NCBI GenBank assembly: GCA_017433245.1
Contig: JAFRHO010000012.1
Span: forward strand, 1-39,013
Reading direction: 5' to 3'
Length of the DNA: 39,013 nucleotides
Source of the DNA: Candidatus Saccharimonadota bacterium
GTDB lineage: Bacteria > Patescibacteriota > Saccharimonadia > Saccharimonadales > Saccharimonadaceae
Below, one piece after another: positions 1 to 39,013 of this stretch (position 1 is the stretch's first letter; each line of letters begins with the position of its first letter). The position numbers and the translations under genes are program-made. The notes beneath the pieces are model-generated. The model was not told the DNA's origin, searched no databases, and was given only the letters and a program-made list of their open reading frames with translations.

Positions 1-921
1 AACTCCAGTACTACCGACCCCTCCACTACTGACACTACATTAGGTGCTAAGATAGAAACCACTTATGCCACATATATCTCAAGTTCTCAACCAGCTGATA
101 CTTATACAGGACAAGTCAAGTATACTATGGTGCATCCATATGATCGTTACGCTCCCGAAGCACCATACTTCCAAGTATTCTATACAGGCCGTCCAGTTTC
201 TACTACACCAGGCGAAGAAAACCCAGTCAAAATCCGTATGTCTGATTTACCAGCAGATGGTAAATACAACCTACTCGGCACAGCTGATGGGTTATATGAC
301 AAATTAACTCCAGGTAGATTGTATGGAGGCTACTACAAGAATATTGTTTCGCGTTTTGACGATTTTAGTTATTCCAATGACGCCACAACATATAATGGTG
401 CAAATTTCGATTGGTCAGTCAAGAATCCAGAGACAGCCGATGCGGCCGAAATCATACCAGAAAACGAAGCTACTTATTATGTTAAAGAGGTGCCGAATGG
501 CTATCTTCAGAACTATTACCACATGTTGTACTACACAAGTTCCGGACGGCTAACCTATATCTATGTGTTCTCCGCCTTCGATGACTTGCAATACGACGAT
601 ATCGGATTCGAAATTAATGGAATCGAAAAAGGAGCATCCTGGAATTACACATTTACGTTTACAAGTAGCACTCATGTTACAGTAATCTCCCCATCCGACA
701 CATTTGGAGACAAAGGAGTGCTGGGCGGAGCGGTGATGTACGGGCATTTTGACGAACTAATCACCGTCGGCAATCATACTGTACTGCCATATTGGATTAC
801 GATGGACAACTATAAAGTAACCGGTAAAACTCTTCGCACGATCAATGTCGTTGAGCCGTTGAATACGGCTGTCACTTATACCGAGACCGATATTGTGCCG
901 AAAATAGAAAAGAAAGAATGA
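1..921 (+). CDS. Secreted surface protein, 5'-truncated by window edge
   Basis: The reading frame is open from base 1, so the gene starts outside the window. The first ~45 residues (TTDTTLGAKIETTYATYI, then GQVKYTMVHPYD) match residues ~180-215 of the next gene and the equivalent part of the gene at the right end, so this is the end of a shared N-terminal surface module. The remaining ~260 residues do not contain the InlB repeat or FISUMP domain of the paralogues; they are Tyr/Thr/Asn-rich, probably beta-rich, and I do not recognise them. No C-terminal anchor or sorting motif is seen; the protein ends in a charged IEKKE tail. The true protein should begin with a signal peptide about 180 residues upstream. 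The gene sits 56 bp ahead of a paralogue in the same direction. Function is inferred only as cell-surface or secreted. Confidence 0.8.
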   Translation, partial: NSSTTDPSTTDTTLGAKIETTYATYISSSQPADTYTGQVKYTMVHPYDRYAPEAPYFQVFYTGRPVSTTPGEENPVKIRMSDLPADGKYNLLGTADGLYDKLTPGRLYGGYYKNIVSRFDDFSYSNDATTYNGANFDWSVKNPETADAAEIIPENEATYYVKEVPNGYLQNYYHMLYYTSSGRLTYIYVFSAFDDLQYDDIGFEINGIEKGASWNYTFTFTSSTHVTVISPSDTFGDKGVLGGAVMYGHFDELITVGNHTVLPYWITMDNYKVTGKTLRTINVVEPLNTAVTYTETDIVPKIEKKE

Positions 922-962
922 AGCACCAAGACAATAGAGTTATTTAAAAATAGTAAAGAAGA

Positions 963-971
963 TGATATAAT
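963..971 (+). promoter_or_regulatory. Extended -10 promoter, predicted leaderless
   Basis: TGATATAAT. The last base is at 971 and the ATG begins at 978, a distance of 7, so transcription should start at the start codon. No Shine-Dalgarno sequence is present. Confidence 0.7.
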
Positions 972-977
972 ACTGTC

Positions 978-2909
978 ATGAATAAGCTCATGCCTACATT
1001 ATTTGTCATGACTATAATTACTGGCATTCTTTTTTCTTCAACCGTGGTTTCTGCCGAATCCAAAACCACCACCGCCTCCATCACCGTCCCAGAAGCCTGT
1101 ACTATGACGAGTATTAATAATGCTCCACATACTGCTACATTATCACCAAATACCTATTCTGGAGCCTCAGGTAGTGAATATCAGAATGGTATAGGTAAAA
1201 CTACACTAACAGCTATATGTAATGATGATAATGGTTTTGCTATTTATGCTATAGGATATACTGGTAATTCATATGATAGTGAAAATCATAATAAACTAGT
1301 AGGACAAAGTACTAATGTAGCTATTAATACTGCAGTATATACAAGTGGAGATACTACATCTTCTTGGTCTATGAAAGTAAATAAGATTAATGATAGTACA
1401 GTATCTTATAATCCACAGAACATGTCTATACTAGATAGTTTTGATTCCTGGCATATAGTACCAGCTACTTATACTAAAGTAGCACAGTATAAAGCCAGTA
1501 CTGGTTCTTCTACTACAGATACTACATTAGGAGCTAAAGTAGAGACTACTTATGCAGCCTACATTGCTTCTAATCAACCAGCTGATATTTATATAGGACA
1601 AGTTAAGTATACTATGGTGCATCCATATGACAATACGCCAAAAGATGGACCTATAACAGATTGTCCAGCCAACAGAATTTGTTATTCACCTAATGCTAAT
1701 GATATAGACGGTACTATGGGGCAGCAAACAATTACAGGAACAATTACTAGCGCCACTCTTCTTGCATCCAATTTTAGTAGAAAAGGCTATGGTTTTGCTG
1801 GCTGGAGTGATAGATATGATTATTCTAACGATAATGGCGCTAAGTTTTATGGTCCACAAGAAACCATCTCATTTACGGCTGGGCAATACGGCTCTACCAA
1901 CGGTGGCCTAAGATTATATGCAATCTGGATTCCGTCACAAGGTAGCCTCCAAGACCAAGCCAAAGTAACTAGCGTCTGTAATAGTCTTACTACTGCACCG
2001 ATTGACGGTACCGCCAACCTAAGCTCTGTATCTGCCCTGACTGATCAACGTGACAATGACACCTACGCTATCGCTAGACTTGCTGATGGTAATTGTTGGA
2101 TGATTGAAAACCTTCGTCTAGACAATACTGCAGAGCATAACACTGACGGTGCTCTCGCCCAAGGTTATGGCGCAAGCGCAATATATGGCAACTTCGGAGG
2201 TTTGGCCAATGCGGAATCCACTGGCTTTTCTTCGACATATTCTGCCAATTCTTTATATAGTAATGATGGTAGCAACAATACCATTAATATAGGTACATCC
2301 AATGCACCTTCCTATCGCATGCCACGTTATAATACCTTAAATGTTCCAAAGAATGCGAATAATAGACCTCAAAATCCAACCAGTAATTCTTTTGCCGATA
2401 ATAATACAACGGTGGGTTTGTATAGCTACGGTAATTATTATACATGGCATGCCGTAATAGCCGATTTGACTTTTTATAACAATGACAACCAATCCTCTAC
2501 TAATACCTCTCTTTGCCCTGCTGGTTGGCGTTTACCGAAAGGGGGCGACAAAACTAGAATTGAAGACAGTAACGACAATGATTATTGGAAGCTTACCGTA
2601 AATAAATTAAATAACAATAATGCCCCAGCGAATTACAATAATGAAGCGCACCCTTATTTTACAGGTTCTGCAGAGGCGGGCGCCGTCGCAAATAAACTTA
2701 AAAGTTTTCCAAATAATCTTCTTTATTCAGGGCGATTTAGTACATCAATAGCATATAGCAGAGGTTCACGTGGTTATTACTGGACGTCAACTGTGCATAG
2801 CGGTGTCGATAGCTATAATGTATTGTTTTATGCCACCAATGTTTACCCCGGCACACAAGTGGGTTATAAGTATACTGGATATACCATTCGTTGCATTGCG
2901 AACATATAG
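978..2909 (+). CDS. Secreted FISUMP-domain surface protein with InlB-type repeat
   Basis: 643 residues. Residues 1-26 form a signal peptide (hydrophobic core, VSA-ES cleavage). Residues ~27-215 are a conserved module shared with the genes at both window ends, with two Cys (EACTM, TAICN) and a closing GQVKYTMVHP strand; it resembles fimbrial or WxL-like beta-sandwiches only loosely. Residues ~225-315 contain a Listeria/Bacteroides repeat (GYGFAGWSD ... LYAIW). Residues ~350-643 are a FISUMP domain (Fib_succ_major): DQRDNDTYAIARLADGNCWM, SLCPAGWRLPKGG, YYWTSTVHSG, and terminal YTIRCIANI. Such proteins are outer-surface binding proteins; the ligand is unknown. The start is fixed by the leaderless -10 geometry. 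Base composition is AT-rich through the 3' end, unlike the right-end paralogue. Confidence 0.9.
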   Translation: MNKLMPTLFVMTIITGILFSSTVVSAESKTTTASITVPEACTMTSINNAPHTATLSPNTYSGASGSEYQNGIGKTTLTAICNDDNGFAIYAIGYTGNSYDSENHNKLVGQSTNVAINTAVYTSGDTTSSWSMKVNKINDSTVSYNPQNMSILDSFDSWHIVPATYTKVAQYKASTGSSTTDTTLGAKVETTYAAYIASNQPADIYIGQVKYTMVHPYDNTPKDGPITDCPANRICYSPNANDIDGTMGQQTITGTITSATLLASNFSRKGYGFAGWSDRYDYSNDNGAKFYGPQETISFTAGQYGSTNGGLRLYAIWIPSQGSLQDQAKVTSVCNSLTTAPIDGTANLSSVSALTDQRDNDTYAIARLADGNCWMIENLRLDNTAEHNTDGALAQGYGASAIYGNFGGLANAESTGFSSTYSANSLYSNDGSNNTINIGTSNAPSYRMPRYNTLNVPKNANNRPQNPTSNSFADNNTTVGLYSYGNYYTWHAVIADLTFYNNDNQSSTNTSLCPAGWRLPKGGDKTRIEDSNDNDYWKLTVNKLNNNNAPANYNNEAHPYFTGSAEAGAVANKLKSFPNNLLYSGRFSTSIAYSRGSRGYYWTSTVHSGVDSYNVLFYATNVYPGTQVGYKYTGYTIRCIANI

Positions 2910-2925
2910 TTAATAAACATTATTC

Positions 2926-2940
2926 GGATTATAATAATCC
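2926..2940. terminator. Weak hairpin between convergent genes
   Basis: GGATTA/TAATCC stem of 6 bp with a 3-nt loop between the surface-protein gene and cdsA. There is no good T-run, so termination is only a possibility. Confidence 0.3.
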
Positions 2941-2975
2941 TAGGCGTGTTAAAACTAATACATAATCCAAAAGAG

Positions 2976-3656
2976 CTATGCTAATATTATCAACAGCACC
3001 GTACACGCAAACGCCGTCGAATCAATCCTATCCAGGAATCCGCCATGACCTTCTGAGCCACCTACGCAAGCCTCGAGCAATGAGAAAAACTTATTCTTAA
3101 TCAGAATTTCATTCGAATCTTTTACATTAAATTTGCGCTTCAGATAACTTTCAAACAAATCGCCCATCAATGCCAACGGCCCACATAATAGATACATCCA
3201 ATCCGTCGTAAAATCACCACCGCAGGCCATCTTTATTGCAACCATTCCAATCGCCATCGTGAGGCCGAGAATTGTCCCCTCCCAGGTTTTGTTTTTAGAT
3301 ACGTGCGGAAACGGCCGCGACTTCTTAAAGACTTTCCCGCCAAAAAGCTTGCCAAACAGATATGCAAACACATCGTATCCCGGCACGCCAAGGATAATAT
3401 ACCAAAAATAGTCTACATTAATTCTCGAAACAAATATAGTTCCACCGACGAGAAACATAGTTTCAAGTATAACCAACATAGTATTATAAGCGGTAAACTT
3501 TTTCTTAAAGAAACTCAGTAGCTCAACTAGCGACATTGCGGCAAATAAACCAAATAAAACCTTAAACGGAATACTATCAAACGTGTATAAACCAACCAAA
3601 GCTACGATAAAGATACTGACCCCCACGACGACTCGCACTCTAAAGTTTTTGTCCAT
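2976..3656 (-). CDS. cdsA: Phosphatidate cytidylyltransferase
   Basis: CdsA makes CDP-diacylglycerol from phosphatidic acid and CTP at the membrane, feeding phospholipid synthesis. The 226-residue protein has several membrane helices and the family blocks GYDVFAYLFGKLFGG, SKNKTWEGTILG, and the split signature SYLKRKFNVKDS ... GHGGFLDRIDS. It is shorter than typical CdsA (~270-285 aa), having fewer N-terminal helices. The two halves of the signature are separated by 21 residues (NEILI...GGSE) where most CdsA proteins have about 5-6. The ATG lies 7 nt from an extended -10, so the mRNA should be leaderless. The gene is divergent from an acyl ligase across a 37-bp shared promoter region, which suggests linked lipid functions. 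Confidence 0.9.
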   Translation of the reverse strand: MDKNFRVRVVVGVSIFIVALVGLYTFDSIPFKVLFGLFAAMSLVELLSFFKKKFTAYNTMLVILETMFLVGGTIFVSRINVDYFWYIILGVPGYDVFAYLFGKLFGGKVFKKSRPFPHVSKNKTWEGTILGLTMAIGMVAIKMACGGDFTTDWMYLLCGPLALMGDLFESYLKRKFNVKDSNEILIKNKFFSLLEACVGGSEGHGGFLDRIDSTAFACTVLLIILA

Positions 3657-3662
3657 GCTTAA

Positions 3663-3671
3663 ATTATATCA
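3663..3671 (-). promoter_or_regulatory. cdsA extended -10, predicted leaderless
   Basis: Minus-strand TGATATAAT; hexamer at 3663-3668, exactly 7 positions from the cdsA ATG at 3656. It lies back-to-back with the promoter of the acyl ligase. Confidence 0.7.
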
Positions 3672-3677
3672 CATGTG

Positions 3678-3686
3678 TGGTAAAAT
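3678..3686 (+). promoter_or_regulatory. Acyl ligase extended -10
   Basis: TGGTAAAAT ends 8 positions before the ATG at 3694, giving an essentially leaderless transcript. A second TATAAT at 3686-3691 would start transcription inside the ORF and would favour the ATG at 3748 instead. Confidence 0.5.
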
Positions 3687-3693
3687 ATAATAT

Positions 3694-5427
3694 ATGCCAT
3701 TAGAATTTGTTTATAAGAAAATCAAGAACACTTTGCGTAAAATCGACATGAAACTCGAACGCGCTAAGTATAACTATATCGATAAAATGCCGAAGGACAT
3801 TCAGTATCCAGAGGGCGGTCTCTATGACGTCGTCTACGAATCATCTTGCAAATGGCCACACAATACGGCTTTGCAATACTTTGATACTGAAATCACTTAC
3901 AAAGAGTTGATTAAAAAAATCAATAAAGTCGCTGCCGCCCTGAAGGCTCTCGGCGCCGAGAAGGGCGATTACATTACAGTCTGTATGCCAAATACACCAG
4001 AGGCGATTTATATGTTCTACGCAATCAATGAAATCGGCGCCATTGCCAACATGGTTCACCCTCTCTCTAGCGAGAAGGAGATCGAAGATTATGTTACTCA
4101 GACCCACTCCAATATCATTCTCTGCATCGATATTTCCTATCCTAAGGTTGAGGCGATTATTAAAAATACCGAGCTTGAGCATGTAATCGTAGTCTCACCT
4201 ACACGCTCCATGGCTCTCATTGTCCGTGGTATTTATAAACTCACCAAAGGCCGCAAGAATCATATCAAGAAATCCCAGCACGTCATTACCTGGGATAAAT
4301 TCCTTTTGAAGGCCAATAAATTCATCGGCAATCCTCATGCCCGCGTCAATGCCAAAGATGCCGCCGCTATCATGTACTCTGGCGGCACCACGGGCAAGCC
4401 CAAAGGCATCATCTTGAGTAACCTCAATTTCAATGCCCAGGCTCTTGGCGCCAAATATCTCGTCCCTGAGCTCTTCAAAACAGATTTTTCGTTCATGGCT
4501 TTCTTGCCGAATTTCCACGCCTTCGGTCTCGGCTGCTGTATCCATATGCCACTGTTTAACGGCGCACGTTCTTTCCTGATCCCCCAATTCAATCCCAAGA
4601 AATTCAAAAGCTATATTACGAAATATAAAGTCAACGTCCTTGTGGGCGTCCCCACCGTCTTCGACTACCTCACAAAGCTCAAATTCAAAAAAGACGAGCT
4701 GAGGAAAGTCAAATTCGTAGTTTCTGGCGGTGATATGATTAGCATGGCAAATAAAGAAAGAATTAACGACTTCCTCCGCAGCCATGGCTCCAAGGCCCTC
4801 ATCGAGAACGGTTACGGTCTTACCGAGGCGTCTGGCGGCTTCATCTTCTCACCCATGAGCGTCGCCGAGGACCCAGATGGCATCGGCTATCCATTGCCGG
4901 ACAATGAAGTTATTATCATGGATCTAAAGACCAAGAAGCCAGCCAAAACCGGCAAAGACGGCGAGATTCTCGTTCGCGGCCTCTCTGTCATGAAAGGCTA
5001 CCTCGGTAAGCCCAAAGAAACCGCCGAAGCCTTCATCACGGTTGGCGGCAAAAAATACCTCCGTACTGGCGACATCGGTTATATCGACGAAACCGGCCTC
5101 GTCCACTTCCGTTCTCGTCTCAAGCGCATGATTATCAGCAACGGCTACAATATCTACCCGGCCAACATCGAAGATATCACCATGAAATGCAATAAAGTCA
5201 ATGCTTGCGCCGCCGTCGGTCGCGAAGACAAACTCCGTGGTGAGAAAGTTGTCGTCTTCGTCGTACCCGAAAAAGACGCCTCCGAGCGCGCCATCAAGAA
5301 GGAACTTACCAATATCTATAAGAAGCACCTCGCCAAATACGAAATCCCGCGCGAAATCCGCTTCCTCCCCGAACTTCCGAAGACCAAACTCGCCAAAGTT
5401 GACTTCAAAGCATTGGAACAATTGTAA
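3694..5427 (+). CDS. AMP-forming acyl-CoA synthetase/ligase (ANL superfamily)
   Basis: 577 residues, full length for long-chain fatty acid ligases. It activates a carboxylic acid with ATP to an acyl-adenylate and then probably an acyl-thioester. Motifs in order: phosphate loop YSGGTTGKPKG (~228-238), YGLTEASGG (adenine-binding), YLRTGDIGYIDETG with the ribose-binding Asp, hinge RSRLKRMIISNG, and near the C-terminus PKTKLAKVDF carrying the catalytic Lys of the adenylation half-reaction. No signal or membrane segment is seen. It is divergent from cdsA, and a PlsC-like acyltransferase lies elsewhere in the window, so a role in recycling host fatty acids into phospholipid is plausible but inferred. 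There is no Shine-Dalgarno; 3694 fits the -10 geometry, with ATG 3748 as alternative. Confidence 0.88.
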   Translation: MPLEFVYKKIKNTLRKIDMKLERAKYNYIDKMPKDIQYPEGGLYDVVYESSCKWPHNTALQYFDTEITYKELIKKINKVAAALKALGAEKGDYITVCMPNTPEAIYMFYAINEIGAIANMVHPLSSEKEIEDYVTQTHSNIILCIDISYPKVEAIIKNTELEHVIVVSPTRSMALIVRGIYKLTKGRKNHIKKSQHVITWDKFLLKANKFIGNPHARVNAKDAAAIMYSGGTTGKPKGIILSNLNFNAQALGAKYLVPELFKTDFSFMAFLPNFHAFGLGCCIHMPLFNGARSFLIPQFNPKKFKSYITKYKVNVLVGVPTVFDYLTKLKFKKDELRKVKFVVSGGDMISMANKERINDFLRSHGSKALIENGYGLTEASGGFIFSPMSVAEDPDGIGYPLPDNEVIIMDLKTKKPAKTGKDGEILVRGLSVMKGYLGKPKETAEAFITVGGKKYLRTGDIGYIDETGLVHFRSRLKRMIISNGYNIYPANIEDITMKCNKVNACAAVGREDKLRGEKVVVFVVPEKDASERAIKKELTNIYKKHLAKYEIPREIRFLPELPKTKLAKVDFKALEQL

Positions 5428-5593
5428 GCTGGGTCTATTGGATTTCGAAACATTTTGAAACCGCCCGATAAAAATTACAACAGTCACAGACGAGTAGCCG
5501 GTACTGAAATACCGGGACGAGTCTGCCTGACCTGTTGTAATTTTTATACGGCGCGTGTTTCAAGTTGAGAAATCGAATAGATTCAGCTTACAA
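5422..5593. repeat. 172-nt near-palindromic inverted repeat
   Basis: Arms 5422-5483 and 5532-5593 (62 nt each) are imperfect reverse complements. The inner 16 bp (ATAAAAATTACAACAG) are perfect, and the outer ends share TTGTAAGCTG and TCTATT/GATTTC blocks. The 48-nt core also folds: CAGAC/GTCTG outside and CCGGTA/TACCGG around a CTGAAA loop. The outer TTGTAA of each arm is the last codon and stop codon of the flanking convergent genes (acyl ligase and recR). Inner T-runs make it usable as a bidirectional terminator, but it is far larger than needed. It could be a MITE-like element, an inverted duplication or a structured RNA. Confidence 0.85.
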
Positions 5594-6193
5594 GTCAGTC
5601 CGATGCTCTAGAGCCGCACTAAGCGTAATTTGGTCAGCATAAGACAAATCAACACCAAGCGGCAATCCACGTGCCAGTCTTGTCAACTTAAGATTAGGGT
5701 TCTGTTCATGTAGTAATTTCTCGAGCAACAGTGCCGTTGATTCCCCTTCCACTGACGGATTAGTTGCGATAATTACTTCTTTCACATTATCATCATTGAC
5801 ACGCTTAATTAACTCACCGATATGGAGTTGCTCGGGCGTAATTCCGTCAATCGGCGAAACAGCCCCACCTAACACATGATAAGTCCCTTTATATGCTTTC
5901 GTCTGCTCTATCGCATAAATATCTAACGGCTCTTCTACGACTAATACGGTCTGTTTGTCTCGCTCTGGGTCAGCGTAAAACGGCGATACATCATCATCGG
6001 CATCAATCAAGGCAAAGGTCACCGGACACGATTTTACGCCAGTATGTAAATCAGACAAAGCCTCAACTATACTATCAGATACTTTATCATTTGCCTTGAA
6101 TAAATAATAAGCATATCGCTCCGCCGTGCGCGGACCAACACCGGGCAACATAGAAAGTGCCTCAATCGCATTCGTGAGAGCCTGTGGTAGCAT
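5588..6193 (-). CDS. recR: Recombination mediator RecR
   Basis: RecR acts with RecO/RecF in loading RecA on gapped DNA. The 201-residue protein has the helix-hairpin-helix SMLPGVGPRTAERYAYYL (residues ~14-31), a Toprim domain (VLVVEEPLDIYAIE, then YHVLGGAVSPIDG), and the C-terminal ARGLPLGVDLSYADQITL block. The region that should hold the four-Cys zinc finger (residues ~50-75) retains a single Cys (C56), so no zinc site can form. It follows ybaB by 3 nt without a clear Shine-Dalgarno, so translation is probably coupled. Its last codon and stop lie in the 172-nt inverted repeat. Confidence 0.93.
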   Translation of the reverse strand: MLPQALTNAIEALSMLPGVGPRTAERYAYYLFKANDKVSDSIVEALSDLHTGVKSCPVTFALIDADDDVSPFYADPERDKQTVLVVEEPLDIYAIEQTKAYKGTYHVLGGAVSPIDGITPEQLHIGELIKRVNDDNVKEVIIATNPSVEGESTALLLEKLLHEQNPNLKLTRLARGLPLGVDLSYADQITLSAALEHRTDL

Positions 6194-6196
6194 TTC

Positions 6197-6499
6197 TTAC
6201 ATTCCGAGACCAAGATTACCAAGTCCACCCATGAGAGGTTTCATTTTATCGGTAGCAATTTCCTGTGCCTTAGCAAAACCATCTCGCATACAGTTCTCAA
6301 TCCAACGTTCTAGTTCGTGAATATCATCAAGATCGACTTTCTCTGGATCAATCTTTACTTTTTTAACTTTCAGTTCACCATTAATCTGTACTACTACTGC
6401 GCCATCTCCGGCTTCCACTTCGACTATTTCGTTCTTCAACTCTTTCTGAGCCTTGCGCAATTGGTTTAATAGTTTCATTTGGTCTAACTTCTGACCCAT
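6197..6499 (-). CDS. ybaB: YbaB/EbfC nucleoid-associated protein
   Basis: 100 residues, the family's usual length. YbaB dimers bind DNA and are commonly encoded beside recR and dnaX. The N-terminal helix (LLNQLRKAQKELKNE), central VEAGDGAVVVQINGELKVKK sheet, and flexible Gly/Met-rich tail (PLMGGLGNLGLGM) are typical. A strong Shine-Dalgarno, AAAGGAG, lies at the end of the upstream glycosyltransferase gene, and the genes are separated by 1 nt, so the three form an operon. Confidence 0.92.
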   Translation of the reverse strand: MGQKLDQMKLLNQLRKAQKELKNEIVEVEAGDGAVVVQINGELKVKKVKIDPEKVDLDDIHELERWIENCMRDGFAKAQEIATDKMKPLMGGLGNLGLGM

Positions 6500-6500
6500 G

Positions 6501-7940
6501 TTATTCTCCTTTCTCAGTATAGGTATATAAATATATTATATCAGAATTATCCCTTCTTGGCGATGTGATAATTCGTGACAATGCATAATTTTCGTGTTCT
6601 CCTTCCAAACTTCCAAGCACGGCAATATCGGCCTTATCTTGCAGTTCATTAACAATCTTTAAATCCGTTGAGGCCTCTAGTATTTTATAAAAATCAAATT
6701 TGTCCCGCACTAGCAAAGTTTGGTCAGATAAATTATGACGAATAATCGCAACGTCATCCGTGAAAGCATCTGCTACGCTTGGGTTATAACGATAGCCGTA
6801 GATGTATTGCAGAAGCCCCGGAATAATCATAATCCCAAATAGAATCGTCAAAGGCAGTAATGCAGAAATACGTGCATACGGGTTCTCTGGGAATAACCCA
6901 TACCACTTCTCCAGAATATACTTGAGGCCGTGCGCCATCAGGATCGAAAATGGCAAAATCACAAACACTACAGCATCTGGATTAAATCCCGTGATAATAA
7001 CGCAAAACACTAGGAGCATTGTTGCGATGGAATTACGCGAAGCAAAGAAACCCTTAGTAGTTGAGAATAATCCGATCAGACCGAGCGCGAAACTTGGTAA
7101 ACTAAGAAGCGGTGATAAGAAAATACCTTCCATTGTACTATGCCAAGCAAACACTGGGGCAAATCCCTTTGCAATATTGGGCAAGAAACTACTCATTTCA
7201 AATCCTTCTGCTGCGATGAGCTGTAAGATGGTTTCAGGATGATTATAAATACTGATTCCTAGCACGGCGAAACCAGCAATAATAATCAATCCAACGAGCA
7301 CCAAAGGAAGCTTTGGCAAATCTTTCACGATAAAACGTAGGTGTGGTTGAAATGCCACAAAGAAAACGCAAAAAGCTGCGAAATAAATCATATAGGGTGT
7401 AAAGATGGATAGGAGCATCGCGATTGCAAAAGCAAAACTGTATAAAGGTTTCGGTCGTTTCTCGCCTTGAATTTTTGAACCAAGCCACAGTAGTAAAGTT
7501 GGCCAGAATACAATCATAATAAGAGGAGTGCCTGAACCGGCCAAAAATAGAAACGGAGTTGATAGCACGATAAGACTCGAAGCCAAAAGCGACACGTTGC
7601 TTTTAAACCAGCGATTCAAAAGCAGAATCAACATTAAACCGAGCGCCAATCCTGCTAGGATGCTCGGTAGTTTCACCGCATAAGTCGATAGGCCGAAAAA
7701 TACGATTGAGAACTTTTGGACTATTCTGTATGGCAAATCCACCAAATCACCATTTAATATACCATTTTTCCCAAGATAATAAGAACTAGTGGCAGAGTTC
7801 ATTTCAGTATCCGATAAACCAGTTTGTGCAATCCTTGGCAGACTGAACAACAATACAATAAAAGCAATCCCAAGCAATACATAACCAATTATGAAGCGGT
7901 ATCTGTACAAAAAAAGTTTAGAAATGATTATTTTCTTCAC
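6501..7940 (-). CDS. Polytopic glycosyltransferase-like membrane protein (GT39/ArnT type)
   Basis: 479 residues with about ten or more predicted hydrophobic helices and a short first extracytoplasmic loop (residues ~36-70) carrying acidic residues (TGLSDTEMNSA), as in the GT-C fold enzymes of the PMT/ArnT group that use polyprenyl-phosphate sugars. A soluble segment of ~80 residues ends the protein. The exact donor and acceptor cannot be told. It starts with GTG at 7940, which lies exactly 7 positions from an extended -10, so the mRNA should be leaderless. It is the first gene of an operon with ybaB and recR, a position normally held by dnaX. Confidence 0.65.
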   Translation of the reverse strand: MKKIIISKLFLYRYRFIIGYVLLGIAFIVLLFSLPRIAQTGLSDTEMNSATSSYYLGKNGILNGDLVDLPYRIVQKFSIVFFGLSTYAVKLPSILAGLALGLMLILLLNRWFKSNVSLLASSLIVLSTPFLFLAGSGTPLIMIVFWPTLLLWLGSKIQGEKRPKPLYSFAFAIAMLLSIFTPYMIYFAAFCVFFVAFQPHLRFIVKDLPKLPLVLVGLIIIAGFAVLGISIYNHPETILQLIAAEGFEMSSFLPNIAKGFAPVFAWHSTMEGIFLSPLLSLPSFALGLIGLFSTTKGFFASRNSIATMLLVFCVIITGFNPDAVVFVILPFSILMAHGLKYILEKWYGLFPENPYARISALLPLTILFGIMIIPGLLQYIYGYRYNPSVADAFTDDVAIIRHNLSDQTLLVRDKFDFYKILEASTDLKIVNELQDKADIAVLGSLEGEHENYALSRIITSPRRDNSDIIYLYTYTEKGE

Positions 7941-7946
7941 ATAAGT

Positions 7947-7955
7947 ATTATATCA
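7947..7955 (-). promoter_or_regulatory. Extended -10 upstream of glycosyltransferase gene
   Basis: Minus-strand TGATATAAT with hexamer 7947-7952, 7 positions from the GTG at 7940; predicted leaderless. This geometry supports the GTG start. Confidence 0.7.
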
Positions 7956-7986
7956 CATTTAAAATCAGTCGTCGACTATCTAAAAG

Positions 7987-9354
7987 TTATTCACGGGTAT
8001 TATCAATCGACATAAAGCGCAACAACTCTGGGTGGAAGTACAGTTCAATTTTGCCAACGGCGCCATGGCGATGCTTAGCTATCAAAAGTTCAGTAATATG
8101 AGTTTCTTCGTAATTATCGTCATTTTGACGATAATAATCCGGGCGGTGCAAGAACATCACAAGGTCAGCATCTTGCTCAATTGAACCTGACTCACGCAAA
8201 TCTGAAAGCACTGGCCTCGGATCGTCACGCCCGGTCACATTACGTGATAGCTGTGCCAAGGCTACTACGGGAATCTCTAATTCACGTGCCAAAATCTTAA
8301 GACCACGTGAAATTTCTGTCACCTCCTGCACCCTTTGCCCACGATAACGATCGGAACCCTGGATTAGCTGTAAATAGTCCACAATCACAATCCCAATATC
8401 ATGATCATGCATCGCACGCCTTGCCTTGTTTCTGAGTTCCATAATTGTCATCGAGCTCGTGTCATCTATATAAATTGGTATTTCATCCATTTCACTCAGC
8501 GCTTCCCCGATTTTCTGGAATTCTTCATCAGACAAATTCCCTGTTCGCATTTTCCAGTTATCTACACCCGACACATCCGAAATCATCCGGTCTACAATTT
8601 CATTAGCGGCCATTTCCATCGAGAAAAACAGCACACCTTTATTATTAATACTTGCGATATTATAAGCCAAATTTTGCGCAAAAGTTGTCTTACCCATTGC
8701 TGGTCGCGCCCCTACGATGATTAAATCGCCCTTTTGAAAACCAGCTGTCTTCTTGTCGATATCGCGAAATCCAGTCTTCAGTCCTCGTAAAGCACCTTTA
8801 TTCTTGTGTAGGTCTTCGATTCGGTCAAATGCATCTGCTAATAATTCATCCATCGCCACATAATCACTCTTTACAATCTTATCGGAGACTTCAAATAAAT
8901 CTTGTTCCGCTACGCCAATTAAATCATCTACGCTAGTCCCATCTTCGTATGCTTTATTGGCTATCTCGTTGCCAGCTTTAATAAGACGACGCCGTACCGA
9001 TGTCTTTTCAATAATCTCGGCATATGCCTTCGCATGTGAAGCGGCTGGTACAAAGTTTGACAACTCCGTGAGATAAGGCGCTCCACCAATTTCCTTCAAA
9101 GCTTTTTTTGCTTTCAGCTCTGCCGTTAAAGTGAGAAGGTCAATTGGTTTATGTTGATCATAAAGTTCCTGCATAGCATTAAAGATAATCTCATGGCGCT
9201 TCTCATAAAAATCTCGTGGTTTTAGAATCGTCAAAATCTCAGGCAATACGCCATCCTGAATCATAATCGCACCAAGCAGTGATTTCTCGGCTACTATGTC
9301 TTGCGGTGGCACGCGGCCACCTTTGTCACTTGAACGGGTTACCTCCTCTATCAT
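7987..9354 (-). CDS. dnaB: Replicative DNA helicase DnaB
   Basis: 455 residues, full length. The hexameric 5'-3' helicase unwinds the fork and contacts DnaG and the clamp loader. The N-terminal domain begins RVPPQDIVAEKSLLGAIM; the RecA-like ATPase starts ~residue 185 with Walker A GARPAMGKTT, then DYLQLIQG (Walker B) and the arginine-rich end RHGAVGKIEL. No intein or insertion is seen. The ATG at 9354 follows a strong Shine-Dalgarno (GGAGGAGAGG) and overlaps the 3' end of dnaX by 29 nt, putting a clamp-loader subunit and the helicase in one transcription unit. An internal -10 (TGTTATAAT, 9372-9380) could give independent expression. Confidence 0.96.
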   Translation of the reverse strand: MIEEVTRSSDKGGRVPPQDIVAEKSLLGAIMIQDGVLPEILTILKPRDFYEKRHEIIFNAMQELYDQHKPIDLLTLTAELKAKKALKEIGGAPYLTELSNFVPAASHAKAYAEIIEKTSVRRRLIKAGNEIANKAYEDGTSVDDLIGVAEQDLFEVSDKIVKSDYVAMDELLADAFDRIEDLHKNKGALRGLKTGFRDIDKKTAGFQKGDLIIVGARPAMGKTTFAQNLAYNIASINNKGVLFFSMEMAANEIVDRMISDVSGVDNWKMRTGNLSDEEFQKIGEALSEMDEIPIYIDDTSSMTIMELRNKARRAMHDHDIGIVIVDYLQLIQGSDRYRGQRVQEVTEISRGLKILARELEIPVVALAQLSRNVTGRDDPRPVLSDLRESGSIEQDADLVMFLHRPDYYRQNDDNYEETHITELLIAKHRHGAVGKIELYFHPELLRFMSIDNTRE

Positions 9355-10675
9355 TTTCTACCTCTCCTCCCATTATAACAGACATTTTACTCAGCGTCTC
9401 GTCTTTCTTTGTGCCACTCGGGGTTTCGGTTTCGTCGTGTATTGTGATTTTTACATCACTACCCGCCGCATCAGTTAAAATTCTTCTGTTGTTATCTCGC
9501 GATAGAATCGTCTTAACAATTCGTTTCTTAGGATAAATATGCAAAACCCCACCAGAAAACTCATGCAATGTCTTCTGAAGTTGCAAATATACTGCATCGT
9601 TCAATTCCTGCACCCTATTCTTAAATCTATCCCAATCGAAAGCTTGCGCTACACTTGCAATGGACCCGTCAGTAGAAGAAGAGATTATCTCGGGTGCAGC
9701 TGACGATGGTTTTTTGAAGGATGTCTCCCGGTTTACCGTTCCGGAAAAAGGTATGCCAGCCGTAAGCGAGACTAGTAGCTTTGCTTCCGCATATGGTGCC
9801 TTTACGTCTGGGAGCCTCGCGAGTAGTGGTAGCAGTTCAGGTTTTGGCTCCCCGATTATCGTAGCGATCATTTCTTCCGTCAGAGTCTCAGCCTTGACAC
9901 CAGACGTCAACAAATTCTTCAGAACCGTTGTAATTTTTACAATATCACCTGAAGCGTATGCATATAACAACTCGGCAATCTTTTCATCTTGCGGCAAACC
10001 CATCGCTACTATGACCATTTCTTTAGTTATCTCGTCGTTTGATAGCGTTGATATTTGATCGAGTAAACTCAATGAATCTCTAAATGACCCCCCGCCTCTT
10101 TTCGCTATTATCCTCAATGCATCGTCGGTGATTTTAATTTTCTCTTTTTCGCAAACCTTTTTCAAAAAATCAAACGCTAATTCTGTATCGGCCAATTTGA
10201 AAGTGTATGTCTGTGCCCGCGAAGTAATCGTAATCGGTACCTTATATGCATCTGTTGTTGCCATAATAAAAATTGCATGCGATGGCGGCTCCTCTAGAGT
10301 CTTCAATAGAGCATTGAATGCTTCTTTGGTTAGCATGTGCACTTCATCTATGATATATACCTTGTATTTTCCAGTTGTGGGTGCAATTGCGACTTTTTCC
10401 CGCAATTCTCGTATATTATCAATCCCACGGTTGCTTGCGCCATCAATCTCGATAATATCTACATAATCGTCCTCAATTTCGTATTTAAAACCATTTACCT
10501 CATGCGCTAGAATTCTTGCCACTGAAGTCTTGCCGCATCCACGTGGGCCAATAAATAAATATGCATGACTAATCTTCCCCTGCTCTAGGGATTTCATTAA
10601 AGGCTCTGTTACTTGTGGCTGACCAACTACATCTGCCAGTCTCACCGGCCGATATCGCCTATACAGACTCTTCAT
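9326..10675 (-). CDS. dnaX: DNA polymerase III gamma/tau subunit (clamp loader)
   Basis: 449 residues. This AAA+ ATPase loads the sliding clamp. It shows LYRRYRP, Walker A GPRGCGKTS (~43-51), DEVHML, sensor-region EEPPSHAIFIMATTDA and arginine-finger region TSRAQTYTF. The four-Cys zinc module normally found between the Walker A helix and the EIDAASNRG motif is missing: only about a dozen residues (EVNGFKYEIEDDY) separate them. The C-terminal ~150 residues are diverged tau-like sequence. Its ATG overlaps the stop of the upstream gene (TAATG), and its end overlaps dnaB. Confidence 0.95.
   Translation of the reverse strand: MKSLYRRYRPVRLADVVGQPQVTEPLMKSLEQGKISHAYLFIGPRGCGKTSVARILAHEVNGFKYEIEDDYVDIIEIDGASNRGIDNIRELREKVAIAPTTGKYKVYIIDEVHMLTKEAFNALLKTLEEPPSHAIFIMATTDAYKVPITITSRAQTYTFKLADTELAFDFLKKVCEKEKIKITDDALRIIAKRGGGSFRDSLSLLDQISTLSNDEITKEMVIVAMGLPQDEKIAELLYAYASGDIVKITTVLKNLLTSGVKAETLTEEMIATIIGEPKPELLPLLARLPDVKAPYAEAKLLVSLTAGIPFSGTVNRETSFKKPSSAAPEIISSSTDGSIASVAQAFDWDRFKNRVQELNDAVYLQLQKTLHEFSGGVLHIYPKKRIVKTILSRDNNRRILTDAAGSDVKITIHDETETPSGTKKDETLSKMSVIMGGEVENDRGGNPFK
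9372..9380 (-). promoter_or_regulatory. Possible internal promoter for dnaB
   Basis: TGTTATAAT on the minus strand inside the 3' end of dnaX, about 18 nt upstream of the dnaB ATG and beside its Shine-Dalgarno. It may be fortuitous. Confidence 0.4.
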
Positions 10676-11196
10676 TACAGAGCCGCTTCAACGGCTGCCC
10701 AGGTCGCTTCATCGTTATTTGCTGGAATCGTCACTGAAACTTGTGAACCATTTCTCAGATGAAAATATGTCACAGAAGCATAGAGAATCTGATATTCTTT
10801 CCCAGCCACTTCAACATAATATTTATCATCATGTTGTACTAGAGTGCCAATCACAGTCTTACGCTCTACTGGGCCAATCTGCTTGTAAAGGAATTTGCCC
10901 TCTTCGGTAATAGTGAGTTTCATAATATCACCTTCTACTAACTTTGATTTTGAAGCGTAATTCGCTGGCACAGGATAGTTTTTACCGTCTGGGCCAATCA
11001 TGATTTGTCCATCGAAAATCCCCTCAATAATCTTCCCTTCGGGAGTTGATACTACGCTGTCCATCGGAGCAGTAATCGATTGACCATCACCAATAATCGA
11101 AACCAACAATTCCTTTGCAGCAGACAAACTCGTCTCCGCATCGCTAATAAGACTACGCAACCTTTTTATTTGTTTCTCTGGTATTTCAGACATCAC
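10675..11196 (-). CDS. Conserved-looking protein of unknown function, coupled to dnaX
   Basis: 173 residues. An N-terminal helix of ~35 residues (EKQIKRLRSLISDAETSL) is followed by a beta-rich region with GQIMIGPDGKNYPVPANYAS and a second half (VIGTLVQHDDKYYVEVAGKE). No signal peptide, membrane segment or catalytic motif is visible, and I do not recognise the family. The translational coupling (TAATG) to dnaX suggests a role tied to replication or only co-expression. GTG at 11196 has an AGGA at good spacing; ATG at 11193 is the alternative. Upstream is a TTGACT-like -35 and overlapping TATAAT boxes (~11220-11250). Confidence 0.8.
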   Translation of the reverse strand: MMSEIPEKQIKRLRSLISDAETSLSAAKELLVSIIGDGQSITAPMDSVVSTPEGKIIEGIFDGQIMIGPDGKNYPVPANYASKSKLVEGDIMKLTITEEGKFLYKQIGPVERKTVIGTLVQHDDKYYVEVAGKEYQILYASVTYFHLRNGSQVSVTIPANNDEATWAAVEAAL

Positions 11197-11339
11197 CTCG
11201 CATTCCTGTCTAAATATAATATTAATATTATATTATATCTTTCGGCCCATAAAGTCAAGTTTTTCTATCAAAAGTTTTCCACTGGAATAACACCGGTCGA
11301 AGCAAAACTGTTGTAAAAAAAACATAAAAACCGCAAGCA

Positions 11340-12395
11340 CTATTCAGAATCTTTCCAAAGCCCAGTATGACGTTTCCCATCCATAATCATCGTTGGAATT
11401 CCCCTAACCTTCAGTTGGTTCTCAATAATGTCTTTATTTTCATTCATCTTATCAGCAACCTCTGGGTAATCTACTATTTTTCGAATTTCTTTCAAACCTT
11501 TATCGTCAAACCCGTCTTCTCTTAGCCAAGATTCAATTTTTTTAGTTGCTTCCTCACGTGAATAGTTGTCATTAAATTCTTGCTGGTAATAAAGATCGTT
11601 ACTGCTCTTATTGGTAAATATCCTATCAATAATTCCAAGCGACGCACCAGACTTTAGCTGTTCCACCGCAAACATATAACGTACGACAATCTCGGAATTA
11701 GGGAATTTATATTCACCATTAGCATCTTGAATTGCAAAAGGCACCAGCCGCACATTGTGACTATCGAAGAAGCCAACGTTCTTCTGATTGCGATATGACA
11801 CCATGCAAACCGAGCATCCCGGATCGAAGATATCCACCACTACATCTAAACCTTCTACTTCATCACCGCTCATTTCAATATAATTAAACTTATAGTCCTC
11901 AGCATTGTAGGTTTTAAACTTATCTGGAATTGCTTCAAATATCTCACCCCACTCTGTAAACCATCGCCCTGTCGCCTCAAACACGTTGGACGGCTCAGAC
12001 TCATCAATTGAACAAACTTCAGCGCCGAGTGAACAGGCCGAAGGTTTCGTTACGTTGCAGGAGCCAAGTGCCCATAGGGCCAATAACGACTTGATAGCTG
12101 TTAAGATTGCCCAGACAGCCACAACTACAATTACAATCGATAATACTTCAATGACAATTGAAAGCGGCTTCACCCAGCCAGGATGTTTTAACATCACACG
12201 AGAAAGCAAAGTATTCTTTACATCGTCCTTAAACCCGGTTTCGCATTTCTGTAGGCGAACTTTTTTCCATAGACACCCCCACGCCTTCTTCATGGCCTTA
12301 AGGTAAGCCTTCCCTATTTTAGGTTTAAATATAGATATCCCCGCCACAAAAACGCCAATTAGGGCCAAAATAATAAAAGCAGCTATACACACCAT
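11340..12395 (-). CDS. Membrane-anchored thioredoxin-fold (DsbA-like) oxidoreductase
   Basis: 351 residues. Hydrophobic segments lie at ~1-23 and ~77-107, followed by an extracytoplasmic domain. The active site DPGCSVCMVSY (C194/C197) is a CxxC redox pair after a beta strand, and a cis-Pro loop (RGIPTMIMDG) lies near the C-terminus, as in DsbA/thioredoxin relatives. The insert between them is helical. It should make or shuffle disulfides in exported proteins; the Cys-containing surface proteins here are possible clients (inference). The ATG is near an extended -10 (TGCTATTAT) in the 18-bp gap after the class V aminotransferase gene, so it may have its own promoter as well as read-through. Confidence 0.75.
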   Translation of the reverse strand: MVCIAAFIILALIGVFVAGISIFKPKIGKAYLKAMKKAWGCLWKKVRLQKCETGFKDDVKNTLLSRVMLKHPGWVKPLSIVIEVLSIVIVVVAVWAILTAIKSLLALWALGSCNVTKPSACSLGAEVCSIDESEPSNVFEATGRWFTEWGEIFEAIPDKFKTYNAEDYKFNYIEMSGDEVEGLDVVVDIFDPGCSVCMVSYRNQKNVGFFDSHNVRLVPFAIQDANGEYKFPNSEIVVRYMFAVEQLKSGASLGIIDRIFTNKSSNDLYYQQEFNDNYSREEATKKIESWLREDGFDDKGLKEIRKIVDYPEVADKMNENKDIIENQLKVRGIPTMIMDGKRHTGLWKDSE

Positions 12396-12413
12396 AATGT
12401 ATATATAATAGCA

Positions 12414-13577
12414 CTAATAGATGATTTTTTCCATAACTTTTTTGACTTTCGCAATATCGGAGGGGCGATTATGTAGCCCGAGCGAGAATCTCATCAGTGG
12501 CGGCAGACCAAGCACATGATCCAAATAATAATGAGCGCAGAAGTATCCAGTTCGCGCCATAATATTCTCACGACTCAGTGCTGAACCGAGTAAATGCGAA
12601 TCCATTCCATCGATGTAGAATGACATCGTTGGGTTGGCCTCATGGTTTACCATGTGTACTTTGTTCGAACCATGCAGATATTCATATAAATCAGTATAAT
12701 TCTTTTCTAGGTTCTGCCAATCTTTCTTGGTTGTATGCTCTAGCCAATCCAGCGCCGCGCCTAGTCCCACTATCTCACCCCAGGCTTGCAAACCTGATTC
12801 GAAGCGCGTATAGCGATGTTCTTTTCCTTCCGCTGACAGTAAATAAGAATCTTTTGTTACGTCATCTACCATACCACCACCGACAAAACCATTTATCATT
12901 TTCTCCATCAAATCATCGCGCCAGATAATTACTCCAAGAGAAGGGGCGTATAATTTATGCGCCGAAAAACAAATCGCATCCGGCTCCACTCCATGTAAAA
13001 TTTCACTCGAATGTGCCATGGCCTGTGCGGCGTCAATAATCACAATACCATCAGCTTTGTGTACCGTTTTTACTAACTCCTTAATATTCAAAAGCTTCCG
13101 CCCGTCAAAATTTGAAGCACAGTTTACTACCACCACGGCCTTTTTGAAGTTATAGACATCAACGTCGATAGAACCATCCTCTTCTCGCTTCATTACTTCG
13201 CGCTTGAGCCCAGTGCGCTCAGAAAACGCCATCGTCGCGAGAAAAGGTGAATTATGCTCAATTTCCGAAGTCATCACTTTATTAAATAGTTTTGGCTTCA
13301 ACTGGCTCAGGATTAGATTAATTCCATAAGTAGTGTTTAGGGTAAAAGAAACTGTATATTTGCGGCCTTTTAGACCCACATATTTTAACACTTTCTCGCG
13401 AGTTGCTTCGACCTTCTCATCAGTCTCCACGCCCCATTTGTATTTCACTCGTTCGCCACAAGAATTGTGCTCAGTGTAATAATTATTAATGGCATCAATC
13501 ACGCATCGTGGCCGGAGTGACTGACATGCCCCATCGAGATATACTTCCCCCTCACCTAAATAATCAAACTCTTTCAT
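12414..13577 (-). CDS. Class V aminotransferase-fold PLP enzyme (cysteine desulfurase-like)
   Basis: 387 residues. The fold-type I PLP motifs are YLDGACQSLRP at the N-terminus, IIDAAQAMAHS, and CFSAHKLYAPSLG in which K208 is the Schiff-base lysine. ARTGYFCAHYY near the end puts a Cys in the position of the catalytic Cys of group II cysteine desulfurases (SufS/CsdA). Sulfur mobilisation for Fe-S or tRNA thiolation is the likely role; kynureninase-like or other lyases are less likely. No SufU or Fe-S scaffold gene is adjacent. The ATG lies exactly 7 positions from a TATAAT at 13584-13589, predicting a leaderless mRNA. Confidence 0.8.
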   Translation of the reverse strand: MKEFDYLGEGEVYLDGACQSLRPRCVIDAINNYYTEHNSCGERVKYKWGVETDEKVEATREKVLKYVGLKGRKYTVSFTLNTTYGINLILSQLKPKLFNKVMTSEIEHNSPFLATMAFSERTGLKREVMKREEDGSIDVDVYNFKKAVVVVNCASNFDGRKLLNIKELVKTVHKADGIVIIDAAQAMAHSSEILHGVEPDAICFSAHKLYAPSLGVIIWRDDLMEKMINGFVGGGMVDDVTKDSYLLSAEGKEHRYTRFESGLQAWGEIVGLGAALDWLEHTTKKDWQNLEKNYTDLYEYLHGSNKVHMVNHEANPTMSFYIDGMDSHLLGSALSRENIMARTGYFCAHYYLDHVLGLPPLMRFSLGLHNRPSDIAKVKKVMEKIIY

Positions 13578-13583
13578 GAATTA

Positions 13584-13589
13584 ATTATA
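13584..13589 (-). promoter_or_regulatory. TATAAT -10, predicted leaderless
   Basis: Minus-strand TATAAT, 7 positions from the ATG at 13577 of the class V aminotransferase gene. Confidence 0.65.
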
Positions 13590-13642
13590 CACTATATGGA
13601 AATGGATTGAAAAAAATAATAAAAAGTATTATTATATAAGAC

Positions 13643-15490
13643 ATGAAGGATACGCTTAAAACCAAAACGAATCATGCAAAAAGAGATTCAACAGAATCGA
13701 ATAACCAATGGTATAAGTCAATCATTCTGGCAGTTGTCTATATTTTATGCTTTTCTGTATTTATCGCTAACAAAGCTTTTGCCGCACAATGTGGCGACGC
13801 CGAAACTGTATTGATAGAATGTGGTGATAATGGTAGCGGAAACATTATTCATGTATTCTCTACTATTCTAGACATAATGACTACAGGAATTGGAATTCTT
13901 GCTGTTATAGGTATTTCAGTCTTTGGTATGCAGTATCTCACGGCGGGCGGCGATATTAACAAAGTCACTAAAGCGAAGCGACGAATGTATGAGACCACCA
14001 TCGGAGTAGTTTGTTACTTAGCCATATTTGGAGTGACAAAATGGTTGTTGCCAAATGGTAATACTGGCCTCGAAGAACTGGAACGACAGCTTGCAGCCCT
14101 TACCATTTCGGTCGGCGGTCCCAAAGCCGTCGGTGAAACATTTACTCCTGTAGTCACTCTGAATGAAGCTTCGACACAGAGTCGATCTACGCCCATGGAA
14201 GCTCGAACAGCTCAAACCAATAATGTCGCATTCAAACTTGCCGTGTCATCAGACGACAATATAACCAGAAAAACGCCGACAAACTTCCAATTAGCAGAGG
14301 ATACGTCGACGGGCACACAATCAACCGAGGACGTGCCAACAGTTCAGCAGCATGAGGAGGCACCCATACCCCAACAACCACAAAAAGAAGCTTCCGAGGA
14401 TAACCAGTCAACTGTAAATGAATACTCTTTAGTCAGCACAAATCCTGAAGTCGTGGCTGTCTTAGGTAAGCATGCTAAATGCTCCCAAGCTGGTGAATCC
14501 AAACTCGTAGTAGTTGATGAAGATGGCCAACAAGCTTCGACCGAAGTTACATGCGAAGAACCCGTAGCTACGCAAGACCCAGCGCCAATTAAACCAAAGA
14601 CAAATAAGCCCGCTATCAGGAAAGCCAGTGACGGTACGGATACGGTTGGCAACATGGAGAAAACAAGATTGCGAAATGGTAAGCCACACTTGAGAGCCAA
14701 TACAATAAGTATTATCAATGCTCACAACAGGGATTTCACCTACAAAACATACAAGAAAGTTATTAAAAACAAAGGTGGGCTGATTAACTACATTCAGAAG
14801 CTCGGCGGTGTTTTTAATGCATACGGTAAAAGAATTAATAAAAACGGCAATATCGCTAGAGCAAAGGTCGCCACCGCAGCAGATCTTCAGGCAGCAGCAG
14901 AGTTTGTCTATGGACTATTCATGATATGGGGTCCAGACTATGACAGTGGGCAAGTTCATCACGATTGGAATGGCAAAGATGCCTTTTATAAAGGTCTCCC
15001 TAATCGTAAAGCCATAAGAGGTTATAGCGGTAGAAAAATCCAACAGGTACTCCAACGGCAGTTAAATAATACAGATGATTTTCGTACTAGTTGCAATACA
15101 GCGATTAATACATTTAACAAATCAACCACTCTAGCGGACATGCATGGTGCATCTCATCAGCCCAAAACTCAATTAGCCATGTCAAGGAAAAACTATAACA
15201 AAAACAAAGGTAAGATTATTAGATGGAGTGATTTACGTGTCGGGGACGTAGTGCACTTCTTTGCTGCAAATGGCAGCTGGCGTCATGTTGCGTTGGTAGG
15301 AGAAGTCTATTCTGATTATATTGTATTGTATGATGGTGGTAGTAGATTTATGAAAAATCGACAATACAAATTTGCAATTCCACGTAAAAACGATAAAAAA
15401 TTAAGGGGCACATATAAGTCATATTCCTCGTGGTGGGGTTTCAGACCATGGAAGATAGATCAAAGCGTTACATTGAAAGGAATAAACTAA
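13643..15490 (+). CDS. VirB2/TrbC-like pilin domain fused to NlpC/P60- or CHAP-like peptidase domain
   Basis: 615 residues. A cytoplasmic Lys-rich start is followed by a signal/TM segment (~24-47, AFA-AQC cleavage), then two hydrophobic helices (~66-92 and ~112-133) joined by a basic loop AGGDINKVTKAKRR, the plan of VirB2/TrbC T4SS pilins. Residues ~150-350 are a Thr/Gln/Glu-rich linker with one Ig-like patch (STNPEVVAVL ... VTCEEP). The C-terminal ~200 residues end in a papain-like fold signature: C484 (TSCNTAINTF), LRVGDVVHFF, H548 (WRHVALVGEV) and D564 (LYDGGS), fitting a cell-wall amidase/endopeptidase. There is no Shine-Dalgarno; a TATTAT ends 8 nt upstream of the ATG. It overlaps the next gene by one base. 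A role in wall penetration at a secretion or contact site is inferred. Confidence 0.75.
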   Translation: MKDTLKTKTNHAKRDSTESNNQWYKSIILAVVYILCFSVFIANKAFAAQCGDAETVLIECGDNGSGNIIHVFSTILDIMTTGIGILAVIGISVFGMQYLTAGGDINKVTKAKRRMYETTIGVVCYLAIFGVTKWLLPNGNTGLEELERQLAALTISVGGPKAVGETFTPVVTLNEASTQSRSTPMEARTAQTNNVAFKLAVSSDDNITRKTPTNFQLAEDTSTGTQSTEDVPTVQQHEEAPIPQQPQKEASEDNQSTVNEYSLVSTNPEVVAVLGKHAKCSQAGESKLVVVDEDGQQASTEVTCEEPVATQDPAPIKPKTNKPAIRKASDGTDTVGNMEKTRLRNGKPHLRANTISIINAHNRDFTYKTYKKVIKNKGGLINYIQKLGGVFNAYGKRINKNGNIARAKVATAADLQAAAEFVYGLFMIWGPDYDSGQVHHDWNGKDAFYKGLPNRKAIRGYSGRKIQQVLQRQLNNTDDFRTSCNTAINTFNKSTTLADMHGASHQPKTQLAMSRKNYNKNKGKIIRWSDLRVGDVVHFFAANGSWRHVALVGEVYSDYIVLYDGGSRFMKNRQYKFAIPRKNDKKLRGTYKSYSSWWGFRPWKIDQSVTLKGIN

Positions 15491-16179
15491 TGAACCAAAA
15501 CTCATATCAGCAAGCTTATCCCTCCGAGTATCAAATTGCGCCGGAACCCAATCGTGGTAAAAATATTGTTCTAATCGTTTTTATGATTGTGACCATAATA
15601 GTTGCCATCGCTGCGATTGTGGTAAGCGTTTTATCTCTCAACCACAAGGTAGATAGCGATATTGAAATAGCTGAATATGAAGTAGATGCCAATGGGAGCC
15701 TTATTGTTGGTGAGCCAGTAATGATTCGTACAAACACGCCAATTTTACAAATCTACGCAGAGCTAGATGAACAAACTACCATAGAAGATTTGTTGCAAAA
15801 AGCAAAAGGACATCAAGGGGACATAGAATTGACACTCACAGATGATGGAATGGGTATTCTGAAAATATCGGGCAGTCAGGATTCCATTATCTTTAGCCAT
15901 CCATTAATTAGCGAGGAAGAGATAATAACCGAAGACGAAGAAGTTCTGAACGAATCTGATGAAACAGAATTAGGCACCACAATCACGGGTTATCCTCTGG
16001 ACACTCCAATTGAAGACATTAGATACACTTATGACCTCCCAGATACTGCTTATTTTATAGCTTACAATGGCGAAACAAAGTATTACGAAATATATAACTT
16101 AGACGAAATGTTTGAATTGCGAACCAAGAAAGACGCAATTGAAGCCTATCTAGCGCCAGTACTTGGTCATTCGGAATAA
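15490..16179 (+). CDS. Single-pass membrane protein coupled to the pilin-peptidase fusion
   Basis: 229 residues starting at ATG 15490, which overlaps the previous stop (TAATG); an in-frame GTG upstream at 15430 is less likely because it lies inside the previous gene. A short polar N-terminus with several Gln/Tyr is followed by one transmembrane helix (~26-48) and an acidic external domain rich in Glu/Asp/Thr. No family is recognised. Translational coupling implies a stoichiometric or functional partnership with the fusion protein, perhaps as an anchor or an inhibitor of the peptidase; this is inference only. Confidence 0.8.
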   Translation: MNQNSYQQAYPSEYQIAPEPNRGKNIVLIVFMIVTIIVAIAAIVVSVLSLNHKVDSDIEIAEYEVDANGSLIVGEPVMIRTNTPILQIYAELDEQTTIEDLLQKAKGHQGDIELTLTDDGMGILKISGSQDSIIFSHPLISEEEIITEDEEVLNESDETELGTTITGYPLDTPIEDIRYTYDLPDTAYFIAYNGETKYYEIYNLDEMFELRTKKDAIEAYLAPVLGHSE

Positions 16180-16204
16180 CTACAATCAAAGACGATACCT
16201 AGCA

Positions 16205-16229
16205 AAAACCACCCTCTTGGGGTGGTTTT
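16205..16229. terminator. Bidirectional terminator
   Basis: 10-bp stem AAAACCACCC/GGGTGGTTTT with a 5-nt loop between the convergent membrane-protein gene (+) and rplL (-), T-runs on both sides. Confidence 0.9.
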
Positions 16230-16254
16230 CGTCAATCAGTCAACCAGTTTATTA

Positions 16255-16635
16255 TTAAGCTAATTCGACAGTAGCGCCAGCTTCTTCGAGCGCTTTTTTC
16301 ATCGCTTCAGCATCAGCCTTAGCGACCTTTTCCTTTACAGTTGCAGGAGCGCCATCGACAATAGCCTTAGCCTCGCCAAGACCCAAGCCGGTAGCTTCCT
16401 TTACAGCCTTGATGACTGCAATCTTCTGAGCACCAGCGTCTTTCAAGACGACATCATATTCAGATTTGCCTTCATCAGCAGCGGCTTCACCGCCAGCAGC
16501 AGGAGCAGCTACAGCCACAGCGGCAGCAGCTGGCTCGATGCCATATTCGTCCTTCAGAACGTTTTTTAGTTCGTTTACTTCGAGAACGGTCAACTTGACC
16601 AATTCCTCGGCTAATTTTTTAATATCAGTAGCCAT
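16255..16635 (-). CDS. rplL: 50S ribosomal protein L7/L12
   Basis: 126 residues. L7/L12 is the stalk protein that recruits translation GTPases. The N-terminal dimerisation helices ([20 protein letters not shown]), Ala/Gly-rich hinge (~32-55) and C-terminal domain ([20 protein letters not shown]) are intact. Shine-Dalgarno AAAGGA precedes the ATG. It follows rplJ by 36 nt and ends at a strong terminator; rpoB does not follow, unlike the common arrangement. Confidence 0.97.
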
Positions 16636-16671
16636 ATTAATCCTTTCTAATTGTTTAATAATTCATGGTTG

Positions 16672-17193
16672 CTAATTTGCATGCGCTTCAAGACCAGATA
16701 CGATGCCGGATAATCCGCCAGAAAGGCCAGAAATCGAATCCGTAACCGGTGAAAGAAGTTGTGCGACGACCTGAGCGATAAGCTCGTTCTTGGTAGGCAT
16801 TGCGGCCAAAGTCTTCACCTCGTCTTCTGATAATGCATTGCCAAGATCAGAGAAACCGCCGACTAGGTTTAGGGCATTATGCGCCTTGGCGAATTCAGCC
16901 AGCACCTTTGCAGGTGCCACTTCGTCGTCATCAGAAATCGCATAAAGTAGCTGTCCAGTTAGTCCCGTGGTATCGGTGTCTTTATAGACAGCAATCTGTC
17001 CCATCGCGACACGTACTAAACGATTCTTCACTACCTTAATCTTCACACCTGCTTCGCGTGCAGCCTTGCGGAGTTCCTGCAATTCTGCCACGGTGAGACC
17101 CTGGTATTTTGCAAAAACTGTCGACTTTGCGTTCGAAAGCAGTTCTGTCAAATCAGCAACCAACGTGTTCTTTTTTTGCTTGCTAATTGCCAT
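16672..17193 (-). CDS. rplJ: 50S ribosomal protein L10
   Basis: 173 residues. L10 is the base of the ribosomal stalk, binding 23S rRNA and the L7/L12 dimers. The rRNA-binding domain (KYQGLTVAELQELRKAAREA, KVVKNRLVRVAM) and C-terminal helix for L7/L12 binding (VAQLLSPVTDSISGLSGG) are present. Shine-Dalgarno AAAGGA. A long leader (~130 nt) with an L10-leader fold precedes it, so autoregulation by L10-L7/L12 is expected for the rplJ-rplL unit. Confidence 0.97.
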   Translation of the reverse strand: MAISKQKKNTLVADLTELLSNAKSTVFAKYQGLTVAELQELRKAAREAGVKIKVVKNRLVRVAMGQIAVYKDTDTTGLTGQLLYAISDDDEVAPAKVLAEFAKAHNALNLVGGFSDLGNALSEDEVKTLAAMPTKNELIAQVVAQLLSPVTDSISGLSGGLSGIVSGLEAHAN

Positions 17194-17251
17194 AAAAAGT
17201 TCCTTTGGTTATATTATTATAGTTGGTTGACTAATTGTTAATAGATACGTC

Positions 17252-17319
17252 ACCAAATAAATCCTACAAGATATTCCTCGGCGACATGATTAAGGATTAC
17301 TCCCGTCGCTGTCTTTGGT
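17252..17319 (-). promoter_or_regulatory. L10 leader RNA (autoregulatory)
   Basis: On the minus strand the segment opens with ACCAAAGACAGC, continues to CCTTAAT and GTCGCCGAGGAA, and closes with TTTGGT pairing to the opening ACCAAA. These are the conserved blocks I know from the L10_leader family in Firmicutes and others. It lies between the promoter at 17330-17338 and the rplJ ATG. Confidence 0.85.
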
Positions 17320-17329
17320 AACTAACTAA

Positions 17330-17338
17330 ATTATATCA
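17330..17338 (-). promoter_or_regulatory. rplJ-rplL promoter
   Basis: Extended -10 TGATATAAT on the minus strand; the predicted start at ~17323 lies just before the L10 leader. Confidence 0.75.
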
Positions 17339-17354
17339 CACTTGTATTTAAAAA

Positions 17355-17927
17355 TCAACTCACATGCTTAGTGGTGAAATATTGGAATAGTGAACCAATC
17401 ACAGTAAACCCAACTAACATCGGCCAGTAAAATGTTCCTTGGTTGATGCTAGTGATAAGCCCCAGTAAAGCCAAAGTAGTCGCATATGCTCCTACACCAG
17501 CAGTTGCAATAATGGTTGCTGGTTTCATTGCCACTACTGCTGCCCCAGCTATAATTACGCCAGCTACAGCAGCAATCGCCAGAGTCTGGATATCATTACC
17601 AAAGTACTGTGTACTGACAAACATCACTAAAGCAAAGCAAATCCCACCTACACATAGTTTTTCAATTGAAAAGCCAAGCAAAGCTAGCAACAAGCCACCA
17701 GCCACAGGAAGTAAAATTTGATACAATTGTGTCTGCATTGCCTCTGGTAGAATACTTTGCACTTCATATACTGTCAATAATTGCGTTACCCCAGCATAAC
17801 CTAGGATGAACCAGGCGATAAAAAAGGCAGCCTTTTTAATCCGGTAACCGAAAAACAGCACCGCAAGGCCGAGCCCTAATAGTATTAATAATTCTGGTGT
17901 TTGAAAACCCTGTACAATTGCATCCAT
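17355..17927 (-). CDS. Polytopic membrane protein of unknown function
   Basis: 190 residues, nearly all hydrophobic, with about seven predicted helices (for example LLILLGLGLAVLFFGY, ILLPVAGGLLLALLGF, LAIAAVAGVIIAGAAVVA). It loosely resembles DUF4203/TMEM198-like proteins by pattern, but I cannot assign it. It starts exactly 7 positions from a TGATATAAT and has no Shine-Dalgarno, so it is a separate leaderless unit placed inside the ribosomal-protein cluster between rplA and rplJ. Confidence 0.8.
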   Translation of the reverse strand: MDAIVQGFQTPELLILLGLGLAVLFFGYRIKKAAFFIAWFILGYAGVTQLLTVYEVQSILPEAMQTQLYQILLPVAGGLLLALLGFSIEKLCVGGICFALVMFVSTQYFGNDIQTLAIAAVAGVIIAGAAVVAMKPATIIATAGVGAYATTLALLGLITSINQGTFYWPMLVGFTVIGSLFQYFTTKHVS

Positions 17928-17933
17928 AAGTAC

Positions 17934-17942
17934 ATTATATCA
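17934..17942 (-). promoter_or_regulatory. Extended -10, predicted leaderless
   Basis: Minus-strand TGATATAAT with hexamer 17934-17939, 7 positions from the ATG at 17927. Confidence 0.7.
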
Positions 17943-17964
17943 TACAGGGTTTTGCAAACAAGCA

Positions 17965-18912
17965 TTAATTATAAAGATTCTCAATCTGAATCGATGGGCC
18001 CATCGTGGTTGTAATATAAACAGATTTTACATAAGAGCCCTTAAGCGATGCAGGTTTCTGAGACTTCAAGGAGTCAAAGAAAGCATTTGTATTCTCAAGA
18101 AGCTTATCGACGCCGAACGATACCTTGCCGACACCGATATGAACAATCGACTGCTTATCGACGCGATATTCTACTTTGCCAGCCTTTGCTTCTTTGACGG
18201 CCTTCTCAACATCCATTGTTACAGTACCGGCCTTTGGATTTGGCATCAGACCTTTCGGGCCGAGTAAACGAGCATATTTGCCGAGTTTTGGCATATATTG
18301 TGGGGTCGCAATCAAAACATCGAAATCAATCGTGCCCCTATCGAGTTGTTTCAAGAAATCCTCATCCTCAGCAATATCGGCACCAGCGTTTTTTGCAATC
18401 TTACATACATCTAGAGGTGCAAAGACTGCTACGCGAACCGTCTTACCGTTGCCGTTTGGTAGTACCAAGGTAGTACGGATGTTTTGGTCAGCCTGACGTG
18501 GGTCAACACCGAGCCTAGCATGTACTTCGACCGATGCGTCGAACTTCGCTGGTGAAGTTTTAATTGCCAAATCAATAGCATCCTTCAGGTTGTAAGTCTT
18601 ACCTTTTTCAATTAATTTAGCAGCTGCTTGATATTTCTTGCCACGGCGTTCGATTCTTGGACGAGTTACTGGAGTTGCGCCCTTTGGCTTCACGACGGCA
18701 TCACTAGCCTTACGCTCCAATTTACGTGCTTGTCGCTCTTCTTCTGCTTTAACTTCTTCTATGTGTTTCTTTGACTTCTTACCAGATTTTGCAAATTTCT
18801 CTGGCTCAGCAGATTCCGCAACCTCATCAGCTTCAGGAGTCTGCTCTACGACTTCAGTTGATCCTTCAACAACCTCAGTTTTTTCTAATTCTTTAGCCTC
18901 ATCTTTGGCCAT
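17965..18912 (-). CDS. rplA: 50S ribosomal protein L1 with N-terminal extension
   Basis: 315 residues against ~230 in most bacteria. The L1 core begins near residue 91 and keeps VEVHARLGVDPRQADQNIR, GLMPNPKAGTVT and VHIGVGKVSF. The first ~90 residues are added: an acidic Glu/Val-rich stretch (~1-38), then a Lys-rich and helical charged region (SGKKSKKHIEEVKAEEERQ). The start has AAAGGA in front and a leader that folds like an L1-binding site, so autoregulation is likely. It has its own promoter (TGTTATAAT, 18974-18982) and is not cotranscribed with rplK, the usual neighbour. Confidence 0.95.
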   Translation of the reverse strand: MAKDEAKELEKTEVVEGSTEVVEQTPEADEVAESAEPEKFAKSGKKSKKHIEEVKAEEERQARKLERKASDAVVKPKGATPVTRPRIERRGKKYQAAAKLIEKGKTYNLKDAIDLAIKTSPAKFDASVEVHARLGVDPRQADQNIRTTLVLPNGNGKTVRVAVFAPLDVCKIAKNAGADIAEDEDFLKQLDRGTIDFDVLIATPQYMPKLGKYARLLGPKGLMPNPKAGTVTMDVEKAVKEAKAGKVEYRVDKQSIVHIGVGKVSFGVDKLLENTNAFFDSLKSQKPASLKGSYVKSVYITTTMGPSIQIENLYN

Positions 18913-18924
18913 ATTTTCCTTTCT

Positions 18925-18955
18925 GTGGTATAAACGGCTTTATTAAGCCTCCCAC
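18925..18955 (-). promoter_or_regulatory. L1-binding-type operator in rplA leader
   Basis: Minus-strand RNA: GUGG, short side GA, GGCUU, AAUA loop, AAGCC, long side GUUUAUA, CCAC. Two short helices flank an asymmetric internal loop (GA against a 7-nt side beginning with G), the architecture of the L1 site in 23S rRNA and in known L1-regulated mRNAs. It ends one base from the Shine-Dalgarno, so L1 binding would block initiation. Confidence 0.65.
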
Positions 18956-18973
18956 GCTTAATTAACTTTTTAT

Positions 18974-18982
18974 ATTATAACA
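18974..18982 (-). promoter_or_regulatory. rplA promoter
   Basis: Extended -10 TGTTATAAT on the minus strand; predicted start ~18967, giving a ~55-nt leader that contains the L1-type site. Confidence 0.65.
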
Positions 18983-19003
18983 AAATTTTGGTAAAAACGC
19001 AAG

Positions 19004-19028
19004 GAAAAAGGAGGGCCGAAACCCTCCT
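19004..19028 (-). terminator. Terminator after the 146-aa gene
   Basis: 7-bp stem AGGAGGG/CCCTCCT with a 6-nt loop followed on the minus strand by a T-run. It isolates the 146-aa gene from rplA. Confidence 0.85.
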
Positions 19029-19037
19029 AGGGGAATC

Positions 19038-19478
19038 TCAATCGCCGACATACGAGCTGCGTTTCCGCAGCATGCCAGACATTACATGGGTCGGATTGGA
19101 GTTATCCTTTTTCCGTGTCTTACGAAACGGACATTTTGGATGTCTACTATCAAGATACCTAATGTCTATCGTTCGCGCTTTAAGCGTTCGGTAGGCATAA
19201 TTGGCATCAAGGCTTTTTGCCGCCCTAATTGCCAGCCTAATATTAGACTCCTCCAAGTTGCCGAGATATTCCAAGACGTCAGTCTCCGTTTCCATTTCAA
19301 GAAAAGGAATAAACGGGTAATCGTCTTTGATTTCTCTCTCAATCCTTTTGCCTGGCTCTTCGCGTCCTTCTATCATTTTTTTGAACAAACGATAGTTTTT
19401 CCCGTAGAGATCCCAGAGCGAAACGGCTTCCTTAATAAGGTCACCTTTTCGTCTCATACCATAAAATACTTCGCCCAT
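19038..19478 (-). CDS. Unknown 146-aa protein inserted between rplK and rplA
   Basis: 146 residues with a helical N-terminal half (GDLIKEAVSLWDLYGKNYRLFKKM) and a strongly basic tail (KCPFRKTRKKD ... MLRKRSSYVGD). No family is recognised and no export signal is seen; the basic tail would suit nucleic-acid or ribosome binding. I accept it as real because it has a TGATATAAT promoter (19523-19531), a G-rich Shine-Dalgarno (AAAGGGGGAG) and its own terminator. The opposite-strand ORF over the same span has none of these. The Shine-Dalgarno type matches that of the 26-30 kb island rather than its ribosomal neighbours, a hint of later insertion. Confidence 0.7.
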   Translation of the reverse strand: MGEVFYGMRRKGDLIKEAVSLWDLYGKNYRLFKKMIEGREEPGKRIEREIKDDYPFIPFLEMETETDVLEYLGNLEESNIRLAIRAAKSLDANYAYRTLKARTIDIRYLDSRHPKCPFRKTRKKDNSNPTHVMSGMLRKRSSYVGD

Positions 19479-19522
19479 CTTCTGTGCTCCCCCTTTCTGA
19501 TATATAGATGGTCAACTTTCTA

Positions 19523-19531
19523 ATTATATCA
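19523..19531 (-). promoter_or_regulatory. Promoter of the 146-aa gene
   Basis: Extended -10 TGATATAAT on the minus strand, predicted start ~19516, leader ~38 nt. Confidence 0.65.
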
Positions 19532-19565
19532 CACTTGTCCTAAAAAGTCAAGAGGTCAAAGCCAC

Positions 19566-19593
19566 AAAAAATAGGCTCCCCTCGGCCTATTTT
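19566..19593 (-). terminator. rplK terminator
   Basis: 9-bp stem AAAATAGGC/GCCTATTTT with an 8-nt loop and a T-run on the minus strand directly after the rplK stop. Confidence 0.9.
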
Positions 19594-19597
19594 CTAA

Positions 19598-20026
19598 TTA
19601 ATCTTCTACAGTTACACCCATTGAGCGTGCGGTACCAGCGACAATTTTTACAGCGCCGTCTAAATCAATCGCGTTCAACTGATCCATCTTCTTCTTGGCA
19701 ATTTCTTCGAGCTGAGCACGAGTAATCTTACCCACCTTATCAACGTTTGGCTTGCCAGAACCCTTCTCGATTTTGATTGCTTCTCGAATCAAATCATCCA
19801 CCGGTTGACCAAGTGATTTCCAATCAAAAGTTCTATCTTCAAATACGCGAATATGAACAATTACATTCTTCCCCATTAAATCTTTGGTTGCCTCATTGAA
19901 TGGATTAATGAAATCCATCATGTTAAGACCCCACTGACCGAGTGTCGAACCTACTGGAGGACCAGCCGTCGCACGACCCGCAGGGATACGTAACTTCAAA
20001 TTCCCAATTACTTTCTTTTCTGCCAT
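19598..20026 (-). CDS. rplK: 50S ribosomal protein L11
   Basis: 142 residues, normal length. L11 binds the GTPase-associated region of 23S rRNA. The N-terminal Pro-rich hinge region (GRATAGPPVGSTLGQWGLNM) and the C-terminal RNA-binding domain (VGKITRAQLEEIAKKKMDQL, GTARSMGVTVED) are intact. Shine-Dalgarno AAAGG. It has a promoter overlapping the nusG stop codon and is closed by a terminator, so it can be transcribed alone or with secE-nusG. Confidence 0.97.
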   Translation of the reverse strand: MAEKKVIGNLKLRIPAGRATAGPPVGSTLGQWGLNMMDFINPFNEATKDLMGKNVIVHIRVFEDRTFDWKSLGQPVDDLIREAIKIEKGSGKPNVDKVGKITRAQLEEIAKKKMDQLNAIDLDGAVKIVAGTARSMGVTVED

Positions 20027-20056
20027 AAAAATACCTTTCTAGTGCGTAACTATCTA

Positions 20057-20065
20057 ATTATATCA
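20057..20065 (-). promoter_or_regulatory. rplK promoter overlapping nusG stop codon
   Basis: Extended -10 TGATATAAT; its first three bases (20063-20065) are the TGA stop of nusG. Predicted start ~20050, 24 nt before the rplK ATG. Confidence 0.65.
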
Positions 20066-20608
20066 TATTTGTTTAACTTGTAAAGCATCGAGTTCGACTG
20101 GAGTTTCACGTCCAAACATCGACACCATAACTTTGAGTTTACCCTTGGCGGCGTCAATCTCAGATACAGCACCATCAAAGCCTTTGAATGGACCATCAGT
20201 AATCGAAACAATCTCGCCCACTTCGTATTTCACGGAGAATTTCGGGTCTTCTACGCCCATGCGCTTCTTAATCTTCTTAATTTCCTTTTCAGAAACCGGA
20301 GTTGGCTGCGTGCCGGTACCAATGAAGCCAGTTACACCCGGAGTATTGCGAATGATATACCAAGTCTCATCAGATAATTTCATATCCACGAGTACATAAC
20401 CTTGCAAAATCTTACGATCGACAATTTTGCGCTTACCGTTTTTGATTTCGATTTGTTTCTCCTTTGGTACAATCGCTTCGAAAATCTTGCCCGACATCTC
20501 CACGGTATTTACACGTTGGTTAATCGAATCAGCTACCTTGTCCTCATAACCGGAGTATGTCGAAATCGCATACCATGCCCTAGTGTCATCATATCTGTTT
20601 ACTGCCAT
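20063..20608 (-). CDS. nusG: Transcription termination/antitermination factor NusG
   Basis: 181 residues. NusG binds RNA polymerase and couples it to Rho or the ribosome. The NGN domain (RAWYAISTYSGYEDKVADSI; LQGYVLVDM; VTGFIGTGTQPTPVS) and the C-terminal KOW domain (EVGEIVSITDGPFKGFDGAV) are present. It is 1 nt from secE, with Shine-Dalgarno AGGAAAGGG placed at the secE end. Its stop is TGA, which shows the standard use of TGA. Confidence 0.97.
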   Translation of the reverse strand: MAVNRYDDTRAWYAISTYSGYEDKVADSINQRVNTVEMSGKIFEAIVPKEKQIEIKNGKRKIVDRKILQGYVLVDMKLSDETWYIIRNTPGVTGFIGTGTQPTPVSEKEIKKIKKRMGVEDPKFSVKYEVGEIVSITDGPFKGFDGAVSEIDAAKGKLKVMVSMFGRETPVELDALQVKQI

Positions 20609-20609
20609 T

Positions 20610-20999
20610 TTAACCCTTTCCTAATATTAAATTAAATAACCAAGTAAAGAACAAATCCAGGAGGAAGATAATCACTACGAAGAGTGCTGTATATACGAAT
20701 ACCGCAAGCACCATCTTCCAAGTTGCTTTAGCGTTTGGCCAACGTACCTGGCGTAGCTCTCGCCAAGAATCGCGTAGATATCTCCATAGAAATACAAACG
20801 GGCGAATCAAGATAAACGGTTTCTTCCCTCCATCTTTTTCCTTTGCTAAGGCTTTTTCCGCTTTCTTCAATTCTTTTTGTTTTACTTTGTCAACCTTTTT
20901 GTCTTCGACGACAACCTTCTTGCGAGTAATTGTCGGCTCGGCATCACCATCCTGCTTATTCGCAGAATTGCCTGCCTTGATTCTAGTGATTTTCGCCAT
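20610..20999 (-). CDS. secE: Preprotein translocase subunit SecE
   Basis: 129 residues. SecE stabilises SecY in the Sec channel. The conserved amphipathic helix (RDSWRELRQVRWPNAKATWK) and a single transmembrane helix (LAVFVYTALFVVIIFLLDLFF) are at the C-terminus. The first ~65 residues are a charged Lys-rich extension (KVDKVKQKELKKAEKALAKE) not found in minimal SecE. Shine-Dalgarno AAAGGAG. It is first in the secE-nusG unit, behind a promoter and a leader with overlapping hairpins. Confidence 0.93.
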   Translation of the reverse strand: MAKITRIKAGNSANKQDGDAEPTITRKKVVVEDKKVDKVKQKELKKAEKALAKEKDGGKKPFILIRPFVFLWRYLRDSWRELRQVRWPNAKATWKMVLAVFVYTALFVVIIFLLDLFFTWLFNLILGKG

Positions 21000-21019
21000 A
21001 TACTCCTTTACTATTAAAT

Positions 21020-21047
21020 GGTATCAAAAAAGTCTGATACCAGACTT
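21020..21047 (-). promoter_or_regulatory. Overlapping hairpins in secE leader (attenuator-like)
   Basis: On the minus strand, hairpin A is AAGTCTG/CAGACTT (47-41 with 36-30, loop GTAT) followed by four more Ts, a small terminator. Hairpin B is GGTATCA/TGATACC (41-35 with 26-20, 8-nt loop). The two share bases and cannot form together. Confidence 0.55.
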
Positions 21048-21053
21048 GTCAAC

Positions 21054-21082
21054 ATTTTACCTCGTTGGCAATAAATTGTCAA
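21054..21082 (-). promoter_or_regulatory. secE-nusG promoter
   Basis: TTGACA at 21077-21082 and TAAAAT at 21054-21059 on the minus strand with a 17-bp spacer; predicted start ~21047. It is one of few promoters here with a consensus -35. Confidence 0.75.
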
Positions 21083-21092
21083 CAGGTAAAAT
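21065..21092 (+). promoter_or_regulatory. Opposing promoter candidate on + strand
   Basis: TTGGCA (21065-21070) and TAAAAT (21087-21092) with a 16-bp spacer, lying over the secE promoter in the opposite orientation because of an 11-bp inverted repeat (ACATTTTACCT/AGGTAAAATGT). Predicted start ~21099. Confidence 0.4.
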
Positions 21093-21115
21093 GTCGTCCA
21101 CTGGACGTCACCTCA

Positions 21116-21144
21116 AAAAATCTCAAACAAAGTCTGAGATTTTT
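21116..21144. terminator. Bidirectional terminator between secE and phosphorylase
   Basis: Stem AAAAATCTCA/TGAGATTTTT with a 9-nt loop. On the minus strand it ends the alpha-glucan phosphorylase gene; on the plus strand it would end a ~45-nt RNA from the 21065-21092 promoter. Confidence 0.85.
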
Positions 21145-21169
21145 ACTCAGTTCCTACAGTGGTCAAATA

Positions 21170-22915
21170 CTACACCGGGAATAAATAGTCAAGATAATCT
21201 TGGAACATTCGTGTGCCTGATATTACCGGCAAAAACTCAACCAGTTGTCGACGAATCAGAGTTTCTAAATCGAAATCATTATCCCAAGCAGCTATTGCCT
21301 CCTCCATTCGTTGGTAAAGCATAGTCAACTCTTCTTCCTCATCCGCACCAGATATATTGAGGTAAGAATTGATTGAGCCGTCCGCTACCCCACCATCATG
21401 GGTCGAAATGAGTAACCCTAGATTCGCTACGTCTTTCATCCAGCTCGTACCACAAGCCTCCAACCCAACTATGGGGACATTGATTGCGACATTGGAACCG
21501 GCGGACAGGCCATAAGCCAGCTCTTCGTCATAATCTGGTAAATAATGCACATGGGTAGACAAATAACTATCAGTCTCCACTGATTCGAGCAGATGCCTCA
21601 GTTTACCAGCCATCACATTGTCGCCAGTATGCACTCGTCCTGCTAGGATATAATGCGCACCATGCTCTTCAAGTACCGCACGTAAACGGTTCAAGTCGCG
21701 AAACGGCAAATCAGGCCTCTTGTAGTCTACGAAACGTCGTTTAAAATCGAAAACAAAATCATCGTCTGCAAACTCCAATATGCGTCCTCGGTGGTCGGGC
21801 CGGTGAGACAAAACTTCATTTAAGATTCGCCTACCAGATTCTTTAATAAACCTTATCTCATTTGCAGTAAGTGATTCCAGTTTAGTATCCATTCCTTCAA
21901 GCGGTGCATTATTCTGGTCGAGAACCTGTGCTTGGTGGTAATAGTCCATCACCTCGGGCAGTACCCACGTATCCATATCAATGCCATTGGTAATAGCCTT
22001 AAATTTCACTTTATTCCCTGCCACGTCGTGATAATTCGCCACTCTAGTATGGAGTTTAGAAACCCCACTCTTTAATTCTGCAATCTCCAACGTGATAGAA
22101 GAAAGTCTAATTTGCCCATGTTCAAATTTCTCTGATAGCCAACGCTTTACGGCGGCAGACTTGATATTTGGAAAAACATATCGTTCGAACTGCTCGATAC
22201 TAAACTCAGCTTCCGCTGCCTGCACTAAAGTATGGTTCGTGTATAAAGTATGCTTGCGTGTATATACTACCGCTTCGTAAAAATCCATACCATTACGTAC
22301 CAACTCATCTAACCTAGACACTGCCGCGAAGAAAGTCGCCACTTCATTTAGCTGGATAATCGCGGGCTTCAAACCAATTAGCTTCAAAGCCGCATAGCCG
22401 CCGAACCCTAGTGCCACTTCCTGATAAAGACGATGATCGGAACCACTAGCATCAGAATATAATTCACCAAAATTCGGCTCGGTAATCGCAACAATTCGAG
22501 TGTTTTTAAATTGCTTTTCAATTACTTCTAGTTTGCATAACGTATCACAGCATTTAATATTAACCGTATCTACTAGTCGGAAACCAAAATTATGATAGTC
22601 TACATCGATATGTTCGTCGACAACTACGCCATCTCGTATAGCCTGATGCGTCTCGTGTGGGTAAAATGGTGTAATTAATACAAAAGGTACACCCATTTTC
22701 TCGGCCACCCGCCTCGTGTCAGCTGCAAGTACGCCCAAACCCCCGCCGCCGCGGATGCCATTTTTTTGGTCATACAACTCAATCGACCAATAGGTATATG
22801 GTCTCTCAGGAGAAATAGACTTAGTCAAGTTTTGACGACCAACTGCTTCATAAAATAAGTCCACATCTTCAATATTTTCCAGTGGATGATAAATAAATTC
22901 TTCTTCTTCCATCAT
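21170..22915 (-). CDS. Alpha-glucan phosphorylase (GT35, short bacterial type)
   Basis: 581 residues, near the size of the short alpha-glucan phosphorylase group. It would release glucose-1-phosphate from glycogen or maltodextrin. Motifs: GGGGLGVLAADTRRVAEKMG near residue 60, QLNEVATFFA, LYTNHTLVQAAEAEF, VDYKRPDLPFRDLNRL, and LEACGTSWMKDVANLG, in which the Lys of GTSxMK is the PLP lysine. The GTSGMK consensus Gly is Trp here. The ATG at 22915 is followed by another at 22912; an extended -10 (TGATAAAAT, 22925-22933) lies 10 positions away, so the leader is 2-3 nt or absent. Confidence 0.85.
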   Translation of the reverse strand: MMEEEEFIYHPLENIEDVDLFYEAVGRQNLTKSISPERPYTYWSIELYDQKNGIRGGGGLGVLAADTRRVAEKMGVPFVLITPFYPHETHQAIRDGVVVDEHIDVDYHNFGFRLVDTVNIKCCDTLCKLEVIEKQFKNTRIVAITEPNFGELYSDASGSDHRLYQEVALGFGGYAALKLIGLKPAIIQLNEVATFFAAVSRLDELVRNGMDFYEAVVYTRKHTLYTNHTLVQAAEAEFSIEQFERYVFPNIKSAAVKRWLSEKFEHGQIRLSSITLEIAELKSGVSKLHTRVANYHDVAGNKVKFKAITNGIDMDTWVLPEVMDYYHQAQVLDQNNAPLEGMDTKLESLTANEIRFIKESGRRILNEVLSHRPDHRGRILEFADDDFVFDFKRRFVDYKRPDLPFRDLNRLRAVLEEHGAHYILAGRVHTGDNVMAGKLRHLLESVETDSYLSTHVHYLPDYDEELAYGLSAGSNVAINVPIVGLEACGTSWMKDVANLGLLISTHDGGVADGSINSYLNISGADEEEELTMLYQRMEEAIAAWDNDFDLETLIRRQLVEFLPVISGTRMFQDYLDYLFPV

Positions 22916-22942
22916 GCTTATACTATTTTATCACAAAAGCTT

Positions 22943-23902
22943 TTAATACCAAAAGTTTTTTGGCAATTCATCCGCAATTCGTTTGTGGAATTCCCAATCA
23001 AAGCCATCTAGTCGTTTCGTATTAGAGTCTTTCATATATTTACTGCGAATCTCTTTGGCTGTCATGCGTCTGCCAGGAATGAGACGGTATTTCTTACCGA
23101 AATTTAAACCACGTTTATAACCTTTAGGTGGCAATACGGCCATCGGTAGGAAATCACAATCCATTTCTGAATCGGAGTAAAGTTTCAACGCCAACATTGA
23201 CATCGTCGGAATTACATCTTCTTCTTTTTTATAGACTGCTTCATCCTTAAAGACGGTTGCCTGTCTAGTCGCAGAAGGAGCGACGAACACTACGCCACCA
23301 TCCTTTAGTCCATCGTGTGATATTTTCGTGTAAATATCCCGAAACTCACGTTTTAAGCGATTCCCTTCATTGTATAGTAGAGATCCTTCTTTAAGATTAA
23401 TCTTACTCCAAGTAGCAGGCGTGATAGTCGGTGTAATTATAATACCCAATTTCTTAATTCGATCATAGTTTGGTGCCAAAGATTCATACCAAGGCAAATT
23501 GACCGGAAAATACATCGGTTTTTCACCCATAATGTCGATTTTCATAGTTAAGATTCGAGCTATTTCGCCGAGCGAAGGATGGTTGAATCCAACTACCAAA
23601 CCCTTCGGGTTGTCTTTTGGCATGCCTTTGTAGTCACCAGGTGTAATTTTAGAGAGTACCTTCACGAGTTTCTTGCGAGCATTGCGAATATGAGCAACCT
23701 GGTCACGTTTGGGTCCAGTCGTACTAAAGAAATAGTTTATCGCAGTGTTGCAAGCTTTGCCTACCGGCACCATCTCTTTGCGTAGGTTTTCGGCACCAAG
23801 TGTAGCGAGTAGCGAATAGTTCTCATGTTGCAGTTTGTCAATCACCTGTTCGGCCGTCAATTGTTGTAGTTCTTTTTTCGTAAATAGCTTTTTCTTTCCC
23901 AT
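22943..23902 (-). CDS. PlsC-like acyltransferase, divergent
   Basis: 319 residues from ATG 23902. I prefer this to the in-frame start at 23926 because TGTTACAAT lies exactly 7 positions upstream of 23902. The motif VGFNHPSLGEI fits the catalytic His of glycerolipid acyltransferases, but with HX4E rather than HX4D, and VFVAPSATRQ occupies the place of the FPEGTR block. There is a basic N-terminus, no clear membrane segment, and unusually long flanks. The likely reaction is transfer of an acyl chain to a glycerophosphate-like acceptor; the substrate is uncertain. It is the only acyltransferase candidate near cdsA and the acyl ligase in this window. Confidence 0.65.
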   Translation of the reverse strand: MGKKKLFTKKELQQLTAEQVIDKLQHENYSLLATLGAENLRKEMVPVGKACNTAINYFFSTTGPKRDQVAHIRNARKKLVKVLSKITPGDYKGMPKDNPKGLVVGFNHPSLGEIARILTMKIDIMGEKPMYFPVNLPWYESLAPNYDRIKKLGIIITPTITPATWSKINLKEGSLLYNEGNRLKREFRDIYTKISHDGLKDGGVVFVAPSATRQATVFKDEAVYKKEEDVIPTMSMLALKLYSDSEMDCDFLPMAVLPPKGYKRGLNFGKKYRLIPGRRMTAKEIRSKYMKDSNTKRLDGFDWEFHKRIADELPKNFWY

Positions 23903-23908
23903 ATTTAT

Positions 23909-23917
23909 ATTGTAACA
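23909..23917 (-). promoter_or_regulatory. Extended -10 deciding the acyltransferase start
   Basis: Minus-strand TGTTACAAT, hexamer 23909-23914, 7 positions from ATG 23902; leaderless. Confidence 0.65.
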
Positions 23918-23935
23918 CCATTCCACAAAAGAAAT

Positions 23936-23978
23936 AAAACATAGTTCTATGAATCATAAACATAGTTTTTAAAAACTA
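23936..23978. promoter_or_regulatory. Direct repeat and palindrome, possible operator
   Basis: AAACATAGTT occurs twice (from 23937 and 23958), and TAGTTTTTAAAAACTA at 23963-23978 is a perfect 16-bp palindrome. It sits between the divergent acyltransferase and pyrophosphatase promoters. Confidence 0.4.
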
Positions 23979-23993
23979 GTTCACGGTTATGAT

Positions 23994-24021
23994 TTGATTT
24001 ATTAGCTTTTTATGTTATAAT
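23994..24021 (+). promoter_or_regulatory. Pyrophosphatase promoter
   Basis: TTGATT (23994-23999), 16-bp spacer, TGT-TATAAT (24013-24021). The ~57-nt leader can fold TGCCCA/TGGGCA and ends in Shine-Dalgarno AAGGAGG. Confidence 0.7.
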
Positions 24022-24084
24022 GTGCCCAGGTGTAGCGTTGTGGGCAAACAAATCATCTAGTACTTTAATAAGGAGGTTAGAATA

Positions 24085-26253
24085 ATGGTAAATACGATCG
24101 TATATGTCTTGTCGTTTGTGATTATCGCTATTGCCTTCTGTTTAATCCGTAGAAACTTCGTGGATCTCAGAAAGCATGACGAAGGAACTGATGAAATGAA
24201 AGATCTCGCCAGTATCATCCGTGACGGCGCGAATACTTTCATGGGACGTGAATATCGAGTAATCATACCCACAGTTTTTTTCTTTGCGGTATTGTACTCA
24301 CTATTCACAGAATCTTTTGCTGGCGTAGCATTACTCTTTGGCGCAGCACTCAATATGACTGCTGTTGAAATAGGCATGCGAGCCGGTACATATGGCAACG
24401 TCAGAACCACAAATGCCGCAAGAGTCACCAAGGCACTCAGTCGTACCATGCGAATTGCATTGCTCGGTGGAAGTGTCAGTGGCTTTGCAGTACCGGCATT
24501 TGGCCTGTTCGGATTTCTCATCGTGTGGATCCTTTCAGGTGGCGCACAGGCAAACGCAATCAGTAGTGGTTTGCTTGGATTAAATACTTGTAACCCCATT
24601 GCCATGAGACTCGGCTGTTATTCACTGGGATTTTCCCTAGTGGGTATGTTTAACCGTGTTGCGGGTGGCAACTACACTAAGGCTGCTGATATTTCGGCCG
24701 ACATCGTGGGCAAAAACGTCCATAATATGCCGGAGGATGACTCCAGGATGCCTAACACCGTTGCTGACTTTATCGGCGACTGTGTCAATGATATCGCTGG
24801 TAATATCTCAGACTTAGCAGAAAGCTTTGTTGCAACTCCTACAGCCTGTATCCTAATTTCAATGCAGATTTTCAAGGACAACCCTGTAGCTCTGTCAGCG
24901 GCATGTATCTTCCCGTTCATTATTTCGGCTGGAGGGTTACTGAGCAGCTTAATCGGTGTTTCGTCTGTCATTTTTGCGAATCGCAAGAAGGTCAAGACGG
25001 GTGCCAACGGCCAACAAGAAATAGTTTCTCGTGAAATCCAAGATCCTGCCCTCGAACTCGATATGGCAACATATCTGTCAGCCGGCATGGTCTTTATCAT
25101 CGGATTGGTGGGCGCACGTTGGGTATTCAGTAAAACACCTGAGTTGTCCGCGTTCAATTTCCGCTACGGTTGGATTTCACCCTGGATTGCATCAGTGCTC
25201 GGAGTTATCAGCTCAGTAGCAGTCGGCAAAATCACAGAGTACTATACCAGTATGAAATATGGCCCAGTACAGAAGCTTAAGACCATGGCTTTCGAAGGCG
25301 ATTCATTTGTCGTCACCGAAGGTGATGCCATCGGATATCGTTCAACCCTTGGTCCGGTATTGGTCATCGGCGTCTCGATGATTATTGCTTACAGCCTTGC
25401 CGGTACTTATGGTATCGCTATTGCGGGTCTTGGCATGCTGAGTTTTGTAGGTACCACAGTATCAATTGATGCTTTTGGACCTATCGCAGACAATGCAGGA
25501 GGCATCGCAGAAAGCTGTCACCTTGAGCCAGAAGTGCGTAAGATAACTGACCAGCTCGACGCAGTGGGTAACACCACAGCAGCAATCGGTAAAGGCAACG
25601 CCATTGGCTCAGCTGCATTCGCAACTGTATCGCTAATCATGGCATATGTCGAAAGCTATACGACTGGTGATATTGGGCTAATGTCCATCATTGTGCACCT
25701 CGTAGTTGGAATCATCGTTGGCGGTGCTCTGGTTATGTATTTCAGTGCAATGCTTACCGACAACACTATCGTTGCAGCTAAGCAACTTGCGGACGCTGGC
25801 GAAGAGCAGTTGAGAATTCCCGGCGTAATTGAGGGTACAGTAAAACCTGATTACACCAGCATCATCGAGTTGGCGGCCAATAATGCGCTCAGACACATGT
25901 TGGTTCCGTCTATCATGGCACTAGTAACACCGATTCTGTTTGGTTTCTCATTTGGACCAAACTTCGTACTCGGTATCCTAATCGGTGCAACAGCAGTAGC
26001 GGTTGGACTGGCGCTCTACAATGGTAACTCTGGCGGAGCATTTGATAATGCTAAGAAAGCCATTGAAATCGATAGAGCAAGCAACCCTGAAGATAGTTCG
26101 TTAGCTTTGGCCCACAAAGCTGCAGTTACGGGTGATACAGTAGGTGATACCAGAAAGGATGTGGTTGGTGTAGCGCTTGATATCTTCATCAAGACTATGT
26201 CGACCGTGTCTAATACACTGGCGAGTCTATTTGTATCATTCCACCTATTCTAA
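24085..26253 (+). CDS. hppA: Membrane-bound ion-pumping pyrophosphatase, K+-dependent, probably Na+-type
   Basis: 722 residues, full length for the M-PPase family with ~16 helices. It couples pyrophosphate hydrolysis to Na+ or H+ export. The substrate loop is KAADISADIVGKN with EDDSRMPN and DFIGDCVNDIAGNISD; the C-terminal acidic site is GDTVGDTRKD. GNTTAAIGKG carries Ala499 and Gly502 at the positions that are Lys and Thr in K+-independent enzymes, so this is the K+-dependent class. Glu246 in DLAESF sits where Na+-pumping enzymes place their gating Glu. It has a perfect AAGGAGG site and GC-richer codons than the genes on its left. A strong terminator follows. Confidence 0.93.
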   Translation: MVNTIVYVLSFVIIAIAFCLIRRNFVDLRKHDEGTDEMKDLASIIRDGANTFMGREYRVIIPTVFFFAVLYSLFTESFAGVALLFGAALNMTAVEIGMRAGTYGNVRTTNAARVTKALSRTMRIALLGGSVSGFAVPAFGLFGFLIVWILSGGAQANAISSGLLGLNTCNPIAMRLGCYSLGFSLVGMFNRVAGGNYTKAADISADIVGKNVHNMPEDDSRMPNTVADFIGDCVNDIAGNISDLAESFVATPTACILISMQIFKDNPVALSAACIFPFIISAGGLLSSLIGVSSVIFANRKKVKTGANGQQEIVSREIQDPALELDMATYLSAGMVFIIGLVGARWVFSKTPELSAFNFRYGWISPWIASVLGVISSVAVGKITEYYTSMKYGPVQKLKTMAFEGDSFVVTEGDAIGYRSTLGPVLVIGVSMIIAYSLAGTYGIAIAGLGMLSFVGTTVSIDAFGPIADNAGGIAESCHLEPEVRKITDQLDAVGNTTAAIGKGNAIGSAAFATVSLIMAYVESYTTGDIGLMSIIVHLVVGIIVGGALVMYFSAMLTDNTIVAAKQLADAGEEQLRIPGVIEGTVKPDYTSIIELAANNALRHMLVPSIMALVTPILFGFSFGPNFVLGILIGATAVAVGLALYNGNSGGAFDNAKKAIEIDRASNPEDSSLALAHKAAVTGDTVGDTRKDVVGVALDIFIKTMSTVSNTLASLFVSFHLF

Positions 26254-26258
26254 TCTGT

Positions 26259-26288
26259 GCCCCTGGCTATCATAGTCAGGGGCTTTTT
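26259..26288 (+). terminator. Pyrophosphatase terminator
   Basis: Long stem GCCCCTG/CAGGGGC with further pairs inside (loop near 26270-26272), then TTTTT. Confidence 0.9.
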
Positions 26289-26297
26289 AATGCTTAG

Positions 26298-26323
26298 AAA
26301 AGGCCCTCGTCAGAGGGCCTTTT
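26298..26323. terminator. Second, bidirectional terminator
   Basis: Perfect 11-bp stem AAAAGGCCCTC/GAGGGCCTTTT with a 4-nt loop, just past the stop of the minus-strand flavoprotein gene. Confidence 0.9.
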
Positions 26324-26324
26324 G

Positions 26325-27398
26325 TTAGTAACGTGTTTCCAGATACTTTTTATAATACAACGCAATTGCTACGTCGAAGTTCTCACCAAGCACAATTTCA
26401 CCATGTAGTTTCATGATGGCGAAATAACGCAGTTTGAGCATATCATAAATCTTATGCGCCTCATCCCACTTTCCGTATGACAAATACTCGTCGCTGAGAT
26501 AAGGTGTCATAAGAGGAGAGTAAGTGATATCCCGGCAATGACCGTGAATAACGACATTGACCTGCGGGAACATATCGAAGATATCGAGAATCAGTGGAGC
26601 TTCAGACGATGGCTCACTAGCGCCATTCCAACGCACTACCCTGTCTTCATGCCCCAAGATAACGGTAAGATCTTCCCGCCCCAGATTGCCAAGATATGCT
26701 CCGGTACGCGTTATGATGATTTTTGAATCTTCAGTACGCATCGCCAAGCATCCGGCTGTAGCATTGGTGTAGTCATTCTGCTGCAAGAAGCTACCGCACT
26801 GATTAAACAGGGGGTAAGCTTTTGCAATCAAAGCTCTACATTCGTCATCGTCACCATCTCTACGATTAAGATAACGCAGGGTTTTATATCTATGGCAGAT
26901 TGAATCGAAAACCTTTGCCCACGGTGCCATCGTAATCTTAGCGAGTTCACAGTCTTCATAAACATATTCCGGCCAGATAATTTCCGCCCCAAAACTAGTG
27001 ATTGTCTGACGATGAGACGCCGTAACGGGATGTAACCAATACTGTTCACCCATTGACGGTGCAATGATGACCGGTTTCTTTTTGCCAATAGCAGCATGCA
27101 CGATTGACATAGGATAGTTATCCGCTATGCCCGTCGCAATTTTGGAAAAAGTATTGAAGGTACAAGGTGCCACTACTACAATATCTTCCTCCGGAATCTG
27201 CATATTGCCATTTGAAGTACGTCGAATGACAACGTCATCGGGTATTGTTTGCGCATCAAGCAACGGTTCTGCGGCGGCAGTAGGCATCAGAATAATATCT
27301 CTTACATGTGCCTCTTTTAACATATTTAAGAAAACCGCCACCGTCGTAGTTCTATGTGCTCCAGTAACAATGCAGTAAATCGTTTTACCTCTTAACAT
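26325..27398 (-). CDS. Flavoprotein (HFCD/PPC decarboxylase-like) fused to class II aldolase domain
   Basis: 357 residues from ATG 27398, which has AGGGGG 8 nt upstream; an in-frame GTG at 27407 overlaps that site. Residues ~1-165 are a flavoprotein domain: GKTIYCIVTGAHRTTTVAVF, VVAPCTFNTFSKIATGIAD and IIAPSMGEQYWLHP. These occupy the PASANT and PxMNxxMW motif positions of flavin-dependent Cys decarboxylases but differ from both. Residues ~195-345 resemble class II aldolase/adducin: NATAGCLAMR, IIITRTGAYLGNL, EPSSEAPL (E266), VVIHGHCRD (H285, H287) and KLHGEIVLGEN, retaining candidate metal ligands. I know of no standard enzyme with this pair of domains. It ends an operon with two methyltransferases. 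Confidence 0.7.
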   Translation of the reverse strand: MLRGKTIYCIVTGAHRTTTVAVFLNMLKEAHVRDIILMPTAAAEPLLDAQTIPDDVVIRRTSNGNMQIPEEDIVVVAPCTFNTFSKIATGIADNYPMSIVHAAIGKKKPVIIAPSMGEQYWLHPVTASHRQTITSFGAEIIWPEYVYEDCELAKITMAPWAKVFDSICHRYKTLRYLNRRDGDDDECRALIAKAYPLFNQCGSFLQQNDYTNATAGCLAMRTEDSKIIITRTGAYLGNLGREDLTVILGHEDRVVRWNGASEPSSEAPLILDIFDMFPQVNVVIHGHCRDITYSPLMTPYLSDEYLSYGKWDEAHKIYDMLKLRYFAIMKLHGEIVLGENFDVAIALYYKKYLETRY

Positions 27399-27421
27399 TC
27401 CTATCACCCCCTATTTTGTCT

Positions 27422-27892
27422 CTAGTAATGATAACGGCGATACAGTTCATATGCCATCGCCGAGACGGCAACCGGCAACGTCAAGAAATCCACCTTGGTT
27501 TTGTCCATCGGCAACTTCACAACGTCATCCAACATTGCCTGTTTAGCTCGTGTCAAGCCCGAAGACTCAGTACCAAATACAATCACTACATCCATATTCA
27601 TCGGCAAATCAATATCGTAAAAAACTTTCGACGCCTCACCTGAAGTACCAATCAGGAACTTCCCCTTGGCCTGAAGATCATTTACGGCTTCTTCAAAAGT
27701 GGCGTAGTGTATCGCCTTAAAACCATCAGGAATATTCCATGAGCGTACCTTAGAATGTACCTTTGGTATATCAAAGGATAATGAATTGCCGGCAGTATAG
27801 ACAACGGCATCAATCGACTGCGCAATCTGCACAATGTGAGCCATATCGTATGGCGCCCGTAGTGCATCAAACAACAACTCAACTTTTCTCAT
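27422..27892 (-). CDS. SPOUT-class (TrmH/SpoU-like) RNA methyltransferase
   Basis: 156 residues, the size of minimal TrmL-type enzymes. The SAM-binding knot is visible in VVIVFGTESSGLTRAKQAML and LPVAVSAMAYELYRR; usual SLNxSVA is TLPVAVS here. Family members 2'-O-methylate tRNA or rRNA. The N-terminal half is diverged and the catalytic Arg of the family is not certain. It is tightly packed, with Shine-Dalgarno AAAAGGAG at the end of the upstream methyltransferase gene and 1 nt between genes, so it is part of the island operon rather than a stand-alone tRNA gene. Confidence 0.75.
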   Translation of the reverse strand: MRKVELLFDALRAPYDMAHIVQIAQSIDAVVYTAGNSLSFDIPKVHSKVRSWNIPDGFKAIHYATFEEAVNDLQAKGKFLIGTSGEASKVFYDIDLPMNMDVVIVFGTESSGLTRAKQAMLDDVVKLPMDKTKVDFLTLPVAVSAMAYELYRRYHY

Positions 27893-27893
27893 A

Positions 27894-28607
27894 TTAAAAC
27901 TCCTTTTTACATACCATTATGAATGGGTCAGAGCTCACCGTAGCATCACGACAAGACTCAATTATCAGTTGCTCGTCCGCTTCTCCAAAATCTTGAATCA
28001 GCGGGAAGCTCCGTACAATCGTCACAATATCTTCCGCAGAATCATACTTTCTAGTAAAAAGATAGCTGTTAAGACGAATTACGGATAAGCCAGCGTCTTC
28101 TGCCATGCGTTTATAGTACTCGGGTTCACGCTGTCGTATCACTCGACCAGGAAATAGTTTCGTGACTTCGCAGAGTCCTTTGCCAGTACCATACTCACGA
28201 AAGACAAAAACGCCGCCATGCTTGAGTACACGGTAAACTTCCCTCATATTGATACGAGTTACATTCTTAGCCGTTACGACTTCAAATGTCTCGTCCCGGA
28301 AAGGTAGACGTTCCGCACTGCCACGTACGATATCAGCATAGTCGCCTAATTCTTCCGAAGCAGCTTTGACCATTTCAGCTGAATTATCGACGCCGTAGAA
28401 TTCCAAGGCAAGATCATGATTCCGCCTTATGAGTTCTTTCAGTACATATCCATTTCCGGTGCCAATGTCAAGAATCCGATATCCTTTATACAGATACCAA
28501 GCAATTTCATGAAAAAAGCGTTCGTTGATGTCTAAGTCCTGGATGGGCTTAAAACAGGTTACTCGTTCTCTTGTTGCTATTACCGAATCGTCATAATTAA
28601 AGCACAT
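27894..28607 (-). CDS. Class I SAM-dependent methyltransferase
   Basis: 237 residues. Motif I is RILDIGTGNGYVLKEL, the acidic ribose contact is YGVDNSAEMV, and ERLPFRDETFEVVTAKNV and YRVLKHGGVFVFREYG give motifs III-IV of the type 11/25 fold. The C-terminal ~80 residues should bind the substrate; it cannot be named. The start has a G-rich Shine-Dalgarno (AAAGGGGGA). It is first in the minus-strand operon (methyltransferase, SPOUT, flavoprotein-aldolase) and is divergent from another methyltransferase. Confidence 0.82.
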   Translation of the reverse strand: MCFNYDDSVIATRERVTCFKPIQDLDINERFFHEIAWYLYKGYRILDIGTGNGYVLKELIRRNHDLALEFYGVDNSAEMVKAASEELGDYADIVRGSAERLPFRDETFEVVTAKNVTRINMREVYRVLKHGGVFVFREYGTGKGLCEVTKLFPGRVIRQREPEYYKRMAEDAGLSVIRLNSYLFTRKYDSAEDIVTIVRSFPLIQDFGEADEQLIIESCRDATVSSDPFIMVCKKEF

Positions 28608-28631
28608 AGTATTCCCCCTTTCAGAAACACG

Positions 28632-28684
28632 CTTAACTATTAAAGAACTATTAAGAACAAACTTAACTACTTATAAGTATAACA
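28632..28684 (-). promoter_or_regulatory. Minus-strand island promoter with repeated elements
   Basis: TGTTATACT (28676-28684) is an extended -10 on the minus strand. Around it CTTAACTA occurs at 28632 and 28661, and AACTATTAA occurs twice in 28634-28656, candidate operator half-sites. Confidence 0.45.
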
Positions 28685-28710
28685 TATCTAACCATAATTA
28701 TCAACTAATA

Positions 28711-28739
28711 TTGCGGTTTCGGCAAACATATGTTAAAAT
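28711..28739 (+). promoter_or_regulatory. Plus-strand island promoter
   Basis: TTGCGG (28711-28716), 17-bp spacer, TGT-TAAAAT (hexamer 28734-28739). The leader of ~44 nt holds Shine-Dalgarno AAAGGGGG before the methyltransferase ATG at 28790. Confidence 0.6.
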
Positions 28740-28789
28740 ACAGATAATCCAAAGGATGTACCTTAACACTGCAGAAAGGGGGTGTTTAA

Positions 28790-29488
28790 ATGGATAAGGT
28801 GATGCAAGATTTATGGTTGTTTGACTATAATGATAGTGAAGCTTATGATAGATTTAGCCAATGTGAAGATCCTAATAACCTAATCACTCGTTATATCGAG
28901 GGAAAGTATGATCTTCATGATAAAAACGTGCTTGAAATCGGTGCTGGTAGCGGGAAATTTACCCATTTCCTAGCCCACTCGTGTAGAAAACTTTATGTCG
29001 TAGAACGTAGTGCTAATCTCATGGCCCTTAACCAGGCAAGAAATAAACGCTCAAATATCCAGTTTATCCTATCCGATGTCAAAGCATTGGATTTACCGGA
29101 GCATTCTATCGACGTCGTTTTCGGTGGCTGGAGTATGACTTCAATGCGAGATGATTTTCCGGGTGTGTTTCGAGTCTTAAATAAAGTACTAAAACCCGAT
29201 GGCAAAATCATCTTAGTTGAAAACGCTGGCGCAGACGAGTTCAGTCACATTACAGGCATCGAGTCATTGAGCGCCGAGATGCAGAAGTACTACCACAGAA
29301 TTGGGTTTTATACCGAAGTCGTGATTATCACAACTATCAATCTACCCGATGCCGAAACTTTCTATCGTGCATTTCCAAACCAAAGTAGTAAAAAGCTTGA
29401 TTCACTGAGAATCAGACACGACATTACAATCCTGACGGCGAATGCCAAGAATCTACCAAAGGGGGATAAGTGTTATGAAAATTGTTGA
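28790..29488 (+). CDS. Class I SAM-dependent methyltransferase
   Basis: 232 residues. Motif I NVLEIGAGSGKFTHFL, acidic loop VVERSANLMA, SIDVVFGGWSMTS, and VLKPDGKIILVENAG fit the type 11 fold. It differs from the divergent methyltransferase across the promoter, so they are not recent copies. The C-terminus (CYENC) overlaps the radical SAM gene by 14 nt and supplies its Shine-Dalgarno. Substrate unknown; the operon pairing suggests that it methylates the product or a precursor of the radical SAM reaction. Confidence 0.82.
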   Translation: MDKVMQDLWLFDYNDSEAYDRFSQCEDPNNLITRYIEGKYDLHDKNVLEIGAGSGKFTHFLAHSCRKLYVVERSANLMALNQARNKRSNIQFILSDVKALDLPEHSIDVVFGGWSMTSMRDDFPGVFRVLNKVLKPDGKIILVENAGADEFSHITGIESLSAEMQKYYHRIGFYTEVVIITTINLPDAETFYRAFPNQSSKKLDSLRIRHDITILTANAKNLPKGDKCYENC

Positions 29489-30380
29489 AAAGAAACCCGG
29501 CCATGACGAAAAACTGGCCAAGCTGCAAGTGCATCTGAGCAATCCGCTCTCATTGTGTTGGCAGGTCTCCAAGAAATGCAACTATCATTGTCCATTTTGC
29601 CTAAGTGGCGAACAGGATGAGAATGAGCTGCCACTAGATAAGATGAAACAGATAGTGGACATCTTAGCGGAAAACAACCTGGTCCGGATTGATTTCACCG
29701 GAGGTGAACCATTCTTACGTCCAGATTTTCTGGAGATACTGACCTATGCATCCAATAAAGGAATTGAAACCTTAGTCACTTCAAATGGTTCGATTTGGAG
29801 CGAGAGGATTGCTAAGACTCTGCTCGAGACCAACACTCTGCTCCTGATCTCACTTGACGGCAACTCTGTCACGCACGATAAGTCGCGTGGGCCAAGGGCA
29901 TTTGCTCGGGCCGTAGCCAATATCAACCGGTACCGTGATGCTGGAGTACCAATTCGAGTTAATTTCTTGGTGCGGAGAGACAATCTTAATCAGATTGATT
30001 ATATCTACGATCTGGTCAAAGGTCTCGGCGTAGAGAGGCTTTTCTATATCCTGATTGCGCCACAAGGTAAAGCATATCAGAACGATGAGCTTCTGCTTAC
30101 AGACGAAGAACGTCAATACTACCTGGAACTACTCCGGAAAAAGAAGCTCGCCTCGGGAGACAATCCTTTCATCACTATCCAGGACTACGCAACTAACTTG
30201 CATTCCTGCTTCCTGATCGATTCGCACGGTGATATCATCTCGCAGGGATACTCTCAAGATGACTGCGTCCGGGTCGGTAATATCCTCGAAGAGGGTTTGC
30301 AACAGTGCTGGAACAACCCTGTTTTTAATCACAAAGGGCATTTTCTGCAGTATGCGTACATGTTTGATTATTATATGTAA
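29475..30380 (+). CDS. Radical SAM enzyme with twitch/SPASM-like tail
   Basis: 301 residues from ATG 29475, chosen because AAAGGGGGA lies 8 nt upstream; an in-frame start at 29442 lacks one. The CX3CX2C cluster motif is KKCNYHCPFC (C35, C39, C42), followed by FTGGEPFLRPDF (SAM contact), LLISLDGNSVTHDKSRG and FYILIAPQGKAYQN. Near the end, HSCFLIDSHGDI, DDCVRVGNILEEGLQQCW looks like a shortened SPASM/twitch region with too few Cys for two extra clusters. Such enzymes modify peptides or small molecules. No precursor peptide gene is obvious beside it. Confidence 0.85.
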   Translation: MKIVEKKPGHDEKLAKLQVHLSNPLSLCWQVSKKCNYHCPFCLSGEQDENELPLDKMKQIVDILAENNLVRIDFTGGEPFLRPDFLEILTYASNKGIETLVTSNGSIWSERIAKTLLETNTLLLISLDGNSVTHDKSRGPRAFARAVANINRYRDAGVPIRVNFLVRRDNLNQIDYIYDLVKGLGVERLFYILIAPQGKAYQNDELLLTDEERQYYLELLRKKKLASGDNPFITIQDYATNLHSCFLIDSHGDIISQGYSQDDCVRVGNILEEGLQQCWNNPVFNHKGHFLQYAYMFDYYM

Positions 30381-30399
30381 TCTTGCATGTACTTCACCA

Positions 30400-30424
30400 A
30401 AGCCGAGGCTTATGCCTCGGCTTT
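30400..30424. terminator. Bidirectional terminator
   Basis: 10-bp stem AAGCCGAGGC/GCCTCGGCTT with a TTAT loop between the radical SAM gene (+) and the E2-like gene (-). Confidence 0.9.
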
Positions 30425-30425
30425 C

Positions 30426-31298
30426 TTAGCGTAATTCAGGCATTTCAACTTTTTCGCTGGCCGGCTTCTCGAGAAGTTCCGGGTGGGATAAAAGGTATTG
30501 AAGTACTTTGGCAGACTTGGCGAAGTAGTAACCATCTGCGATACGTTCGTCAAAATTCATACCCCACTCACAAATCTTACGTACCTCATGTTTTTTGCCA
30601 TTGATTATTTCCTCATCTTTTATTTCGCCCATTGTTAGAAGCGAAGATGAATTCCCGAAATCAGTGATATTATGGAAAATTGCACCGCAACCAATCGAAC
30701 CAAGGTTGGAAACGATCATAGTGCTATAGTATAAATTGTCTTTTGCAAGAGAACTGGGTAAAAAGCCTTTCTTATCGGTCCATTTCAGAACACCAATTAA
30801 TGGTACGCGCATAAAATTCGGTAGTTTCGCAAGTATATCGATGGCCGAATTAGCCCCTTCTTTGTTAACTTTATTAGCCTTCTTGTTCCGGAAAGCTTCA
30901 ACTTTTTTTCTGACTTTGTCACCAATGGTATAAATAGTATCGTCCTTTTCAATAGGAATCATTACCATCATTTCTTCTGAGTGATCATCGAAGCTTATTT
31001 TAGCGACAAAAGAAAGTACCACTTTCTCATGTTCCCACAAATGGCGGTCTGCGACAAAATGATTGAGTTTGGGGCGATTATAAACAGTTTTGCCAATTGC
31101 GGTTAAGAATGCATGGAAAAAAGTGACTTCTTCGCCAGCTGCCTTCTTCTTCTCAATATATTTGACCAGTTCGGTCAAATCCATCTTCTGGTTAATATAA
31201 ACATCACTAACGCTACGATGTGGTTTGAGATCAATACTAATCTGATTTAGACCCGATACACCTTTAACGCGGTGAGCACCACCATACCTTTTTGACAT
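30426..31298 (-). CDS. 2-oxoacid dehydrogenase E2-type acyltransferase domain, catalytic His lost
   Basis: 290 residues of CAT/E2 catalytic fold without a lipoyl or subunit-binding domain. Supporting blocks are TFFHAFLTAIGKTVYNRPKL, MIVSNLGSIGCGAIFHNITD and the C-terminal NFDERIADGYYFAKSAKVL. In active E2 and CAT the last block reads DHRxxDG with a catalytic His; here it is DER (E251). The protein may have a non-acyltransfer or altered role. No E1, E3 or lipoate genes are near. It has Shine-Dalgarno AGGAGG, and faces the radical SAM gene across a shared terminator. Confidence 0.75.
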   Translation of the reverse strand: MSKRYGGAHRVKGVSGLNQISIDLKPHRSVSDVYINQKMDLTELVKYIEKKKAAGEEVTFFHAFLTAIGKTVYNRPKLNHFVADRHLWEHEKVVLSFVAKISFDDHSEEMMVMIPIEKDDTIYTIGDKVRKKVEAFRNKKANKVNKEGANSAIDILAKLPNFMRVPLIGVLKWTDKKGFLPSSLAKDNLYYSTMIVSNLGSIGCGAIFHNITDFGNSSSLLTMGEIKDEEIINGKKHEVRKICEWGMNFDERIADGYYFAKSAKVLQYLLSHPELLEKPASEKVEMPELR

Positions 31299-31360
31299 AC
31301 TCCTCCTGTTATCTGAATTAATAATTATACTTAAAACTATAATAACACATTAAGCGAATA

Positions 31361-31390
31361 AAAAAATCCCGACAAGTTGTCGGGATTTTT
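31361..31390. terminator. Bidirectional terminator
   Basis: Near-perfect palindrome with TCCCGAC/GTCGGGA stem flanked by A6 and T5, downstream of tRNA-Gln on the minus strand. The 109 nt between it and the tRNA hold nothing I can identify. Confidence 0.85.
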
Positions 31391-31499
31391 AGCCGCGAGG
31401 ATATCATCGATGGAGTACTCCTTCAAGTACCGAATTGTGGAAGATTCCTCTTGGTCATCAAAAAACGATAAATCAAAGAGATTTTTTGTGAAACAAAAA

Positions 31500-31574
31500 T
31501 GGCTGGGGTGAAGGGATTCGAACCCCTGAATGGTGGGACCAGAACCCACTGCCTTACCACTTGGCGACACCCCA
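31500..31574 (-). tRNA. tRNA-Gln (CTG anticodon)
   Basis: 75 nt including encoded CCA. Acceptor TGGGGTG pairs with CACCCCA, then G and CCA. The D arm has GCCAAGTGGTAAGGC, the anticodon arm is GTGGG-TTCTGGT-CCCAC giving anticodon CTG, and the T arm contains GGTTCGAATCC. It is followed by a T-run. A TGATATAAT on the minus strand (31586-31594) gives a start about 5 nt before the mature 5' end. Confidence 0.95.
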
Positions 31575-31585
31575 GTGCAACATTA

Positions 31586-31594
31586 ATTATATCA
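31586..31594 (-). promoter_or_regulatory. tRNA-Gln promoter
   Basis: Extended -10 TGATATAAT; predicted start ~31579. Confidence 0.65.
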
Positions 31595-31599
31595 CAAGT

Positions 31600-34500
31600 T
31601 TATTCGGTTCGCAATGCTTCGACCGGGTCTTTCTTAGAAGCAGCTCTGGCCGGAATAATACCGCCAATCAGTGTTAGAATCACTGATAAACCAATCAAGA
31701 ACAGTGCCATCTTCGGCTCCAAATAAGCCGACAATGGTATATCACCTGTAAAATGATGTAGAATCAGATTGATAATCGGAATCAGAAGATATGACATTCC
31801 AACCCCAAAAAAACCCGACAGGAGCCCAATAATAAACGTCTCCGCGTTAAATATCGATGAAATATTATGCTTCGAGGCACCAATCGCACGCAAAATGCCA
31901 ATTTCCTTCGTTCTTTCATACACTGAGATGTACGTAATGACACCAATCATAATCGAAGATACCACCAACGAAATCGACACAAACGCAATCAAAACATACG
32001 ATACGGCGTCAACAATAGTCTTCACCGACGACATTAGTACGCCAGTCGTATCAGTATAATCAATCACCTTATCGTCCTTTCCAAGCGAGCGCATTTTCTC
32101 ATTATAATCATCCAAGAACTCCATGAAATGCGTCTTACCGTCAAAACTCCAGAAATACATCGCCATCGTAGTCGGATCATCCAAATCTTGATAGCCGAGC
32201 GCTGACAGATTCGTTGCAAGAGTGGATTTCTTTTTAGTAAACATTGCTGTAACTACGCGCGATAACTCATCTTCCGAGAAGTTCAATTTAAACGCACCGA
32301 TTATAGCATCTTGGTCTACATGAAATGCATCGGCAAAACTAGAAGTCAAATAAGACGACAGTTCACCTACTTTAGTTAATATCTCTTTCTTCATCGTAAC
32401 TTCCGTAATCGCCACCGCGAACGAGTCAAAAGCCGACTCCACCGGAACAGCCTGTTGATATTGTTCTAGTACCGGACCAAATATCAATTCTACTATCGGA
32501 ATCGGCATTGTCTCTACGTCATAGGGTATACTCTGCGCCTGCATCGCTGCGTCAAATCCTGTCACATAGGCTGTGAGAAGTCCCTTAAGAAGCCCCGCAA
32601 AAGTCGATTTAAACGTGTCGGCTGATATATAGTACTTCCCCTCCAGGTCTGCGAAACTCTCATTTTCCAAGAAATCATCAACCTTCGTATCAATCTCGGA
32701 CTTCATGAAGGTTCCCGTGCCATCCAATCCAGCAGTATCAAGTTTTAGCTTATCCGCTAGGCTCTTGAATCTTTCCGTCAGCTCTTCTTTCACCGGCGAC
32801 ACATCTGCCGTTATGTCATTAGAAATCTCTTGAATATACTCTGATGTTTTCGCAGCTACTGCATTTTGGTCGATGTTTACTCCGAAGGCCTGCGATAGTT
32901 TGGCTTCGTCAATCGATACTAAATCCGAGAATTCGAAATTATAATCATTCTCTTCTTCGCCAAATTTCGTGCCAGAGAAAATATCTACGTCCGGATTGGC
33001 CAACTGCTGTTTAACAATTTCCGTCTTGTCAGATTTTTCAATAATATGAGTCACTAAGGAAGGTAGGTAAGCAATCCCACTCCCATTCGACATCATCTCC
33101 ACGTTCATCACTGCTACACCGGTAATCTTCAACTTTTCCGACTCGTTGAAAAGGTTTTTCATATATTCTTTGTCGCTAGACATATCTTCATACACATCAT
33201 ATTTACTGTTATACTTATACGTATCCGTATTAGCGACTAATCTGAGATCCACATTCATCAAATCGTCATAAGAAATTTCAAGCGGCTCATTATGAATATC
33301 AGCATTTTCGCCACTCATGATCTTTGAAACAATTTTATTTAATTCGTCCGTGTCATGAAAGCCAAGCGAATAGGTAATCAATTCGGAAACTTCACCCTTA
33401 TTACTTAACACCACCAGCAGTTCATTGTATTCTTCCGGATAACGACCGGCAAGCAGTTCTGTATCACTCCTCAAGTTATCTTCATCATATTGCTGAAACA
33501 CCGAAGTCATCGAAGAATAGTTTCTCAGAAGTGAGGATTCGCCCACCAGAGAAGTAAACAAAGTACTTGGATTCATCTTCGCAATCGCTCCAGTCGCGTC
33601 CTCTGTATATATTAATGGATTTACATTGTATTCATATTCAAGCATCCGGATATCATCCTTCACTTCCGTCTCATGCGCTTCCATATAATCCGCAAAACTC
33701 GGTAAATCATTGTTTGAAACGGTTCCAAGCGTAGAAGTGAGAATCTGGTTTTCCTTGAGCTTCCCGTTGACAAGTTCGCCGTCAGTATTCCCCGTCAAAC
33801 TGAGCAAAATACCAGTGACATCGGCAGTCTCTTTTTGTAACCTCAGCGGATAAGAGGTTAAAGTATCCTCCTCAATCTTATCGATATAATTCTGAAATCC
33901 TGTCGACACGGCACTAATCAGAGCAATACCGATAATGCCAATCGAACCCGCAATTGCTACCAGAATCGTCCGGGCCTTCTTGGTAAGTAAATTCCGCATT
34001 GACAACCCCGCTGCGGTAAACATCGACATCTTAGTCTTTTTGGATTTCTTCTCCGCTTCGGCCAAGTCCAAATCTGTCTTAATTTTACCGTCATACGAAT
34101 TCGAATCTGCAATAATCTTACCATCTTTTAGTTTAATAATACGAGTGGCATATTTCTCGGCGAGTTCCGGATTATGCGTCACCATAATCACTAGTTTATT
34201 CTTTGCTATCTGCTTCAAGATATCCATCACTTGAAGAGACGTCTCGGAATCAAGTGCCCCTGTCGGTTCATCGGCAAGTAAAATATCTGGATCATTCACC
34301 AGTGCCCGAGCAATCGCCACGCGTTGCATCTGGCCACCAGACAGTTGCGACGGCAGTTTATTGATATGCTCTTCGAGCCCAACGTCTTTTAAGACTTTCT
34401 TCGAGCGTCGCACTGATTCGCGTTTCGAGATTCCAGACAGAGTCAGAGCCAAACGTACGTTCTGGAGTACAGTTTGGTGCGGAATCAAATTATAAGACTG

Positions 34501-34767
34501 AAATACGAACCCGACCCGATGATTCCGATAGGCATCCCAATCCCTATCTCGAAAATTCTTAGTTGACTTCTCGTTAATCTTCAAATCACCCGAAGTGTAT
34601 TGGTCTAATCCACCGATGATGTTTAGGAGCGTAGTCTTACCTGACCCCGACGGACCAAGAATTGCCGCGAATTCCGACTCACGAAAATTAATCGAGACCT
34701 TATCCAACACCACGCGTCGAATACCGCCAGTCTCGTAGACTTTCGTCACTCCCTTCAGCTCTAACAT
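31600..34767 (-). CDS. MacB/FtsX-type ABC transporter, ATPase-permease fusion
   Basis: 1055 residues. The N-terminal ATPase has Walker A GPSGSGKTT (38-46), LSGGQMQRVAIARAL signature, LLADEPTGALD and H-loop MVTHNPELA. A linker leads to the first transmembrane helix (~265-285), then an extracytoplasmic domain of ~550 residues, unusually large, and three C-terminal helices with the FtsX-type ERTKEIGILRAIGAS loop. Such proteins use mechanotransmission to export or detach lipoproteins, peptides or antimicrobials. It follows a two-component system in the same direction, as in antimicrobial-peptide resistance modules. An extended -10-like TGTGCTATAAT ends 10 positions before the ATG. Confidence 0.88.
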   Translation of the reverse strand: MLELKGVTKVYETGGIRRVVLDKVSINFRESEFAAILGPSGSGKTTLLNIIGGLDQYTSGDLKINEKSTKNFRDRDWDAYRNHRVGFVFQSYNLIPHQTVLQNVRLALTLSGISKRESVRRSKKVLKDVGLEEHINKLPSQLSGGQMQRVAIARALVNDPDILLADEPTGALDSETSLQVMDILKQIAKNKLVIMVTHNPELAEKYATRIIKLKDGKIIADSNSYDGKIKTDLDLAEAEKKSKKTKMSMFTAAGLSMRNLLTKKARTILVAIAGSIGIIGIALISAVSTGFQNYIDKIEEDTLTSYPLRLQKETADVTGILLSLTGNTDGELVNGKLKENQILTSTLGTVSNNDLPSFADYMEAHETEVKDDIRMLEYEYNVNPLIYTEDATGAIAKMNPSTLFTSLVGESSLLRNYSSMTSVFQQYDEDNLRSDTELLAGRYPEEYNELLVVLSNKGEVSELITYSLGFHDTDELNKIVSKIMSGENADIHNEPLEISYDDLMNVDLRLVANTDTYKYNSKYDVYEDMSSDKEYMKNLFNESEKLKITGVAVMNVEMMSNGSGIAYLPSLVTHIIEKSDKTEIVKQQLANPDVDIFSGTKFGEEENDYNFEFSDLVSIDEAKLSQAFGVNIDQNAVAAKTSEYIQEISNDITADVSPVKEELTERFKSLADKLKLDTAGLDGTGTFMKSEIDTKVDDFLENESFADLEGKYYISADTFKSTFAGLLKGLLTAYVTGFDAAMQAQSIPYDVETMPIPIVELIFGPVLEQYQQAVPVESAFDSFAVAITEVTMKKEILTKVGELSSYLTSSFADAFHVDQDAIIGAFKLNFSEDELSRVVTAMFTKKKSTLATNLSALGYQDLDDPTTMAMYFWSFDGKTHFMEFLDDYNEKMRSLGKDDKVIDYTDTTGVLMSSVKTIVDAVSYVLIAFVSISLVVSSIMIGVITYISVYERTKEIGILRAIGASKHNISSIFNAETFIIGLLSGFFGVGMSYLLIPIINLILHHFTGDIPLSAYLEPKMALFLIGLSVILTLIGGIIPARAASKKDPVEALRTE

Positions 34768-34793
34768 ATACTATTCATTATAGCACAAGAGCA

Positions 34794-35720
34794 TTAGAAT
34801 TTTAGCGTAAATTTCGTTGTTTTGTTCCGTGAATCCGCAGTCAAATCCCAATTATTTCGCACTGCGATAGATTTTGCAATCGCAAGACCCAATCCCGCGC
34901 CTTCAGATGATTTATCCACTTGATAAAACCTTTCAAAAATATGTGGTAAATCGTCCTTCGATATAGTTGTGCCGTCATTAGATACCGTTAACTCATTATT
35001 CGTTAAGACCAACCGAATTCTTTTATCAGAATACTTGATTGCATTATCTAACAGGATGCCAAGTAGTTGGGTAAAATCTGAAGCCACTATCAGCACTTTT
35101 CCATGGGTCGTCATTTTGGTTGTAAACTGGATTTTTGGGAGTCTTGGTTCAAGGCTTTTTACATAATCGTTTACTAAAGCTCTCAAATCAACTTCATCAA
35201 GTGTACCTTCATCCACCAAATCATTTCTCGCCAAAATGAGTAGCTCATTGTTAAGCGAAGAGAGCTTATTCACTTCCTTCTCTATATTCGATATCCATTT
35301 ATTATCGTGAATATCTGCGGCCTCGAGATTAGCTGAAATCGCCGCTAGTGGTGTTTTAATCTCGTGCGAAGCGTTGGCAATAAAAAGTTTTTGTGACTCA
35401 TAGGCATCTCTAGCCGGCTTAATTGTTTGATTCGCCGTAAAATATGTCACAATGGCAACTATTATTTCAATCTCAACCCCAGCCAGTATCAATGTAATTA
35501 AAAGATCTTTCGCTGCAGCTTGTTTTTCATGTCGGATAGTATCTTTTGCAACATCGTTAGTTTCTTCAGACCGCAATCCAACCTTATTATCTAGTTCAGA
35601 AAAACGTTGCTCAGTAAGATTAGTGGTAATAAAGTATATTGCAAGAAAAACAGGCACCATAATAGCAGTGGTGATGCCAAGAGCCGACCAAATCAACTTA
35701 ATTCTTAGTCTTCTAAACAC
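34794..35720 (-). CDS. Sensor histidine kinase
   Basis: 308 residues. Two membrane helices (~10-33 and ~73-95) enclose a short external loop of ~40 residues. The H box is FIANASHEIKTPLAAI, N box LLDNAIKYS, and ATP lid HIFERFYQVDKSSEGAGLGLA. No HAMP, PAS or other input domain is present, so sensing is through the short loop or a partner such as the downstream ABC transporter. It overlaps the response regulator by 16 nt and is 26 nt from the transporter gene, one operon. Confidence 0.92.
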   Translation of the reverse strand: MFRRLRIKLIWSALGITTAIMVPVFLAIYFITTNLTEQRFSELDNKVGLRSEETNDVAKDTIRHEKQAAAKDLLITLILAGVEIEIIVAIVTYFTANQTIKPARDAYESQKLFIANASHEIKTPLAAISANLEAADIHDNKWISNIEKEVNKLSSLNNELLILARNDLVDEGTLDEVDLRALVNDYVKSLEPRLPKIQFTTKMTTHGKVLIVASDFTQLLGILLDNAIKYSDKRIRLVLTNNELTVSNDGTTISKDDLPHIFERFYQVDKSSEGAGLGLAIAKSIAVRNNWDLTADSRNKTTKFTLKF

Positions 35721-36367
35721 AGTTTATAACCTAAACTTCTAATAGTCTTGATTTGCACCTTTGATTTTATCATTTTTAGCTTCTTACGTAAATATGAGAT
35801 GTAAACTTCAACGTAGTTTTCTTCGAAACTAACCTCCATTCCCCACACGTGTGCCAAGAGCTGTTCTTTTGTCACCGCAGAACCAGGTGTCCTCATCAAA
35901 GCCTCAATGATACCGGCTTCCTTATCAGTCAATTGTACGCCATTGAGCGAGCGATCGTTCAAATTTAGCCCGAGGTCGCCATAACTCAGTATGTGCTTGT
36001 CTTGCAGAGCTGGTCGTCTTGCTAAAGCCTTGAGCCTCGCTACTAATTCCGCTGTTTTAAATGGTTTGGCCAGATAATCATCTGCTCCACATTCAAGTCC
36101 TTTTACTTTTTCTTCGACTTCATTTAGCGCTGACAGCATCAACACAGGCGTCTTGACTCCGCGTTCACGAATCGCAGTCACTATCGAAAGCCCTGATATT
36201 TTCGGCAATAGGACATCTAGCACTATCACGTCGTAATGAGGCTTCAACGCTAGTTCTAGCCCTTCCCGTCCATCCGCCACCCAGTCAACACTGATATTTT
36301 CTTTCTCCAGCATATGCATCACAGCCTCTGCTAGATAGAATTCATCCTCGACATATAGTATTCTCAT
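35705..36367 (-). CDS. OmpR/PhoB-family response regulator
   Basis: 220 residues from ATG 36367; a longer in-frame start at 36463 is rejected because a TATAAT lies exactly 7 positions from 36367 and the receiver domain begins there (MRILYVEDEF). The receiver has D51 (VIVLDVLLP) as phosphorylation site and K101 (YLAKPF). The C-terminal winged helix ends VEVYISYLRKKLK and IRSLGYKL. It is the first gene of the regulator-kinase-ABC transporter operon and probably controls that transporter. Confidence 0.94.
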   Translation of the reverse strand: MRILYVEDEFYLAEAVMHMLEKENISVDWVADGREGLELALKPHYDVIVLDVLLPKISGLSIVTAIRERGVKTPVLMLSALNEVEEKVKGLECGADDYLAKPFKTAELVARLKALARRPALQDKHILSYGDLGLNLNDRSLNGVQLTDKEAGIIEALMRTPGSAVTKEQLLAHVWGMEVSFEENYVEVYISYLRKKLKMIKSKVQIKTIRSLGYKLCLED

Positions 36368-36373
36368 GCCCCT

Positions 36374-36379
36374 ATTATA
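36374..36379 (-). promoter_or_regulatory. TATAAT -10 of the two-component operon, leaderless
   Basis: Minus-strand TATAAT, 7 positions from ATG 36367. Confidence 0.65.
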
Positions 36380-36474
36380 ATCAATTAACCTTAAAATAGA
36401 TTTAAAAAAACAGAGATTGTCGCAATTGTAAAATAGTTTAACTCCAAGGTTAATCTTACACACTGTCTATCATG

Positions 36475-36483
36475 TGATACAAT
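36475..36483 (+). promoter_or_regulatory. Extended -10 of fic gene, leaderless
   Basis: TGATACAAT; last base 36483, ATG 36490, distance 7. Confidence 0.65.
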
Positions 36484-36489
36484 AATAGT

Positions 36490-37287
36490 ATGCAAACATA
36501 TAATCAGGTAGATGACAGTATTAATCCCGCAGTCAAACGCGAATACTGGGATGTTGCGTTTGGTTTGCAAGCCGTAGATGGCCTCAGACCCTCCAAATAT
36601 CTTGAAACGCTCGCGGATGAACATGTTGAAGGCACCAAGTCATACACAGAAGTTGCTGAAGCGATTAATAACTACTATCAACACAATCAGCAATCTGCAC
36701 CCGATAAGGAAGCCGATATTGTATCAAAGTCTATCTACGCTATACTTGCCGATGAATCATTTTCTTTCAATCTCGTTACCTTTAAAGGCTATCACCGTCG
36801 CCTCTTCGAGGAACTAAACCACGAAGTTTTTCACCCGGGTGAGTTTCGCAAAGTTAACATTACTAAGAAAGAACCCATTCTGAATGGCGATACAGTACAG
36901 TATCAAGATTATGGCTTACTCGAAGAATCACTTCAGTATGACTTTAATGAAGAGCAATCCATCGATTATGTTTCTATGACTCCATCAGAAAAAATTGGCC
37001 GTATCGCTACGTTTACTTCGCGCATCTGGCAAGTCCATCCCTTTCGTGAAGGTAATACTCGTACCACTGCAGTATTTATCGAAAAATATCTACGTAGCCT
37101 CGGCTTTACGGTCGATAATAAATTGTTCGAAAAACACTCCACTTATTTCCGTAATGCCCTAGTTCGTGCAAATTACAACAATCTCCCGCTCGGCATCAAA
37201 GCAACTGACGAATATCTAATTCGTTTCTTCGAAAACCTACTCCAAGCCAAGGAGCGCACGCTAGATGAAACTGCTATGCATATTTAG
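36490..37287 (+). CDS. Fic-domain protein (AMPylase-type)
   Basis: 265 residues. The core motif HPFREGNTRT (183-192) includes the catalytic His, and the flap/target-binding region is NITKKEPILNGDTVQYQDYG. Fic proteins usually transfer AMP from ATP to Tyr/Thr/Ser of a target. The first ~60 residues (GLQAVDGLRPSKYL ... EHVEGTKSYTEVAEAI) resemble the VbhA-like regulatory helix region joined to Fic; the inhibitory S/TxxxEG is DEHVEG here. It closely resembles Fic proteins I recall from gut and oral Firmicutes, Campylobacter and Bacteroidetes, so horizontal transfer is likely. No separate antitoxin gene is seen. Confidence 0.9.
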   Translation: MQTYNQVDDSINPAVKREYWDVAFGLQAVDGLRPSKYLETLADEHVEGTKSYTEVAEAINNYYQHNQQSAPDKEADIVSKSIYAILADESFSFNLVTFKGYHRRLFEELNHEVFHPGEFRKVNITKKEPILNGDTVQYQDYGLLEESLQYDFNEEQSIDYVSMTPSEKIGRIATFTSRIWQVHPFREGNTRTTAVFIEKYLRSLGFTVDNKLFEKHSTYFRNALVRANYNNLPLGIKATDEYLIRFFENLLQAKERTLDETAMHI

Positions 37288-37341
37288 TGCATATATATAA
37301 TATATAGTGCTGAAACTGTATTACAATATCATACACTAACC

Positions 37342-39012
37342 CTACGCGCCAGGAGCGACGCAGCGGAGAGTCCGCCCGTAGTACTTGCTGCTATCGCCTG
37401 TGCCTGGGTAGACGTAAGATGAACTCAGGCTCAAGCGGTAGGCGCTGTAGGACGAGTAGACCGAAGAAGACCAATAGACGCCGCGCGAGCCACGATCGTT
37501 CAGCAAACCGCTGTCGACGTAGCCGGAATAGACGAAGTTGTTAGGATAGGTCCTTATAGAATTAGATGCGTCAGAGCCTTCTGGAGTGCCCGTATAATAA
37601 GGCTGAGTGCTACTTTCATAATTGGCTGGGTTAGTACCACCGTTAATACCTGTAACTACTAGTGACCAGAATTCATTATTGGCTTTATTAGACTTATTGC
37701 CTCCTTTTGGCAAGTGCCAGCCGGATGGGCAAAGAGAGGTACTTGTTACGCTACTATTATTGGCAAAGTTATATGTGAGGTCCGCTATGGCAGCATGCCA
37801 GGTGTAGTAGTTACCATAACTATACATACCAGCATTAGTAGTACTATTAGTAGCTGAGTTAGTGGTTGGATCCTGTGGTCTATTAGCGGAGGTTGATTGA
37901 TTATTGTAATTATTGTAGCGAGGGAATCTATAACCTGGTTCGCTGCCAGAGCCAATATTGACCGTATTATTACTACCGTCTGTACTATATAGACTGTTTG
38001 CGGTAGTGCTATTATTAGCCCAAGGTGCTTCTGAATCGGCGAGACCGGAGAAGTTGCTGTAAATGGAACTAGTACCATAACCTTGGGCGAGAGCGCCAGT
38101 AGAGTTGTCGCTATTAGTGCTCTCTAGTCTCAGGTTTTCAATCATCCAACAATTGCCATCAGCGAGTTTAGCAATAGCGTAAGTTTCATTATCTCGTTGG
38201 TCGGTAAGAGCGGAGACTGAAGTGAGGTTGGCAGTGCCATCAGTCGGTGCAGTTTCTAGGCTACCAGTGCCAGTACCACAGAGTTGTGAGACTTTAGCGG
38301 TGTCTTGGAGGCTACCTTCAGATTTTACCCATACAGCATAGAGAGATAAGCCAGGGTTTGAGCCGGTATACTGTCCGGCGGTAAAGGTAATGTCTTCTTG
38401 TGGGCCGTAGAACTTAGCATTGGTGTTGGTGGTGTAATCAAACTTATCGCTCCAGCCTGCAAAGCCATAGCCAGTTCTACTATAGTTAGAAGCAAGTAGC
38501 GTAGCGGAAGTTGCTGAGGTTGAGACAGTTTGCTGTCCCATGGTACCTTCTGCGGTTACAGTATTAGCAAAATAGCAGATTTTGCCAGAAGGGCAGGATT
38601 GTGGTTGAAGTGAGGTCTCGTTGTATGGATGTATCATAACATACTTCACTTGCCCCACATAGGTATCTCCAGGCTGATTTGGAGCAATAAAGGCGGCATA
38701 GGTAGTATCTATCTTAGCACCTAGGGTAGTATCGGTAGTAGAAGAACCAGTAGAGGCTTTATATTGGGCTACTTTAGTATAAGTATCTGGAATAGCATGC
38801 CAAGAATCAAAACTATTCTGGATAGACATATTAGCAGGTAAGTAAGATATAGTGGAGTCTGTAACTTTATTTACTTTCATAGACCAACTTGAAGTAGTAT
38901 CTCCACTACTATATACAGCAGTATCTATGGCTGCATTAGTATTACTACCTACTAGTTTAGTATGGTTGGTATCATCATAAGAATCGCCAGTATAGCCAAT
39001 GGCATAGATAGC
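37342..39012 (-). CDS. Secreted FISUMP-domain surface protein, N-terminus beyond window; variable-region-like tail
   Basis: The frame is open past the right edge, so the signal peptide and first ~80 residues are missing. The visible part matches the gene at 978: shared module (AIYAIGYTGDSYD ... GQVKYVMIHPYN), InlB-type repeat (GYGFAGWSD ... LYAVW), and FISUMP domain (DQRDNETYAIAKLADGNCWM, SLCPSGWHLPKGG, YYGRTLRCVAPGA). The last ~190 nt are clearly richer in GC than the rest of the gene and contain many NNC codons (Tyr, Ser, Ala, Arg) at scattered positions, as in variable regions made by diversity-generating retroelements. The role is probably ligand binding on the cell surface. Confidence 0.9.
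   Translation of the reverse strand, partial: AIYAIGYTGDSYDDTNHTKLVGSNTNAAIDTAVYSSGDTTSSWSMKVNKVTDSTISYLPANMSIQNSFDSWHAIPDTYTKVAQYKASTGSSTTDTTLGAKIDTTYAAFIAPNQPGDTYVGQVKYVMIHPYNETSLQPQSCPSGKICYFANTVTAEGTMGQQTVSTSATSATLLASNYSRTGYGFAGWSDKFDYTTNTNAKFYGPQEDITFTAGQYTGSNPGLSLYAVWVKSEGSLQDTAKVSQLCGTGTGSLETAPTDGTANLTSVSALTDQRDNETYAIAKLADGNCWMIENLRLESTNSDNSTGALAQGYGTSSIYSNFSGLADSEAPWANNSTTANSLYSTDGSNNTVNIGSGSEPGYRFPRYNNYNNQSTSANRPQDPTTNSATNSTTNAGMYSYGNYYTWHAAIADLTYNFANNSSVTSTSLCPSGWHLPKGGNKSNKANNEFWSLVVTGINGGTNPANYESSTQPYYTGTPEGSDASNSIRTYPNNFVYSGYVDSGLLNDRGSRGVYWSSSVYSSYSAYRLSLSSSYVYPGTGDSSKYYGRTLRCVAPGA
37345..37500 (-). other. Candidate DGR variable region (VR)
   Basis: In sense, Tyr, Ser, Ala, Arg and Val codons ending in C (TAC, TCC, AGC, GCC, CGC, GTC) are clustered, as expected from AAC template codons altered at adenines, ending in a constant block (GRTLRCV). 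GC content rises sharply here. No template repeat or reverse transcriptase lies in this window. Confidence 0.45.
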
Positions 39013-39013
39013 A

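What the first reader, a model, noticed from the sequence alone, without database searches (positions are those of the whole stretch)
37345..37500. FISUMP gene end looks like a diversity-generating-retroelement variable region
Seen: the last ~50 codons of the right-end surface gene are GC-rich against an AT-richer gene, with dense NNC codons at Tyr/Ser/Ala/Arg positions (VYSSYSAYR, SSSYVYPG, SSKYYGR) between constant blocks. Known: DGR variable regions lie at the 3' end of C-type-lectin-like proteins, arise from adenine mutagenesis of AAY codons, and are frequent in CPR genomes. The paralogue at 978 has the same fold but an AT-rich, non-biased end, so the shift is specific to this copy. Inference: this gene may be an active or recent DGR target.
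Basis: partly seen in the sequence, partly recalled or inferred. Interest (0 to 1): 0.78.

Follow-up and report, generated by a model that had tools for sequence, protein, structure and literature searches.

The report
Remote retroelement-diversified bacterial surface gene
The end of this surface-protein gene in a tiny gut Saccharibacterium carries the footprint of a diversity-generating retroelement, a machine that deliberately scrambles chosen positions of a binding surface; the machine and a near-matching template lie on another contig of the same genome.

Summary
In detail: the last 64-66 codons of the right-end FISUMP gene (window 37342-37539, - strand) have 75% GC at third codon positions against 35% in the rest of the gene; the paralogue at 978 does not (34%). 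Contig C2 of the same genome carries a complete DGR cassette: an RT whose best solved-structure match is the Bordetella phage DGR RT (E 5e-20), an Avd-like accessory protein, and a template (TR1) with 19 AAY codons. TR1's neighbouring VR differs from it at 21/51 adenines and 0/141 other bases. The window VR aligns to TR1 without gaps and has changed 18 of the 19 AAY codons. It also has 22/141 non-A differences, so TR1 as it stands was not its last donor. It shares 15 of these with a second VR at C2:118491. Between those two genes silent sites differ 57% in the body and 8% in the VR. So both were overwritten from one sister template, missing from this 78%-complete assembly or since lost. I call it a trans-acting (remote) DGR target. 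Present activity is unproven: no reads, no GC-rich downstream hairpin, only 54% of mismatches to TR1 at adenines.

The parts
37342..39012 (-). FISUMP surface-protein gene, 556 codons present, 5' end beyond the contig end
   Evidence: ORF, translation; FISUMP TIGR02145 E 9.7e-15 over cut-off
37354..37854 (-). FISUMP / C-type-lectin-like domain that contains the variable region
   Evidence: AlphaFold2 model mean pLDDT 77 whose structural neighbours are nearly all C-type-lectin folds, Z about 4-6.8
37342..37539 (-). variable region (VR): block homologous to template TR1 (G000:C2, about 45073-45264, + strand) and to VRs at C2:44379, C2:79608, C2:118491
37342..37366 (-). IMH-like GC-rich 3' end of the VR; its core 20-mer CGCTGCGTCGCTCCTGGCGC is shared exactly only with the VR at C2:118490 in this genome
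   Evidence: role as initiation site is inferred by analogy with BPP-1
978..2909 (+). FISUMP paralogue with AT-rich, non-VR end (negative control)
   Evidence: GC3 0.338 at end; no adenine bias against TR1, p=0.36; 13/15 third bases at AAY positions changed

Best explanation
The segment is a DGR variable region at the 3' end of a FISUMP (C-type-lectin-like) surface protein. It was rewritten in trans. An error-prone RT copied a template RNA of the TR1 family, putting random bases opposite template adenines, and the cDNA replaced the end of this gene. Shown: template family, RT and Avd-like protein in the same genome; adenine-centred differences; replacement of the VR while the gene body diverged. 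Inferred: that the immediate donor was a sister of TR1 (shared with the VR at C2:118491) that is missing from the assembly or has been lost, and that the variation tunes ligand or host-cell binding. Not shown: current activity.
For: RT1's best solved-structure match is the BPP-1 DGR RT 8ub7, E 5e-20, with the DGR-type GNLTSQ motif visible. TR1 to its adjacent VR: 21/51 A changed, 0/141 non-A. TR1 to window VR: 26/51 against 22/141, p=1.7e-6; 18/19 AAY codons changed against 8/44 others; within AAY codons 22/38 first/second bases changed against 2/19 third bases, p=5e-4. Window versus C2:118491: third-position differences 269/474 in the body and 5/64 in the VR, p=7e-15, while first/second bases of AAY codons differ 18/38 against 14/154 elsewhere, p=3e-7. 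Amino acids unreachable from AAY (K, Q, E, M, W) occur 1/285 times at the template-N positions of 15 VR-type tails, and 4/887 against 53/866 over whole tails of VR-type and AT-ended paralogues. Just upstream of the VR the window gene is nearest to another paralogue, C10.
Against: 22 non-A differences from TR1 mean only 54% of mismatches lie at adenines, below the 75% criterion of PMC8144416. No template matching the window VR at non-A sites was found in the assembly, the genus or viral contigs. No GC-rich hairpin lies downstream, only an AT palindrome. 14 genus genomes keep VR-like FISUMP ends with no RT found, so such ends can persist as relics. No read or strain data were available. P-values treat sites as independent.
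Confidence: 0.82

Rival explanations
1. A relic: the VR was written by an earlier state of TR1 or by a lost cassette, and has since drifted as an ordinary fixed lectin end.
For: 22 non-A differences from TR1; no hairpin downstream; VR79608 has a near-identical counterpart in genome G138, so some VRs are fixed; 14 RT-less genomes keep VR-like ends.
Against: Only 5/64 third positions differ from the VR at C2:118491 although the gene bodies are saturated, so the overwriting is young relative to the genes.
Confidence: 0.45
2. Gene conversion between FISUMP paralogues followed by ordinary positive selection on surface residues, with no retroelement acting on this gene.
For: The window gene is mosaic among paralogues; gene conversion also homogenises silent sites.
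Against: Codons at template-N positions stay NNY and avoid K, Q, E, M, W (1/285); a working-looking DGR with a homologous template sits in the same genome.
Confidence: 0.08
3. Local codon or GC bias, or a horizontally acquired gene end, unrelated to DGRs.
For: GC3 0.75 against 0.35.
Against: The GC-rich block is the template sequence itself: about ten FISUMP ends share the jump, those alignable to TR1 differ at adenines, and the AT-ended paralogue shows no such pattern.
Confidence: 0.02

Closest known systems
Bordetella phage BPP-1 DGR (mtd VR, TR, brt, avd)
   Same: RT homologous (8ub7, E 5e-20); Avd fold in the accessory protein (Z about 14 to 4dwl/8ub7); VR at the 3' end of a C-type-lectin-like protein; adenine-specific TR/VR differences
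   Different: Target remote from the cassette; TR on the strand opposite to RT; accessory protein has an extra N-terminal domain of about 130 residues; window VR lacks a GC-rich hairpin
Patescibacteria (CPR) DGR clade 2 of PMC8144416
   Same: Host phylum, cellular, C-Lec-type targets
   Different: Clade assignment not tested here; the targets here have a recognisable FISUMP domain
Trans-acting DGRs of Thiohalocapsa PB-PSB1 (PMC10907252)
   Same: Remote targets diversified by a cassette elsewhere; some VRs without a perfect template in the assembly
   Different: There population variation was observed; here only sequence footprints
MetaCSST pattern G5, 'RT inversed' (PMC6642488)
   Same: RT orientation reversed relative to the canonical cassette
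   Different: There more than 20 times rarer than the canonical form; here 34 of 35 cassettes of the genus have TR and RT on opposite strands

Membership tests
Diversity-generating retroelement (system in this genome) | DGR-type reverse transcriptase | tested here: met
   RT1: RVT_1 over cut-off, best solved-structure match BPP-1 bRT E 5e-20
Diversity-generating retroelement (system in this genome) | Template/variable repeat pair differing at template adenines | tested here: met
   TR1/local VR 21/51 A, 0/141 non-A; TR2/VR2 31 of 56 A, 0 non-A
Diversity-generating retroelement (system in this genome) | Avd accessory protein | tested here: met
   C-terminal half of the model matches Avd 4dwl/8ub7 at Z about 14; the RT2-linked homologue weakly matches NCBIfam DivGenRetAVD, E 0.0065, below its cut-off. 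Sequence families alone did not call it for RT1
Window segment as a DGR VR | Lies at the 3' end of a C-type-lectin-fold gene | tested here: met
   FISUMP over cut-off; C-type-lectin neighbours at modest Z, about 4-6.8
Window segment as a DGR VR | Excess of mismatches to a template at adenines | tested here: met
   26/51 against 22/141, p=1.7e-6
Window segment as a DGR VR | At least 75% of mismatches to its own template at adenines (PMC8144416) | tested here: inconclusive
   54% against TR1, so TR1 as it stands is not its donor; 69% against the sister VR (22 of 32 at TR1-A sites); the true donor is not in the assembly
Window segment as a DGR VR | GC-rich hairpin/cruciform downstream of VR (PMC3240598) | tested here: not met
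   Only an AT palindrome within 120 bp; the local VR at C2:44379 has a 7-bp stem with GTAA loop. Many VRs of intact genus cassettes also lack a detected hairpin, so the feature is not universal here
Window segment as a DGR VR | Hypervariation within the population | not testable with these tools
   No reads and no conspecific genome held

The most novel reading that the evidence does not exclude
A shared pool of templates of the TR1 family, moving between Saccharibacteria species, diversifies in trans a genome-wide set of FISUMP surface proteins. Target genes far outnumber cassettes, and the template is encoded antisense and convergent to the RT throughout the genus. The window VR is one such target, written by a template not present in its own assembly.
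Probability: 0.25. Interest if true: 0.72.

Novelty: new member of a known kind. Interest (0 to 1): 0.52.

Why it matters
Saccharibacteria live on other bacteria, and their contact proteins are poorly known. A DGR writing into several members of a large FISUMP family gives a direct candidate for variable host-attachment or phage-evasion proteins. The genus also gives 35 cassettes, in 34 of which the template lies antisense to the RT, useful for testing how template RNA is made.

Tried and rejected
A first blastn with custom scores returned nothing and was replaced by Python alignments. TR2 as donor: poor alignment to the window VR (30/85 non-A changes). All 35 templates found in the genus: none nearer than TR1. 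Search for a third template by the shared 3' 20-mer: only the two VRs themselves and a one-mismatch copy in G085, none in viral contigs. Pfam and PADLOC gave no family for the accessory protein of either cassette. A possible MutS-domain-I-like N-terminus (a recalled lead; accessory type MSL is named in PMC10053308) got no support from Pfam, solved-structure sequences or the fold list; the fold list was filled by the Avd half, so this is open. A Foldseek search of the FISUMP model gave only weak E-values.

Full report
What is there. The window is contig C6 of a 688-kb, 78%-complete genome. Relatives found with the gene's protein are Candidatus Saccharibacteria, many from ruminant gut. The gene in question runs on the - strand, its 5' end beyond the contig, and stops with TAG at 37342. 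It encodes a FISUMP domain (TIGR02145, E 9.7e-15, over cut-off). An AlphaFold2 model (mean pLDDT 77) resembles C-type-lectin folds at modest Z, including bacterial surface-protein ends.

Observation. Third-position GC is 0.754 in the last 65 codons against 0.350 in the rest. The paralogue at 978 has 0.338 at its end.

The machinery. Contig C2 carries two DGR cassettes. Cassette 1: RT at C2:45316-46545 (-), accessory gene just upstream, TR1 at about C2:45073-45293 (+), and a FISUMP gene ending in a VR at C2:44379-44595. RT1's best solved-structure match is the BPP-1 DGR RT (8ub7, E 5e-20). The accessory protein's C-terminal half models as Avd (mean pLDDT 94.5; Z about 14 to 4dwl and 8ub7). TR1 and the local VR differ at 21/51 adenines and 0/141 other bases, p=2e-14. 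Cassette 2 has its own RT, TR2 and target; TR2 and VR2 differ at 31 adenines and no other base.

The window VR against TR1. It aligns over 192 bases without gaps: 26/51 adenines changed and 22/141 others (p=1.7e-6). 18 of 19 AAY codons are changed against 8 of 44 other codons, and all 19 codons still end in C or T. Within AAY codons 22/38 first and second bases changed against 2/19 third bases (p=5e-4). The paralogue at 978 shows none of this (p=0.36; 13/15 third bases changed).

Which template wrote it. The 22 non-A differences mean TR1 as it stands was not the last donor. Fifteen of them are shared with the VR at C2:118491, as is the exact 3' 20-mer, found nowhere else in this genome. Between those two genes third positions differ at 269/474 codons in the body (near saturation) but 5/64 in the VR (p=7e-15), while the first two bases of AAY codons differ 18/38 against 14/154 elsewhere (p=3e-7). 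Just before the VR the two genes are only 21-54% identical. Both VRs were therefore overwritten from one source after the genes diverged. The simplest source is a sister template of TR1, in the missing 22% or lost (inference). PMC10907252 reports the same situation, a VR without a perfect template in the assembly, explained there by structural variants with intact components.

Selection alone does not explain it. At template-N positions of 15 VR-type tails, amino acids unreachable from AAY by first- or second-base change occur once in 285. AT-ended paralogues use them freely (53/866 against 4/887 over whole tails, p=8e-13). I cannot fully exclude gene conversion between VR-bearing paralogues as part of the history.

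Genus context. 94 of 174 genomes of the genus have a homologous RT and 85 the accessory gene. In 35 cassettes with a detectable TR/VR pair, 779/2075 adenines and 25/5504 other bases differ (the pairs were picked for adenine bias, so this is a description, not a test). In 34 of them the template lies just 3' of the RT on the opposite strand. PMC6642488 lists an RT-inverted pattern (G5) as more than 20 times rarer than the canonical one. VR-like ends also occur in 14 genomes with no RT found, 12 of them at least 90% complete. One of them, G138, has a VR matching TR1 at 140/141 non-A sites with 23/51 adenines changed. Relics, missing contigs, or transfer between species could explain this.

What limits the claim. 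No reads or strains were available; no GC-rich hairpin follows the window VR (the feature's role in BPP-1 from PMC3240598); its adenine share against TR1 (54%) is below the usual 75% criterion (PMC8144416). My weights: a VR written by a DGR at some time, 0.9; by a sister template of TR1, 0.6; active today, about 0.35.

Novelty. DGRs in CPR bacteria, C-lectin targets, remote targets and inverted RTs are all known. This is a new member of a known kind, in an unusual genus-wide arrangement.

Noticed in passing
L011-L142 cassettes: In 34 of 35 DGR cassettes of the genus the template lies just 3' of the RT on the opposite strand (convergent), so template RNA could run antisense into the RT end.
   Followed up: partly
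L012:10556-11335 (-) and homologues, alignment A1: RT-linked accessory protein: about 130-residue N-terminal domain fused to an Avd-like helical bundle; split in two ORFs in G026 and G084; some homologues carry an extra N-terminal HTH.
   Followed up: partly
G000 whole genome: 81 FISUMP matches (many are parts of one domain, so perhaps some 40 domains) in a 688-kb genome; about ten of 30 domains examined have GC3-rich ends, including C5:30712, C5:38100 and C7:56723.
   Followed up: partly
G138, G085, G006, G092, G024, G078, G098 (loci L250-L269): VR-like FISUMP ends in genomes with no RT detected; G138:C13 matches TR1 of the window genome at 140/141 non-A sites.
   Followed up: partly
G000:C2:79608 and G138:C3:39243: VR79608 and a VR in another species have nearly the same amino acids at the variable positions, so some VRs appear fixed.
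   Followed up: no
36490-37287 (+): Convergent neighbour of the FISUMP gene carries a Fic-like HPFREGNTRT motif; read by eye only.
   Followed up: no
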